A stretch of DNA of 64,000 nucleotides, taken from an uncultured Pirellulaceae bacterium (lineage in GTDB: Bacteria; Planctomycetota; Planctomycetia; Pirellulales; Pirellulaceae). The notes beneath the pieces were generated by a model. That model was not told the DNA's origin, did no database searches, and was given only the letters and a program-made list of their open reading frames with translations. The stretch covers positions 62,001 through 126,000 of the forward strand of contig CALKGE010000001.1 in assembly GCA_938084685.1 (NCBI GenBank), written 5' to 3'. The translations under genes and the position numbers were made by a program. Numbering within the stretch: position 1 is the first letter of the stretch; each line of letters opens with the position of its first letter. Below, one piece after another: positions 1 through 64,000 of this stretch.

Positions 1-1353
1 ATCAGCCGCCAGTTCCTGGTCGTCCGACCATGAACTTTCCGTACTGTCTGTTGCTACGTCTTCAACTTGCTCGTCATCAGCTAGTCTCTCTTCTTTCTCA
101 TCGCCAGCGTCCAGCGCTGTTATATCATCGCCTGCACCCGATTCCCCTTCAGATGGCTCAGCATCTGTGGCAGCCGTCTCTGCTGGGACCGCCGAATCGA
201 CGGCAACACCTAAAATGGATCCGATTCGCTCGTTGACAATTTCGCCATCCTTCATCACCAGGCAGCCGGAGATGATGTCATCACTCAAATCGAGTTCAAT
301 TTCACCGTCGTCGCTAATCAAGTGCAGCAACAGATTTGTCACGTTGTTACCAAACATCTGGCTGGCGTGATATGGAATTTCTGCAGGCAAGTTGGTCGGG
401 CCAAGAATCGTCACACCATCGACGACAATCGTCTGATCAGCTTCTGTCTCCGCACAGTTTCCTCCCCGTTCTGCTGCCAGATCGACAATTACCGAACCGG
501 CTGCCATCGCCTGTACTGCTTCACTGGTTAACAGCAGGGGCGACTGGCGACCAGGTATAGCCGCTGTCGTAATGACGATATCATGCTCGGCAGCAACCTC
601 AGCCATGAACGCTCGCTGATGAATCAGAAAATCTTCCGTTTGCTCTTTGGCATAACCACCGGCATCCTCAGAGTCTTCCGTTTCCAGCTCCAATTCAACA
701 AATTTGGCGCCCACACTTTCAACCTGTTCCCGACAGTCCGGCCGCACATCATACGCACTGACGATGGCACCCAGCCGCTTTGCCGTGGCCGCGGCCTGCA
801 ACCCAGCCACACCAGCTCCGATGATAAATACTCGAGCAGCGGCCAAAGTCCCCGCGGCCGTCATATTCAGTGGAAACATTCGAGGCAATTGATAAGCAGC
901 ATGAAGGACGGCCCGATAACCTGCAATGGTTGCCATGGACGAGAGAACATCCATGCTTTGCGCCCGAGTGATACGGGGAACCATTTCCAACGCAATCTGG
1001 CTCACTCCGGAATGAGCCAATTCTGCGATTGCAGGTGCATTCCCGAGCGGGTCACACATTCCGATGACCAGCTGCCCCGAACTTAGTATTTCCAGATCGT
1101 CGCGACCAGTCGCAGCATTGGCACCCAGACTACGCACTTGAACCAGCACATCAGCCCCTCGGAGCCCATTACGATCTGTAACCGAAGCACCTGCCTCGAT
1201 GTAAAGCTGATCAGCAATGCCGGCCGCTTCACCAGCCCCTTGCTCCACAAGTACTTGATAGCCAGCGTCGCTAAGTTTTTCCACATTCTCCGGCAACAGG
1301 GCCACTCGGCGTTCACCTGGGAAACGTTCCCGAACAACTGCAACTTTTTTCAT
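1..1353 (-). CDS. pntA: NAD(P) transhydrogenase subunit alpha (PntA-like), C-terminus runs off the window start
   Basis: Reverse-strand reading from ATG at 1353 gives MKKVAVVRERFPGERRVALLPENVEKL...VFIIGAGVAGLQAAATAKRLGAIVSAYDVR...IPGRQSPLLLTSEAVQ, with no stop to base 1. It is absent from the ORF track because it is open at the edge. AlaDH/PNT family motifs. Confidence 0.9.
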   Translation of the reverse strand, partial: MKKVAVVRERFPGERRVALLPENVEKLSDAGYQVLVEQGAGEAAGIADQLYIEAGASVTDRNGLRGADVLVQVRSLGANAATGRDDLEILSSGQLVIGMCDPLGNAPAIAELAHSGVSQIALEMVPRITRAQSMDVLSSMATIAGYRAVLHAAYQLPRMFPLNMTAAGTLAAARVFIIGAGVAGLQAAATAKRLGAIVSAYDVRPDCREQVESVGAKFVELELETEDSEDAGGYAKEQTEDFLIHQRAFMAEVAAEHDIVITTAAIPGRQSPLLLTSEAVQAMAAGSVIVDLAAERGGNCAETEADQTIVVDGVTILGPTNLPAEIPYHASQMFGNNVTNLLLHLISDDGEIELDLSDDIISGCLVMKDGEIVNERIGSILGVAVDSAVPAETAATDAEPSEGESGAGDDITALDAGDEKEERLADDEQVEDVATDSTESSWSDDQELAAD

Positions 1354-1880
1354 AATGGTTTTTTCTTCAAATTCACAACTGGAGATTGTGACTCAACTGC
1401 CGCTGTGGTCACGTCCAAGAGAAACTACTCAGGGTAAAATCTTTCAGGTCATCTACTACCACTGCTGGTAAGCAGTACAAACACCTATGAACTAATAATA
1501 ATAGAACATCTTCAGGCTACTGACAGCTATCCCAAATTACCCAAACTGGTAACTATTTATAGGTGTTCCTGACTAAGACCATCCTCTATTGTCATCCAAA
1601 TGTTGCATTCAACAAGCACCGTTCTGGCAATACAAATCCAGGCGGTAGGTGGGAAGGACGAAAGAGACCGAAGGAACTCACAAGTCAGGACCTCTCTCAT
1701 GGCGTTGCTTTTTTCCTCATGACCAGACCGGCAAAGAATTCATTTCTTTGCGCTACTTGAGAATCCGATAAAAAGCCTGTTAGTACGTGTTTTTAGCCCT
1801 TGTGAGGTCCAATTTGCAGGGTTAGAATCGCATGTTTCCCGACATATTTATGTACTTACTATATATACGAGGTAAGAACG

Positions 1881-2318
1881 TTGGTCGCTCAAAAGACCTA
1901 TATGGCTAAAAATGGCGAAGTCACCCAAAACTGGTGGCTCGTAGATGCATCCGATAAAAGCGTAGGCCGTTTGGCCAGCGATATTGCAGTGATTCTGATG
2001 GGTAAAGATAAACCGTCATACACTCCTCATGTTGACACCGGCGACTTTGTCGTTGTCATCAACGCTGAAAAGGTAACTTTCAGTGGTAAAAAATGGGAGC
2101 AGAAGACGTATACCTGGTATACCGGTTACCCGGGTCAGAAGTCGATCACTGCTGAAAAGCGTATGGAAAAGGCACCTGAGCTGATTCTGGAAGAAGCTGT
2201 GCGACGTATGTTGCCTAAAAACAAGCTAGGCCGAGTCATGCTCAGCAAGCTGAAAATCTTCACTGGTGGGGACCACAACCATCAGGCTCAGAATCCAACT
2301 CCACGAGAACTTGGCTAA
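1881..2318 (+). CDS. rplM: 50S ribosomal protein L13 (probable TTG start)
   Basis: 145 aa; WWLVDASDKSVGRLASDIAVILMGKDKPSYTPHVDTGDFVVVINAEKV...GDHNHQAQNPTPREL is the L13 signature. AGG-type RBS upstream of TTG 1881; alternative ATG at 1902. Confidence 0.97.
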   Translation: MVAQKTYMAKNGEVTQNWWLVDASDKSVGRLASDIAVILMGKDKPSYTPHVDTGDFVVVINAEKVTFSGKKWEQKTYTWYTGYPGQKSITAEKRMEKAPELILEEAVRRMLPKNKLGRVMLSKLKIFTGGDHNHQAQNPTPRELG

Positions 2319-2388
2319 ACATTATCTGGGTACATTGCACGTTTTCCTTTTATAAAACCTATTTTCGATCCAACAACAAAACAAAACC

Positions 2389-2805
2389 ATGCCAGCAGTA
2401 GTTAAGAAATGCAAATTCAACGGTGATGCCCTTGGCACCGGTCGACGTAAGTCCTCAGTCGCTCGTGTACGAGTACGTCCTGGTTCAGGCGTCATCACGA
2501 TCAACAAAAAGCCGCTTGATGAATACTTCAAGTTTGAGAAAGACCGTCGGGCAATCCAGGAAGTTCTGGAAACCGCAGGTGAGGCAGACAGTGTTGATGT
2601 GATTTGCACCTGTAATGGTGGGGGAACGACCGGTCAATCCGGAGCAGTCCGGATGGGCCTGGCTCGGGCTATCATCAGTCACAATGAAGAGCATTTCTCT
2701 GCCATGCGTGACGGAGGATTCCTGACACGTGACTCACGTATGAGTGAACGTAAGAAACCTGGTCTGCACGGTGCTCGTCGAGGAACCCAGTTCTCGAAAC
2801 GTTAA
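2389..2805 (+). CDS. rpsI: 30S ribosomal protein S9
   Basis: GTGRRKSSVARVRVRPGSG...GGGTTGQSGAVRMGLARAI...SRMSERKKPGLHGARRGTQFSKR; canonical rplM-rpsI order. Confidence 0.97.
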   Translation: MPAVVKKCKFNGDALGTGRRKSSVARVRVRPGSGVITINKKPLDEYFKFEKDRRAIQEVLETAGEADSVDVICTCNGGGTTGQSGAVRMGLARAIISHNEEHFSAMRDGGFLTRDSRMSERKKPGLHGARRGTQFSKR

Positions 2806-2837
2806 TCCGTTTCAGATGCCAGTTAATCCAAACAGGA

Positions 2838-2870
2838 AAACTCCAGTCAATTACCGACTGGAGTTTTTTT
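2838..2870 (+). terminator. Rho-independent terminator after rplM-rpsI
   Basis: aaaCTCCAGTCaattacCGACTGGAGttttttt: GC stem plus T-tract shortly after the rpsI stop. Confidence 0.85.
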
Positions 2871-2923
2871 ATGGATGCGTATGAACCGGCAGTACTTACG
2901 GGCGAGCTCTTAATTTCAGCGCA

Positions 2924-2951
2924 TAAAAAAACCCTGATCAAACCAGGGTTT
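2924..2951 (-). terminator. Rho-independent terminator for tRNA-Leu (minus strand)
   Basis: Minus strand reads AAACCCTGGTTTGATCAGGGTTTTTTT directly downstream of the tRNA. Confidence 0.75.
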
Positions 2952-2956
2952 CCAAG

Positions 2957-3041
2957 TGCGGGTGAGAAGATTCGAACTTCCACGGGATTAACTCCCACAT
3001 GGCCCTCAACCATGCGCGTCTGCCAGTTCCGCCACACCCGC
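2957..3041 (-). tRNA. tRNA-Leu (anticodon GAG)
   Basis: Minus strand GCGGGTGTGGCGGAACTGGCAGACGCGCATGGTTGAGGGCCATG...GTGGAAGTTCGAATCTTCTCACCCGCA: 7-bp acceptor stem GCGGGTG/CACCCGC, anticodon loop TTGAGGG, long variable arm, TTCGAAT T-loop; no encoded CCA. Confidence 0.92.
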
Positions 3042-3328
3042 GAGGCAAGTTTTCAGTCTAGGTAAATAATTGATGGCGTCAACCACCTGCCCAGTAACCA
3101 TTTTGGCGATTTGATTGTAACGGTTATTCCGACCGGTTATTACGGTTACGTCAATTCAAACCAACATGCCAGACAGGATTCCTGACAATCCTCCTTCTGA
3201 GGGGATTCCAGATAACGAATCGACTTCACTCAGGTCGATGAACGTAGATACCGGTCATGGAAGTCGGCAACTTAATTCTCAAGGAGCGGTTCTTGACACG
3301 TTGAAACACCTCTTTTCTATCTCCTCCC

Positions 3329-4624
3329 ATGACGACACCAAACCTAAAACTCTTTTCTGAAACAACTCGTGCTACCACCATGGCAGACAAACCATTACCG
3401 GATTTTGGTCTCTCCGATATGCAATCGCTGCTGGAATCCAATACTGCTACCGTTTCCATCGAGGGTCTCGAATTCCAGGTCAAGCAGCAGATTGGTCAGA
3501 TCCTTGCAACCGCCTCAACCGCCTTGGTGGCAGATTGGGCTGCCGTCTATTTACTGGACGACGAAACGCAAAACCTGATCCTTATCGATAGCTGCTCCAC
3601 CTCTTCAAGTAGAATACAGACAGCTGACGAAATCCGAACTCTACAGTTCAGTGCCGCTGATCTGGAAGCACTTACCGGCCATGTCGTGACCCTCGAAAGC
3701 CAGCAACGCATGGACGTATGGAATGCTCCTGTTCAGGCGCAGTCTGGTATCTGTGTTCCTCTGATCTCCAATGACGTACCCATCGGCACCGTCTGGTTTG
3801 CCTTCAGCAATCCTATCGAACCAGCTCAACTGCAAAGTGCTTTATGCGAAGTCATTGCGGACCGAGTGGTTGATTATCTCACCAATCGGCTGGCACCTGT
3901 AAACTCTACGCAGCACACCCATCTGGATGACGTCGCAAAACGTTGGCAACACAGCCGCCTCGCCTATCAACATATTGAAATCGACGGTTGGGACATTCAG
4001 GGATGGATCAACCCTGAAGCACCGATCCATCACACCTTTTACGACTGGCAATCACGCGATGAAGGTATTAACATCTCGATCGCTCATGCTCAGGGCCTGA
4101 GTATTGAAGCCGCCTTGACAACGGCTGTGATTCAAACAGGAGTCCGAGCAACCGCTCAGGAAATGAATTCACCGTCAGATACTCTGGAACGTGTGAACGA
4201 ATACCTCTGGCGAGGTTGTACAGGTGATCAATTCGCCGATCTGTGCCAGTTATCACTTGATCAACACAGTCGTCAAATTACGTTTAGCTCGGCCGGCTCC
4301 ACCGTAATACTACACGTAACCGCCGAAGGAATTGCCGAACCCGGCGAAGGCCAAGCGGGTCCTGAACTGGGAGTCATGGACTACGGAGAATACGAGAACC
4401 AGTGCTGTGTCGTTCAAAAAGGTGAGTTTCTGATTTTGCTCACCGAAAATGCTTTTGCCGCCATCGATGGAACGACTTCTCAGGATAAGATCGAGAAAAT
4501 CCAGCGTACTGTTGGTAAAGGGTCACGTCTTTCTGCTGCTGACATGATCAAACGCCTGCGAAAACTTACTCTCAATCTTGTCCAGAACGATGCCAGTATT
4601 GTTGTGATGAAACGACAAAACTGA
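3329..4624 (+). CDS. GAF domain / SpoIIE-type PP2C protein serine phosphatase (start may be 3380)
   Basis: N-terminal GAF-like region (ADWAAVYLLDDETQNLILIDS...GICVPLISNDVPIGTVWFAF) followed by SpoIIE-like features (GINISIAHAQGLSIEAALTTAVIQTGVRA...SSAGSTVILHV...LILLTENAF). Confidence 0.75.
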   Translation: MTTPNLKLFSETTRATTMADKPLPDFGLSDMQSLLESNTATVSIEGLEFQVKQQIGQILATASTALVADWAAVYLLDDETQNLILIDSCSTSSSRIQTADEIRTLQFSAADLEALTGHVVTLESQQRMDVWNAPVQAQSGICVPLISNDVPIGTVWFAFSNPIEPAQLQSALCEVIADRVVDYLTNRLAPVNSTQHTHLDDVAKRWQHSRLAYQHIEIDGWDIQGWINPEAPIHHTFYDWQSRDEGINISIAHAQGLSIEAALTTAVIQTGVRATAQEMNSPSDTLERVNEYLWRGCTGDQFADLCQLSLDQHSRQITFSSAGSTVILHVTAEGIAEPGEGQAGPELGVMDYGEYENQCCVVQKGEFLILLTENAFAAIDGTTSQDKIEKIQRTVGKGSRLSAADMIKRLRKLTLNLVQNDASIVVMKRQN

Positions 4625-4650
4625 TCTGGCTCGGTTTCACTTCAGACTTC

Positions 4651-6483
4651 TCACAGGTACCGGGAAATTGGCAATCCCTGCGCAGCCAATGCGTCCACTT
4701 TGGCGGTCACCTCTGCGTCTTCGATCAGTGGAGGAGCGTGATGTGGTTTGATCCGCGCGTCGATCACCAACGAACCCTCGCAACCCCAGTGCTTATGACG
4801 AGTAAAAGCAGCGATCCCTTGCACATCAACCGCGGGGTTACTGCGAGTAAAAGTGACCCACTGAAAATTTCGGATATTGGCTGAAGTCAACTCCGAGTCG
4901 TCCGCCAGCACAATCAAAGGGAACTGGTTTATCGAATCCTGTACTCCAAATGCCTGACAAAACCGCTGTAAGTCCGCAGAGTAATCCTCCTCGGCTTTCG
5001 GAGCCTGAATTACCAGCACGCCAGGCATCAGTATCCGAGGATCAGCATATCCCGCTGGAAGTTTTATCTCCGGCGGCAACGCTGCAGGCAATTCTCGTTG
5101 CACCGCTCCACGAGCGGCTACCACCAGTTTGGATCCTCGATTCAAACCGTGTCCTGAATAATCCAGCGTGTCAATTGTCGTTTCCGTTTGGAAATGCAGG
5201 TCCCGACGCCAATCAACCCTACGTAAGACGTGCTGTAAAAATGCTGATGAATCCTCTATGTCCAACGACTCGTCATCGAATCGATTTACGATGAAAAGAT
5301 ACTTGGCTAACGAAAGTTGTCCCTGCCCTAAAACCGCATTAGCCTGAGTCAATAACTCCTCAGGTCGGCTGTGGTGACAAAAAGGAGTATAGCGTTCGCT
5401 CCCAATCGCAAAGAGCAATGGATGTACTCCAGCCGCATCCACTGCATGAACAGCTTTCACACCAGGTAAAACTGTTGGTATCACCGGACCTGTAATCTCA
5501 TGGATCAACTCCCCAAACCGGGTATCTTCCTGAGGAGGACGACCGACCACCGTAAACGGCCAGATCGCGTCCTTACGATGACGCACTCGAGTCACCTTCA
5601 TCACTGGAAACTCGTGGGTCAGGCTGTAATACCCCAGATGATCACCAAATGGCCCTTCTGGACGTGTCGCTCCAGGTACGATTTCACCTTCGATACAAAA
5701 ATCTGCTTCAGCATAAATCGGTAGCTGTCCCGGCTGCTGGATCATACCAATCCGGCTTCCGGATAACGCTCCGGCAAACGTCAACTCACTCATCCCCTCC
5801 GGCAGTGGCATTACCGCCGCCAGTGTCATCGCCGGACTACCACCTGCAAAGATATTAACCTTCAACGGTTTATCCTGAGCTATGGCAGCCTGCTGATGAA
5901 CTCCAATTCCTCGATGAATCTGGTAATGGAGCCCCACCTCTCTATCAGGAACATATTCACCGCCACTCAACTGCACCCGGTACATTCCGAGATTTGCCGT
6001 CATCATTCCTGGCCGATCAGGGTGCTCCGTGTATACCTGAGGTAATGTTATAAATGCGCCTCCATCATCCGGCCAACTCTGCATTTGTGGTAAATCGGAT
6101 ATTTGACATGTTGCATCCAGGATTGGTCCACCACTTCTACGCTTGGGAAACATCTTCCAGGCCTGCCAGGGCAACCCCAGATTTCGCAGCGGGTGCTTTA
6201 GCACCTGAACAGGATCCACCTTGGCCGCGACCAGTCGTTTGACCAACTTCAAAGTATCCCGAAAAATGAATTCGCTGCGTTCGAGCGTACCAAACAGATT
6301 GGAAACCATGGGAAACCGGCAACCGGTGACGTTAGTAAACAACAGAGCCGGACCACCAGCAGCAAAGACGCGTCGATGTATTTCCGCAGCTTCCAGGTAG
6401 GGGTCAACCGGTTGATCGATCTGAATCAACCGTCCTGCCGAGGCTAGATCTTTTACGCACTGTTGAAGATTCTTCACCGCCAT
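4651..6483 (-). CDS. ubiD: UbiD family decarboxylase
   Basis: 610 aa; MYRVQLSGGEYVPDREVGLHYQIHRGIGVHQQAA, EGPFGDHLGYYS, VVGRPPQEDTRFGELIHE are UbiD-family motifs. Confidence 0.88.
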   Translation of the reverse strand: MAVKNLQQCVKDLASAGRLIQIDQPVDPYLEAAEIHRRVFAAGGPALLFTNVTGCRFPMVSNLFGTLERSEFIFRDTLKLVKRLVAAKVDPVQVLKHPLRNLGLPWQAWKMFPKRRSGGPILDATCQISDLPQMQSWPDDGGAFITLPQVYTEHPDRPGMMTANLGMYRVQLSGGEYVPDREVGLHYQIHRGIGVHQQAAIAQDKPLKVNIFAGGSPAMTLAAVMPLPEGMSELTFAGALSGSRIGMIQQPGQLPIYAEADFCIEGEIVPGATRPEGPFGDHLGYYSLTHEFPVMKVTRVRHRKDAIWPFTVVGRPPQEDTRFGELIHEITGPVIPTVLPGVKAVHAVDAAGVHPLLFAIGSERYTPFCHHSRPEELLTQANAVLGQGQLSLAKYLFIVNRFDDESLDIEDSSAFLQHVLRRVDWRRDLHFQTETTIDTLDYSGHGLNRGSKLVVAARGAVQRELPAALPPEIKLPAGYADPRILMPGVLVIQAPKAEEDYSADLQRFCQAFGVQDSINQFPLIVLADDSELTSANIRNFQWVTFTRSNPAVDVQGIAAFTRHKHWGCEGSLVIDARIKPHHAPPLIEDAEVTAKVDALAAQGLPISRYL

Positions 6484-6728
6484 GGATGTCTGCCACTATC
6501 GCTCAATGCTCATCAAAACCAGTCTAATACCCGTTCAACGGGGGCTGTTGATCACTACTTCAATCGACATCTATCATAACAAGTCCCCATGAAATCCAAG
6601 GGAAGCGGACCAATGAATAAGCAGACTGCTGTAAAAATCAGTAGAATAACCTACTGGAATTTGAAAGTCATGACGACTCCAAACTTCCCCTCTTCCAACA
6701 ACCTACTGTGCGACAAGGACGGGCACCC

Positions 6729-8171
6729 ATGATTACGGCTACGACTTCGGAATCCATTAAAGATATTCAGGCTGATGCCGTTGTGATCGGTATCTCCGGC
6801 AAGACACTTACCGGCGCTGCGGCTGAGTTAAACGAAGCTACCCAAGGCGGACTGCAGTCTTTAATTGATTCAGAAAAAGCGAAAACGGGTTCTGGTAAAG
6901 TGACATCCTGGCTGGAACCTCAGGGAATCCAGGCATCGACCATCGTTATTGCCGGCTTGGGAGAACAGCCGACAGCAGGTGATTGCTATAAAGCCGGAGG
7001 AGCTGCGGCCAAAGCACTCGCCGGCACCAAACTGGACACCGTCGCGTTTTATTTTCCGGGAATTGACGGAGTCTTACTTGAATCGGCCGTAGCCGGAAGT
7101 GTCGTAGGATGCACCGGGCAGGAACTCCATAAGGAAAAACCAAGTCTGCACCCACCAAACCAGATCCTTTGGGCCACTGGTGATGGCGCAGCGGTAAATG
7201 CCGGAACTAAAATCGGCGACGGAGTCAATCTCACCAGAGAACTGGTTAACCAGCCCCCCAACTACATCTATCCGGAATCGTTTGCCAACCGGGCAGCAGA
7301 GCTGGCGGAATTGGAAAATGTCACTGTCGAGATCTGGGATAAAGAGAAGTTGCTGGCAGAAAACTGCGGGTCGTTATTAGGCGTTGCGCAGGGCTCCGAC
7401 TTTGACCCCAGATTGGTCATCCTTCGTTATCAGGGCAACAATTCTGAAAATCCAAGTATGGCCATTGTTGGCAAGGGAGTTACCTACGATAGTGGAGGAC
7501 TCTCCTTGAAGCCCAGCGATGGTCAAAAAACGATGAAGTGTGATATGGCTGGCGCTGCGACTGTCGTAGGTACCATCAAGTCGATCGCCGAATTGGGATC
7601 GCCATGCCATATCATCGGACTCGTCGGTCTGGTCGAAAACATGATAAGCGGTAATTCGTATCGACTTGGAGACGTATTGACTTCCCGTAATGGCAAAACA
7701 ATCGAAGTGTTAAACACAGATGCAGAAGGCCGCCTGGTACTTGCTGATGTACTCGACGTAACACTGGGGCTGAAACCTGATCGCATTGTTGATCTGGCTA
7801 CGCTCACAGGTGCCTGTTGTGTTGCACTGGGGCTTGATATTGCGGGTCTTTTTACAAACAACCAATCCTGGTGTGATCAAATCATCGAATCAGCCGCGGA
7901 AGTTGGCGAAGAAGTCTGGCAACTCCCCATGACGAAGCACTTTAGTGAGCAACTTAAAAGTAAAGTAGCTGACCTGCGGAATATTGGAGCTGGTCGCTGG
8001 GGTGGGGCGATCACGGCTGCCAAATTCCTGGAAGAGTTTGTAGATAGTACCCCCTGGACTCATATTGATATCGCCGGACCAGCCTTTGCGGATTCGGCAA
8101 AATCCTATATAGATGGTGGTGCTAGCGGCACCATGGTACGTACGCTCGTCAATATTGCTCGGGGACTGTAA
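6729..8171 (+). CDS. pepA: Leucyl aminopeptidase (M17 family); ORF track start 6708 (GTG) is less likely
   Basis: VGKGVTYDSGGLSLKPSDGQKTMKCDMAGAATVVG and NTDAEGRLVLADVL signature of M17 aminopeptidases. Confidence 0.95.
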   Translation: MITATTSESIKDIQADAVVIGISGKTLTGAAAELNEATQGGLQSLIDSEKAKTGSGKVTSWLEPQGIQASTIVIAGLGEQPTAGDCYKAGGAAAKALAGTKLDTVAFYFPGIDGVLLESAVAGSVVGCTGQELHKEKPSLHPPNQILWATGDGAAVNAGTKIGDGVNLTRELVNQPPNYIYPESFANRAAELAELENVTVEIWDKEKLLAENCGSLLGVAQGSDFDPRLVILRYQGNNSENPSMAIVGKGVTYDSGGLSLKPSDGQKTMKCDMAGAATVVGTIKSIAELGSPCHIIGLVGLVENMISGNSYRLGDVLTSRNGKTIEVLNTDAEGRLVLADVLDVTLGLKPDRIVDLATLTGACCVALGLDIAGLFTNNQSWCDQIIESAAEVGEEVWQLPMTKHFSEQLKSKVADLRNIGAGRWGGAITAAKFLEEFVDSTPWTHIDIAGPAFADSAKSYIDGGASGTMVRTLVNIARGL

Positions 8172-8240
8172 GCTGGTCATGCATCCCTGAAGAAGGAATC
8201 TCGGGGGTAGGGAAACCTGTTTATCGCGTGAGGTTGTCCA

Positions 8241-10241
8241 TTGGACTTGATTGCAAATTTTATCGATCAGCATCAATACATGATCTATCTGATCTGTGTA
8301 CCGGTACTCGGTATTTCAGCTCAGTGGCTTGCTTGGCGTCTGCGCCTGCCTTCCATTCTTTTACTGCTTGGATTTGGAATCCTGCTTGGACAGGCGATTA
8401 CTCCGACCGACGTAATCAAAAATCTTCCCCGCATCGATTCCTTGCCAGCCACCTCGAACACGATTGAACAGCACAGCGAAGGGGTGTCTCCTGCCGTCAG
8501 TGCCGACAGTACTCAAAACCCTTCGCATCAACACGCGCTGTTGCACGATGGGGACATCGACGTCAATGCGCTGCTGCTGCCACTCATTTCTTTCTGTGTG
8601 GCCATCATTCTGTTTGAAGGCGGGTTAACACTCCGCTTCGGCGAGCTGAAAGAAGCAGGTGGCGCAACCATTAGATTGTGTACGATCGGAGCCGGTGTGA
8701 CCTGGCTGCTATCGAGCATTGCCGTCTACTACATTGCTGGTTTTGAAAGTTGGCAGTTATCTGCTCTCGTTGGTGCCTTCATGGTTGTTACTGGGCCAAC
8801 GGTCGTCATTCCTCTGCTACGGCACATCCACCCATCAAAAAAAATGGGGTCGATCGCAAAATGGGAAGGGATCATCATTGACCCTATCGGAGCAGTTCTG
8901 GCCGTTTTGGTATTCGAATTTATTCGTAATTTTGACCAGGAAGAACCGTTCTTTGAAGTCATTGTGGCCTTGTTGATTACGATTACCACGGGATTGGTCA
9001 TCGCCTATATCTCTTCAAAGCTACTCCTCCTGTTCACTCGCAAATACTGGATCCCTGACTACCTGCATGGCGTAGTATTCCTGGCGGTTGCTCTGGGAAC
9101 ATTCGGGATTTCCAATCTGATTCAGGAAGAATCGGGACTGTTAACTGTAACCGTGCTGGGGATCCTGCTGGTGAATCAGAAAGAAGTTGCCATTCATCAC
9201 ATTATTGAATTCAAAGAACATCTCGGTGTCTTTCTTATTTCCAGCCTGTTTATTGTGCTTGGCTCCAATTTCGATCTGGCACAGATTCCGGAAGTTGGTT
9301 GGCAAGGCCTTGGTTTTCTGACCGTGATGATCATTGTGGTCCGCCCTGCCAGTGTATTCATATCGACTATCAAATCTGATCTCTCTTTCAAGGAAAAAAT
9401 CTTCCTCTCCTTTCTCGCCCCACGCGGGATTGTGGCGGCTGCGGTCGCGAGTGTTTTTGCGTTGGAGCTGGGCCATGTCGAAGGGATGGACCAGGCGTTA
9501 GTCGATAAGATTGTCCCGCTTACTTTTATCCTGATCGTAGGTACTGTGGCTGTTTATGGGTTGGGAGCCGCACCGTTGGCTAAATTTTTGGGGCTCAGTG
9601 AAACCAATCCCCAGGGAATCCTGTTTGCTGGCGCGGATCAGTGGGCACGAAACCTGGCAGTCGCTTTACAACAGACCGGCCAGAACGTACTAATGCTGGA
9701 CACTAGTTTCAATAATTGGAGTCAGTGTCGGATGGTGGGCATTCCGGCAGAATGTGCCAGCGTTCTTTCAGATTATGTCCAGGAAGAACTTGATTTGAGT
9801 GGGATTGGACGCATTATGGCTGTCACACCCAATGACGAAGTCAATGCGTTAGCCATGCAGGAGTTTTCCAGTATCTTTGGCCGTCAAAATATTTATCGTA
9901 TGGCTCCCTGGGATTTCAAAAAGGGCCGACGCTCCAGCGAAGGAGGCCACGCTGCCGGTCGTTGGATCTGTCACCCTCAGGTCACACACAACCTCATGCG
10001 GCAGCAGGTGCGAGATGGTGGTACGTTCAAAGTGACGCGCATCAGCGATGAATTCACCTACGAACAGTTTATGGAACATAACGGTGCAAACTGTATCCTC
10101 TTCTTCACCATAGACTCCAATAACAACTTGAATATCAATACCGTCGAGGATCCACTCAAGGTCAAGTCGGGCGATACCATCGTGGCATTTGTCCCCGGTT
10201 CCGAACTTGGTTTCAATCCCAATAGCATTGAAGAATCATAG
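8241..10241 (+). CDS. Cation:proton antiporter (CPA family) with C-terminal RCK/TrkA-like region; TTG start
   Basis: Multiple TM helices, LLLGFGILLGQ, FEGGLTLRFGEL, GPTVVIPLLRHI, WEGIIIDPIGAVLAVLVFEF, LAPRGIVAAAVASVFAL; soluble C-terminus ILFAGADQWARNLAVALQQTGQNVLMLD resembles a TrkA-N fold. Confidence 0.88.
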   Translation: MDLIANFIDQHQYMIYLICVPVLGISAQWLAWRLRLPSILLLLGFGILLGQAITPTDVIKNLPRIDSLPATSNTIEQHSEGVSPAVSADSTQNPSHQHALLHDGDIDVNALLLPLISFCVAIILFEGGLTLRFGELKEAGGATIRLCTIGAGVTWLLSSIAVYYIAGFESWQLSALVGAFMVVTGPTVVIPLLRHIHPSKKMGSIAKWEGIIIDPIGAVLAVLVFEFIRNFDQEEPFFEVIVALLITITTGLVIAYISSKLLLLFTRKYWIPDYLHGVVFLAVALGTFGISNLIQEESGLLTVTVLGILLVNQKEVAIHHIIEFKEHLGVFLISSLFIVLGSNFDLAQIPEVGWQGLGFLTVMIIVVRPASVFISTIKSDLSFKEKIFLSFLAPRGIVAAAVASVFALELGHVEGMDQALVDKIVPLTFILIVGTVAVYGLGAAPLAKFLGLSETNPQGILFAGADQWARNLAVALQQTGQNVLMLDTSFNNWSQCRMVGIPAECASVLSDYVQEELDLSGIGRIMAVTPNDEVNALAMQEFSSIFGRQNIYRMAPWDFKKGRRSSEGGHAAGRWICHPQVTHNLMRQQVRDGGTFKVTRISDEFTYEQFMEHNGANCILFFTIDSNNNLNINTVEDPLKVKSGDTIVAFVPGSELGFNPNSIEES

Positions 10242-10379
10242 GCAACCATTTCGGCCAATCCAGCCTCTGAACGATGACTGGATCGAGCTCGTCCAGTCTG
10301 ATTCGAGATATCGCCAACCGGTGGAATGTTCTACAATGGCGGGCAAACACTTTCTTTCTCTTTCGCGAACAGGTGCGAT

Positions 10380-13300
10380 ATGTTTACGGTAAACTGGATT
10401 GCCAAAATTCTGCCGCTTGCAGTCTTCACAAGTATTTCTCTGATGGCTGGCTGTGGTTCCGATCAACAGACTGCAGATAATGAAGACTCGGGGTTCGTAG
10501 TAGTTAACGAAGACGATCATGCCAACAAAATCACCGTCCCGGTCGCTCCGAAACCGCAAACAGAGGAGCAACCAGCTGTCGAACCTGTACCCCAGCCGTC
10601 TCCAACGACAGAAGAAAATGCTGCACCGCCGACCAATGAACGACCAACTTTCATCGCCCTGCTGGCTAATACTCTGGGAGAACCTGTTCCGACGGCTGAA
10701 TCTTCTGTAGAAACACTGCAAAAATTCATCACCATCCTCAATGAACAACCTCAGCGTGCTCAAAATCAGCAGCAGCACCTGCAGTTACTTCAGGCCATCA
10801 CGCCAGACGTAATTAGTCTCTGTGACATGTTGCTCGCGAAAGACAACCTGACGCAAACAGAAAAGCTCTTTACCTACAACACCAAATACAACGCACTCAC
10901 CCAGGCTCTCCGGATCGGTGACCGAAAAGCGCTTGCCTTGCTCGGCCAACTCACAGCCACCATGTCAGCCGATAAGGATGAACTGGTCGCGCGAAATGGC
11001 AAACTACTCGGACTCCAAACCGCCACCCAAAAACGTCTTTTTGACGCCCAGGGTGCCGGCAATCTCTCGACAGCGATTGATGCGATCGGTCGAGATATTG
11101 AGCCTTGGCTTGAGGGCTATACGGATAGCCAGGAAGTCTTCGCCGTCCTTCAGGGAATCGGCCTGAGAATCCAGCAAATGGATGCCGAAAAAGGAAATGA
11201 CCTGTTACAGTCCATTGCTGAATCCTTCAAGGAAAGCACAGATGCATCCATCGCCTTGGAAGCTCGCGCAACGCTTGAACAACCGGCGATCGATGACTCC
11301 GGTGTCTTTCCAGCTGCCACCAATTACATCAACGCTCCGAACTCGGAAGAAAACAAAACGGCCTTAATCGAAGCGCTCGATAAAGTACTCAACAACCCTG
11401 ATCGCGGAATCGGAACACTTCGTATATTGCTGGATATCCTTCAGAGTATCAAAGACGACGAAATCGCCTACATGGTGATCGATAAAACATCAGCTGCCTT
11501 TGCCGAGCTGGAAAATGAAGAACTGACTTCTCAGGCAAAACAACAACTGGAAAACCTGGTAGCGCAAAGACTGGCTGACCAACTCGAAATCCTCGAGAAA
11601 TTCCAGGCTTTGAAGACCAATCCTACAGATGACGCCAAAGCGGCGATCGTTTCGGCATACCAGCAGATGATCGAGCATCCCAGATTGAATGCCACTCTAC
11701 TGCTTTCCATGATGCCTTTTGTGGAAATGCTTGCTGATATAGACAAAGAAGCGACTTCTCAGATCAAGGACCTTTCGCTGCAGGCAGCGGAATCGTTACT
11801 CGATGACGAGCAAAAAGGCTTCCTCACCGACAGTCTCACAAAGATCGTCAATCGAGCCAACCTGCCGGGCACTACCATGGCCTTACCAACCCGGACTCTT
11901 GATGGTGAACCATTCGACTGGGCTTCGCTACACGGTAATTATGTGGTGGTTGACTTCTGGGCAACCTGGTGCGGTCCCTGTCTGGCGGCCATTCCTCACA
12001 TGGAAGAACTGCAACAGAAATATGCCGATCAAAATTTGAAGTTCATTGGCTACAGCATCGATGCAGACCGGGAACAACTCAGAAACTTCCTTGCCGAACG
12101 AAAAGCGAATCAGCAGGAGCTCAAGTGGCCGGTGGTAATAGATGACTATGATGTCCCTGCTGACACACTTGACGCTGGCAACGCCGTCGAGCTCTCCTGG
12201 AACATGCCGTCCACCAAATACTGCGGTATTCAAGCCATACCAACCATGGTCCTGCTGGATCCCGACGGAAAGGTCATCAAACTCATTGAAGGCATTCAGG
12301 AGTTGCCAGCAGAGTTGGAAAAGATTTTTTCGGAAACAGAGGAGCCGTCGGACGAGCTATCTGATAAGCCAGAGACGACCGGTAGCAGCCAGCGGCTGGC
12401 AATTCCACCGCATTTTCAATTTGCGGTCCAGGCTCTCTTGCCTTCAATATCCGGCCAGACTGACGATGAATCAGACGAACCAAGCGATCTCCTTGAGGGT
12501 AATCCCTATCTGGCACCAGCAGATTTGGATCAACTGGAGTTAATCGATTATCTGTTCGACATGCAGGAGAAAGTTTCCGCTATCCGTCACCGTCCCGGAT
12601 TTGCCGAAGCGGTACTCGATGCTTCCAAACGACTTTTGGCTATGGATGCGTCAGATAAATTTCATATCATCGCGGCTGAAACCGCCTGTGAAGTCCTTCA
12701 TGAGCAAGCGGGGCTGGGCAACGAAGCACTGGATAAACTGCTGGTTACCTTTGTTGAATCACTTCGAGATGACCCGCGAGAAAAAATTAAAGGGCTGGTC
12801 GAATTCCACCAGGTGGAACGTCGGATACTGGACGTGGATGACCTGGAATGGAAAGAAATTGCTTCCATTCTGGAGGATACTCATACCTATCTGAAGGACA
12901 GAACACTACAAAAAGAACATCTCCGTATGGCCGTTGCTGTCGTCCATGCGATTAATCAGTCAGACGATTTTGAAATTCGAGCCGATCAGTATGAACGGTT
13001 CGGGAAGCTGTTCGCCGGCAGCGATTTCAAACGATTGGCCAACTACGGAAAGAGCATCGTTAAGGCTGCCAATAGCGGCCCTGGAGCGTCCGAGCTGGTG
13101 GGCAAAGAGCTTGAAATCACCGGCCTGACAGACTTTGGGCAGCCGATCGACTGGAAGGCGTATCGTGGCAAGGTCGTACTCATCGATTTCTGGGCAACCT
13201 GGTGTGGTCCCTGTCGAGCTGAGATCCCAAATATCAAAGCCATCCACAAAGAACTGCCTCGTGAGCAGTTCGATGTCGTCGCTGTTAATCTGGATCGTGA

Positions 13301-13511
13301 TGAAGAGGCGCTCAGCACTTTCCTGAAAGACAATCCCTTGCCGTGGACCAATGTCATTGGTAAAGATGCGTTTGCCGTGGCAGAAAAATACGGTATCACT
13401 GCCTTGCCCACCATGATGGCGGTTGGGCCAGACGGAAAGATACTGGCAGTCGCTCACCGCGTGGAAGCTTTAAAGCCGATCATTGCCAAGGCCATTAAAG
13501 AATTGCCATAG
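10380..13511 (+). CDS. Large lipoprotein with two TlpA/AhpC-TSA-like thioredoxin domains
   Basis: Start ATG 10380 gives signal and lipobox (LPLAVFTSISLMAGC). Two copies of the thioredoxin active site: VVVDFWATWCGPCLAAIPHMEEL and VLIDFWATWCGPCRAEIPNIKAI, each with downstream cis-Pro (AIPTMVLLDPDGK / ALPTMMAVGPDGK). Confidence 0.88.
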   Translation: MFTVNWIAKILPLAVFTSISLMAGCGSDQQTADNEDSGFVVVNEDDHANKITVPVAPKPQTEEQPAVEPVPQPSPTTEENAAPPTNERPTFIALLANTLGEPVPTAESSVETLQKFITILNEQPQRAQNQQQHLQLLQAITPDVISLCDMLLAKDNLTQTEKLFTYNTKYNALTQALRIGDRKALALLGQLTATMSADKDELVARNGKLLGLQTATQKRLFDAQGAGNLSTAIDAIGRDIEPWLEGYTDSQEVFAVLQGIGLRIQQMDAEKGNDLLQSIAESFKESTDASIALEARATLEQPAIDDSGVFPAATNYINAPNSEENKTALIEALDKVLNNPDRGIGTLRILLDILQSIKDDEIAYMVIDKTSAAFAELENEELTSQAKQQLENLVAQRLADQLEILEKFQALKTNPTDDAKAAIVSAYQQMIEHPRLNATLLLSMMPFVEMLADIDKEATSQIKDLSLQAAESLLDDEQKGFLTDSLTKIVNRANLPGTTMALPTRTLDGEPFDWASLHGNYVVVDFWATWCGPCLAAIPHMEELQQKYADQNLKFIGYSIDADREQLRNFLAERKANQQELKWPVVIDDYDVPADTLDAGNAVELSWNMPSTKYCGIQAIPTMVLLDPDGKVIKLIEGIQELPAELEKIFSETEEPSDELSDKPETTGSSQRLAIPPHFQFAVQALLPSISGQTDDESDEPSDLLEGNPYLAPADLDQLELIDYLFDMQEKVSAIRHRPGFAEAVLDASKRLLAMDASDKFHIIAAETACEVLHEQAGLGNEALDKLLVTFVESLRDDPREKIKGLVEFHQVERRILDVDDLEWKEIASILEDTHTYLKDRTLQKEHLRMAVAVVHAINQSDDFEIRADQYERFGKLFAGSDFKRLANYGKSIVKAANSGPGASELVGKELEITGLTDFGQPIDWKAYRGKVVLIDFWATWCGPCRAEIPNIKAIHKELPREQFDVVAVNLDRDEEALSTFLKDNPLPWTNVIGKDAFAVAEKYGITALPTMMAVGPDGKILAVAHRVEALKPIIAKAIKELP

Positions 13512-13525
13512 ATCGCTCTCGGCCT

Positions 13526-14734
13526 TTAGCGGGGTAAGTTGTGCCCCATTTTGTCGCGTTTGGTTTCCAGATACTTTTCGTTGTGCTCATTCGCATCACT
13601 CACGATCGGTACCTGATCGACGACTTGCACGTTGTAACCTCGCAGGTTGAACGCTTCGATCTTTTTGGGATTATTCGTTAGCAGACGTAATTTCGTCAGC
13701 CCCAGATCTTTGAGAATCTGCAGTCCAACTCCGTAGTCCCGCATGTCCGCCGCATGTCCCAGAGCATGATTGGCTTCAACCGTGTCCATCCCCTGTTCCT
13801 GAAGCGAATAAGCTTTCACTTTTTCTGCCAGTCCAATACCACGACCTTCCTGCGGAAGATAAACAACGGCTCCGCAACCATTGCGACTGATCATTTCAAG
13901 GGCCATATGAAGTTGATCTCCACAGTCACAACGAAGGCTGGTGAGCACGTCACCGGTGAAGCAACTGGAGTGCATACGTACTAGCGGAGCGTCATCGCAG
14001 TTACTCAGGTCCCCCATGTGAATCACCACAGGCTCCAGATCTTCGAAGTCCACGCTGTAAACAACAATATCAAAGTCGCCGTACCTGGTCGGTAGTTTGG
14101 CCTCTGCCGTTCGATGAACCAGCTTTTCACTCACTCGTCGATGTGCAATCAACTGTTCGATTGAAATGATTTGGAGGTTTTGTTTGCTTGCCAGCTTCAG
14201 CAGGTCTTCACGCGAAGCACGATTTCCGGTTTCATCAAGAATTTCACAAAGCACGGCCGCTGGTTGCAGGCCTGCCATTCTCACCAGATCGACACTTGCC
14301 TCGGTATGACCGGCACGCCGCAGAACTCCACCCTGTTTTGCTACCAACAGATGAACATGGCCTGGTCGGACAAAATCCTGTGGACCACTGTTCGGATCCG
14401 CAATCGTCCTGACCGTTAAACAGCGCTCGTCAGCCGTCACCCCAGTTCGACACTGAACGTGATCCAGAGGTGTCATGAAGGCGGTACCGAGCTTCGAGTT
14501 ATTAGCGTCTACCAGTGGAGCCAGTTCGAGTCGTTCCGCCGTGTCTGGAAGGACTGAAAGACAGAAGTCACCTCGTCCACTCAATACCAGGTTCATCGTC
14601 TCGGGTGTCGCTTTTTCGGCAGCGCAGATGAAATCACCCTCGTTTTCACGGTCTTCCGCATCAACGACGATGACTACTTCGCCGCGAGCAATGGCGTCAA
14701 CGGCTTGTTGTACAGTCGAAAACTCTGGATTCAT
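13526..14734 (-). CDS. ribBA: Bifunctional 3,4-dihydroxy-2-butanone-4-phosphate synthase / GTP cyclohydrolase II
   Basis: VVIVVDAEDRENEGDFICAAEKATPE...RAGHTEASVDL (RibB) and HSSCFTGDVLTSLRCDCGDQLHMAL...LPQEGRGIGLAEKVKAYSLQ (RibA). Confidence 0.97.
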   Translation of the reverse strand: MNPEFSTVQQAVDAIARGEVVIVVDAEDRENEGDFICAAEKATPETMNLVLSGRGDFCLSVLPDTAERLELAPLVDANNSKLGTAFMTPLDHVQCRTGVTADERCLTVRTIADPNSGPQDFVRPGHVHLLVAKQGGVLRRAGHTEASVDLVRMAGLQPAAVLCEILDETGNRASREDLLKLASKQNLQIISIEQLIAHRRVSEKLVHRTAEAKLPTRYGDFDIVVYSVDFEDLEPVVIHMGDLSNCDDAPLVRMHSSCFTGDVLTSLRCDCGDQLHMALEMISRNGCGAVVYLPQEGRGIGLAEKVKAYSLQEQGMDTVEANHALGHAADMRDYGVGLQILKDLGLTKLRLLTNNPKKIEAFNLRGYNVQVVDQVPIVSDANEHNEKYLETKRDKMGHNLPR

Positions 14735-14953
14735 TTCCTGACTTTTCCTTCATGGGTAAACTCGTATTCGGCCCTGCAATGTAATTTGGCCGTAACTCTG
14801 CCTCTATGCAAATTATAGACCTCGGTCGACTCTTTGCTGAGGGGCTAATATGTAGAATAATGAGAAGCAATTGGTGACCATGCGTGGAGTTCCGATTATT
14901 CCTAATACACGGGGAATACTCTCCCCAACCGAAGAAACGTCAGCTGTTTCAAA

Positions 14954-15766
14954 ATGCTTAAACGTGAAGAATACATCGAACAGGCCTACTTTTTTCAAAC
15001 GGTCGGTCTGCGCCTGCCACAACGTATTCCTCTGCAGGATGTCATTCAACAGGTTCGCGATGAAGTACTGGCAACAACCAAACTTCCGCTGGCTCTGGAT
15101 TACATGCTCTCCGAGCTCTGTCATAGCGGCACGCTCCATCCGGCGATGCAACAATTGGGGCATTATTTCACTCCCTTTCAAACCTACCTGATGACCGAAG
15201 CCGAAAGCGATGAAGGGAAATTTGATCTGAGAACCGCTGTGGAGGTGCTTAAGAGCGAAGCTGAGTATCGTGCAGAATCGCCCACCAGAACCGGGCTCTT
15301 CATGTACCAACTCGAATGTCTGTGCCACAATCGACTCAAATATGACACCGGGCTGAAAGCTATCAGCGAAGATCCTATTTATGATCAGGACTGGAAAGAT
15401 TGGATCCTGGTGGTACGGCGACAGATAGGGATCGTTGATTTAGCGGACCTGATCTATATCAGAAGCTGGCACCTGGCCAATCGGCAGAACGGCCACGCGG
15501 AACCCGAGCAGGCAATGCTGTTTGGTGAACAGGAAGGAAGAATTGCCTTGGCGAACCGCCAAAAGGAACCCATGTTTCTGTTCGCTGCGCTCCAAAGACA
15601 ACTTGGCTACCCCAAAGTGCCAAGACCCAAGCAGGAAGAAGAATCTGCCACTCGCCTGCTGCTGCTCGAACGCAAAGTCGATCAACTAACGCAAAGAATG
15701 AAGCTTATCGAAGACGATGCTCGCGACTCCGTCGACCTCTCAAAATTCTACAAAAAGCAGGACTAG
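14954..15766 (+). CDS. Hypothetical protein, 270 aa
   Basis: Long ORF on the same strand as korAB, consistent codon usage, predicted C-terminal coiled coil (LLLLERKVDQLTQRMKLIEDDARD); no family recognised. Confidence 0.7.
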   Translation: MLKREEYIEQAYFFQTVGLRLPQRIPLQDVIQQVRDEVLATTKLPLALDYMLSELCHSGTLHPAMQQLGHYFTPFQTYLMTEAESDEGKFDLRTAVEVLKSEAEYRAESPTRTGLFMYQLECLCHNRLKYDTGLKAISEDPIYDQDWKDWILVVRRQIGIVDLADLIYIRSWHLANRQNGHAEPEQAMLFGEQEGRIALANRQKEPMFLFAALQRQLGYPKVPRPKQEEESATRLLLLERKVDQLTQRMKLIEDDARDSVDLSKFYKKQD

Positions 15767-15815
15767 TCGCTAATCCCAGGCTCTCAAACCACTGCATTAG
15801 CCAGGCTAGTCCTGC
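15757..15815 (+). other. Nested two-stage inverted repeat at the 3' end of the 14954-15766 CDS
   Basis: GCAGGACTAG (15757-15766) pairs with CTAGTCCTGC (15806-15815); nested GCTAAT (15769-15774) pairs with ATTAGC (15796-15801). The stop codon is inside the outer 5' arm; no T-tract follows. Confidence 0.65.
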
Positions 15816-15936
15816 AGCTCTGGTCACACGTCAGCCAGTGATCTGACGCGGCAAAAATCATTTAACAAAATCTCCCCAATTCTTTCTTTTCGGTAGTGTT
15901 AACAAATACCTTGGGGTGGTAAATTTCAATTAATGT

Positions 15937-15955
15937 GGTGTAAACTTTATACACC
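15937..15955. promoter_or_regulatory. Inverted repeat GGTGTA-N7-TACACC upstream of korAB (operator candidate)
   Basis: ggtgtaaactttatacacc read directly; lies ~245 bp 5' of the korA start in an AT-rich region. Confidence 0.4.
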
Positions 15956-15984
15956 TCTCAGGGGAGCAAAAGAGATTACTAAAT

Positions 15985-16012
15985 CAACGTCCTGGTACTA
16001 TCTCGGACGTTG
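15985..16012 (+). other. korAB leader hairpin 1
   Basis: CAACGTCC (15985-15992) / GGACGTTG (16005-16012), perfect 8-bp stem with 12-nt loop. Confidence 0.6.
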
Positions 16013-16048
16013 GAATTACAACAACAAGCATTAGATACGGTTATAGAA

Positions 16049-16114
16049 TACGGAGCGGAATTCAACTAACAGCCAACCTTCTGCATTTCAATTTGCAGCA
16101 TTAGTTGCTCCGTA
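16049..16114 (+). other. korAB leader hairpin 2 (multi-segment)
   Basis: TACGGAGC (16049-16056)/GCTCCGTA (16107-16114); AACTAA (16064-16069)/TTAGTT (16101-16106); apical CTGCA/TGCAG (16081-16098). Confidence 0.6.
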
Positions 16115-16199
16115 ACTTTACATTTGAAAGGACTATAGTCGGCGTTCCCCTTCCCCCCCTTTAACTCCATAGATTTATAGTTCTTACGATAAATATCCA

Positions 16200-18038
16200 A
16201 TGGCATCTACAGTAGAAAACATACCCCGCGCAACTATTCGATTTGCCGGTGACTCCGGTGACGGTATGCAGTTAACCGGAGCTCAGTTAACCAATACGTC
16301 CGCTCTGGCCGGAAATGATGTAGCAACGTTTCCTGACTTCCCTGCGGAAATTCGAGCTCCCCGAGGTACACGTGCTGGTGTTTCCGGGTTTCAGGTCCAA
16401 TTCGCTTCAGAAGATATCTTCACGCCAGGGGATCAGCTTGACACGCTGGTGGTCATGAACCCTGCTGCCCTGATCACTAATATTAGTGACCTGCGAAGTG
16501 GTGGCTTGTTGATCGTGAACGAAGACAGTTTTGTCGACAAAGAATTTCGTCTGGCCAAACTGGAATACAACCCACTCGATGACCCGGATATGGATCAATA
16601 TCGGGTCATCAAGATTAAAATGACCTTGTTGACCCGTACCGCCGTCGAAGAACTGGAACTCAGTACCAAGATCGCGGATCGCTGTAAGAATTTCTTTGCG
16701 ATGGGATTTGTCTACTGGCTTTACAATCGTAACCTCCAGCCAACGCTGGACTTTATCCAGGCGAAATTTGGCGGCAAACCTGATATTGCAGCTGCCAATG
16801 AGAAAGCATTGCGAGCCGGGTACAACTATGGCGAAACAACCGAAGCCGCCATCAGTACGTTCAAGGTCGACAAAGCAAAGCTGAAACCGGGCACCTATAA
16901 AAACATTATGGGCAATCAGGCTTTGGCCTGGGGATGTATCACTGCCTCCAAGCTGAGTGACAAAGATCTGTTTCTTGGCTCCTATCCGATCACACCCGCC
17001 TCAGACATTCTGCACGAATTATCCAAGCACAAGAAGTTCGGGGTTCGTACATTTCAGGCGGAAGATGAAATCGCAGCAGTTTGTGCAACCATTGGAGCGG
17101 CCTTCGGTGGTCACATGGCTATCACCACTTCCAGTGGCCCTGGAATCGCGTTGAAAGGCGAAGCCATGGGGCTGGGGATGATTCTGGAGCTGCCCATGCT
17201 GATTATCAATGTTCAGCGTGGTGGCCCAAGTACCGGTCTGCCCACCAAGACGGAACAGTCCGACCTGCTGCAATGCATGTATGGCCGAAACGGAGAATCA
17301 CCACTGCCGGTCATCGCTGCCCAGAGTCCAGCGGACTGCTTCTCAACAGCCATCGACGCATGGCGCGTCGCTGTCAGGTTCATGTGCCCGGTCGTTGTAC
17401 TCACCGATGGTTATATCGCCAACGGCGCGGAACCGTGGAAGATCCCGGACTTTGACTCTCTGGAGAAAATCGAAGTCAATCACCCAGGCGAACGTAGCGA
17501 AGACGCCCCTCCATTTCTCCCCTATAAGCGTGACGAAAACCTGTCCCGTCCATGGGCTCTGCCGGGGACGAAAGGGCTGGAACACCGCATTGGTGGGTTG
17601 GAAAAAGAACATGAGACCGGTGACGTCAGCTATGACCCGGAAAACCACGAATTCATGTGCAAAATACGTCAGGAGAAAATAGATCGGATTGCCGATTTTA
17701 TTCCAGAGCTGGAAGTGGATGGAGAAGACTCCGGAGATCTCCTGGTTCTGAGCTGGGGAGGTACCTACGGTGCCTGTACCACTGCCGTTTCACACTGTCG
17801 AGAGGAAGGACTCAGCGTTTCCCATGCTCACCTCAGGTTCCTCAATCCTTTCCCCAGGAATCTGGGAAGTTTGATAGGCAACTTCAAAAAAGTTGTTATT
17901 CCTGAACTGAACCTGGGACAGTTGCAAAAGATTATCCGAGCAACCTACGGTGTGGATGCCAAGGGAATTCATAAACTGAAGGGACGCCCATTCACCGTCT
18001 CGGAATTAGTAGAACAATTTAAGGAACTGATCGGCTAA
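16200..18038 (+). CDS. korA: 2-oxoacid:acceptor oxidoreductase subunit alpha
   Basis: IRFAGDSGDGMQLTGAQLTNTSALAGNDVATFPDFPAEIRAPRGTRAGVSGFQVQ...SYPITPASDILHEL...NVQRGGPSTGLPTKTEQSDL: gamma-alpha fused OFOR type. Confidence 0.95.
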   Translation: MASTVENIPRATIRFAGDSGDGMQLTGAQLTNTSALAGNDVATFPDFPAEIRAPRGTRAGVSGFQVQFASEDIFTPGDQLDTLVVMNPAALITNISDLRSGGLLIVNEDSFVDKEFRLAKLEYNPLDDPDMDQYRVIKIKMTLLTRTAVEELELSTKIADRCKNFFAMGFVYWLYNRNLQPTLDFIQAKFGGKPDIAAANEKALRAGYNYGETTEAAISTFKVDKAKLKPGTYKNIMGNQALAWGCITASKLSDKDLFLGSYPITPASDILHELSKHKKFGVRTFQAEDEIAAVCATIGAAFGGHMAITTSSGPGIALKGEAMGLGMILELPMLIINVQRGGPSTGLPTKTEQSDLLQCMYGRNGESPLPVIAAQSPADCFSTAIDAWRVAVRFMCPVVVLTDGYIANGAEPWKIPDFDSLEKIEVNHPGERSEDAPPFLPYKRDENLSRPWALPGTKGLEHRIGGLEKEHETGDVSYDPENHEFMCKIRQEKIDRIADFIPELEVDGEDSGDLLVLSWGGTYGACTTAVSHCREEGLSVSHAHLRFLNPFPRNLGSLIGNFKKVVIPELNLGQLQKIIRATYGVDAKGIHKLKGRPFTVSELVEQFKELIG

Positions 18039-18080
18039 ACAGGTTCGATCAACGTTTCATCGAATATCAGGTAAATCTCA

Positions 18081-19097
18081 ATGAGCACAGAACTACCAGT
18101 ACTTAAGCCTGCTGACTTTGGAAGTGATCAGGATGTCCGTTGGTGTCCCGGTTGCGGAGACTACTCCATTCTGGCCCAGATGAAAAAAGCACTAGCGACT
18201 CAGGGAATCCCGCGAGAAAAAATTGCTTTCATCTCCGGTATCGGTTGCTCCAGCCGTTTTCCGTACTACATGTCTACTTACGGTATGCACTCCATCCACG
18301 GTCGTGCTCCCTCATTTGCCACAGGTCTAAAATCTGTTCGGCCGGACCTGCAGGTCTGGGTCATCACAGGCGACGGTGATGCGTTGAGTATCGGCGGTAA
18401 TCACCTGATGCATGCCATTCGCCGTAACGTGAACGTCAATATTATCCTGTTCAACAATCGCATTTATGGCCTCACAAAAGGACAGTATTCACCTACTTCT
18501 GAAGTGGGAAAAATTACCAAGAGCAGTCCGATGGGATCTGTCGATAATCCATTGACTCCTTTGTCCCTTGCCGTGGGTTGTGGGGCAACTTTCATTGCCC
18601 GTAGTATCGACACCCATATAAAACATCTGGGAAGTACCCTGTTGGCAGCCGCTGAACATCAAGGAACCTCTTTTGTTGAAGTCTATCAAAACTGCAACAT
18701 CTTCAATGACGGAGCCTGGAAATATGCGACCGACCGGGAAACGAAGCAGGATAACATTGTCGAACTGGAGCACGGCAAGCCCCTGATCTTCGGCGCCGAA
18801 AGTGATAAAGGAATTCGACTCAACGGGCTAAACCCTGAAGTGGTTGAACTGGGCAGCGGAATCGCCGAAGATGACCTGCTCTTTCATGATGCTCAGGCTC
18901 CTGAACCCACAATGGCTTACCTCTTGTCGCGAATGCGTCAGCCGGAATTCCCGGAAGCCATTGGAATCTTCAGAAAAGTTGATGCTCCGGTCTATGATGA
19001 TCAGCTCAACTCTCAGGTAACAGCAGCTCAGCAGGCCGCTCCAGACGCTTCTTTGAATGCCCTGTTTAACTCAGGTAATACATGGGAAGTCGAATAA
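18081..19097 (+). CDS. korB: 2-oxoacid:ferredoxin oxidoreductase subunit beta
   Basis: RWCPGCGDYSILAQMKKAL...GIGCSSRFPYYMSTYGMHSIHGRAPSFATGLK...ITGDGDALSIGGNHLMHAIRRNVNVNIILFNNRIYGLTKGQYSPTSEVGK (TPP-binding). Confidence 0.97.
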   Translation: MSTELPVLKPADFGSDQDVRWCPGCGDYSILAQMKKALATQGIPREKIAFISGIGCSSRFPYYMSTYGMHSIHGRAPSFATGLKSVRPDLQVWVITGDGDALSIGGNHLMHAIRRNVNVNIILFNNRIYGLTKGQYSPTSEVGKITKSSPMGSVDNPLTPLSLAVGCGATFIARSIDTHIKHLGSTLLAAAEHQGTSFVEVYQNCNIFNDGAWKYATDRETKQDNIVELEHGKPLIFGAESDKGIRLNGLNPEVVELGSGIAEDDLLFHDAQAPEPTMAYLLSRMRQPEFPEAIGIFRKVDAPVYDDQLNSQVTAAQQAAPDASLNALFNSGNTWEVE

Positions 19098-19111
19098 GCA
19101 GTAATGCATAG

Positions 19112-19166
19112 AAAAAGCCCGGGAACCCCTTAGATCCACAGATCCTCAGGTTCCCGGGCTTTTTTA
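19112..19166 (+). terminator. Strong intrinsic terminator after korAB (could be bidirectional)
   Basis: aaaaaGCCCGGGAACC...GGTTCCCGGGCttttttaa; A-tract and T-tract flank an 11-bp GC stem between convergent korB and the SDR gene. Confidence 0.9.
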
Positions 19167-19188
19167 ATGCGCCGTCTGAAGTCCTGAG

Positions 19189-19935
19189 TTACATAAACTC
19201 CTGACTCAGAGGCTTAATGGTTACTTCCGGAATATGCGCTCGAGGAGGCAAAGTTGCAATCGACAAGGCCAGATGCCCCAAATCCTCTGGCTGCAACATT
19301 CTGGCACGATGTTCGTCGGTGACCGGATTAGGCCGTTTTTCCAAAATTGGAGTTTCCACTTCTCCTGGATAAATATTCGTAACCCGCACTCCATCGGCAT
19401 TGGCTTCGTTCGAACTGGCAATACCCAATGCTGCCATGGCAAATTTCGATGCGGAATATGCTACGCCTCCCAAAGCGGTAGAACGAATTCCGGAAATGGA
19501 CGAGATATTAATCACAATACCATCTCCCCGCTCGCGCATTTGAGGCAGGACTTCATACATTGTGTAATAAGCACCACTCGCATTGATCGCCATCACCTGA
19601 TCCCATTGCTCCGGTTGCATCGCTTCGATCGTACGATTTGGAATGTTGGTACCGGCTGAATTTACCAGGATATCAATCGGACCAACATTTTCGGCCACCC
19701 ACGCAAAAAATGCTTTGACGCTGTCCAGACAGGCAACATCCATTGTGTGGTAGAGTATTTGGCCGGCACCCTCCCAGGCTTCCGTTGCTGCTTTCAGCGG
19801 CTCTTCACGACGCCCGGCAATCACAACTCTGCATCCTTCTGCCGCAAACGCGTGCGCAATCCCTAATCCGATCCCAGTACCACCACCTGTAATTACGGCG
19901 GTCTTTCCTTCAAGTCTCATATCATTTCGCTTCAT
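19189..19935 (-). CDS. Short-chain dehydrogenase/reductase (SDR) family oxidoreductase
   Basis: AVITGGGTGIGLGIAHAFAAEG (TGxxxGxG), NSAG, YSASKFA (YxxxK). Confidence 0.92.
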   Translation of the reverse strand: MKRNDMRLEGKTAVITGGGTGIGLGIAHAFAAEGCRVVIAGRREEPLKAATEAWEGAGQILYHTMDVACLDSVKAFFAWVAENVGPIDILVNSAGTNIPNRTIEAMQPEQWDQVMAINASGAYYTMYEVLPQMRERGDGIVINISSISGIRSTALGGVAYSASKFAMAALGIASSNEANADGVRVTNIYPGEVETPILEKRPNPVTDEHRARMLQPEDLGHLALSIATLPPRAHIPEVTIKPLSQEFM

Positions 19936-20193
19936 AATTTAATTAGTGTCTATTTCAATCCACGGTAAGCATGCTCGCCTGTCCGCAATGATCTATACGT
20001 TACTAATCCTTGTTTAATCCCCGTTGAACTGCTTTTCAAGTAAGGGAGTCATCAAATAACCGGGATTACCCTGCTTCGGCATTCGCCAGATGGAACTCGC
20101 ACCAGGAAAACTAATCTGCTTTGTGATGAATCCAATAATTGCACATGATAATCGTATGAAAGATAATGGGACGTGTTCCTCCTCTGCAAAGGA

Positions 20194-21258
20194 ATGAGCA
20201 ACGATCTATTTCCCGCCAATGGGTCTAATCAGCAAGCTATGGCAAACAGTGAAGATGTAATCGACCCGATCGACGGCACAATTTCCATCGTGACTCCTGA
20301 AAACATCACGTTTCGTTACAGCGTGGCAGGCCCCTTTCAGCGAGTAACAGCCTTCGCTATCGATTTTCTAATACGGCTGGGAATCATTATTATGCTGCTG
20401 GTGCTGACCCTTGCGCTAGTTTCCAGCATTGGTGAAATCGGAGTCGGATTCTTCCTGCTTTCCAACTTCATACTTAACTGGTTTTACGGGGCTGTCTTTG
20501 AAACATACATGAATGGTCAGACACCAGGGAAACGGCTCATGGGAATCCGCGCCGTCACCGTCGACGGGAAGCCCATCAACGCCATGCAGGCGGTCATGAG
20601 GAATCTCATCCGTACCGCAGATACATATCCGTTAGTCAGTCCGGCCATGTTTGGCATCGAATTTACCGATAACCCGGTTTACCAGTCGGCATTTATCCCC
20701 ACCTTTATCATGGGGCTGGTCGTGATGAGTATGAACAAGCGTTATCAACGCATCGGTGATCTGGTGGCAGGCACCATGGTAATTGTCGATCAACGCAAGT
20801 CGACGTTCGGTCTGATCGACGTCCGCTCACCAGCCGTACTCCAGATTGCTGCCATGGTTCCCGCCACTTTTCGCGCCGATCAGGAAATGTCTCAGGCACT
20901 CGCTCACTTTGTGGACCAGCGACCTCGATTGTCGGACGCGCGGCGTCGTGAAATCGCCACGCACCTGACCAAACCACTTTCCAAAGAACTGGGGCTTCCA
21001 CCTCACCTCAATCCGGACCTGCTGTTACAGGCGTTGTACTACCGGGCATTTGTTTCTGATGCGCAGGAGGAATTGGCGCAACTTGCTCCGACTGCCGTCC
21101 TCCAGTATCACATCCCAGCTCAGCAACCCGTCGGTTTCGGTCAGCCTCCCGTCCAGTTACATGCCTACCCGTCGGCCCATCCTCAACCAGCTCGTCCGGG
21201 TCATCCTGGTCATCCGGGTCGTCCTGGTCGTCCTCCCCATGGAGGATTGATGCAGTGA
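20194..21258 (+). CDS. RDD family membrane protein
   Basis: RYSVAGPFQRVTAFAIDFLIRLGI and TPGKRLMGIRAVTVDGKP; C-terminal Pro/Gly/His-rich tail. ATG 20194 has a better RBS (aaagga) than 20173. Confidence 0.85.
   Translation: MSNDLFPANGSNQQAMANSEDVIDPIDGTISIVTPENITFRYSVAGPFQRVTAFAIDFLIRLGIIIMLLVLTLALVSSIGEIGVGFFLLSNFILNWFYGAVFETYMNGQTPGKRLMGIRAVTVDGKPINAMQAVMRNLIRTADTYPLVSPAMFGIEFTDNPVYQSAFIPTFIMGLVVMSMNKRYQRIGDLVAGTMVIVDQRKSTFGLIDVRSPAVLQIAAMVPATFRADQEMSQALAHFVDQRPRLSDARRREIATHLTKPLSKELGLPPHLNPDLLLQALYYRAFVSDAQEELAQLAPTAVLQYHIPAQQPVGFGQPPVQLHAYPSAHPQPARPGHPGHPGRPGRPPHGGLMQ
21192..21240 (+). repeat. Short in-frame tandem repeat (9-nt units) in the RDD C-terminus
   Basis: cgtccgggtcatcctggtcatccgggtcgtcctggtcgtcct encodes RPGHPGHPGRPGRP. 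Confidence 0.75.
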
Positions 21259-22247
21259 AGGTAGCCGACTTACTATTACAACGCCAACAACAGTGGCAAG
21301 AGCTTGAATTTCTTTGTGACACCGTTGCCAACCGTCGTGCCGCTTCCATTCCGGCTGAACAACTGTCGACGTTCGCATCACTCTACCGCAGTGCGTGCGC
21401 AGATCTTGCTCTGGCAGATTCCTACAACCTACCCCCGGAAACTGTGGAGTATCTGCATCGACTTGTCGGAAGAGCTCATAGTCGCCTTTATCGCTCCCGA
21501 CGATTCCAGTTCTCTGCCTGGTTCCATGTACTTGTCTTCGATGTCCCTCGAAGAATCCTGCGAGACAGCTGTGTTCAGTTCATGTTCATTTTCTTTTACG
21601 GAACGTTTCTGCTTTCAGCCTATCTGGCATACGAAACCGAGATGTTTCCGGACTACCATATCGACATTATTACGCAGGAACAACTCTGGTCACTCGAAGA
21701 AATGTACTCCACCTCGGTCGCAGACGATCAGCGAGGATTTGGCGCCGGTGGAATGGCGGCCGGATTTTATGCAAATCACAACACCGGGATCGGGCTCAGC
21801 TGTTTCGTTACCGGAATCCTGATCATTCCAGGTCTGCTGGTCACCCTGTTTAATTCAGCGTTTCTCGGAGCTGTCTTTGGATACATGGCTCGTGAAGACG
21901 TTCCCATGACGGACAATTTCGTTGAATTCGTTACTGCCCATGGCCCATTTGAACTCACCGCGATCGTACTTGCCGCTGCCGCAGGTTTAAGACTTGGGAT
22001 CTCGTGGGTCAAAACCAACGGGCTATCGCGCAGTGCTTCGCTGAAAAAATCCGGCATGGAAAGCATGCCTATCATGGGTGTCTCCATCGTCTTTTTCTTC
22101 CTTGCTGCACTCATCGAAGGCTTTATTTCCCCGTCAGGGCTGCATTACAACTTCAAACTCACCATCTGCATCGTCTCAGCAACCTTCATTCTGGTTTATC
22201 TGGTTGGCTTTGGTCTTTTCCGGGGAGGACGTCATGCAATTCGATAA
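21255..22247 (+). CDS. SpoIIM/DUF95 family membrane protein (stage II sporulation protein M-like)
   Basis: GTGA 4-nt overlap with the upstream CDS; N-terminal WQELEFLCDTVANRRAASIPAEQLSTFASLYRSACADLALA followed by TM segments (ALFNSAFLGAVFGYM-type, HGPFELTAIVLAAAAGLRLG). Confidence 0.8.
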   Translation: MKVADLLLQRQQQWQELEFLCDTVANRRAASIPAEQLSTFASLYRSACADLALADSYNLPPETVEYLHRLVGRAHSRLYRSRRFQFSAWFHVLVFDVPRRILRDSCVQFMFIFFYGTFLLSAYLAYETEMFPDYHIDIITQEQLWSLEEMYSTSVADDQRGFGAGGMAAGFYANHNTGIGLSCFVTGILIIPGLLVTLFNSAFLGAVFGYMAREDVPMTDNFVEFVTAHGPFELTAIVLAAAAGLRLGISWVKTNGLSRSASLKKSGMESMPIMGVSIVFFFLAALIEGFISPSGLHYNFKLTICIVSATFILVYLVGFGLFRGGRHAIR

Positions 22248-23190
22248 AACGCATATTCAAATCCGAAACCGGACCGAAAGCGAATTGCTCGATATCTCCT
22301 TGCACGTTTTCCGCCGATTCCCTGTACAGATTGTTACCTCCTTCCTGGTGCTGGCGATCCCACTGTTGTTGATCAACGACTTATTGCTGAGTCACGTTTT
22401 AACCATCGAGTTTAATGCCACTCAATACGGATCCCAGTCAATCGTGGAAACGGAATTTACAACCTCCGACCTGAACTTCACGATGTACATCTACCTGCAA
22501 ATAGTGCTCATCATTACGCTGGCACCCATTGCCTCCATCCTTTCGACAATGATGCTCAGCAAACTCATCTTCAATGAAAAGCCAACCATCAAGGGTTTGA
22601 TAAGAAGCACACGATCATGCTTTTGGAATATCGTCCTGGCATTTGGGTTTCGCCGCGGAGTATTCATCATGATCGGCTTGCTACTACTGCTATTTGACTA
22701 TGGACAGGATACCCGCCAGATCGTGCTCACCTTTTATACATTAACCTTTATCTTCATCCTGCTGGTTCGTGGGAATCGCCCCTACACTCTGGAAATCATC
22801 CTGCTGGAACGCCCTGGACGAGACTCCGGCCAGGGAATGACGCTCGGTCAAAGAAGTAAAATGCTCCATACGGCCACTGGTGGCAACGTATTGGGGCGTA
22901 GTATGTTCGGACTACTGGTAGGCATACTGTTTTCGTTGTGCCTTTATGGCGCAATCACGTTCTTTTCCATGTCGCTATTCACAGAATCCGGTACCATTGA
23001 AAGTTCCGTCTTTGCTGCTCGCTGGATCTTCCCCATCTCATGCTGGCTGGCTGTCTGTTATACCTCGGTAGTACGGTTTATGAATTACATTGATACTCGG
23101 ATTCTGACAGAAGGGTGGGAAGCGGAACTCAAGATTCGTTCGGAAGCCTACAAACTTCAACAACGGCAGCAACCAGGTACAAGCTGGTAA
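22234..23190 (+). CDS. Polytopic membrane protein of the MoxR operon, unknown function
   Basis: ATG 22234 preceded by ggggagga; multiple hydrophobic segments; overlaps spoIIM-like 3' end. Confidence 0.75.
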   Translation: MQFDKTHIQIRNRTESELLDISLHVFRRFPVQIVTSFLVLAIPLLLINDLLLSHVLTIEFNATQYGSQSIVETEFTTSDLNFTMYIYLQIVLIITLAPIASILSTMMLSKLIFNEKPTIKGLIRSTRSCFWNIVLAFGFRRGVFIMIGLLLLLFDYGQDTRQIVLTFYTLTFIFILLVRGNRPYTLEIILLERPGRDSGQGMTLGQRSKMLHTATGGNVLGRSMFGLLVGILFSLCLYGAITFFSMSLFTESGTIESSVFAARWIFPISCWLAVCYTSVVRFMNYIDTRILTEGWEAELKIRSEAYKLQQRQQPGTSW

Positions 23191-23201
23191 GGAGGCATTC
23201 C

Positions 23202-24290
23202 ATGAGAAATCAAATCCTGCTTATCCTTCAGGCATTCCTCCTGGCAAATCTGTGCACCGCTTCAGTGATTGCGCAGCAGAACACAGATCCTGTTGAATCG
23301 GGGCGTAAAGCTCTTACGCGCGAAACCCCGTTTCCCTGGTATGACGAGCAAACCGACCGGCTCCGTCGTATCCCTCTCGATACCGAATTCATCAAACGTA
23401 TGCAGGAACGTCTGGAAACGATGGAAGGATTGGAAGACCGGCTGCAAGACTGGTTGGATGACATCGAGACGGACTTCGACCCCGATGACCTGCCGGCACC
23501 TGATATGCAGGATCTGGAAAGTGCATTAGAAGATTTCGATTACGAAGCCTTCCGGGAACGATTTGAAGATTTTATGCGGCGACTGGCCGAAAACCAGGCG
23601 GAAAACGAAGTTGGCCCCAATGACCGTCTTAATCCAGGAGGCCGTACAAATGACGCTGGTAGTGGTAACCCGTTTCGCGGCGACTCAGACTCGCCCTGGG
23701 AAGGTAGTGGTTCAAGCAATAGCTCGTCCGGAGGTCCAGGGGGATTCGATCCTCCCGACCTGGGATTCATTGGTGAAGGCGCAGGATTTGCCAAAGCGTT
23801 GTTCTATATCGTTTTAGGAATTGTCGTAGTTGCTTTGATCGGCCTGATTGTGTGGGCCATCATCAATCGCGAGAAAACCAGAAAAGATCCCGGAGTGTCG
23901 TCAGAAACAGCAACCGTATCTGATGAACAACGTATCGAGGAATTACCATTCCAGCTTGATTCCGCTTATAAAGACCTCCTCGATCGAGCCCGTGATTGCT
24001 ATCAGGCGGGTGATTACGAGCAGGCCATTATTTACCTGTTCAGTTACGAACTGATTCAACTGGATAAAGCGGCATTAATCAAACTGGCACGCGGTAAAAC
24101 GAATCACCAGTATCTTCGCGAGATCCAGCCCAACGAATCGCTGCGGTCTCGGCTGGCAACCACCGTCAGGGCATTTGAAGATGTCTTCTTCGGTAATAAA
24201 GAACTCAGCCAACGGCGGTTTGAAGAATGCTGGCAGGAAGTCAGCAGCTTTCAGCAGCTGACGCCGGCACCTACGATGGGAGTAGTCTGA
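23202..24290 (+). CDS. DUF4129 domain-containing secreted/membrane protein
   Basis: ATG 23202 after ggagg; signal peptide, TM (ALFYIVLGIVVVALIGLIVWAII), C-terminus DRARDCYQAGDYEQAIIYLFSYELIQLDK...REIQPNESLR...FEDVFFGNKELSQRRFEECW typical of DUF4129. Confidence 0.75.
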   Translation: MRNQILLILQAFLLANLCTASVIAQQNTDPVESGRKALTRETPFPWYDEQTDRLRRIPLDTEFIKRMQERLETMEGLEDRLQDWLDDIETDFDPDDLPAPDMQDLESALEDFDYEAFRERFEDFMRRLAENQAENEVGPNDRLNPGGRTNDAGSGNPFRGDSDSPWEGSGSSNSSSGGPGGFDPPDLGFIGEGAGFAKALFYIVLGIVVVALIGLIVWAIINREKTRKDPGVSSETATVSDEQRIEELPFQLDSAYKDLLDRARDCYQAGDYEQAIIYLFSYELIQLDKAALIKLARGKTNHQYLREIQPNESLRSRLATTVRAFEDVFFGNKELSQRRFEECWQEVSSFQQLTPAPTMGVV

Positions 24291-25534
24291 TGCCGTTTCT
24301 ACATCCTGGTCAATTTCGCTCCCTCCTCACCGGAATTCTACTGCTGGTATCCCTGGCTCTACCAGTTCTGGGCCAGGAAGAAGAAATTGATGCCACATAC
24401 GGACAGGGAAACCACTCCAAAGGTAGATACAGCATCAATGGCACGGGCGTACTGGCTCAGATGTTTGAAGATCGGGGCCATCAGGTTTATTACTCACGTG
24501 TTCTGGGGCGGCCAACACGTAAGGCCGATGTCATTATCTGGGCACCGGATAATTTCCATGTACCAACGGAAGCCGAAGTAGCAGCGATCGAACAATGGCT
24601 CAAACAGAAGAATAACCGCACGTTTGTCTTTATTGGACGTGACTATGACGCAACGATGGACTACTGGATCGATGTTGCTAAAGATGCCAGCCCGGAAGAA
24701 CAGGCCATGCTCACACTCAAGTTGGCCGATGTCTGGGGTGCTCATCAGGTCAAACGGATGGCCATCATTGACGAGGAAGACTGTGGCTGGTTCAAAATTC
24801 AAGCTGATAGTACGGTTCGCACGATTCGTTCTGCCAGATCCACCTCAGATTGGCTGGACGGAGTTTCAACCAATGGCCTGAAAATGCGACTGCAAAGTTA
24901 TTTCGTCGAATCGGATAAAGGCCGGAGCTCCAGTTTCAACCGCTATGAATTCGATACTCAGCTCTTCTTTCAAAACATTCCGCTTGTCACTCGAGTGAGC
25001 AATCCGATGAAAATTGGGCGTAGCCAAGTCTATGTGATCGCCAACGGTTCCTTCCTTCTCAATGTCCCACTGGTTCATCATGAACACCGCAAGTTAGCGA
25101 GTAAGCTCATTGATCGGGTTGGCCGCGATAAGACCGTCTGTTTTCTGGAAAGTGAATTCGATGACTGGGCGGATGTCCCCGTTCTGGAAAACGCGTCTTC
25201 CACCGCGCGTCCTCCAAGCATTATCACAATTCTGCAAACTTGGCCTTTTGGAATTATTCTGATTCACCTCATCGTGATCGGGATCGTCTATTGTTTCTAC
25301 CGCTATCCAATCTTTGGACGCCCCAAAACGAAATACAAGCTAAACTCGGTTATCGACGACGCCAATGAAAGCCAGAGTGTTTCCAACTTTGGACGACATG
25401 TCCGCGCACTCGGCGACCTGTTACGCAGAAGTGGTAATGCGGTCTTCGCCAACCACTGTTTGCAGAATTATCACGCCCGAGCGAGTGATCAGACTACCTA
25501 TCAACCACAAAAACAAAAAAAGAAACCATCCTGA
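24290..25534 (+). CDS. DUF4350 domain-containing protein
   Basis: ATGA overlap with the upstream stop; signal peptide; YSINGTGVLAQMFEDRGHQVYYSRVLG...ADVIIWAPDNFHVPT...; C-terminal TM (WPFGIILIHLIVIGIVYCFYRYPIFGRPK). Confidence 0.7.
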   Translation: MPFLHPGQFRSLLTGILLLVSLALPVLGQEEEIDATYGQGNHSKGRYSINGTGVLAQMFEDRGHQVYYSRVLGRPTRKADVIIWAPDNFHVPTEAEVAAIEQWLKQKNNRTFVFIGRDYDATMDYWIDVAKDASPEEQAMLTLKLADVWGAHQVKRMAIIDEEDCGWFKIQADSTVRTIRSARSTSDWLDGVSTNGLKMRLQSYFVESDKGRSSSFNRYEFDTQLFFQNIPLVTRVSNPMKIGRSQVYVIANGSFLLNVPLVHHEHRKLASKLIDRVGRDKTVCFLESEFDDWADVPVLENASSTARPPSIITILQTWPFGIILIHLIVIGIVYCFYRYPIFGRPKTKYKLNSVIDDANESQSVSNFGRHVRALGDLLRRSGNAVFANHCLQNYHARASDQTTYQPQKQKKKPS

Positions 25535-25559
25535 AAGGACCTCAAGCAAGGTAATCGAA

Positions 25560-26774
25560 ATGTCTATAGGTACCTTTAATTGCCCATCCTGTGCACAACC
25601 GTTGACGCTTCCCCCTTCCTTTACCGGAACACAGGTGCAGTGTCCCCAATGTCAAAACATTATCAATCTCCCAGGGCAGGGGGCCGCTCCTCCCATGCCT
25701 CAGCCCGTAGTACCACAACCAGTCACTCCACAACCAGTCACTCCGCAACCGGTAGCCAATAGTCCGGCCGTCGGCAATATAGGCAAAATGTCGTTGACCA
25801 ATTCGGCAGATACCGGAGCCGATACGCCCACCCGCCAGCTCTTTAACAAGATTACTGCTGAAGTTGCCAAAGTTTTCGTCGGACAGGAAGAACTCGTTCT
25901 GGGCACGTTAGTCGCACTCTTTTCCAACGGCCATGTATTGATTGAAAGCGTGCCTGGCCTGGGAAAAACTCTGTTTGTTCGAACACTGGGCCATGTACTG
26001 GGATGTGATTTCGGTCGCATTCAGTTCACGGCAGACCTCATGCCGTCTGACATCACTGGCGCGCCCGTCTTTAACATGAAAACGCAGGAGTTCACATTCC
26101 ATCCAGGTCCAGTTTTCACTCAGCTACTTCTGGCTGACGAAATTAACCGCTCACCTGCAAAAACTCATGCCGCACTGCTTGAAATCATGCAGGAACACCG
26201 GGTCACCGTTGATGGTAAGAGTTATCAACTGGACCCGCCTTTCCTGGTGATCGCCACTCAGAACCCTGTCGAACAGGAAGGAACGTACAATCTGCCAGAA
26301 GCTCAATTGGATCGTTTCATGATGAAGCTGATCGTGAATTACCCCACGGAGCAACAGGAGGCCGACATTCTTAAACAGCATAGTCTGCAGAAGAACATTG
26401 ATGAGTTTCTCCAAAACGAAGTTCAAACCGTTTCTTCACCAGCCGAAATCAATGCTGCTATTAAAGCGAATGCTGATATCCGTATCGATGACGCTTTGGC
26501 AAACTACATTAATAAGATCGTACGCTTAACTCGTCAGTGGCCCCAGTTATATATGGGAGCATCACCTCGAGCAGGCCTTGCTTTGATGCAGGGAGCGCGT
26601 ACGTTGGCAGCCTTCCAGGGACGGGACTATGCCATCCCTGATGACGTCGTCCAGATCACGCTGCCGGTGCTACGTCACCGGGTAATGCTTACCGCTGAAG
26701 CTGAAGTGGAAGGCCAGCAGGCCGATCAGATACTTACCGATATGATCCGTACCGTCGAAGTGCCTCGCCTCTGA
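25560..26774 (+). CDS. MoxR family AAA+ ATPase with N-terminal zinc-ribbon
   Basis: CPSCAQPLTLPPSFTGTQVQCPQCQ zinc-ribbon, then VFVGQEELVLGTLVALFSNGHVLIESVPGLGKTLFVRTLG...LLADEINRSPAKTHAALLEIMQEHRVTVDG...ATQNPVEQEGTYNLPEAQLDRFMMK. Confidence 0.93.
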   Translation: MSIGTFNCPSCAQPLTLPPSFTGTQVQCPQCQNIINLPGQGAAPPMPQPVVPQPVTPQPVTPQPVANSPAVGNIGKMSLTNSADTGADTPTRQLFNKITAEVAKVFVGQEELVLGTLVALFSNGHVLIESVPGLGKTLFVRTLGHVLGCDFGRIQFTADLMPSDITGAPVFNMKTQEFTFHPGPVFTQLLLADEINRSPAKTHAALLEIMQEHRVTVDGKSYQLDPPFLVIATQNPVEQEGTYNLPEAQLDRFMMKLIVNYPTEQQEADILKQHSLQKNIDEFLQNEVQTVSSPAEINAAIKANADIRIDDALANYINKIVRLTRQWPQLYMGASPRAGLALMQGARTLAAFQGRDYAIPDDVVQITLPVLRHRVMLTAEAEVEGQQADQILTDMIRTVEVPRL

Positions 26775-26817
26775 AACAGAGAACATTACCAGTTAAACCG
26801 GAAAACGAGTATTTGTC

Positions 26818-28239
26818 GTGGAAGATAACCTGGAACAAATCCAGCAACAAGCGCAGGAGAATCTGGAGATCCTTCAGATGTTTCCGTGGTTAACGCTTGT
26901 CATCTTCACACTGCCGCTCCTGTTTGTCGCTCGGAAAAAGGTTTATCCCAACCTGATCTATGTAGTAGCCCTGTTCCTGCCTGCACTAGTTAGCTTCAGC
27001 ATTATCATCTCGCCCAATATGCTACTGCCCGCGATTCTGCTCGACGTGTGCATCTTCGGCATTGCCGGCTTCGATCTATTTACGATCCCGGCAGAGTCTT
27101 CTTTAAGTGCCGAGCGTATTCATCAGAAGGTCGCGTCACTGGCGAAGCCTGCCGGCATCAAGTTTAAACTCACAAACAATGGCAAACGTTCCTTATCCGT
27201 TTCCATGGTCGATGACATTCCGGAAGAATTTGAAGTCGATGTTGCGAAGTTCTCCACAAGAATTGCTCCTGAACAAACACTTGAGTTCGAATACACTGTC
27301 ACGCCGTTGCAACGGGGCAGGTTCCCTATGGACGGTATTCACGTGAAAGTTCGCTCGTTCTTCGGTTTCTGGGTTCGACACCTTATCTTGCCGGCTACCA
27401 GTGAATTGCATGTTTACCCTGACCTGAAGCAATTATCCCATTACGCCTTATTAGCGCGCACAAATCGTCTGGCACTACTCGGTGTGCGACGTACTCGGAA
27501 GATAGGTCAGGACAACGAATTTGAACGACTGCGCGAATATACTCGCGACGACCATTACAAAAACATCAACTGGCGCGCCAGTGCCCGGCATAATAAACTG
27601 ATCGTAAAAGATTACCAGGCCAGTCAGAGTCAGCGGGTTATCTTTCTCGTCGACTGCGGTCGCATGATGACTAATGAGTCTGACGGGATGTCGTTCGTCG
27701 ATCATGCACTTAATTCCGCACTCATGCTCAGCCACGTTGCCCTGTCTCAGGGAGATTCGGTGGGCTTGATCTGCTTCTCAGACAAAGTTCATTGCTTTGT
27801 GCCACCCCGCAGTGGGACAGGGCACATGAATCAGTTACTGCATGCCAGTTTCAACCAGTTCCCCCGGATGGTCGAATCACGTTACGACGAAGCTTTCCTC
27901 TATCTGGCAAACCGTTGTAATAAACGGGCAATGGTCGTACTGATTACCAATGTAGTGGATGAAGTCAATTCACAGCAGGTCGTTCAATACATGCAAACGG
28001 TTTCCAAACGTCACTTGCCTGTCAGCGTCATGATGAGAGATTATGAAATTTATCGCGAGGTGGAACAAACCGAGAATCTCTACAATGCTGCCGCCGCCGC
28101 GCAGATTCTCAACTGGCGACACGACGTACTCAATACACTGAGTCATCAAGGAGTATTCGCACTGGATGTTCTGCCCGAAGAACTGACCGCACCTTTGATT
28201 AATCAGTATCTGGAAATCAAAGCCCGCCACCTGCTCTAA
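26818..28239 (+). CDS. DUF58 domain-containing protein (vWA-like)
   Basis: GQDNEFERLREYTRDDHYKNINWRASARHNKLIVKDYQASQSQRVIFLVDCGRMM is the DUF58 core; GTG start directly after moxR. Confidence 0.92.
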   Translation: MEDNLEQIQQQAQENLEILQMFPWLTLVIFTLPLLFVARKKVYPNLIYVVALFLPALVSFSIIISPNMLLPAILLDVCIFGIAGFDLFTIPAESSLSAERIHQKVASLAKPAGIKFKLTNNGKRSLSVSMVDDIPEEFEVDVAKFSTRIAPEQTLEFEYTVTPLQRGRFPMDGIHVKVRSFFGFWVRHLILPATSELHVYPDLKQLSHYALLARTNRLALLGVRRTRKIGQDNEFERLREYTRDDHYKNINWRASARHNKLIVKDYQASQSQRVIFLVDCGRMMTNESDGMSFVDHALNSALMLSHVALSQGDSVGLICFSDKVHCFVPPRSGTGHMNQLLHASFNQFPRMVESRYDEAFLYLANRCNKRAMVVLITNVVDEVNSQQVVQYMQTVSKRHLPVSVMMRDYEIYREVEQTENLYNAAAAAQILNWRHDVLNTLSHQGVFALDVLPEELTAPLINQYLEIKARHLL

Positions 28240-28382
28240 GCCGACCGCGTTCATCTGCTGATTCAGTGGATGTTTTCACATTCTCTGAATAGGGGCCGGT
28301 TTCACAATCTGTCGTTTTGAAGTAATTTGGAAGTATAATTTAATCCATTTCCAGACGACATTAAGAGTGAAACAACCTGAGG

Positions 28383-29615
28383 ATGAGCGATCCATACTTC
28401 CAACCGTTATTTGCTGACAGAATCGGTGGCGAAAACTACGGTAAAGGAACCGAAATCTATAAATTTGAGAAAATCAAGCGTGCGAAACGAAAAGCACTGG
28501 CTGATTTCCCAGACCGACTCCTGCTGGATTTCGGCATCGGTGAAAATGATGCTCCTGCAGACGAAGCTGTACGTGAAGTCATGGCTCGGGAGATTCATCT
28601 GCAGGAAAACCGGGGTTATGCAGATAACGGCATCGCAGAATTCAAAGAAGCGGTTGCTCGTTTTATGCAACGGAATTTCAATGTGGAGCTGGATGCCAAC
28701 ACAGAAGTAAATCACTGCATTGGTTCCAAAACCGCTCTTTCGATGATCCCAGCCTGCTTCATCAACCCGGGCGATATCACTCTCATGACCGTTCCTGGTT
28801 ATCCGGTTGCAGGTACGCATACAAAATATTACGGAGGGATTGTCCACGAACTACCTCTGCTGGCGGAAAACAACTTTCTGCCAGATCTTGATTCAATTCC
28901 TCAGGACGTTTTAGAGCGGGCCAAGCTGCTGGTAATCAACTACCCGAATAGCCCCACTGGAAAACTGGCTCCTGCTGAATTCTTTGAAAAGGTTGTGCAG
29001 TTCGCCAAGGACAACAACATTGTCGTCGTACAGGATGCGGCTCATATCCTGCTTACCTTCGACGGCCGGCCTACCAGCTTTCTGGAAACTCCCGGAGCTC
29101 GTGATGTCGGAGTTGAAATCCACTCGCTTTCCAAAGGCTTTGACATGATTGGTTGGAGAATTGGATGGGTTTGTGGCAATCCACTTCTGGTGCAGGCATT
29201 TTCGGATGTCAAGGACAACTGTGACAGTGGACAGTTCATTGCTATCCAGAAAGCGGCCGCGGCGGCTCTGGATAACGATTCCATCCCTCAACGTATCCGT
29301 ACAAAGTATCAACGCCGGATGACATCCCTGGTGGAGACTCTGCAGGGCTGCGGCTTCCAGTGCGAAATGCCTGGCGGCTCGTATTTCCTCTACACGCCAG
29401 CCCCAACAGGCGTAGAGGGTGGCCCGACGTTCGCCAATGCAGAAGAAGCCAGCCAGTACCTGATCACCGAACATGGTATTGTGACCGTACCGTGGGACAA
29501 CGCCGGAGCTTTCCTGCGATTCTCGGTTACCTATGTCGCTGACGATCAGCAACGGGAAGAGGAACTGATGCAGGAAACCGTTGCTCGTCTCGGTAATGTA
29601 CCCTTCACCTTTTAG
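28383..29615 (+). CDS. dapL: LL-diaminopimelate aminotransferase
   Basis: LDFGIGENDAPADEAV...NRGYADNGIAEFKEA...NYPNSPTGKLAPAEFFEKVV...SLSKGFDMIGWRIGWVCGN. Confidence 0.93.
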   Translation: MSDPYFQPLFADRIGGENYGKGTEIYKFEKIKRAKRKALADFPDRLLLDFGIGENDAPADEAVREVMAREIHLQENRGYADNGIAEFKEAVARFMQRNFNVELDANTEVNHCIGSKTALSMIPACFINPGDITLMTVPGYPVAGTHTKYYGGIVHELPLLAENNFLPDLDSIPQDVLERAKLLVINYPNSPTGKLAPAEFFEKVVQFAKDNNIVVVQDAAHILLTFDGRPTSFLETPGARDVGVEIHSLSKGFDMIGWRIGWVCGNPLLVQAFSDVKDNCDSGQFIAIQKAAAAALDNDSIPQRIRTKYQRRMTSLVETLQGCGFQCEMPGGSYFLYTPAPTGVEGGPTFANAEEASQYLITEHGIVTVPWDNAGAFLRFSVTYVADDQQREEELMQETVARLGNVPFTF

Positions 29616-30388
29616 GCAGACTGAGCGGTATACCGCTTTTGCTCGGTATTACCCAGGTACTTTTCCTTCACGGCCTGATCGTTGAATGCTTCTTCGCTGG
29701 TGCCGTCAAACAGGAACTCGCCACGATCAATGACGTAAACACGATCAACGATTTCCAGGATCTCGAGTGCTGCATGATCCGTGATGAAGAACGAAATTCC
29801 TTCGGACTTACGTAATTCAGAAATCGTGGTCTGAATTCCATCAATTGTCTTTGGATCAATCCCTGCAAAGGGTTCGTCCAGCATGATGATTTCGGGTTCC
29901 AGAATCAGACAACGAGCAATTTCCAGCCGCCGACGCTCTCCACCGGAAACGCGCCCCGCCTTGGTCTTACGGATTTCAGTAAGATTAAAACGTTTCAGCA
30001 ATTCGTTGCATCGATCTCGCTTCTCTTTACCTCGGAAACCCTGAAGCTCGATCATCAGGTTCAAATTCTGCTCGACCGACAACTTGGCAAAGACGCTCGA
30101 ATCCTGAGGCAGGTAGCCCATTTGGCCTTCACGAGCACGGCGATACATTGGCCAATTTGTTACATCCTGACCCTGCAAAATGACGGAACCTTCGTCAGGA
30201 CGTTCCATCCCGCATGTCATTTTAAATGTTGTAGTTTTCCCGGCGCCATTGGGGCCAAGTAACCCCACAATTTCACCTGCTTCCACTGAAAAGCTGACGC
30301 CATTTACGACCCGTTTACGGCCATAGGTCTTCACTAACTTATTGACTTCCAGAATTGGCATTCTGTCGCTACTCGCACTAAAACGCAA
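29612..30388 (-). CDS. lptB: LPS export ABC transporter ATP-binding protein
   Basis: VVNGVSFSVEAGEIVGLLGPNGAGKTTTFKMTCGM, YLPQDSSVFAKLSVEQNL, RVSGGERRRLEIARCLILEPEIIMLDEPFAGIDP. Confidence 0.93.
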   Translation of the reverse strand: MRFSASSDRMPILEVNKLVKTYGRKRVVNGVSFSVEAGEIVGLLGPNGAGKTTTFKMTCGMERPDEGSVILQGQDVTNWPMYRRAREGQMGYLPQDSSVFAKLSVEQNLNLMIELQGFRGKEKRDRCNELLKRFNLTEIRKTKAGRVSGGERRRLEIARCLILEPEIIMLDEPFAGIDPKTIDGIQTTISELRKSEGISFFITDHAALEILEIVDRVYVIDRGEFLFDGTSEEAFNDQAVKEKYLGNTEQKRYTAQSA

Positions 30389-30407
30389 AAACGTTACGGC
30401 ATGTATC

Positions 30408-32513
30408 TTACTGTATTACACCGATGCGTGAAAAGTTCGGTATGATTGGTAAGTCGAGTAGGGGGTCCCCATAGGGATGAGGCCAGTAGATCAGCAGCGC
30501 CTCTCCAATAAACAGCTTACGATTAAACGTATGTTTCCCCAGATAGTCTTTCCAGGTCGTGCTCCGCGCATCCGCACTCGCCGGACTGTTATCACCCATC
30601 GGGAAGAACTCGTCCTGCATCACATTAAAAACAAGCTGTTCCCGATTCTGAAAGAACTCGGAATCATTCCAGGCCGGAAACAGGTCGAGATGCAGCTTGA
30701 TAACATTTTGCCGAGTGGCTGTCTGCCGGTTAGGCGATAACCAGAGCGGGTCAATACGTTGCAGATCCTTCCGGTAAGCATCTATCAAGCCAAGTGTAGT
30801 TTGTGATGTCGGGTGGATGTCCTCGTTGTATTCATAGCCCACCATGGCGCTGTGATGAGATGCGATGTAGTAGACGTCCCGATACACTCGAGCATCTTCA
30901 AGGGTAACAGCAAGTCCTGTGGAATGCAGGCCTGCAGGAAACAAATCCCCCGGATCGTCAACTGACCATTTTGGCCCCAGAATTCTTTCGGTGACAAAAG
31001 TAGCCGGATGATTCAATGTGATGAGTTCATCATCCACCCAGACACGCAACTCGTTGTCAAAATTGCTGTAGCGAATCGTGTGAGTTCCTTTGCCGCGAAT
31101 CACCGTTTGACCTTCCAGCGTGGGACCTTCGTATCCCGTGCCACCATCAGCATCGGTCGACACAAAGAACTTTTCACCACCGTCTATCGACAGCGTAAGT
31201 TTTCCCGTTGCTACGTCTATTTCACCCTCGTAATAGACACCAGATTCAACAATATCAAAACCCAACTTGCCAGTGTCACTCTCAATTACAACGTCAAATT
31301 CGACCGCTAGATCACCTACCCAGTACTGGCCACGCGATGACCCGGACGGCCAGCGGGACCGCAGCATCTGGGATACTCCGCTGACGACAATATTCGGTGC
31401 AAGCTGCTCGTTCTGCAGTATGTCACGAAACTTGGCAATATAGTCCTGACCATCCTCGATCACCATGCCATGGCCGGACAGATCAGATTCCGAGCCTTCA
31501 GTAACGTCGTCACCAACAGGACTTGCAAATACCGTTCCGGCACTGGATTCAAAAGCTGAACGGGTGATGGTTGTGTTGTACGCATAAACGTCCGTAATCA
31601 ACTTGGGGCGTGGCCAGAAGATCGTACTTAATTGCTCCCGGTACTGAGCTGCTTCAGCTGTACGACCCTCTGCCTCGGCTTGATTGATACTGCCAAGTAC
31701 CTGGTTGTAAATCACCCAAAAATTCTGATCCGGAATATTGTGGTGATAACGAATACTAACTTTATCCGCATTGGTTCCGTCAATCGAGTAGTTGAACCCT
31801 TCGTTGGTTGGCTTCCAATTTCCGGGCGTCCCCTCTACTTTCGGCGGACGATAGTCATTTAGATAATCACCCACCATTCGCCAGGGTTGAGGCCACATCA
31901 GGCGATCCAGGCTTGCCGGTCGATACTGCGTATCGTGAACCAACTGCATCATTGCCAGCTGCTTGTGTTCCGGTTTACGGCGAATCTCAAATACCGCATT
32001 CGTATTTGTCAGAGGCCTGGTATGAATGTCACCGTTGGACACCAATACTTTTTCATTAGGCAATCCAACCAGTCTCTTGATGTAATTCTCTGTTGGATCG
32101 ATCGGGTTTTTAAAGACAATGACATCCCATCGCTTGGGATCATTGAACATGTAGGCGAATTTATTAACAAGAATACGGTCACCTGAAAACGAATTCTTGG
32201 AAAGGTCTTTTTCTTTGTCCAGAACTTCGGTGAAGCCACACATCGGACAGACCGTCGCAATCACCTCATCTACTTTGTCATTTTCTTCACTCGCACCAGC
32301 TCGATACTGATAATCGCAAACATGACATCGATGTTCAATATGCGTTCCCTGAAGACCATGTGCCATGGAACCAGTGGGAATAATGTACGCTTCAACAACA
32401 AAGCCGCGAAAGATGAAGGCGAGAATAATGGCGATTGCAAAACCTTCCAGCATATCGCGAATGTACATGACGAAACCGTCACGAATCTCATCGAATTCAG
32501 AATTGCTGCTCAT
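30408..32513 (-). CDS. lepB: Signal peptidase I with large insertions (~701 aa)
   Basis: YIIPTGSMAHGLQG (catalytic Ser), RILVNKF, NYIKRLVGLPNE (catalytic Lys), FPMGDNSPASADAR (box E). CxxC...CxxC insertion (CHVCDYQYR..CPMCGF) and ~370-aa insertion. ORF-track start 32534 extended; MSSNSEF at 32513 preferred. Confidence 0.9.
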   Translation of the reverse strand: MSSNSEFDEIRDGFVMYIRDMLEGFAIAIILAFIFRGFVVEAYIIPTGSMAHGLQGTHIEHRCHVCDYQYRAGASEENDKVDEVIATVCPMCGFTEVLDKEKDLSKNSFSGDRILVNKFAYMFNDPKRWDVIVFKNPIDPTENYIKRLVGLPNEKVLVSNGDIHTRPLTNTNAVFEIRRKPEHKQLAMMQLVHDTQYRPASLDRLMWPQPWRMVGDYLNDYRPPKVEGTPGNWKPTNEGFNYSIDGTNADKVSIRYHHNIPDQNFWVIYNQVLGSINQAEAEGRTAEAAQYREQLSTIFWPRPKLITDVYAYNTTITRSAFESSAGTVFASPVGDDVTEGSESDLSGHGMVIEDGQDYIAKFRDILQNEQLAPNIVVSGVSQMLRSRWPSGSSRGQYWVGDLAVEFDVVIESDTGKLGFDIVESGVYYEGEIDVATGKLTLSIDGGEKFFVSTDADGGTGYEGPTLEGQTVIRGKGTHTIRYSNFDNELRVWVDDELITLNHPATFVTERILGPKWSVDDPGDLFPAGLHSTGLAVTLEDARVYRDVYYIASHHSAMVGYEYNEDIHPTSQTTLGLIDAYRKDLQRIDPLWLSPNRQTATRQNVIKLHLDLFPAWNDSEFFQNREQLVFNVMQDEFFPMGDNSPASADARSTTWKDYLGKHTFNRKLFIGEALLIYWPHPYGDPLLDLPIIPNFSRIGVIQ

Positions 32514-32533
32514 AACTACCGTAAATAATCCCA

Positions 32534-32574
32534 CTCGGCTATTTCAGCCGCACCCTCGGCTATTTCAGCCGCAC
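32534..32574. repeat. Two tandem 20-nt copies of a mini-hairpin (21-bp period)
   Basis: ctCGGCTatttcAGCCGcac at 32534-32553 and 32555-32574; each copy is a 5-bp stem with 5-nt loop, in the intergenic spacer before lepB. Confidence 0.85.
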
Positions 32575-32671
32575 CAGAGAAACTGGACGACTAACTATCA
32601 ATCCCTAACAGTATACCTGAGAACTTGCAGAGGACGGAACCGGGGATGATTTGCCCTTGCCTGGAAAAACC

Positions 32672-33970
32672 TCAGTCAACGCCCACACCCAGCATAGCCT
32701 CACGACCAATTCCAACTCCCCATTGCCGGCAATCCCGTGAAACTGGCTGATTGTCACCAATCAGTAAATAGTCCTTATCACCTGATCCTCCTCGAAATTC
32801 CCAGCGATCTGCCGAATAGTCTGCTCCCAGCCAGAAAACGTCACGAGCCAGCCGTACCCGGTTGAGGTCAAGTATTCCCTCATCCACCGCTACCGATAGG
32901 GGCATCTTGCGTACCAATTCGTCGGCACCAAAATTCCCTGTCAGTCCCAGACTCTCAATCGGCACTGCCCATTGATCACTGCCCAGCTCGACGACAAACT
33001 GACTATCAATCCGACCCACTCGTAGTTTCATTTCGCTTCCCAGTTTATGCCATTTCAAAGGAGTAAATGAGGTCGAATGCCGAACGAAGTGCGATTGAAA
33101 AACCTGAAGAGTGAATTGGTGACAATCCAGTTCCAATTCCACATCCAGCAATCGGATGCGAATAACTCCTGGCTCGTAGATTCTGAAATCCAAGTCAACC
33201 ACAAAGTCATCCACAAAGTTTAATTGAGATCGTGCGATGTACTGGTTATAGGGGAGGTAATCAAAGATCGCTGCGTCGGTCCCACGTTCCACTCGGGGAA
33301 CATAGCCGGCAACAACGTTCCAGTGATGAAAGTCCAGCCACTGAGGGCGAGTTTTTTGGGGGGCGTCAAAAGCAAAAACCTTTTCCGTTGTAAAGATCCA
33401 CCCTTGATCATCACCTCGTACCCCGAAACGCCGCAGTAAATTAAAGGAGGAATCCAGCGGTTGATAGCGGCTATCAAACAGTACCGTACTCAATAAATCA
33501 AATTCCGCCAGACTCTTTTGATACAACTGCCCGTCAACAAAGAGCTCACCTTGCTCCATCGCAATCTTTTCACCCGGTAGACCTACCACACGTTTGATGT
33601 ACTGCTGACCATCATACTCGAACACAACGCGTTGCCACCGCGTTAAGATCTCCTCGTCAATTACCTGAAACGTTGTCTGAGGCAGACGGGTGACCAGATC
33701 ATCGATCGAATTAGGTGCACCGCAATTGAAGCAGATTGGCAGATTTGACTCACTCACCGTGTCCGCATCCACCAGGAATGGTATCTGGCAGTCATAACAT
33801 TCAATGGCAAAGTGAGGTCCGGGAACTGCGTTGGCCATGCTGCTGGAAACGACAGGTGCATGAAATAATCGATTTCCGGTGTACTGACCCAACCACCATC
33901 CAATACAGGCTCCGGCCAATAAGATACCTGACGCAACGAGGTAGACGAACGGCCGGTTCTGATGGGACAT
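32672..33970 (-). CDS. Second, divergent signal peptidase I-like protein
   Basis: APVVSSSMANAVPG, FEYDGQQYIKRVVGLPGEKI, LLIGDNQPVSRDCRQWG match S26 boxes B/D/E; same CxxC..CxxC insertion (CYDCQIPF...CFNCGA). Confidence 0.8.
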   Translation of the reverse strand: MSHQNRPFVYLVASGILLAGACIGWWLGQYTGNRLFHAPVVSSSMANAVPGPHFAIECYDCQIPFLVDADTVSESNLPICFNCGAPNSIDDLVTRLPQTTFQVIDEEILTRWQRVVFEYDGQQYIKRVVGLPGEKIAMEQGELFVDGQLYQKSLAEFDLLSTVLFDSRYQPLDSSFNLLRRFGVRGDDQGWIFTTEKVFAFDAPQKTRPQWLDFHHWNVVAGYVPRVERGTDAAIFDYLPYNQYIARSQLNFVDDFVVDLDFRIYEPGVIRIRLLDVELELDCHQFTLQVFQSHFVRHSTSFTPLKWHKLGSEMKLRVGRIDSQFVVELGSDQWAVPIESLGLTGNFGADELVRKMPLSVAVDEGILDLNRVRLARDVFWLGADYSADRWEFRGGSGDKDYLLIGDNQPVSRDCRQWGVGIGREAMLGVGVD

Positions 33971-33975
33971 GCCAG

Positions 33976-35778
33976 TTATTTCTTCTCCTGGCCTTTATCC
34001 AGCACCGCCATGAATGCTTTTTGAGGAATATCTACACTGCCGATACTCTTCATCCGCTTTTTACCTTCTCTCTGCTTCGCCCAAAGTTTTTTCTTACGGG
34101 AAATGTCCCCGCCATAACACTTGGCCGTAACATTCTTACGTAATGCTCGAACGGTCTCCCGAGCAATAATCTTGGAACCAATCGCTGCCTGAACTGCTAC
34201 TTCAAACATATGCCGATCGATTTCTTCTTTCAGCTTCTTGCATACTGCACGACCTCGAACCTGTGCATCAGCACGGTGACATATCACACTCAGAGCATCC
34301 ACCCGGTTACCATTGACCAGAATATCCATGCGGACCAGATCGGCTGCCTGGTATCCAATAATCTCGTAATCCATGGTTCCATAGCCGCGTGTTGAGCTCT
34401 TCAGCTTATCATGCAGATCATAAATCACCTCTGCAAGCGGCAGGTCGTAGGTGAGCATCATGCGTGTCGTAGAAATATACTCCTGAGACTGCTGCACTCC
34501 TCGTCGCTCATTACACAATTTCATGATGGCCCCGACATACTCGCCAGGAGTGATGAAGTTTACTCGTACGATTGGCTGACGAAACTCTAGAATGTCACCC
34601 GATTCAGGGACTTCCTGGGGACGATGAATCCGAAGTTCGGTACCATCTTTTTTCGTCACCTCATAGGTCACGTTCGGTGCCGTCTGAATCAGATCCACAT
34701 CAGATTCCTGTTCCAGTCGCTGCTGGACGATTTCCATGTGTAACAGCCCCAGGAAACCACAGCGAAATCCGAAACCTAGCGCTTCACTCGTCTCAGCTTC
34801 AAATTCAAAACTCGGGTCGTTAATTCTTAATCGCCCCAATGCATCACGCAGTTCCTTAAAGTCCTGGCCGTCTGATGGATAGAGTCCACAGTACACCATC
34901 CTTTTAGGTTCCTGGTAGCCAGGCAACGGTTCCACTATTGAGTTGCTCAGACAAAGCGTATCTCCGATGTGGACCATATCGAGTGATTTGATATTGCAAA
35001 TCACATACCCCACCTGTCCGGCCTGTAACTGATCACAGGGAGTTTGCTGAGGCGTAAACTGACCGATTTCAATGACGTCGTGTGTAGAACCCGCTCGAAT
35101 GAACTTGATCTTATCCCCTTTGCGAATCGTACCTTCCATCACGCGGATATAAGTAATCGCTCCTCGGAATTCGTCATAATGCGAATCAAAAACCATGGCT
35201 GCCAATTCAGCCTGAGGATCACCGGTTGGAGGAGGAACGTGTTCAATGATGGCATCGAGCAACTGCTCGATGCCAATCCCCTCTTTGGCACTGACCTTCT
35301 GAACTTCTGCTTCTCCCAGACCAAACTGCTGTTCGATCTCTTCCACAACCTCATCTACTCGAGCATAATCCAGATCGATTTTATTGATGACAGGAATGAT
35401 CGCCAGATTATGGTCAAATGCGTTGTAACCATTGGCAACCGTCTGTGCTTCCACGCCCTGGAACGCATCGACCAGTAGTAAAGCACCTTCACAGCATGTT
35501 AAGGCGCGGGAGACTTCGTACTGAAAATCGACATGCCCTGGTGTATCAATCAGATTCAATTGGTACGTTTCATTGCCACGTTTGTACTCGACGCTGACGC
35601 TCCGCGCCTTGATCGTAATTCCACGGTCACGCTCCAGCTGCATATCGTCCAGCATCTGCTCCTTCATCTCACGTTCAGAAACTGTACCGGTATACTCCAG
35701 CAAGCGATCTGCAAGGGTGCTTTTCCCATGGTCGATGTGAGCAATAATGCTAAAGTTTCTTATCTTGCGGCAATCCAT
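33976..35778 (-). CDS. lepA: Elongation factor 4
   Basis: IAHIDHGKSTLADRLLEYTGT, ERDRGITIKA, DTPGHVDF, and the LepA C-terminus (GYGTMDYEIIGYQAADLVRMDILVNG...KRMKSIGSVDIPQKAFMAVL). Confidence 0.98.
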   Translation of the reverse strand: MDCRKIRNFSIIAHIDHGKSTLADRLLEYTGTVSEREMKEQMLDDMQLERDRGITIKARSVSVEYKRGNETYQLNLIDTPGHVDFQYEVSRALTCCEGALLLVDAFQGVEAQTVANGYNAFDHNLAIIPVINKIDLDYARVDEVVEEIEQQFGLGEAEVQKVSAKEGIGIEQLLDAIIEHVPPPTGDPQAELAAMVFDSHYDEFRGAITYIRVMEGTIRKGDKIKFIRAGSTHDVIEIGQFTPQQTPCDQLQAGQVGYVICNIKSLDMVHIGDTLCLSNSIVEPLPGYQEPKRMVYCGLYPSDGQDFKELRDALGRLRINDPSFEFEAETSEALGFGFRCGFLGLLHMEIVQQRLEQESDVDLIQTAPNVTYEVTKKDGTELRIHRPQEVPESGDILEFRQPIVRVNFITPGEYVGAIMKLCNERRGVQQSQEYISTTRMMLTYDLPLAEVIYDLHDKLKSSTRGYGTMDYEIIGYQAADLVRMDILVNGNRVDALSVICHRADAQVRGRAVCKKLKEEIDRHMFEVAVQAAIGSKIIARETVRALRKNVTAKCYGGDISRKKKLWAKQREGKKRMKSIGSVDIPQKAFMAVLDKGQEKK

Positions 35779-35808
35779 GTAACCGATTTGTCTCTGCTGC
35801 TTAAACTC

Positions 35809-36825
35809 TCAGGAAGTCTTGCCAAATTGCTTTCGAGCGGCACCCGCTGCTCCGATAAACCCGCATGAGCTGCCAAGTGTCGCAAAATCTATAATCGTAT
35901 CTTCAGCCAGAACTGGAAAGGTCAACTCTCTCACCATGTAACGAATAGTCTCCAAAAATATCCGCCCTATGGCTGAATTCATGCCGCCAAAGTTCATTCC
36001 GCCTCCCAGAACAACAATACCGGGATCAATCATATGCATCATCGAAACAATCCCTCGCCCCAGTATTTCACCGGTCTCTATGATCATCTCCCGTGCCAGA
36101 GCATCTCCCTGTTCCGCATGCGTAGCGATATCCACGGCACTGAACTCTCCGGCTTCGTCCAATTTCATTTTTAAAGAAGACGAATCACCTGCTTCCAACC
36201 TTTCGGTCACCCGCAGGACAACACTTGTTGCACTCACATAGGCTTCCAGATGTCCCGCCTGCCCGCAAGGGCACACTCTGGCATCTGGACTGGTATCAAT
36301 AACAATATGCCCGCATTCACTACCATGACTGTGATCACCATGCACCGGCTCATCCTGGATAATGATACCACCACCCACGCCAGTACCAAGAGTAATCATG
36401 ATCAGGCTGTCATACTCCCGTCCACGACCTACCCAGTATTCTCCAAAGGCCGCCGCATTACCGTCGTTGAGAAACATCACCGGTTTGCCTGATTCTGCTT
36501 CGAGATGACTACGGATCGGAAAGAAATCCCAGCCACTCATATTGGGCATATGAAGAGTCCTACCCTCTTTGACATTCATCGTACCGGGAGTCCCCAGTCC
36601 AATCGCCCTGATCTGCTCCCAGGTCACACCTGCCTGGGGCAACAGCGATTTTGCAAATGCCAGTATACGTGAAACACCGTCCTCAGCACCTCGCTGATGG
36701 TCCGTCGCAATCTTTCCATGCGCAAGGGGATGACCGGCATCATCTACGATCCCGATCTTAATGTTTGTCCCCCCCACATCGATCCCAAGGTAAACAGGAC
36801 TTCCCTCATTTTCTACAGATGACAT
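35809..36825 (-). CDS. ROK family protein (glucokinase-like)
   Basis: YLGIDVGGTNIKIGIVDDAG, NDGNAAAFGEYWVGRG, TLGTGVGGGIII, CGHIVI...CPCGQAGHLEAYVSA. Confidence 0.93.
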   Translation of the reverse strand: MSSVENEGSPVYLGIDVGGTNIKIGIVDDAGHPLAHGKIATDHQRGAEDGVSRILAFAKSLLPQAGVTWEQIRAIGLGTPGTMNVKEGRTLHMPNMSGWDFFPIRSHLEAESGKPVMFLNDGNAAAFGEYWVGRGREYDSLIMITLGTGVGGGIIIQDEPVHGDHSHGSECGHIVIDTSPDARVCPCGQAGHLEAYVSATSVVLRVTERLEAGDSSSLKMKLDEAGEFSAVDIATHAEQGDALAREMIIETGEILGRGIVSMMHMIDPGIVVLGGGMNFGGMNSAIGRIFLETIRYMVRELTFPVLAEDTIIDFATLGSSCGFIGAAGAARKQFGKTS

Positions 36826-36932
36826 CTGCGAAACAGACTCCTAACCAGTATCTTTCTCTGCCCTTTCATTCTAGACCAAAGCCATCATGCTGTAATTGTT
36901 GAATTTACGAATGTCAGCTGGCTTGCCGGTAT

Positions 36933-37883
36933 TCAGTTGTCCCGCTTCATGACCATCAAGCCCACGACAGTCAGAATGATTCCACCCACCATCCAGCCAC
37001 TCACCGGCTCCTGGAATATCACGGCACCGGAAATCGCTCCCAGGGACGCCTGGCTCGCATTGACCAGATTGTAGCGAGTTACGGATAGGACTTTGATCGC
37101 AGACACAAGAGCCACAAACGCCACGGCATTACACACACCGGCTAAAGTCATTTGTATCAGATTCACCCATTCCAGATTTCGTTCCACTTGCCAGGCTCCG
37201 TTGCCAGAACTCAGCATCAGCAGAAACAAGAAGCCACTGAGGCTGATGATGGTCATGATCGCCGGCTGAGATACACCACGATTGCCCACCACTTTGATGG
37301 CGGCTCCGAAGAACCCGTAATTGATGCCAGAAAGGATCACGGCACCAATGGCCAGTGCCAACAGGTAGCGGTTGCTGTCAGGGTCAATCAGCGTTTTTGT
37401 CAGCTGTGCAAAAGCCTCCTCGCCGCCACTGGACAGGACGATCACGGCCGTGATCAGAATTACCATCGACCACAACGTCCGTCGTGATGGCGTATCTTTC
37501 AGCAGGCACCAGTCAACCAGCGCTCCGGTCACAATCAGAACTCCCAAACAAATTGGCACAGCCAGACTGATACCAATCTTGTTGAGTGACCATTGAAATC
37601 CGACATTTCCCAAAAAGTGGGAAGTGATGGATACAAATATCAGAGCCAGAATCAGCACGGGCGGACAGAACCGGCGTTCCACATTCCGGTAATGCCAGAT
37701 CAACCAGGGAAATACAATCAGTATCGTCGGCACCGCTTTGATACAACTCACCCACACAGGATCGCAATCGTCGACAGCGCGCAGAAAGATATTAGCAGCC
37801 GAGTATCCTATGGAGGAAACCGCCCCCAGCATAATACCACGACGATACAAATCGTCTCCTGCAATAGTGGCCTGACCTTTCAC
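36933..37883 (-). CDS. EamA/DMT superfamily transporter
   Basis: Ten hydrophobic segments in two repeats; ...NASQASLGAISGAVIFQEPVSGWMVGGIILTVVGLMVMKR is typical of EamA. Confidence 0.85.
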   Translation of the reverse strand: MKGQATIAGDDLYRRGIMLGAVSSIGYSAANIFLRAVDDCDPVWVSCIKAVPTILIVFPWLIWHYRNVERRFCPPVLILALIFVSITSHFLGNVGFQWSLNKIGISLAVPICLGVLIVTGALVDWCLLKDTPSRRTLWSMVILITAVIVLSSGGEEAFAQLTKTLIDPDSNRYLLALAIGAVILSGINYGFFGAAIKVVGNRGVSQPAIMTIISLSGFLFLLMLSSGNGAWQVERNLEWVNLIQMTLAGVCNAVAFVALVSAIKVLSVTRYNLVNASQASLGAISGAVIFQEPVSGWMVGGIILTVVGLMVMKRDN

Positions 37884-37896
37884 TTCTGTTTCCGCT

Positions 37897-38994
37897 CTAC
37901 CGTAAATCTCGGGAAGAAAAATCCTGACGAAATTGCTCAGCCGAGACCCCTCTGCAAAGCAACTTCAGGGGTTCGGGCAACGACAGATCTTCAAGTCGAG
38001 TGAATTGAAGAGGATCGCCAGAGGACGTCGAAAACGAATCGTCCATTGTACGACCGAAAACTAGAAAGCGAACCTCTAAATCCAGCAAATCCCGAAAGAC
38101 TTCTTCCCGATCCTGATCGTCACAGTAATATCTTGATTCAGCGATCCGTACAATTGTGTCGACTCCAACCAGAAAACAAACTCCACCAACAAGCTCAACT
38201 TTTTCCCGGAATGTAGCTGCCCGGGAAATGATCAGATCACGAGTGATACAAATTGGTAACAGTCGCTCAATACATTCGACTTCCGACAATTCCGGTTTAT
38301 CAACATTCTCCACCGATAGCTCAAAATGAACTTTGTGGTTGGTCGACCGCTGCACGAATTCTGCCATTTCCAAATGACCAGCATGCACCGGATTGAAAGC
38401 TCCGGACAGCACATGACAGATATCGTCGGAACCAACGATACTATATTTCTGACGCCCGTGCCAAACCTCAGAGACAGCCAGAAAGAGCTTTTGAATACGG
38501 TGAACTATTCTCAACATCACGGTCGCAGCCAGCTGCTGACGCTCTGTTCGACTAGCCGGTAAAAGGTGCTCCTGGTGGCATGTCGTCACCACTTGACCGT
38601 CGAGTTGAACCGCAATGCCCAGGAAAACAACTCCATCCAGTCCTGCAGGAGACTCCGGCCCCAAGTGACCGGTGATCGAAACAGCCCACCGCGCTTCTGG
38701 AGTTTGAGTTAATGCTCCGGTAGCCATCTGGATTGCCACCGTTTCACTCACAGGCCCTAAACTTGCCAGATCAGTCTGACTCACTCCAAGCCATCGGTGC
38801 TTGGAAGCATTTCGGTAAGTAACGTGCGAGCCACAGAAGTATTCAGAAATCCCGGGCTGTTGACCGAGCACAGAGGCTGCTAGTCCGCTCGTACAACTCT
38901 CCGCCAGTACAAACCTGTCGCCAAGCTGCTCAGCCAATTGACGGACTTCAAAAGCCAGCTTATTCAGTTCCGATAAGTGATCGTCGTCAGACAC
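37897..38994 (-). CDS. PncC (CinA C-terminal) nicotinamide-nucleotide amidohydrolase domain fused to a nucleotidylyltransferase-like domain
   Basis: RFVLAESCTSGLAASVLGQQPGISEYFCGSHVTYRNASKHRWLGV...VSETVAIQMATGAL...WAVSITGHLGPESPAG (PncC), then HVLSGAFNPVHAGHLEMAEFV (HxGH nucleotidylyltransferase motif). Confidence 0.85.
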   Translation of the reverse strand: MSDDDHLSELNKLAFEVRQLAEQLGDRFVLAESCTSGLAASVLGQQPGISEYFCGSHVTYRNASKHRWLGVSQTDLASLGPVSETVAIQMATGALTQTPEARWAVSITGHLGPESPAGLDGVVFLGIAVQLDGQVVTTCHQEHLLPASRTERQQLAATVMLRIVHRIQKLFLAVSEVWHGRQKYSIVGSDDICHVLSGAFNPVHAGHLEMAEFVQRSTNHKVHFELSVENVDKPELSEVECIERLLPICITRDLIISRAATFREKVELVGGVCFLVGVDTIVRIAESRYYCDDQDREEVFRDLLDLEVRFLVFGRTMDDSFSTSSGDPLQFTRLEDLSLPEPLKLLCRGVSAEQFRQDFSSRDLR

Positions 38995-39005
38995 GCAACA
39001 GCTAC

Positions 39006-40214
39006 TTACTTAGAATCAGATGGCAAAGCTGATTTTGTATTCTCTTCCAACCACTGCTTACCGTTTTTTGTCCACCAGCTATCCCATTTTGCATGCGCTT
39101 TGTCACGATGCTCATCTTCTGTAAATCCACAGGAATAGACTTCGTAAACATAAACAGCACTGGGACGTGAAAATCTGTAGCCATACTCTTCCGGACTCTG
39201 CTTCGTCAGATGCAGCAGCATGATTAACGCCGTATCGCGCAACTGCGTTTTAATCAGTTTGCCGCCGGCCTGCGGAGTACTCCAGGTATGCACTAACCTC
39301 CTCTGTGACAGCAAAGGGAGTAAGAGTTCCACTTCGCTGGGACCCCCGAATCGACCAGCACAGATAGCTGCATACTGCTCACTTGTCGAAAAATTTTCCG
39401 CTTTGGTTAGAATTTCACGAGAAACTGTCAAACCTGACTGCTCGAAACCATAATTCAAGATCAGCATCAAACCAAGCATCTTATTGCGCGACCGTGCTGC
39501 CATCTCCGCCCACTCGCGCGTCATTCGTTTGCCGACATCCGAATCGGGTTTATCAATGATTTGTGACTTAATTGGCGAGTAATTAAGCACGTTGCAAATC
39601 GGAGATATCAGCGAATCCCGTTCAGACGAATTGATCTCCGCAGCACCTAAAATGACGGTCGCAATACTTTCGATCTGAGGGATCGTGGGGCCGTAGCTGC
39701 CGTAAGGTTGAAGTTGTTTGGTGCGTTCCTGAAGAATCTCGGCAAGCCCCTGTTTGGACTCTATCCTCCCCAACAGCCGGGCCTCAGCTCGAACCATTGA
39801 CGCGAAAAACTTGCGTTCGGCAGGACTCGAACCAATCCTTTCCTCGTAGAGATCCCAACCCGGCAAATCATGTTCCAACTTACCTTCCGTATCGTCAATG
39901 AAACGCTGTAACCTCAGTTCAAAATCCTTGTACAACAGGTCGATATAGATGCGTCGTACTCGGCTACGTATTTCAAGATCCGGGTTGCGTAATTCGGCTA
40001 TCAACTCGCGACGGGCTGCAAGTCCAATCCCGGTCAGTTTGGCATGTGCTCGTTCCCGAACCTGGTAGGACTGATCTCCTAATTGCCCAATTAACTTTTG
40101 ATACTCCGGATTAAACTCATCCACCTGTTGTTGCGCATCACTCACCCCGGTCGTCGAAAAGACAACCAGTGCCAGGACAAGGTTAACTGTGGAATGGAAG
40201 TTGATTCGATACAT
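39006..40214 (-). CDS. Secreted hypothetical protein with HEAT-like N-terminus
   Basis: Signal peptide MYRINFHSTVNLVLALVVFSTTGVSDA; IGQLGDQSYQVRERAHAKLTGIGLAARRELIAELRNPDLEIRSRVRRI resembles planctomycete HEAT-type repeats. Confidence 0.7.
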   Translation of the reverse strand: MYRINFHSTVNLVLALVVFSTTGVSDAQQQVDEFNPEYQKLIGQLGDQSYQVRERAHAKLTGIGLAARRELIAELRNPDLEIRSRVRRIYIDLLYKDFELRLQRFIDDTEGKLEHDLPGWDLYEERIGSSPAERKFFASMVRAEARLLGRIESKQGLAEILQERTKQLQPYGSYGPTIPQIESIATVILGAAEINSSERDSLISPICNVLNYSPIKSQIIDKPDSDVGKRMTREWAEMAARSRNKMLGLMLILNYGFEQSGLTVSREILTKAENFSTSEQYAAICAGRFGGPSEVELLLPLLSQRRLVHTWSTPQAGGKLIKTQLRDTALIMLLHLTKQSPEEYGYRFSRPSAVYVYEVYSCGFTEDEHRDKAHAKWDSWWTKNGKQWLEENTKSALPSDSK

Positions 40215-40335
40215 CGAGATAAGTTTCTGGTCAGTAGGTCTGAGGCCGCTGAAGAATTATACCAACCCTATTATAGGTCATAAATCCTCTGGACTCAGAA
40301 TCCATGATCCTATTCCCTCCAGGGAAATTCGGTGC

Positions 40336-40349
40336 AAAACAGCTGTTTT
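40336..40349. promoter_or_regulatory. Perfect 14-bp palindrome AAAACAGCTGTTTT in the divergent intergenic region
   Basis: Direct reading; lies between divergent 39006-40214 (-) and 40559-41371 (+). Confidence 0.4.
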
Positions 40350-40558
40350 TACTGTGTTTGGGAAGCTGATACTGATTTTTCCCTTTTTTTCTTCTTCACA
40401 AACCAATATTCGATCTCGCTTGGCGAATGAAGTGTTAGTCAGTAACGCTGAAATGGATTTCAGCATTTTGTAATCAGGATGTTCCCTCCAGCCGGTAAAT
40501 GAACCCGGCGAGGCATGCACAGTTTCAATCGCAGATTCTCTTGAAAGGAGACCTAACG

Positions 40559-41371
40559 ATGAAAAAGAAAATATTGTATGTCGGAGGCGGTGCCACTGCA
40601 GTCATGCTGCTCCTTGCACTGCTATTCGGCAGCGACGCAACAAGTTATGTAACCACCTCGGTGGCTAGTGTTCGGGATTCCGTGAAAAACTCGGTACCTG
40701 TCGAATTCGAATTGGAAAGAGCTCGCCAGGAAATCTCGGACATCACACCCGAGATTCGGAAAAACATGGAAATCATCGCACGGGAGGAAGTCAAAATCGA
40801 AAAGCTCGAAGCCAACATTATTCAATTCGAAGAAAAGCTGGCTGAAGACGAGAAGTCCATCAAACGACTGAACGCAGATCTTGCTTCCGGAGTCGAGTAT
40901 GTTGTTTATCACGGAATCGAGTATTCATCGAACGACGTGAAACGAGACCTGACCAATCGTTTCGATGAATTCAAAACAGACAACGAGACTCTGGCGAATC
41001 TCAAGAAGCTTCATGTCACTCGCATGGATAACCTGAAAACCGTTCGTAACCGACTGGCATCCATGCAGGCTTCACAGCGTAAGCTGCGAGTGGAAATCGA
41101 AAGTCTTGCTGCTCGTAACAAGATGATCGAAGTTACCAAGTCTGCCAGCGAGTTTGAGATCGACGACAGTCAATTGGCCAAGGCGAATGCCCTGCTCGAA
41201 AATCTGGACTCACGTCTGAGTACAGAGGAAAAGTTGTCTCATGTCTCAAATCAGTCTCTGGACCGTATCCCCGTGGAAACGGAAGCGACTGCCGACATCC
41301 TTGACGAAGTTACCAGTTATTTTGAGTCTACGAAGCCTGCAACTTCGAAGACCAGGTTAGCAGGTAAATAG
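40559..41371 (+). CDS. Membrane-anchored coiled-coil hypothetical protein
   Basis: MKKKILYVGGGATAVMLLLALLFG TM anchor then heptad-rich sequence; RBS aaaggag before ATG 40559. Confidence 0.75.
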   Translation: MKKKILYVGGGATAVMLLLALLFGSDATSYVTTSVASVRDSVKNSVPVEFELERARQEISDITPEIRKNMEIIAREEVKIEKLEANIIQFEEKLAEDEKSIKRLNADLASGVEYVVYHGIEYSSNDVKRDLTNRFDEFKTDNETLANLKKLHVTRMDNLKTVRNRLASMQASQRKLRVEIESLAARNKMIEVTKSASEFEIDDSQLAKANALLENLDSRLSTEEKLSHVSNQSLDRIPVETEATADILDEVTSYFESTKPATSKTRLAGK

Positions 41372-41391
41372 AAGCTCCGATGCCGGGAATC

Positions 41392-41421
41392 GGGGTTCAC
41401 GCTCAGGCGTGGACCCCTTTT
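41392..41421 (+). terminator. Intrinsic terminator after the coiled-coil gene
   Basis: GGGGTTCACGCtcagGCGTGGACCCCtttt: 11-bp stem (one GU) with TCAG loop. Confidence 0.8.
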
Positions 41422-41464
41422 CCTGCGCAGGCGACGAAAGCTGATAGACTAATAGGAAATACGC

Positions 41465-42184
41465 ATGATGAATACGACTGGAATACACCGGACTCGCACG
41501 AACAACTTTTCCACTCGTGTTGCGGCCACGCCGCCTGAAAACTCGTCGGTCAAACATCATTACTACTTCCGAACTAACAAGAACATTATGAAAGCCGTCT
41601 CCGAGCGTTTCTTAGTATGGATTGATGCCGTGGGTGGCTATCTCGTATGCCTCAACGATCAATTATTACTCGGACAAGCCAGACCCAACTCCCAGGTCGA
41701 TATCCCGCTTGTGGCAGACGTTTCCAGTAGGCATGCCCGTATTAAACGAGAGGGAGAGGAAGGAGACTACGTGATCGAACCACTCGCGGAAGTCACCGTT
41801 CAAAACAAGGAAATTCAATCTCCTACTCTGTTACACCATGGGGACATGATTTCGCTGGGAAGCGCTCAACTGCGATTCACCAAACCACACCCCCTCAGCT
41901 CCAGTGCTCGTCTGGATCTGCTCGGCAGCAGTCGAACCAGCCCCTTTGCAGATGCCGTCCTCCTGATGAGTGACACCCTGATTATTGGGAATAATCTGGC
42001 CAACCATGTCGTCTATCATGGGGAAAACCATCAAGTGGTTTTATACAGACAGGATGGACAACTACTCTGTCGCTCTGACCAGCAAGTCAACCTGGACGGA
42101 GTATCGGGCCAAACCAATGGCGAACTATTCTATGGATCCCAGGTTAAAAGTGACCATATTTCCTTCAGCCTCGAAGACGTGTGA
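41465..42184 (+). CDS. FHA domain-containing protein (start uncertain; 41588 possible)
   Basis: LLLGQARPNSQVDIPLVADVSSRHARIKREGEEGDYVIEPL...VQNKEIQSPTLLHHGDMISLGSAQLRF is an FHA core; second half resembles a degenerate repeat. Confidence 0.75.
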   Translation: MMNTTGIHRTRTNNFSTRVAATPPENSSVKHHYYFRTNKNIMKAVSERFLVWIDAVGGYLVCLNDQLLLGQARPNSQVDIPLVADVSSRHARIKREGEEGDYVIEPLAEVTVQNKEIQSPTLLHHGDMISLGSAQLRFTKPHPLSSSARLDLLGSSRTSPFADAVLLMSDTLIIGNNLANHVVYHGENHQVVLYRQDGQLLCRSDQQVNLDGVSGQTNGELFYGSQVKSDHISFSLEDV

Positions 42185-42267
42185 ACTTTCCACACAGACA
42201 AGTTTTTGCATTCCATTAAGCGAGTATTTAACCTGAAAAGCAACACTCCTTTTTCCTCTTCAGAAAC

Positions 42268-44055
42268 ATGAAATTTACCTACTCCACTGGCGACGCTCCT
42301 CTGGATGGTTACACCATCAAGCGAGGACTTGGTCGAGGCGGCTTCGGAGAAGTCTACTTCGCTGTGAGCGACGTAGGGAAAGAAGTTGCACTCAAAAAAG
42401 TCGACTTCATGGATGCCGACCGAGGGGATAGTCTGATCCTGAATATCAATCATCAAAACCTCGTCCTGCTCTTTGATATCAAACATACCGAGGGTCAGGA
42501 TGAATCGTGGATCATCATGGAGTACATGTCGGGTAGCAGTTTAAGAGATATCCTGACGCGACATCCCGATGGTCTCACTGAAGACGAAGCGGCTGCATGG
42601 TTTTTCTCCATCGCCAGCGGTGTGCACCGTCTTCATGACAACGGATATGTCCACCGTGACCTCAAACCAGGTAACGTCTTTGTCAGTGAAGGCCATATCA
42701 AAGTCGGTGATTATGGCCTTTCCAAGTTGATCGCCCACAGCCAGCAGCATAATAACACACGAGCGATTGGAACCTGCCGTTATATGGCTCCAGAGATCGG
42801 TCAGGGAAATTACGGACGTCAGATCGACATTTACGCGTTAGGGATCATCCTTTACGAACTCCTGCAGGGTAACATTCCATTTGATGGTGAATCCGACGCT
42901 GAAATCCTCACCAAGCATCTTACTCAGGAACCGAATTTGAGCGGCATTCCCGCTCCCTTTCGCCCCGCCATCCAAAAAGCCCTGCAAAAGGATCCTCGAA
43001 AACGATATCAATCTGTGGTCGATATGATGCTGGAAGTACCAGCTCCTAATTATCAGTTGACATCAGGCCTGCTACGTCCCCAGTTGCCTTCCGAATACCT
43101 CGAACAACTGGAAGATTCAAAACGGGAACCAGCCATTACTTCGCCAGCGAGTTCTCCAGCGGAAGCAAGCTCTGCCAACCAGGACGCCACACCAACGACA
43201 TCCTCGCAAAAACGACCCACCGATCGGCCTAACGCCTCTGCTGCCAGGATCCCCACTCTGGAAAACGTACCGGTTCGCCCGCCAGCTCCAATTACAGATC
43301 GTCCAGCAACCGCTCGCTACTATCGAGCGTCAGGAACCTATCGAGCCCGCACAAAATCGTGGAAAGACGTGGCGATGGAGGAGCTCAGTACGCACGATCG
43401 ATCGCAAAAAGTGAGTGAACTTACTGCGTCCATGACCCGAGCCGTCTTGGGCGCTGCCGGCAGCTCCGCTCTGATCCTGGGCGTCTACCTGACAAACCAG
43501 AATTTGACTTCGGTTCAGATCACGCAGTGGTCTATCTGGATCCTGTCGGTCATGGTGCTCAGTAGCTGGGCAGTACTTATCACCGGCAAAATCTGGGAAT
43601 CTTCAGCTGATGAAGAAGGCTCGAAAAGGCTTGTCATGTTTGCTGTCGGAGCGGGGTTAGGAATACTCCATTTGGGAATTGGTAACTTTCTGCAGTTGGA
43701 TTTTTCCTCCATACACTCGGAAAACAGTTACTGGCCGTGGGTGCTCGACAAATGGAAGTTATCGGCCGGAGGTGAGCCGTCTTATATCCATTTCGCAATT
43801 TTCACCGGTTTGCTGTTTTCACTGTGCCGCTGGTGGCTGCATGCCACACCAGCTCGCAGTTCCCGCTACGACCTCCTGGCAGCGTTGATGTTCGCCATGG
43901 TCGCCTGGTTTCTTCCCGTTGCTCCACAACCGTTAATGCCTGGTGTTGTGGGTTTCACCGCGTTAGTTATTCAATTTTCGACTCCGAGTTTTACCGTAGC
44001 ACAACGGCGCCACTTTCAATCCGTGGCAGACACATGGTGGCAACATGATCAGTAA
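42268..44055 (+). CDS. Serine/threonine protein kinase with C-terminal TM helices
   Basis: GLGRGGFGEVYFAVSDVGKEVALKKVD, VHRDLKPGNVFV, KVGDYGLSKLI, GTCRYMAPEIGQGNYGRQIDIYALGIILYELL; several C-terminal hydrophobic segments. Confidence 0.95.
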   Translation: MKFTYSTGDAPLDGYTIKRGLGRGGFGEVYFAVSDVGKEVALKKVDFMDADRGDSLILNINHQNLVLLFDIKHTEGQDESWIIMEYMSGSSLRDILTRHPDGLTEDEAAAWFFSIASGVHRLHDNGYVHRDLKPGNVFVSEGHIKVGDYGLSKLIAHSQQHNNTRAIGTCRYMAPEIGQGNYGRQIDIYALGIILYELLQGNIPFDGESDAEILTKHLTQEPNLSGIPAPFRPAIQKALQKDPRKRYQSVVDMMLEVPAPNYQLTSGLLRPQLPSEYLEQLEDSKREPAITSPASSPAEASSANQDATPTTSSQKRPTDRPNASAARIPTLENVPVRPPAPITDRPATARYYRASGTYRARTKSWKDVAMEELSTHDRSQKVSELTASMTRAVLGAAGSSALILGVYLTNQNLTSVQITQWSIWILSVMVLSSWAVLITGKIWESSADEEGSKRLVMFAVGAGLGILHLGIGNFLQLDFSSIHSENSYWPWVLDKWKLSAGGEPSYIHFAIFTGLLFSLCRWWLHATPARSSRYDLLAALMFAMVAWFLPVAPQPLMPGVVGFTALVIQFSTPSFTVAQRRHFQSVADTWWQHDQ

Positions 44056-44731
44056 AATCACCATCGCTATCGCATTGCTGCTGATACATGGCTCGGATCT
44101 TTACAGCCAGCAAACGAGCTCGGACAACAATCCACCGACATTCTACCGCTTTGATCTGGATAGCCAGACCAAACAGGAATCGGTCGTTCTCCCCGATCAA
44201 CAATTACCTAATGGAAACCCCTACGCCATTCCGATCCAGTCTGAATTCTCCGTCAGTATTGCCGATGCAACGGACAGTTTTCTGGCCAAAGTCGATGCCG
44301 CCATCGACAACATCATAAATGAAGTCACCAAAGACCATCCGCAGGGCAGGGCATTACTTCAGCAACAGGGATTACAGATAAACCTCCAGAATCTGGCGGC
44401 TGACAGCGATCTCTTTCTGAAACAGCATACCCCGGTTGTGGAAGGCGAGCTCTCGGACATCTCCAACTACCATCTCGTTGGTGTTGTCGATCTGCAGCCT
44501 CTTCAATCGGAGATCCATCAACGGTGGAACGAAGTGCTTCTCGGAAAACGCCTTGTTCAGTACAGCATGATTGCCAGTGTTATTCTGATCGTCCTGTTTT
44601 TGCTGCGAGGGAATCAGGTGATGCGCAGTCGTAACACACCGAGGTCAATTTTAATCGCGGTCAATTCTGTCATTCTTCTAGCCACGTTCGTCGCTCTGGG
44701 CGTGATTGCCATGATGCTTGAATGGGTCTGA
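44045..44731 (+). CDS. Hypothetical membrane protein of the kinase/sigma cluster
   Basis: Overlaps the kinase 3' end; signal peptide and two C-terminal TM helices. Confidence 0.7.
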   Translation: MISKITIAIALLLIHGSDLYSQQTSSDNNPPTFYRFDLDSQTKQESVVLPDQQLPNGNPYAIPIQSEFSVSIADATDSFLAKVDAAIDNIINEVTKDHPQGRALLQQQGLQINLQNLAADSDLFLKQHTPVVEGELSDISNYHLVGVVDLQPLQSEIHQRWNEVLLGKRLVQYSMIASVILIVLFLLRGNQVMRSRNTPRSILIAVNSVILLATFVALGVIAMMLEWV

Positions 44732-44782
44732 TTTCTTGTCGTCCCCCCTCCCAGCACGGTACAATTCGCTTAACCACTTAAC

Positions 44783-45430
44783 GTGTTGGGAATCTACATG
44801 GCCGAAGTCGACAAATTGCTGATTCAGGATATCCGTACGGGATCAGATGATGCCTGGATGCATTTCGTTGAACGCTTTGGCGGAAGACTTCAGGCATTTG
44901 TTCGCAAGAAGATCCGCGACCCAGCAACCGTTGACGATATCGTTCAGGACACGTTCATCGGATTCATTAACAGTCTGCCAAATTTCGACGAATCCCGACC
45001 GATTGATAGTTTCCTGTTTACGATCTGCCGCTATCGACTAATTGACCATTTTAAAAAGACAGGCCGACGGAATGTGGTCTCCATGACAACCGACGATTCC
45101 CAGCAACAGATCGACTTGCCCGCCGGAGATCGTAGTGTCTCAACGCTCTTTCGCAGTGGCGAACGCCGGCAAGCCGAACACGAAGCACTATTGCAAATTC
45201 TCGAAAAAGAAGTCTCGTTGCTGGTGGAAAGTGAAGCCTGGGTCAAATTGTCCTGCTTGGAGTTGATCTTTGTAAGCGGTACGCCCAATAAGGAAATCGC
45301 CGAGTTGCTTGAATTAACCCAACAGCAGGTCGCCAGTTTCAAACACGAGTTCATTGATAAGATCAAACGGCATATGCTGCGACTGGGAGTCAACACCGAT
45401 CTATTTCCCGAACTGTATTCCGAGCCATAA
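44783..45430 (+). CDS. ECF-type RNA polymerase sigma factor (start GTG 44783 or ATG 44798)
   Basis: DDAWMHFVERFGGRLQAFVRKKIRDPATVDDIVQDTFIGFINSLPNFDESRPIDSFLFTICRYRLIDHFKK (region 2) plus region 4 GTPNKEIAELLELTQQQVASFKHEFIDKIK. Confidence 0.92.
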   Translation: MLGIYMAEVDKLLIQDIRTGSDDAWMHFVERFGGRLQAFVRKKIRDPATVDDIVQDTFIGFINSLPNFDESRPIDSFLFTICRYRLIDHFKKTGRRNVVSMTTDDSQQQIDLPAGDRSVSTLFRSGERRQAEHEALLQILEKEVSLLVESEAWVKLSCLELIFVSGTPNKEIAELLELTQQQVASFKHEFIDKIKRHMLRLGVNTDLFPELYSEP

Positions 45431-45452
45431 CCCTCCTGGGGAGACGAGTCAT

Positions 45453-45872
45453 ATGCATTCCTTTAGCGATTCTGAGATCGCCGCTTATCTGGAAGAAGAC
45501 CTGGAAGCAACACGCGCTTCCGCTTTGGAAGCAGTATCGGTCGAGGACACTTCGCTGCAGCAGCGCATACAACAGATCCGACAACAAATGAATGACGGGG
45601 AACATTCGCTGGGAGCAATCTGGCGACAACACAATCTGAGTTGTCCTGGTCGCAAAACTCTTGGCGGCTATTTACTCGGGATCCTACCCGATGCCCAGTC
45701 ACTGTTCATTCGTTCGCACATTGAAACTCGAGGATGCCTCACCTGCCAGGCCAATCTCGACGACCTGGAACAACAGCAGACGGAAACTCAGGATACGCTG
45801 GCTGCTCGGGCAACACGTTATTTCCACTCCAGTATCGGACACCTATCACAACAAAGCGACAACGAAAAATGA
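45453..45872 (+). CDS. Small Cys/His-containing protein, candidate sigma regulator
   Basis: Directly after the sigma gene with gggga RBS; CPGRKTLGGYLLGILPDAQSLFIRSHIETRGCLTCQANL resembles a divergent zinc-binding anti-sigma motif. Confidence 0.6.
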   Translation: MHSFSDSEIAAYLEEDLEATRASALEAVSVEDTSLQQRIQQIRQQMNDGEHSLGAIWRQHNLSCPGRKTLGGYLLGILPDAQSLFIRSHIETRGCLTCQANLDDLEQQQTETQDTLAARATRYFHSSIGHLSQQSDNEK

Positions 45873-46903
45873 TGACGCGACCCCCACATACCTTGCTAAT
45901 CCTCCTGGCTTTGACACTGCTGAGTGCGTCAGTCTCAGCCAACGAATTCGTCCCCCGTACCACCATCCATCAGCGCAATGGCGACTGGAAATCGCCTGCC
46001 AGCAATTATGTCATTCTGGAACGTGACGGTGTAAAAATCGTAGTCGTCAACAACGAAGCTGTCGACAATGAAGTCCTGCCCGGACACAAAGCCGGCTACA
46101 GTGGAATCGCCCGTATTTCACATTCACAACAATCGCGAAATCTGTTTGTCCCAAGTTATGCGGGAATCAATTATGAGCATATCCATGACGGAAAAAACCG
46201 CGATCGTAAGATCCTGTTCGAGCCACGTAATCTGCCAATGGAGTTGCGCATCATCCACAAGCACGCCGTCGAACTCTATCAGGCACCAGCCGGAAACTAT
46301 CAACTCGAAAGTTGCCAACGCTATGAGCTGCTGGAAAACGGAACGCTCCAGATGACGTACGAATGTACTCCCCGAGCTAAGACCTTTGAGAATGGTTACA
46401 TCGGCCTTTTTTGGGCAAGCTACATCAACCAACCGGAAGATATGGCCATCCATTTTCCGGGCTACGAAAATTTGGAAGACAAATCAAACCAGAACCTTCC
46501 CAGTCCGAAAATGGTTCGGGCAGTGACACCTCAACACGGAGTTCTGGCTACGCACCGAGGAAAACTCGATCACCGACAATTCAAACATGACGCAGACTTC
46601 CCCCTGTCACTTGTCTTCGGGCATTCAAAACACCGCTTTCATGAACCCTGGTACTACGGAGTCAGCCACGGAATGGGATTTGCGCAAATCTTTCGTGAGG
46701 CAGATCACATGCGGCTGACACAGTCACCCTCTGGTGGTGGGAAAGGAAACCCTGCCTGGGACTTTCAATACTTCATCCCCGAGTATAAAGTTGGCAAGAC
46801 CTACCGGTTTGTCATGCGAGCGGTCTATCACCCAATTGACAAGCAATCCGAGTTCCTTGACCGCATTGAGAAAGAATACTCCGAGCTCAATCAGAAGCAG
46901 TAG
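45869..46903 (+). CDS. Secreted hypothetical protein
   Basis: ATG 45869 overlaps the upstream stop; signal peptide MMTRPPHTLLILLALTLLSASVSA; one long ORF (344 aa). Confidence 0.75.
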   Translation: MMTRPPHTLLILLALTLLSASVSANEFVPRTTIHQRNGDWKSPASNYVILERDGVKIVVVNNEAVDNEVLPGHKAGYSGIARISHSQQSRNLFVPSYAGINYEHIHDGKNRDRKILFEPRNLPMELRIIHKHAVELYQAPAGNYQLESCQRYELLENGTLQMTYECTPRAKTFENGYIGLFWASYINQPEDMAIHFPGYENLEDKSNQNLPSPKMVRAVTPQHGVLATHRGKLDHRQFKHDADFPLSLVFGHSKHRFHEPWYYGVSHGMGFAQIFREADHMRLTQSPSGGGKGNPAWDFQYFIPEYKVGKTYRFVMRAVYHPIDKQSEFLDRIEKEYSELNQKQ

Positions 46904-46904
46904 A

Positions 46905-48545
46905 TTACCGGTTCTTGAGGTAGTCTGTGCTTGGCACTTCACCCTTGATACGATCCGGGTTGGCTGGTGAAGGGAACTGAATATTGGGCTCGGGCGTCGC
47001 CCCCAATTCCGTTTCCGCCAAATCCACCAATGCCTGTAAAGCAAATCCTTCAGGCACCTCTTCATCGAACTGTGACAACAGCTCAACGTAGTTCGCGATC
47101 GAAGGCATCAGGTTATGTCCCGTATCTTTTGTAATCATTGATGGGTATTTCTCGAAAATGTCCGTCCACATGGACCAGGCTTTTTCATATTCCTGTCGAG
47201 CTGGCTCGAGTCGAGCGGCAACGAACAACTCGTCGGCAACAGCCGTTGTTTTACGTGCATTGATCGCCAGGTCGAGTTGTTCCATTTCACAACGTCGAAG
47301 CCAGTAATCGTAGTTAATCATGGAACGCATGTAATTTACCGCATCGGCTTTCATCGCCTCTACTTCCGCTTTGGCAGCAATCGACAAGGCCTGCTCTTTC
47401 ACTGACTCCGGCATCGCTTCGGCAACATCAGTCTCCGAAACAAATAATGCCTCATTCGCTTCCATAACCAGCCGATCGTGATATTCGGTACGTAAATCAG
47501 CAGCCAGTTTCAGTGCTTCCTTTTGAGGATGCGTCAGCTGTTCATGTCGCTGATTTCGTAGATTCTCCCGTACGTCTGGCCCGAGTGCATCAAGGTCGCG
47601 ACGCAGTTGTTCCAGCTTCTGTTGGAACTCATCTCCCTGATTCAAACGCAGCGTACTGCCCGTAAATTTGGATAGAATGTCCAACGTACCCAGCTCGACA
47701 AGACCCGCATGAGCTGTGGCAAAGGCCTGTTGAGCATTGGTATCCAGATACCCCTCATCTTCCAAAGCAATGGCGTAATAAATCAACGCCTGGGGTTTAC
47801 GTTCATAAATCCTCAGCCAGTCATCCGAAATACCGACGTCGCTGAACTTGGCAACGTCTTCGCTCTTTTGAAACCAGCGATTTGCAACCTTCCAATTATC
47901 CGGATTCCCATCGACTCCGGCTACCAGCTGCGAGTCCATTTCCAGACCATAGTTTTCCATGCGTTGATGAAATGGCTCATCCACAGAAAACAGCCGGCGA
48001 AACTGACGCTTCTCATCCGAGCCGCCGATCTTGGAACCAGTGTAATCTCCTACGGCCTGAACCAGCTTGGCGTTCTGACTGTTGTATTTGGTTCCCTCCA
48101 TCAGAAAGTCAATTCCACGCCGCACCCACTGATAACGATGACGGTAATTATCAAAATCAACCGAAATGTTATAAGCCAGGTTGTGAGCTTGAAACTTCCA
48201 GATTTGAACAAAGTTTGGCTGTAATTTGGCGATTTGATTTACGGTCGCTGTGACATTGTCATAGTCTTCCATTTTCTGGAAGCGCGTGGCTTTTTGCCAC
48301 AACACAATAACGGCAATGGGACGCAAGCCAAGGGTCGCCAATTGCATGGTAGAGCTAACCGGATCAATCTCGCCCAGATTGGACTGCGCCAGATAATTCT
48401 CTGCTCGCAATTGCGCTAACTTTCCACCTCGACCACCGTCAGTATCACTGGTCGCCGGCTGTCCCAGATAGAACAACGGGAAAAGTAACAGAACAATACC
48501 TGTGATGTAGCTGACTTTACGCTTGAAAGAAGTTTCTAAGTTCAC
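46905..48545 (-). CDS. Hypothetical membrane-anchored protein in ABC transporter operon
   Basis: 546 aa; N-terminal TM (VSYITGIVLLLFPLFYLG); overlaps the permease gene by 4 nt. Confidence 0.75.
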   Translation of the reverse strand: MNLETSFKRKVSYITGIVLLLFPLFYLGQPATSDTDGGRGGKLAQLRAENYLAQSNLGEIDPVSSTMQLATLGLRPIAVIVLWQKATRFQKMEDYDNVTATVNQIAKLQPNFVQIWKFQAHNLAYNISVDFDNYRHRYQWVRRGIDFLMEGTKYNSQNAKLVQAVGDYTGSKIGGSDEKRQFRRLFSVDEPFHQRMENYGLEMDSQLVAGVDGNPDNWKVANRWFQKSEDVAKFSDVGISDDWLRIYERKPQALIYYAIALEDEGYLDTNAQQAFATAHAGLVELGTLDILSKFTGSTLRLNQGDEFQQKLEQLRRDLDALGPDVRENLRNQRHEQLTHPQKEALKLAADLRTEYHDRLVMEANEALFVSETDVAEAMPESVKEQALSIAAKAEVEAMKADAVNYMRSMINYDYWLRRCEMEQLDLAINARKTTAVADELFVAARLEPARQEYEKAWSMWTDIFEKYPSMITKDTGHNLMPSIANYVELLSQFDEEVPEGFALQALVDLAETELGATPEPNIQFPSPANPDRIKGEVPSTDYLKNR

Positions 48546-50392
48546 GCTGCAATTTCCCTAGATGAGATTACAAAGTATCCGGCAAATAATAAGACAGTGA
48601 AATACACCAATGTCGTCGTTATCTGTTTCAGGATAAGCTCCAGATGGATGTCATAGCCATAAGCAACCTTGGAGGCCATGTTGAATTGTGGAAAATCTGG
48701 AGCCAGATTAGCGACACTCTCCATGGTGTCCAAATAGAGCGAATCCAGCGCCTGGATCACGGACGTCGCAGTCTCCCCCATATCCAATTCAACCGTTGCT
48801 CCCTGTTGAGTAATATTACGGATTAACGATTCAATTGGACCGCCTCCTGGGTTCTCGCCTGACTGTACTTCTCCAATAAACCCGGAAGAAATACCCATCA
48901 CAACAATCGACAACGTCGCCACCATGGCCACAATTCCATTCAGGAACGTACTGAAGAATACCCCAAACGATGTGACCAGCACCAACTGCATCCAAATTCC
49001 CAGATAGCACTTGAAGAAATTCATTTCAAAAGAACCTTCCGGAGCCGGAATGTAGACGTCAGCCTGAGCCATGCCAAAAAATTGAGCATGATCGCGGCAA
49101 CGCACATGAACTTCCAGACTACCCTTCGTTACCAGATCTTGAAACAGATTCACTTTTTCAAGTTCAGCTGTATCTGGATTCTGCTTACGGATGTCGTTGT
49201 AGTCAATGTTTATCTGAAACGTTTGAAATTCCTCCGCCTCGAATGGAATCGGAGCACTATAACGTTCCCGGACGGGCAGAGCTTTGTCCGGATTTACCAG
49301 AAGAATCTCACCACGGACTTTGCCCTCGATATCTCCCTTGGTCGTTCTGAAGACTCGCAAATTTAATTCCAGAGGTAAAACTCCTTCGTCACCCCCAGGA
49401 CCGGTGCTAAACATTTCTGGACTCAGATCTTCAAAAGTCCAGATCGCCGTACTCAACGTGTTACCCTCAATGTATTCACGGTACGTCCACTCTTTACCAG
49501 GGTTTATCCCACCATCTTCACTCTCACGACCATAGCGATCAAGAAAACGAAGACTGCCGTACACCGGTACACGAGCCAGCAGGTCGCCAGTAGGTGGCCC
49601 CAGTACGTAATTTTCTCCATCCCGGAAGATCGTATGAGAGTGCCCCTGAGCCACTTCCGTAACACCAACTGGCCCTTCGCCTTCCAAATTACGATTGATG
49701 AGGAAGTCATGGCGATGATGAGAATCTACAGAAGTGAAGCCTGTACCCAATCCTGTCTCCTCATCCCATTCGATCGATGCTGTGTCGATGGTATGAGAAT
49801 GATCCAGGCCACGGACCACAAATACATAACTGACAATTCCCATCAATAGTAACAAGACGGTTCCTACAGCGCCGAACCCCAGTACCCGACCCAGAAATAT
49901 CTCATGGGCCCGGACTGGCTTGGTCGTAATGGTATAAATTGTCTTGTTTTTGATGTCGTTGGGCAGACTGAACGAACTGACAAACATCGCCAGTGCCAAC
50001 AATAAGTAAGTGCTGGTCGAGATTACAAAGCCGAGATAAAGACGAGCAGGGTGATCATTTTGTACGTCAAGGAACCAACCTGCAAACAGCAGCAGGACAA
50101 CGAATAATGCAAAGATGATCAGAACTTTATTGCGAATGGCTTCCTGAATTGCCAAGCGGGACATACCTATCGTTCGCTGCAGCGATGAACGAGGAAAGTC
50201 TTCAAAGATAGCCCGCTTAAGACCACCACCAACAATGGACACTGCCTGACCGGGAGTGTTACGAATCGCAGTCAGCGCAAAAGCGATCACTGTCCAAGCA
50301 ACGAAGATAACCAGTGCCAGCACGACGAAGCCACCCAGGGCGTTCGCCAACCACTCACCGTAAGAAATAAACTCGCTAGGATCTACAACCAT
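48542..50392 (-). CDS. ABC-2 type transporter permease with large extracytoplasmic domain
   Basis: TM clusters at both ends (IFALFVVLLLFAGWFLDVQNDHPARLYLGFVISTSTYLLLALAMFVSSFSLPNDIKNKTIYTITTKPVRAHEIFLGRVLGF), typical of ABC-2 exporters. Confidence 0.82.
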   Translation of the reverse strand: MVVDPSEFISYGEWLANALGGFVVLALVIFVAWTVIAFALTAIRNTPGQAVSIVGGGLKRAIFEDFPRSSLQRTIGMSRLAIQEAIRNKVLIIFALFVVLLLFAGWFLDVQNDHPARLYLGFVISTSTYLLLALAMFVSSFSLPNDIKNKTIYTITTKPVRAHEIFLGRVLGFGAVGTVLLLLMGIVSYVFVVRGLDHSHTIDTASIEWDEETGLGTGFTSVDSHHRHDFLINRNLEGEGPVGVTEVAQGHSHTIFRDGENYVLGPPTGDLLARVPVYGSLRFLDRYGRESEDGGINPGKEWTYREYIEGNTLSTAIWTFEDLSPEMFSTGPGGDEGVLPLELNLRVFRTTKGDIEGKVRGEILLVNPDKALPVRERYSAPIPFEAEEFQTFQINIDYNDIRKQNPDTAELEKVNLFQDLVTKGSLEVHVRCRDHAQFFGMAQADVYIPAPEGSFEMNFFKCYLGIWMQLVLVTSFGVFFSTFLNGIVAMVATLSIVVMGISSGFIGEVQSGENPGGGPIESLIRNITQQGATVELDMGETATSVIQALDSLYLDTMESVANLAPDFPQFNMASKVAYGYDIHLELILKQITTTLVYFTVLLFAGYFVISSREIAA

Positions 50393-50445
50393 CTGTCCGT
50401 CGTTCCACTAAAACTCTATTGATTCAACAAGCAAGAAGTCGTTGT

Positions 50446-51423
50446 CTAGGATTCGTCTTCTGAATCAACCGATTCATCACTTGCCCCGGTAGTTTCAGCA
50501 GCAGCTACAGGCTCCTGCTGATCCCGCTCCCGCTTTCGGTTGTAGCCCGGACGAGCTTTACTGTCTCGCACAATGCCCAGGAAGAGGTCTTCCAAAGTCG
50601 TCGTTGGATTTTCCATCGACACCAGATCAGCCTGGTCGCTTTCAATAATGCTTCGAATCTGCTGCTGAGCCTCTTCACTCAATCCCTTTGCCTGAATCTG
50701 AGTAATGTCACGAACACTAAGCAGGTTTTCAACCGCTCCCATCTCTTTCAGCTCACCCTGATGAAGGATGGCAATTCGATCGCACACGTCCTGTACATCT
50801 GCCAGTAAGTGGCTGCACATGAGAATCGTTTTACCCTGATCCCGTAAGCGGACAATCAGCTCTTTCATTTCACGAGTACCAATGGGATCGAGTCCAGTGG
50901 TCGGCTCGTCCAATACAATCAGCTCAGGATCATTGATCAAAGCCTGCGCCAAACCAATACGACGCGTCATACCTTTCGAGTACTCTTTCAACTGCCGGCG
51001 TTTCGCCCATTCAATGTCAATCAACTTGATCAGGTCGCGAACACGTTGTTTACGACGACCTGCCGACATGTTAAACAGGCGACCATAAAAGTCCAAAGTC
51101 TCTTCGGCATTGAGAAATTTGTAGAGATAGGATTCTTCCGGTAAATAACCAATCCGCTCGTTCTTGGAAACATCCGATGCTTCCTTGTTAAACACGAGCG
51201 CCTGTCCGCTTGTGGGAAACAGTAATCCCAGAATCAATTTGATCGTGGTTGATTTGCCTGAACCATTGGGGCCCAACAGGCCAAAGATCTCACCGCGACG
51301 GACCTCCAGGTCAAGGGACTCCAAAGCGTTTACTTTTGGTCGTCCCCAAAAATCTTTGTAGACCTTGGTGAGATTACGAGTTTCGATAATGACATCCTGT
51401 TTGTCGTCGACTGATTTGGACAT
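50446..51423 (-). CDS. ABC transporter ATP-binding protein
   Basis: [74 protein letters not shown]. Confidence 0.95.
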
Positions 51424-51782
51424 CTAAAACCTTTCTGATGACAGGCAACTACTACTTTCCGGCAACGTCGTTCATGCGGAGTAACGATCGCCAGGAACAA
51501 TTCTTTCAATACGTATCAGGAGTAATAGCTGTTCATTGCGAGCAGCCAACCATTTCTTTTCCTGCACGGTACAACAGGAGTTTGTTAAAAAAACTCCTAT
51601 CGTGGTGTTAAAGTATGCGGCTTGAACACTATAAATAAGGCATAGGAATGCTGTCAAAATGAAGATATCCCATCTGCTTTTCGGACCTTTTGACGGTCAT
51701 ACAGGTTGTATCAGTTGATTGGTGGAGCACTAGCTTAAACTCGTCCCGATCGGCACACCAATCATCCCTCCGCCCAATCCAA

Positions 51783-53183
51783 ATGATGTCGTCCAATTTA
51801 CACATTCAGACATACGCCGATGCTCAGGCATTCCTGTTCAGTCGCTTTGATCTCGAGCGAACCATGAATTCATCATCCCCGGATACGTTCAAACTTGATC
51901 GCATGCGGCAATTAGCCGAACTATTGGGGAACCCGCAAAGCAAACTATCCTGTATCCATATTGCCGGCACGAAAGGAAAAGGATCTGTCTCATCCATGGT
52001 GAGCCAGATTCTGACCGATGCTGGATATAGTACCGGACTGTTTATTTCCCCCCACCTGGAACATCTGCGGCAACGGTTTTGTATTAACAACGCTCCCTGC
52101 AGCGAAGAGGACTTTCTTCGTATCATCCAGCAAATCGTCCCGGCCGTCGAGGAAATGGATCGACGCGATGGTGAACAGCCTGAATTCGACCTGAAGCCAA
52201 CATTTTTTGAAATCACAACCCTGTTCGCGTTTCTCTATTTTCATCAGGCCAATGTAAACGTCGCCGTAGTCGAAGTGGGACTCGGAGGACGACTCGACAG
52301 CACAAATATCTGTGAACCGATCGTCACTGCCATTACGAATATTGGGTTGGATCACACAAAAATTCTGGGAGATACGCTGGAGCTTATTGCCAGGGAAAAG
52401 GCTGGAATCATCAAACCTGAAGTTCCCGTGGTCAGCGGCTGCACGGTGGACGCTCCAATGCAGGAAATTGAAACCATCGCCAAACATCAGCACGCTCCTG
52501 TACTTCGACTGGGGCGCGACATCGTCGTCTCCGCCGCTGATGATCCTGCAATTCACCCCAATCTGAAGCATGTCTCAATCCAGGGGGAAGTCATGTGGTC
52601 TGATCTGAATATCGGCATACCGGGACAACACCAGATCACCAACGCTGCTGTCTGTCTGGGGCTCATTTATGAACTACGTAAACAAGGGTTTACGATCCCT
52701 GATGAAGCGGTTCGGTCCGGTCTGGCAAATGTAACATGCCCTGGACGTCTTGAGTTGATCGAAACGTCCCCTCGTATACTGCTCGATGTTTCCCACAATC
52801 CAGGTTCTGCGACGGCCTTGACCCATTTTCTCCGTCAAAATTTCTCCGGAACCAGAATGCATCTCATTCTGAGCTGCAGCAGAGACAAACAGTACAACGA
52901 GATCGTCAAGCTTCTGGCACCTGAATTTCACAGTATCACCTTGACCCGCTTTCAAAAGAATCCCCGCGCGGTGGAACCAGAGGAACTCTACCAGCACGCA
53001 GTTACGGCCTGCAACAATCTGGCACCGAGAAAAGAGATTGTGGAGAATCCGCAGGATGCCCTGAAATCGGCCCTCGATAACGCCAAGGCTGAAGATCTGA
53101 TCGTCATTACCGGATCTTTCTACCTGATCGCCGAATTAAGGCCGCTGGTGATCCAGAAAGCCGATCAGCACCGCGAACAATAG
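51783..53183 (+). CDS. folC: Bifunctional folylpolyglutamate synthase/dihydrofolate synthase (start 51783 or 51786)
   Basis: IHIAGTKGKGSVSSMVSQILTDAGYSTGLFISPHLEHLRQRFCIN...VVEVGLGGRLDSTNI...GLDHTKILGDTLELIAREKAGIIK. Confidence 0.95.
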   Translation: MMSSNLHIQTYADAQAFLFSRFDLERTMNSSSPDTFKLDRMRQLAELLGNPQSKLSCIHIAGTKGKGSVSSMVSQILTDAGYSTGLFISPHLEHLRQRFCINNAPCSEEDFLRIIQQIVPAVEEMDRRDGEQPEFDLKPTFFEITTLFAFLYFHQANVNVAVVEVGLGGRLDSTNICEPIVTAITNIGLDHTKILGDTLELIAREKAGIIKPEVPVVSGCTVDAPMQEIETIAKHQHAPVLRLGRDIVVSAADDPAIHPNLKHVSIQGEVMWSDLNIGIPGQHQITNAAVCLGLIYELRKQGFTIPDEAVRSGLANVTCPGRLELIETSPRILLDVSHNPGSATALTHFLRQNFSGTRMHLILSCSRDKQYNEIVKLLAPEFHSITLTRFQKNPRAVEPEELYQHAVTACNNLAPRKEIVENPQDALKSALDNAKAEDLIVITGSFYLIAELRPLVIQKADQHREQ

Positions 53184-53210
53184 AACAGGTTGTAAAGGCA
53201 ATCAATCGCA

Positions 53211-54641
53211 TCAAGCCAGAATGGGCTTGATAACTTCGCCGGCGACATCCGTCAAACGGAAATCCCGACCCTGATAAGGGAACGTGAGTTGCTGGTGATC
53301 GATCCCCAGCTGATGCAACATTGTTGCGTGCAGGTCGTTAATGTGTACAACGTTTTCGACCGCATTGTATCCAAGTTCATCTGTAGCTCCATACGTCATG
53401 CCTCCCCGTATCCCTCCTCCAGCCAGAAACATACTGAAAGCACGCATGTGGTGATCGCGACCGACTGCACCTTTGTTGGATTGGGCCATCGGAGTTCGAC
53501 CAAACTCGCCACCGAATACGATTAATGTATCCCGCAACATATCGCGCTGCTTCAAATCCTTGATCAATGCAGCGGTAGGTCGATCACACAATCCTGTACA
53601 AATACCCATATAACGCACCAGATCATTGTGATGATCCCAGCCTCGATGATACAGATGGATGAACCGTACTCCATTTTCAGCAAGACGGCGGGCCAAAAGG
53701 CAATTGTAGGCATACGAACCATCTGCTCCTGAAACACCATACATTTCCAGCGTCTCCTGGGATTCCTGGCTAATATCCATCAGTTCCGGTACTGACTGCT
53801 GCATCCTGAAAGCAAGTTCATACTGCTGAATCCGAGTGCGGATCTCGGGATTGTCCACCACCTGATCCCTGATTCCATTCAGTCCGTTGACAACTTCGAT
53901 CACTCGTTGCTGCTGATCACGGCTGACACCGGCAGGATTCCGTACGAAGTGAACAGGATCTCCTGTGGAATTGAACTGAATCCCCTGAAATCGGCCCGGC
54001 AAAAATCCGCTGTGCCATTGTCGCGTGGCAATCGGTTGCGGATTGCGACCTCCTTTGCTTGTTAACACAACAAACCCTGGCAAATTTGCTGATTCACTTC
54101 CCAGCCCATATGTCACCCACGATCCCATACTGGGGCGGCCGGAGATCGAAGTGCCAGTGTTCATGACGGTGTGTGCCGGATCATGGTTAATCTGATCCGT
54201 ATGCAGGCTATTGATAATGCACAACTCGTCAGCAACAGATCCGAGGTGAGGAAAGACTTCGGAAATTTGCTGACCTGACTCACCAAAACGCTTAAATGGA
54301 ATCATGGGAGCCTGACAGACAAGTTTCTGACCCTGAAGCTGAGCGATCGGCTGATTGGCAGTGTAAGACTCAGGCATCGGTTGACCATGCATCTCCTTCA
54401 GTTTTGGTTTGAAGTCAAATGACTCCAGATGAGATGGACCACCTGCCATACAAAGAAAAATCACCCGCTTGGCTTTGACTGGATAATGTGGCGTCCCGTC
54501 TATCCCTGCTGCCAGACCTTCTGCGGCAGTGGCTTCTGATTGGCACAAACCTGCCAAAGCTGCCAAGCCCAATCCTCCAGAGGTACGCCCCAGAAATGCC
54601 CGTCTGGTTAATTCCGCAGTATGTTCGTTAATTGAATTCAT
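53211..54641 (-). CDS. DUF1501 domain-containing protein (Tat-type N-terminus)
   Basis: TRRAFLGRTSGGLGLAALAGL leader; AKRVIFLCMAGGPSHLESFDFKPKLKEMHGQPMPES...FGGEFGRTPMAQ...GRDHHMRAFSMFLAGGGIRGG. Extended ORF to 54788 overlaps the PSD1 gene; MNSINEH at 54641 preferred. Confidence 0.93.
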   Translation of the reverse strand: MNSINEHTAELTRRAFLGRTSGGLGLAALAGLCQSEATAAEGLAAGIDGTPHYPVKAKRVIFLCMAGGPSHLESFDFKPKLKEMHGQPMPESYTANQPIAQLQGQKLVCQAPMIPFKRFGESGQQISEVFPHLGSVADELCIINSLHTDQINHDPAHTVMNTGTSISGRPSMGSWVTYGLGSESANLPGFVVLTSKGGRNPQPIATRQWHSGFLPGRFQGIQFNSTGDPVHFVRNPAGVSRDQQQRVIEVVNGLNGIRDQVVDNPEIRTRIQQYELAFRMQQSVPELMDISQESQETLEMYGVSGADGSYAYNCLLARRLAENGVRFIHLYHRGWDHHNDLVRYMGICTGLCDRPTAALIKDLKQRDMLRDTLIVFGGEFGRTPMAQSNKGAVGRDHHMRAFSMFLAGGGIRGGMTYGATDELGYNAVENVVHINDLHATMLHQLGIDHQQLTFPYQGRDFRLTDVAGEVIKPILA

Positions 54642-54653
54642 TTGAGAGTTCAC

Positions 54654-54674
54654 CCTTGAATCCTTGAATCCTTG
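54654..54674. repeat. 8-bp tandem repeat (ccttgaat)x2.6
   Basis: ccttgaatccttgaatccttg in the spacer between the PSD1 stop and the DUF1501 start. Confidence 0.9.
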
Positions 54675-54678
54675 TATG

Positions 54679-57000
54679 TTAATTCCGGTAAATCGCTTCA
54701 TTGACATTAAGTAACGCTCGACCCACCATGGCCCAGGCCGAAGCTTCACTAATCTCAATTCCTGCATCAAGCTGAAACTGACCCACACGCTGCAGCTGCT
54801 TCGCTGCTTCGAGATCCGTAGCGTACTGGAGTTTTAGCTGCTCGAGTAATTCGGCGACCTTTGACATTTCAGCGACCGTTGCACTACGCGACAGAACCGT
54901 CCGGAACAACCACTGAATCCGTTGCTCGTCCGTCTTACCACCTTCCAGGATCACACGTTGTCCGAGAGCTCGAGCTGCTTCTACGTACGTCGGGTCATTC
55001 AGCAACGTCAACGCAGCCGAAGGAGTGTTCGAAACTGATCGCTGAGCGACACATTCTTCCCTTGTCGGAGCGTCAAACGCCAGCATCGACGGATGTACAA
55101 AGGTACGTTGCCAGTGAGTATATAACCCTCGCCTGTACTGTTGGTCTCCGGTATCGGCTACCCAGCGGCGAGTTGGAAAATTGAGGTACTGCCAGTATCC
55201 GGCCGGCTGATAAGGAAATGCGCTGGGGCCGCCCACGGTGGGGTCCAACAAACCGGAAGTCGCCAACGCCGTATCCCGAATGAATTCAGCATCCAATCGC
55301 CAGCGAAGCTGTCTGGCAAAAAACCTGTTTTCAGGATCCACCTGAATCGCTTGCTGCGAAATTAGTGAACTCTGCCGATACGTATGCGATGAAACGATGT
55401 ACCTGATCAACCCCTTCACGTCCCAGCCTGAATCCATAAAACGGTGAGCCAGGAAGTCTAACAGTTCCGGATGAGTTGGGGCTTCACCCTGAGCGCCTAT
55501 GTCATCCAGTCGCGGAGTGATCCCACGGCCAAAGAAGAGTTTCCAGAGCCGGTTTACAAACACCCGACTCGTCAATGGATTGTCTTTGGAAACAATCCAG
55601 TTTGCCAGGTCGAGTCGTGTTAGCCGATCCTCTCGATCTTCGTTTTGAATTCTGAGCGAAGCCGGAACCGCTGGTAATACCACGGCACCGGACTTGTCCA
55701 ACCAGTCGCCTCGCGGCAGGATACGAATCTCCCGCGGAGTCACACTTTTGGTGATCATGGTTCGTACGAATTTTTTCTCCAGTTCGGCTCGAGCTTCTGT
55801 TAATGCTTCAATCTTCGCCTGATCCCCGGCCACTTGAGCCTTCTCAAGTTCGATTTCAATCCGCTCCAACTCCGCTCGCTGCGGCAGCGTGGCAACTCGA
55901 ATCTCCGGATCCCGACGGCCACCGCCGTACTTTCCTACTTCCTGAATATCCGCAAAAAATGCTCCGAAGCTGTAAAAATCCCTGGTCGTAAACGGATCAT
56001 ACTTATGGTCATGACATTCTGCACAACCCAGGGTAATGCCTAACCAGGCGCCGGCTGTCGTCCGTATACGATCAGCAGCATGCTTGACGATATACTCGCC
56101 AGGTTGAGCACCACCCTCTTCGGTCGTCTTATTAAGTCGGTTGTATCCAGTTGCAATGATCTGCCACTCGGTTGGTTCCGCCAAAAGATCCCCGGCCAAC
56201 TGTTCAATGGTGAAGGTATCAAATGGCGTGTTTTCATTAAAGGACTTGATCACATAGTCACGGTACGGAGAAATGTGAACCGTGACATCACTGTGATAAC
56301 CACCTGAATCCGCATAACGAACAAGATCCAGCCATTGCTGAGCCATCCGCTCACCAAAACTCTCGGAAGCCAAAAACCGTTCTACGATCGATGCGTAAGA
56401 CTGTTGGCCATCCACAAATTCCTGAACCTCTTCGAGTGAGGGCGGTAGGCCTCGAAGATCAAAACTGAGACGACGTAACAACGTCACCTTGTCAGCCAAT
56501 TCACTCTGGGACAGACCAGGGCTGCTTTGCTGTATTTGATTTGCTATGAAACTGTCAATTTCATTGGCAATCTGAGCTCCCTTTACCTCAGGCACTTCAG
56601 GCGCAACCAATGGCCGAAAGGCCCAATGGGACTCCCACCGCGCGCCTTCCTCAACCCAACGGCGGAGAACGTCCTTCTGTTTTCCCGTTAGCGGTTTTTG
56701 AAAATGCGGCGGAGGCATCACCAGCTCCGGCGATGATTCCTGAATACGCATGACAAGCAGACTTGCCTGGGGATCTCCCGGCCTTACCGCAACGCTTCCA
56801 TCCCGGTCCGCTTTGGCAAAGGCTTCCAAATCCAACCGCAGGTCTGCTTCACGTTGTGCAGCATCCGGACCGTGACAGGCAAAACAATGCTTGGCAAGAA
56901 TGGGACGGACATCCCGACTAAAGGAAACCGTCGGCTCGGACGCAGATAGTGATCCTGCCCACAGGATTGTGAGTGATAAAAGTGAATAGAGTAATTTCAT
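54679..57000 (-). CDS. PSD1/DUF1549-DUF1553 protein with N-terminal planctomycete cytochrome c domain
   Basis: VSFSRDVRPILAKHCFACHGPDAAQREADLRLD (CxxCH), DSFIANQI...LLRRLSFDLRGLPPSLEEV (DUF1549), NRLWKLFFGRGI...NTPSAALTLLNDPTYVEAARALGQRV (DUF1553). Confidence 0.96.
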   Translation of the reverse strand: MKLLYSLLSLTILWAGSLSASEPTVSFSRDVRPILAKHCFACHGPDAAQREADLRLDLEAFAKADRDGSVAVRPGDPQASLLVMRIQESSPELVMPPPHFQKPLTGKQKDVLRRWVEEGARWESHWAFRPLVAPEVPEVKGAQIANEIDSFIANQIQQSSPGLSQSELADKVTLLRRLSFDLRGLPPSLEEVQEFVDGQQSYASIVERFLASESFGERMAQQWLDLVRYADSGGYHSDVTVHISPYRDYVIKSFNENTPFDTFTIEQLAGDLLAEPTEWQIIATGYNRLNKTTEEGGAQPGEYIVKHAADRIRTTAGAWLGITLGCAECHDHKYDPFTTRDFYSFGAFFADIQEVGKYGGGRRDPEIRVATLPQRAELERIEIELEKAQVAGDQAKIEALTEARAELEKKFVRTMITKSVTPREIRILPRGDWLDKSGAVVLPAVPASLRIQNEDREDRLTRLDLANWIVSKDNPLTSRVFVNRLWKLFFGRGITPRLDDIGAQGEAPTHPELLDFLAHRFMDSGWDVKGLIRYIVSSHTYRQSSLISQQAIQVDPENRFFARQLRWRLDAEFIRDTALATSGLLDPTVGGPSAFPYQPAGYWQYLNFPTRRWVADTGDQQYRRGLYTHWQRTFVHPSMLAFDAPTREECVAQRSVSNTPSAALTLLNDPTYVEAARALGQRVILEGGKTDEQRIQWLFRTVLSRSATVAEMSKVAELLEQLKLQYATDLEAAKQLQRVGQFQLDAGIEISEASAWAMVGRALLNVNEAIYRN

Positions 57001-59877
57001 TTACCTGGTGCCCTTGAGTGTGCTCAGAAAGCTGACCACGTCCGCTAATTCCTGGACTGTCAGATTCTTGATTAAATCCTGAGGCATAATGGAAACAGTA
57101 TCTGCCTGTTTTATATCGATTTCTGCTGGCAGGACACTGTGTTGCTCACCGTGCGAGTCCACATAAAACTGCCTCCCGTCACGATCTTCGCCAACTTGCA
57201 TTCCGGTGATCAATCGCCCATCGTCAAGTATCAGTTTCCAGGCCTGAAATCGAGGAGCTATGTTGCGACTGGGTTGGACAATTGACTCAAGGATTTTGTC
57301 ATAAGCAAGTGTATCACCGATTCGACTTAAATCCGGTCCAACCTCGTTTCCTCGACCATCTACCTGATGACACTGGAAACAGCCTCCAGACTGACCATTG
57401 TAAAAGACACGTTCTCCACGAGTGGGATCCCCCTGAGGCAACACGGAAACCCAGTCCGCAACAGAACGTTTCTTCCATGATTCCGGGACAACCGGCGACG
57501 AGGTAAGTTTTTCAAGCAAACTTTTTTCTTGTTCGGTACGAACGTTTTCCTGCAAGGCGAGCAACTCCTGAGGTTTGGGAAGATAACCACGCAATGAACG
57601 CAATGCCTCTTCCGCTACCGCGCCATCTTCACTTCCGGAAAATTCCAATAGCGCATCCGTATTCTCTTTAGAATCTGGCTGCATCGCGGCGACTGCCATT
57701 GTCCGAGTCTCACTGGTTAACGACTGATTAGCCGCAATGGTTCGAATCACATTCTGAGCTTTAACATCAGGGTGCACCTGGAGTTTGGCAATCACTTCAC
57801 GGACAACCTGACTGTCATTTCCTGAAAGAAGTTGGGACAGTGCTGCCACACTTCCCAACGCATGAGTCGGTGAGATATTACGAATCGCATAACGTCGCAG
57901 ATCTTCCGAGGCATGTTCATCTTCCAGAATACGTTGTGCAAACCAATCATTTCCCGTCTTGTCCACGTTAACTGGTGAATTACCTTCAAGCAGATCCAAC
58001 GTCGCCAAAGCTGTCTGAATAAGTTTCTCACTGGTAGCAATCGAGAAAAGATTTTCGTTGAGCATCTGCTTCCATTCCGTCAGGGACTGATCACCAATCC
58101 ACTTGAGTGCAAGAAACCGAAGTCGCTGATCAGGGTGTCGTAACAACTGGTCCAGGGAACGTTGCAGCGATGCCGGAGCAGATTGCTGTTGTAATAGAAC
58201 GATTGCCAACTGCACATCAACTGATGCATGCGCATCAAACGGTTTGGACAAATCGAAGGTTGCTCCCGGATTCCTCATGCTTTGACGAGCGGCCTGGCGC
58301 AGGAATGAATCCTCGCTGGCCAACGCAGTTTCCAGTAATGAATACAGCTCGCCACTACCGCTGGCCCGCGTCTTCCGCCAGGCTGCCGCTTTCACCATGG
58401 CGTCGCTGTCGCCGGATAATACCGTTAACAACTGACTATCGGACAATCGCAACCTTGTGACAGCTACCTCCCGTACTCGCTGATTCTCATCCTGAATCAG
58501 CTGATCTGCAAGTTCAGGCGAAACCAGCCCCACCTGATCCAGCGCCAAAATGGCTTCGACACGGATCCGAGCCTCTTTGGAACTGCGGGCAACATCTTCC
58601 AAATACTGTAAATCATCTTTTCCACTCCGGGCAAGCTGCTGCGCGGCACGACGTCGTACAGGAAGATCCTGATGCAACAAGCGATCCCGCAGCGATTCCA
58701 CCTGCGAAGGTAATGGCGTCGTCACTTTCCGGGAGCGGATTCTCCAAACGCGCCCAAACCCGTGAATGTTGTAACTCTTATCAACCCAATCGGTCATGTA
58801 TAAGCTTCCATCGGGAGCCGTTGTCAGGCTGATGGGGCGAAACCGATCATCACCCTGAATAACTGTTGTCATCTCTGTCCGAAAGGAGGCTCCCTGCGGA
58901 ATTAAACGATGAAATTCCAATCGATTGTGAATCCAGGCAGCCGTGACAAAAACGCCCCCGAGATAGTCCGCAGGTAAATGAGTCGACTCGTAAGCCAGGA
59001 CTCCTGACGGACCGTCTCCCACGCCCGAGGCCATCGGCAACATACCTGGATTTTCACCATTCCAGGCTGTATAGGGATGAAGCCCCTTTCTTCCATATTT
59101 GAATCGATAGCCATAATCCCCATGAGCAACAACATGATTCAATCGGCATGGAGGACGTGAATCGGCGTCATTATCGACCATGAACATGCGACCAAAAGCA
59201 TCGATGGTCGTTCTGTAAGGATTCCAAAAACCTGTCGCGTAACGTTCCAAACGTGAACCGTCGGCTCGCATGCGGAAAATGCTGCCTCCTTCACCGCCAC
59301 CGCTGACCACCGAGCCATCCGATCCCACCATCGAATAGTCTTCCCCCAGGTTTTCCCCTAATCCAAAAAAAACGTCACCATCTTCATTGAAGGAAAAGCC
59401 GGAAATCCCGTTATGGGGATAGTTCCCTTTCGTGATGAGATGAACTACCGTTCGGTTCTCCTCGGCCACGCCGTCATGATCACTATCTCGCAAAATCATC
59501 ACACTTCGACGAGTCGCCAGATAGATGTCACCATTGGGGTGCGCCGCCAGATTCATCGTCTGTGTCGTCCCTTCGAAGAAAACAGTCTTCTTATCTGCGC
59601 GACCGTCTCCATCCGTGTCCTGGAACCAGAGCACGCGATCATGCTTCGGGCCTGCATAGTTCTCAGGAGGAAAATGTGTATGACATTCAACCACCAACAC
59701 CTTGCCATCGTGTGTAACAGCGATGCCAGTCGGAGTGGTCAGATCGGGATGAGAAACGAATTCTTCCAAAATCAACCGATCATCAAGTACACTCGGAGGC
59801 TTCGAGCCGTCAGCTAACTGCCCGAATGTGATATTGGTGAAAAGCAGGCTCATAACAGCCAGTAAGTAACTGCGCAT
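57001..59877 (-). CDS. PVC-type membrane-bound dehydrogenase with HEAT-like repeats and C-terminal heme c (CxxCH)
   Basis: TPTGIAVTHDGKVLVVECHTHFPPENYAGPKHDRVLWFQDTDGDGRADK...FGLGENLGEDY; C-terminus CFQCHQVDGRGNEVGPDLSRIG. Confidence 0.94.
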   Translation of the reverse strand: MRSYLLAVMSLLFTNITFGQLADGSKPPSVLDDRLILEEFVSHPDLTTPTGIAVTHDGKVLVVECHTHFPPENYAGPKHDRVLWFQDTDGDGRADKKTVFFEGTTQTMNLAAHPNGDIYLATRRSVMILRDSDHDGVAEENRTVVHLITKGNYPHNGISGFSFNEDGDVFFGLGENLGEDYSMVGSDGSVVSGGGEGGSIFRMRADGSRLERYATGFWNPYRTTIDAFGRMFMVDNDADSRPPCRLNHVVAHGDYGYRFKYGRKGLHPYTAWNGENPGMLPMASGVGDGPSGVLAYESTHLPADYLGGVFVTAAWIHNRLEFHRLIPQGASFRTEMTTVIQGDDRFRPISLTTAPDGSLYMTDWVDKSYNIHGFGRVWRIRSRKVTTPLPSQVESLRDRLLHQDLPVRRRAAQQLARSGKDDLQYLEDVARSSKEARIRVEAILALDQVGLVSPELADQLIQDENQRVREVAVTRLRLSDSQLLTVLSGDSDAMVKAAAWRKTRASGSGELYSLLETALASEDSFLRQAARQSMRNPGATFDLSKPFDAHASVDVQLAIVLLQQQSAPASLQRSLDQLLRHPDQRLRFLALKWIGDQSLTEWKQMLNENLFSIATSEKLIQTALATLDLLEGNSPVNVDKTGNDWFAQRILEDEHASEDLRRYAIRNISPTHALGSVAALSQLLSGNDSQVVREVIAKLQVHPDVKAQNVIRTIAANQSLTSETRTMAVAAMQPDSKENTDALLEFSGSEDGAVAEEALRSLRGYLPKPQELLALQENVRTEQEKSLLEKLTSSPVVPESWKKRSVADWVSVLPQGDPTRGERVFYNGQSGGCFQCHQVDGRGNEVGPDLSRIGDTLAYDKILESIVQPSRNIAPRFQAWKLILDDGRLITGMQVGEDRDGRQFYVDSHGEQHSVLPAEIDIKQADTVSIMPQDLIKNLTVQELADVVSFLSTLKGTR

Positions 59878-59938
59878 TTCTATTCTCCTGTCGCTCTAAG
59901 TCTCAATTTTAACCCATCAACCCCCGGTTCGATGGTAC

Positions 59939-60385
59939 TTAACGTTCTGAAGAGAAAGAACGTTTCAAAGCAGATGGAATTCTCGCCGGCAGCGGTTTTT
60001 CTTCTGCCGGGAGCAAACCCGCAGCCCGCTTTGCCTGAAGGATCTGTTGGCCTTTGAGGAAGGTGGCGCGATCCAGCGATTCAAAATCATGAATTCGCAC
60101 GCCGAGATAGATTTGAGTTTCACCTTTCTGAGAACTCAGGGCGCGATGTGTTAGCAGTGGAGCAACTCCAACGATTGGCAGATACGACAACCCCGGAATC
60201 CCTCGATAAATCGCGCCTTCTGCTCCATAACGGACATTGCCGAGCAGTACGAAACCACCATCCGGCACATTGACTGTTGTTCCGACCGAGGTGATTTGAC
60301 CCGATGGCAGTATTACCACCTGAGCATCGACCTGCGCAGCTGCAGCGATCAGCAGAATGAAAGTAAGCAGGCTCTTACCATACAT
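59939..60385 (-). CDS. Small secreted hypothetical protein
   Basis: MYGKSLLTFILLIAAAAQVDAQ signal peptide; in line after the WD40 gene. Confidence 0.65.
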   Translation of the reverse strand: MYGKSLLTFILLIAAAAQVDAQVVILPSGQITSVGTTVNVPDGGFVLLGNVRYGAEGAIYRGIPGLSYLPIVGVAPLLTHRALSSQKGETQIYLGVRIHDFESLDRATFLKGQQILQAKRAAGLLPAEEKPLPARIPSALKRSFSSER

Positions 60386-60395
60386 CTTACTTCTC

Positions 60396-61418
60396 TTATT
60401 TAGCCTCGGCGGGCTTCGCTTCGAGCCGGCAGATTTGCGCAGAACCATTGGAGCTGGCAAGCGCAACCTGAATACCATCCGGATGCATCGCTAGTTCACG
60501 CGCGACATCACCGAATTTCACTCGATGGAAATCCTTGTCTTCCGAGGGGTTAATAAAGACCAGATGAGCTCCCGCTGAACCACCTACACCGATCACGAGA
60601 TAGCCATCTTCATGTTGATACATTTGCCAGGCAATTGCCTGCAAACCGTCGATCGACCAGGTTTTTCCAGCTTCCTTCGTTTCCACATCCATGGAAATTA
60701 CTAATGGAGTCTGAACCGCTCCCAACGGATTAGTCCCTTTGTGCAAACCGCAAGCATAGAGTGTTTTATTGTCGAGACTCAACGCCATGCCACGAACTCC
60801 GCCGTAACTGACCTGCTGACCACCATTGTATGTATGTAGAGCCGCGCCGTCGTAATTGGCAATCTCTTTTGACTCAGCAACATTCCATCGTTTGATCTGG
60901 CCGGTCAAGTCACCGCTAAACAGAGTTCCATCGGTCGGATGCCAGAGCAGACTATACACATCACGCTCATGACCGACCAACTCGGCAACTAATTTACCGG
61001 TCTCCATTTCCCAAAGTTTTACAATCCGATCGTTACCTGCCGAAGCAAGTAATTTTCCGTCCGGACTGAGTGAAATGGCTCGAATCCAGCCTTTATGCGC
61101 CACGATTTCGCGAATCGGCTTGGGTTCTTCCCGATCATCCTCCACGTTCCAGAAAAACAACCGGTCGTCGTAGCCACTGCTGACAACGGTCTTACCGTCC
61201 TTGGAAAACTCAAGGCCACGTACCCATGAGTTATGGGCTTTGTAGACCTTCATGGAGTCGTCCGCCAGCGTCCAGCGGATGACTGAGAAGTCCTGCGAAG
61301 TACCAAACAGATAGCGGCCGGTCGGGTCGAAACGACACGAAATCAATGGCTTCGCGTATTTCAACGTCTTCGAAAGGTGAGTCGCTTTGGGGTCCGTCTT
61401 GCCGTCTGGAAAAGTCAT
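60396..61418 (-). CDS. WD40 repeat protein
   Basis: Repeated units such as VRGLEFSKDGKTVVSSGYDDRLFFWNVEDD and IRAISLSPDGKLLASAGNDRIVKLWEMETGKLVAELVGHERDVYSLLWHPT. Confidence 0.92.
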   Translation of the reverse strand: MTFPDGKTDPKATHLSKTLKYAKPLISCRFDPTGRYLFGTSQDFSVIRWTLADDSMKVYKAHNSWVRGLEFSKDGKTVVSSGYDDRLFFWNVEDDREEPKPIREIVAHKGWIRAISLSPDGKLLASAGNDRIVKLWEMETGKLVAELVGHERDVYSLLWHPTDGTLFSGDLTGQIKRWNVAESKEIANYDGAALHTYNGGQQVSYGGVRGMALSLDNKTLYACGLHKGTNPLGAVQTPLVISMDVETKEAGKTWSIDGLQAIAWQMYQHEDGYLVIGVGGSAGAHLVFINPSEDKDFHRVKFGDVARELAMHPDGIQVALASSNGSAQICRLEAKPAEAK

Positions 61419-62710
61419 TAGGTTAATAACTCCTCAATAGGAGCATGAGAAGGATCGGCAATTGGTATGTCCTGGCCACCGATACTAAAGTGCCCCAGCG
61501 AATCGATACCGACTGCCTGCAGGTAGGTATGGAAGAGGTGCCCATGATCCACTTCACGGTCTACCACCTTAACCCCATCTGCACCGGTTGCACCAACGAC
61601 GGCACCCCGCTGGATGCCGGCGCCACCCAGACAAATAGACCAGGAGGAACCCCAGTGGTCACGTCCGTACCGCTGGTTAATTCGAGGTGTCCGACCAAAC
61701 TCACTGAGAACAACAATCAGCGTGCTGTCCAACATACCTCGGTCAGCAATATCCTGAACAAACGTCCCAAACGCCCTGTCAAACTCTCCCAACTGCTCAA
61801 AGTGGAAATTGAAGTTCTCGTTGTGCGTGTCATAGTTGGAGTGCGTCACCTGAACCATGGTAACACCGTTTTCCAGCAACCGACGAGCCAACAAAGTATG
61901 CTGACCCAACTGGTGGTCACCGTACCGTTCGTGATCCTTCTGAGGTTCTTTGGTGATATCGAATACGTCTCGCTGCGCCATGAGCTGCTGAGCCTGTTCG
62001 TAACTCTGCGTGTAGGCATCCGTCTGAGCCGAACGACGACGAAGGGAAAAGTCGTTGTTGGCCAACTTACGGAAATCATTACGCAACATATCCCGCTTTT
62101 CGTCGATGGATGACGGACGCGCTGAATTGGCTGGTGGCTTGCCGCTGGCGATACGGATGCTGGCAAATGCGGGACCCAAATAGGCCGAATCATTACTCCG
62201 ACCACCCGTGCTGCTGGAAACCTGGATATATCCAGGAAGCGAATTCTTGTCTGCACCCAGCCCCTTGGCCATCACGGCACCAATCTGAGGGAATTCCTGA
62301 GCCGGAGTCTGACGACGTCCAGTAAACATCATGTAACGACCCTTACCATGGTCATTCTCTCTGGTGTTAACACTTCGTACCAACGCCAGGTGGTGCATCT
62401 GCCGGGCTGTGATTGGCAATAGTTCGGAGATATGAATGCCGGGCACCGAAGTCGGTATCGCTCGGAACGGACCACCTGTGTCCTGTCCAGGCTTTGGATC
62501 CCAGCTCTCCAATTGGCTCAATCCGCCAGCCATATTGAATACCACGACCCGTTTTTGCTGACTGGTTAATTCGCTCGCAATGGCTGGATTGGCAAACACA
62601 CCTAACCCACCCACTACCGACGAGGCACCAGCTGCACCAAGCATTCCTCCCAGAAATCCCCGACGCGCGATACCGTGCTCAGCTGACTTGCATGAATAGT
62701 GACACTTCAT
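61418..62710 (-). CDS. DUF1501 domain-containing protein (second copy)
   Basis: ARRGFLGGMLGAAGASSVVGG leader; KRVVVFNMAGGLSQLESWDPKPGQDTGGPFRAIPTSVPGIHISELLP...VLSEFGRTPRINQRYGRDHWGSSWSICLGGAGIQRG. Confidence 0.94.
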   Translation of the reverse strand: MKCHYSCKSAEHGIARRGFLGGMLGAAGASSVVGGLGVFANPAIASELTSQQKRVVVFNMAGGLSQLESWDPKPGQDTGGPFRAIPTSVPGIHISELLPITARQMHHLALVRSVNTRENDHGKGRYMMFTGRRQTPAQEFPQIGAVMAKGLGADKNSLPGYIQVSSSTGGRSNDSAYLGPAFASIRIASGKPPANSARPSSIDEKRDMLRNDFRKLANNDFSLRRRSAQTDAYTQSYEQAQQLMAQRDVFDITKEPQKDHERYGDHQLGQHTLLARRLLENGVTMVQVTHSNYDTHNENFNFHFEQLGEFDRAFGTFVQDIADRGMLDSTLIVVLSEFGRTPRINQRYGRDHWGSSWSICLGGAGIQRGAVVGATGADGVKVVDREVDHGHLFHTYLQAVGIDSLGHFSIGGQDIPIADPSHAPIEELLT

Positions 62711-62740
62711 TTCCTTGTTTTCCCTTCAACAAAAAGAGTT

Positions 62741-64000
62741 CTAGTGGTTAAACCGGAACTCGGCGGATGCCAGCAATGCCCAAACCATATCCTGTAATGC
62801 CTGCTGTTTCTGATCGTCCACACCGTCCAGGAATTCCTGGACACGCTGTGTCTCGGCAGAACTTGGCTTACGGGAAAGCACGCTGATATATAAATCCTCT
62901 GCTATTTGAGCAGAGTCTTCAAGCTTTACTAAACGACCGACCAGGTAACTATTGGATCCCAACCATCCTATTAACCGTGAACCGTTGGTGATATAAAGTG
63001 CCTGGTCGATGGTCGAGAAGAAATCTGTTTGCACCTGACCAGCTCCAGCGCCGTACAGGCTGATAAAATCTCTGCGTATTCCAGCGATCTTCTTCTCTAC
63101 CCCTTCACTGATTTCTCGCTCTCGCTGAATCATCCGGGCTCTATCCTGTTTATCGGCATCGGAAAGTGGAGCCGCTTTATCTAATTCTGCGATCGTGGAA
63201 CGTCGATAAGTTTCCGTCACTCCCATTGATTCCATCATCGCATTGGCCAGCTGCTCCGGAGACAACGCTCGCAGATCACTCACCACAAACTGATTCACCA
63301 ATTGACGTGACAACTTTTCTGTCGATTCATCATATTGCTCACCCAAATCAGATGCCGTTTTGGAAACCGTAGCCAATGACTGCTGAAGCTTCCCGTGACC
63401 TGCTTCAGCAGCGGCCAGTTTATTTACCATGACCTTCATCTTTTCCGTCGCCGTCGTCACAACCTTCGTCCTGGCATCAACATCCTGCGAAGCCTTTTGA
63501 ACTGCTGTATCGAGACTTGCCAGTTCTGCCTGCAAACGAGCCTGACTGGCAGCAAGTTCTTTTTGAGTTGCCAACACCTGCTGGTCATCCTCGATGGCAG
63601 CCGTGGCCTTTGCAGCTGATTCGATCACGCCAGCCAATAACTCAAGCGCCTCGGACTTGCTATTGCGAGCAGCAGTCGCTTTCGTCCTTTCCGCCTCAGC
63701 AGATTGCTGAGCAGTCACGGCAGCTGTCATTTCGGACTGAGCTTGAGCGACCTCTGATTTCAGCGATGTCAACGCCGCCTTCGATGCCGCAACTTCCGCT
63801 GTTACCTCTTCTACTTTCTGACGGGCACTCAGCGTTTCCTGTTTCAATTGAGCGTTCGACAGGATCTTGCCGAACTCGTACTCCTGAGTTTCATATGCAG
63901 TCACCAAAGTCTGCAACCGCTCGAACTCATTTCGTAATGTCTGCTCCTGCACTTCGATTACGTGCAACTCTTTTTTGGCAGGCTCCCAGGCGGCGTAGGC
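62741..64000 (-). CDS. DUF1549/DUF1553-related protein with long coiled-coil segment; N-terminus off the window end
   Basis: Frame stays open to base 64000 (AYAAWEPAKKELHVIEVQ...); heptad-rich Ala/Gln/Lys segment; C-terminus AEDLYISVLSRKPSSAETQRVQEFLDGVDDQKQQALQDMVWALLASAEFRFNH matches DUF1553 C-termini. Confidence 0.75.
   Translation of the reverse strand, partial: AYAAWEPAKKELHVIEVQEQTLRNEFERLQTLVTAYETQEYEFGKILSNAQLKQETLSARQKVEEVTAEVAASKAALTSLKSEVAQAQSEMTAAVTAQQSAEAERTKATAARNSKSEALELLAGVIESAAKATAAIEDDQQVLATQKELAASQARLQAELASLDTAVQKASQDVDARTKVVTTATEKMKVMVNKLAAAEAGHGKLQQSLATVSKTASDLGEQYDESTEKLSRQLVNQFVVSDLRALSPEQLANAMMESMGVTETYRRSTIAELDKAAPLSDADKQDRARMIQREREISEGVEKKIAGIRRDFISLYGAGAGQVQTDFFSTIDQALYITNGSRLIGWLGSNSYLVGRLVKLEDSAQIAEDLYISVLSRKPSSAETQRVQEFLDGVDDQKQQALQDMVWALLASAEFRFNH

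Follow-up and report, generated by a model that had tools for sequence, protein, structure and literature searches.

A tandem pair of enlarged type I signal peptidases with a zinc ribbon-like module and a predicted concanavalin-like insert in a Pirellulaceae bacterium

Results

The window analysed, a 64,000-nucleotide stretch from an uncultured Pirellulaceae bacterium, carries on its minus strand a gene cluster in the order lepA-lepS-lepL-lptB, the features of which are collected in Table 1. The LepL and LepS open reading frames were both found with the same boundaries as in the first-pass annotation, and relatives of LepL differ at the start, so that the ATG seven codons downstream may be its true initiation codon. 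The lepA-lepB type of adjacency pointed out in that annotation holds, and its order is kept in relatives; the clusters of many relatives, in several families and also in other classes, again have lepA on the upstream side and the LptB-like ATPase on the downstream side. An aminotransferase is encoded on the plus strand of the window at 28383-29615 (NF004937, LL-diaminopimelate aminotransferase, 662 bits against a cut-off of 585).

Table 1. Genes and predicted features of the lepS-lepL locus (positions in the window)
Feature	Position	Strand	Description and evidence
lepA (elongation factor 4, EF4)	33976..35778	minus	TIGR01393 914 bits; 5 bases upstream of lepS
LepS	32672..33970	minus	432-aa second signal peptidase; PF10502 E 8e-13
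LepS catalytic Ser44 (VSSSM)	33839..33841	minus	invariant
LepS zinc-ribbon-like module C58xxC...C80xxC	33722..33799	minus	first Cys at Ser+14; invariant
LepS catalytic Lys126 (YIKRVVGLPGE)	33593..33595	minus	motif, invariant in relatives
LepS concanavalin-like insert, approximately residues 250-378	32837..33223	minus	predicted; AlphaFold core and Foldseek
LepS box E (GDNQPVSRDCR)	32726..32758	minus	motif; GDN at residue 405
LepL	30408..32534	minus	708-aa type I signal peptidase; passes TIGR02227; PF10502 E 5e-25
LepL catalytic Ser56 (box B, PTGSM)	32367..32369	minus	motif, invariant in alignment
LepL zinc-ribbon-like module C70xxC...C96xxC	32238..32327	minus	four invariant Cys; zinc-ribbon family resemblance
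LepL catalytic Lys153 (box D, YIKRLVGLP)	32076..32078	minus	motif, invariant in relatives
LepL concanavalin-like insert (WVGDLAVEFD ... RDVYYIA)	30864..31325	minus	predicted; profile homology to LepS insert
LepL box E (GDNSPASADAR)	30564..30596	minus	motif; GDN at residue 647
lptB-like LPS-export ABC ATPase	29612..30388	minus	TIGR04406 288 bits (cut-off 240); 19 bases downstream of lepL

LepL scores 88.7 bits and LepS 49.1 bits against Pfam PF10502 (cut-off 22.9). Against NCBIfam TIGR02227, with an equivalog cut-off of 47, LepL passes at 81.2 bits and LepS, at 46.5 bits, falls half a bit under. Each has an N-terminal hydrophobic segment, at about residues 28-52 in LepL and 6-29 in LepS. The distance from the catalytic lysine to box E is 494 residues in LepL and 279 in LepS, and the catalytic serine of LepL precedes the GDRILV strand by 62 residues. 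Orthologues in genus relatives are 69-71% identical for LepL and 57-60% for LepS. LepS-type proteins throughout the order retain the catalytic serine and lysine; a pseudoenzyme reading of LepS was rejected, as the paralogues flagged as motif-less keep both residues when their sequences are read directly. The S26 layout proposed for the tandem paralogues is thus borne out by PF10502, the motifs, the Ser/Lys dyads and box E: LepL and LepS are, by sequence, type I signal peptidases (S26) with intact dyads and predicted cleavage activity.

The source genome (3.43 Mb in 14 contigs, 89.75% complete) was searched for further signal peptidases; at this completeness, neither a third S26 signal peptidase beyond LepL and LepS nor an archaeal-type enzyme was matched, and it is possible that a third enzyme is missing from the assembly. 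A search with PF00717 returned one ORF of 206 aa, which, judged by size, is probably LexA-like. As LepL and LepS are the sole S26 signal peptidases found in the genome, the housekeeping role probably belongs to LepL.

Both proteins carry a four-cysteine module between the catalytic serine and the lysine (C70xxC73 and C96xxC99 in LepL, C58xxC61 and C80xxC83 in LepS), and all four cysteines are identical in three genus-level relatives of each protein. In LepL, as in LepS, the first cysteine lies at Ser+14. A set of 135 S26-like ORFs, drawn from about 90 loci, shows the same position wherever the serine is unambiguous, the serine having been chosen without any spacing preference. For proteins with a Ser-Lys spacing of at least 70 residues, all four cysteines are present in 96 of 108, none in 7 and part of them in 5, a count for which the script preferred Ser+14 when choosing among candidate serines. 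These counts take in related genomes and a few near-copies, and so refer to proteins and not to independent events. The paired CxxC motifs had been noted before with a gap of about 20-30 residues; the pairs are real, and the gap is 18-22 residues.

Two CxxC/CPxCG knuckles with four conserved cysteines, the pattern by which a zinc ribbon is recognised, were found in the module. The LepL module scores under the cut-off in every zinc-ribbon family model, and other members of the family give best E values of 3e-6 to 6e-4 against the Zn_ribbon_3/4 and MJ0042 models. The cysteine module of the first-pass annotation therefore stands, and it looks like a zinc ribbon of the MJ0042/Zn_ribbon_4 kind, which fits its sequence better than the zinc knuckle then proposed; metal binding is predicted from this resemblance. 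Mostly the cysteines are either all present or all absent, a pattern expected of a shared metal site. In two families (L084, L085, L087, L088) the length of the loop is kept and all cysteines are lost, suggesting that the loop can do without metal. Placement of the ribbon at the beta-ribbon extension of E. coli LepB was ruled out, since the sequences put it earlier, between box B and the GD(F/R)ILV strand.

Variants of the module were also observed. In G135, a distant planctomycete, the signal peptidase at L097:4833-6350 (minus strand) has six CxxC motifs, probably amounting to three zinc ribbons, of which one lies between boxes C and D. Two S26 paralogues of 340 aa with several hydrophobic segments near the N terminus (L111:964-1995 and L116:1471-2493) likewise have a CxxC that starts at Ser+14, and show a degenerate second half.

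The segment between boxes D and E was examined by structure prediction and profile comparison, the AlphaFold alignments consisting of the window protein and three genus-level relatives. The LepS model has an overall pLDDT of 44 and a poorly modelled catalytic part; the core of its insert (residues 261-340) reaches about 80-93 per 10-residue block, an additional folded domain predicted with confidence as a beta-sandwich. In Foldseek the LepS insert hit CBM66, galectins and Gas6 LamG domains with probability 1.00 and E values of about 1e-4; target TM-scores were about 0.5-0.6 where the target was a single domain. The LepS insert is therefore confidently predicted to be a concanavalin-like beta-sandwich. 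The LepL model, from four sequences, has a pLDDT of 30, too low to be informative. Profile comparison makes the LepL insert homologous to that of LepS (99.7%, E 2.6e-25) and the inserts of both homologous to those from other classes (99.5-99.8%), and through this homology LepL is predicted to share the concanavalin-like fold. The concanavalin/LamG-like insert that had been suggested for both proteins is accordingly upheld, by modelling for LepS and by profile homology for LepL.

Run against PDB sequences, a profile of the other-class inserts hit galectins (E 3e-4) and SHBG LamG domains (E 0.016-0.03), and the PDB profile search with LepL-type inserts gave nothing useful. In Pfam, the LepL and LepS inserts have no match and no lectin or LamG-type model reaches its cut-off, the best LamG-type score being that of Laminin_G_3 in other family members (E 0.021). 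Identity of the inserts across classes is low, and some of their residues are near-invariant, including the RD(V/I)YY end. Signal peptidases of other phyla recovered in a plasmid search match at or near the catalytic core and not in the concanavalin-like insert.

The phyletic survey overturned the view that the enlargement is special to this pair. LepL matches were obtained in 137 of 147 Planctomycetota genomes, most matched frames exceeding 430 aa, and the segment from lysine to box E is enlarged (235-496 residues) in every one of the 61 S26 proteins measured, which come from some 40 clusters in Planctomycetota. The double CxxC occurs in 39 of these 61, and some lineages that lack the ribbon have a Ser-Lys spacing of about 47. 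S26 proteins are present in each of 60 relatives, which belong for the most part to the same family and order; the usual set is a longer protein of about 600-720 aa and a shorter one of about 430-550 aa, and some relatives carry a normal-sized S26 protein additionally. In the seven other members of the genus lepS and lepL are adjacent, with order and sizes alike. Judging from these sequences, an enlarged signal peptidase I is the norm across Planctomycetota.

A tree of 88 proteins, built by a quick method and having long LepS branches such that deep forks inside LepS are not trusted, places LepL in a class-wide clade with 100% SH-aLRT support, and all LepS lie across a 100% branch. This split puts the duplication before the sampled class, and LepS and LepL are, on the phylogeny, ancient class-wide paralogues. 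The tandem pairs of four other family groups (f65, f25, f8, f19) cluster inside their own lineages, which suggests that tandem duplication has recurred at least four further times.

Short proteins were seen in the lepS slot of two genomes, each alongside a larger LepL. That of G193 (L113:1420-2130, minus strand, 236 aa) keeps the cysteine module and has lost the sandwich, and that of G203 (L115:1465-1956, plus strand, 163 aa) has lost both modules. These variants show that the partner can lose both modules next to a LepL that remains oversized. In an extra S26 paralogue of G107 (L103:4402-6009, plus strand), serine replaces the box D lysine (YVSRLIGMPGE), and the protein is possibly inactive.

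Discussion

The reading that we favour, and hold to be fairly likely, is that LepL is the housekeeping signal peptidase I and LepS a faster-evolving, active second enzyme, which probably acts on narrower or different preproteins. The intact dyad of LepS together with its faster change within the genus, evident from the lower identity of its orthologues, suggests that it is probably a specialist enzyme. The proposal of different substrates made in the first-pass annotation is favoured by the class-wide conservation of the dyads and the faster evolution of LepS; the substrate split itself we infer.

Each protein would be a single-spanning membrane protein with its catalytic domain facing the periplasm, and would cleave signal peptides by the usual Ser/Lys mechanism, with no new chemistry. 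As the ribbon follows the nucleophile so closely in the chain, it should flank the substrate groove; its loop, between the serine box and the next conserved strand, would then lie beside that groove and near the membrane. The beta-sandwich would fill the D-E slot, and both modules may serve as a docking or substrate-shaping surface.

Other explanations of the modules were weighed. The four cysteines might form disulfides in an oxidising periplasm, without metal, as would suit a catalytic domain that S26 topology leads one to expect there and a loop whose length survives the loss of every cysteine in the two families mentioned; the spacing and the CPxCG pattern, however, fit zinc ribbons, including the MJ0042-type and Zn_ribbon_4 models, and cysteine loss mostly takes all four together, which makes disulfides rather unlikely. 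For the insert, a genuine lectin role, in which binding to glycans of the envelope localises the enzyme, is suggested by its nearest folds (CBM66, galectins and LamG domains) and by the conserved neighbour lptB, an LPS-export gene. This fold, however, serves many non-sugar roles, no lectin family exceeds its Pfam cut-off and no sugar-site residue was found, so a lectin is considered unlikely. Still less probable is a reading of the inserts as near-neutral baggage of the lineage that hardly affects function. The natural deletions in the lepS slots of G193 and G203 and the low cross-class identity speak for it; against it, the genomes sampled from the order have an oversized LepL-type frame, and the insert can be detected phylum-wide, with near-invariant residues such as its RD(V/I)YY end.

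As regards the pair itself, an obligate heteromer, in which one subunit assists the other in a two-gene signal peptidase complex, would agree with an adjacency kept in the genus and in a large part of the family, with the repeated rise of tandem duplicates at the locus elsewhere, in other lineages, and with the Bacteroides finegoldii pair, where an apparently active 494-aa enzyme is joined to a Gly/Ser-substituted partner. The full dyad in both LepS and LepL speaks against it, as does the finding that lepS and lepL lie far apart in several genomes (e.g. G145, G158, G170), and an obligate heteromer is judged improbable. A more speculative proposal, to which we give little credence, is that of a fused equivalent of the signal peptidase complex, in which ribbon and sandwich would replace accessory subunits in docking and substrate selection, and LepS and LepL would sort two cargo classes. 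The division into a housekeeping LepL and a specialist LepS is retained as the preferred reading.

Signal peptidase I is essential, an antibiotic target and usually seen as a minimal catalytic core, and the planctomycete cell plan is unusual, unusually compartmented and much debated. An entire phylum appears to use this enzyme in a form expanded by two folded modules, of which one is placed 14 residues from the nucleophile. Should substrate choice be steered by them, the modules would give a way into protein sorting in planctomycetes and into what the domain II slot of S26 enzymes can do. The text examined from a survey of Kuenenia gives a single signal peptidase I and does not remark on its domains (PMC2881027). 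The architecture occurs phylum-wide, and in the open-access literature searched, which mostly excludes subscription journals, signal peptidase I was nowhere found described with these modules; the phylum-wide enlarged form may be undescribed in print, for which such absence is weak evidence.

The fold of the LepS insert is, by prediction and with profile similarity, like that of LamG, galectin and CBM66 domains, whereas the sandwich of LepL and LepS sits inside a protease and no family model scores over its cut-off.

Among signal peptidases, E. coli LepB has in common with LepL and LepS boxes B-E, the Ser/Lys dyad and the lepA-lepB order. It is, however, a protein of 324 aa without the four-cysteine module, in which the serine is followed by the GDFILV strand after 8 residues as against 62 in LepL, and the lysine by box E after 127 residues as against the 279 and 494 of LepS and LepL. 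The non-catalytic domain II of E. coli LepB sits between boxes D and E, the slot predicted here to hold the beta-sandwich. Chlamydia LepB is about 630 aa long.

A tandem S26 pair on a plasmid of Bacteroides finegoldii (L159:163-2631, NZ_OY725906.1) resembles LepS/LepL in that the genes are adjacent and one product is oversized (494 aa). It differs in that the CxxC module is absent after the serine position and the partner, a 313-aa protein annotated as lepB with Gly/Ser in place of the catalytic Ser/Lys, looks like a pseudoenzyme from its sequence. The other S26 proteins of Planctomycetota have the D-E segment enlarged as in LepL and LepS, and differ from them in that the ribbon is missing or devoid of cysteines in some lineages.
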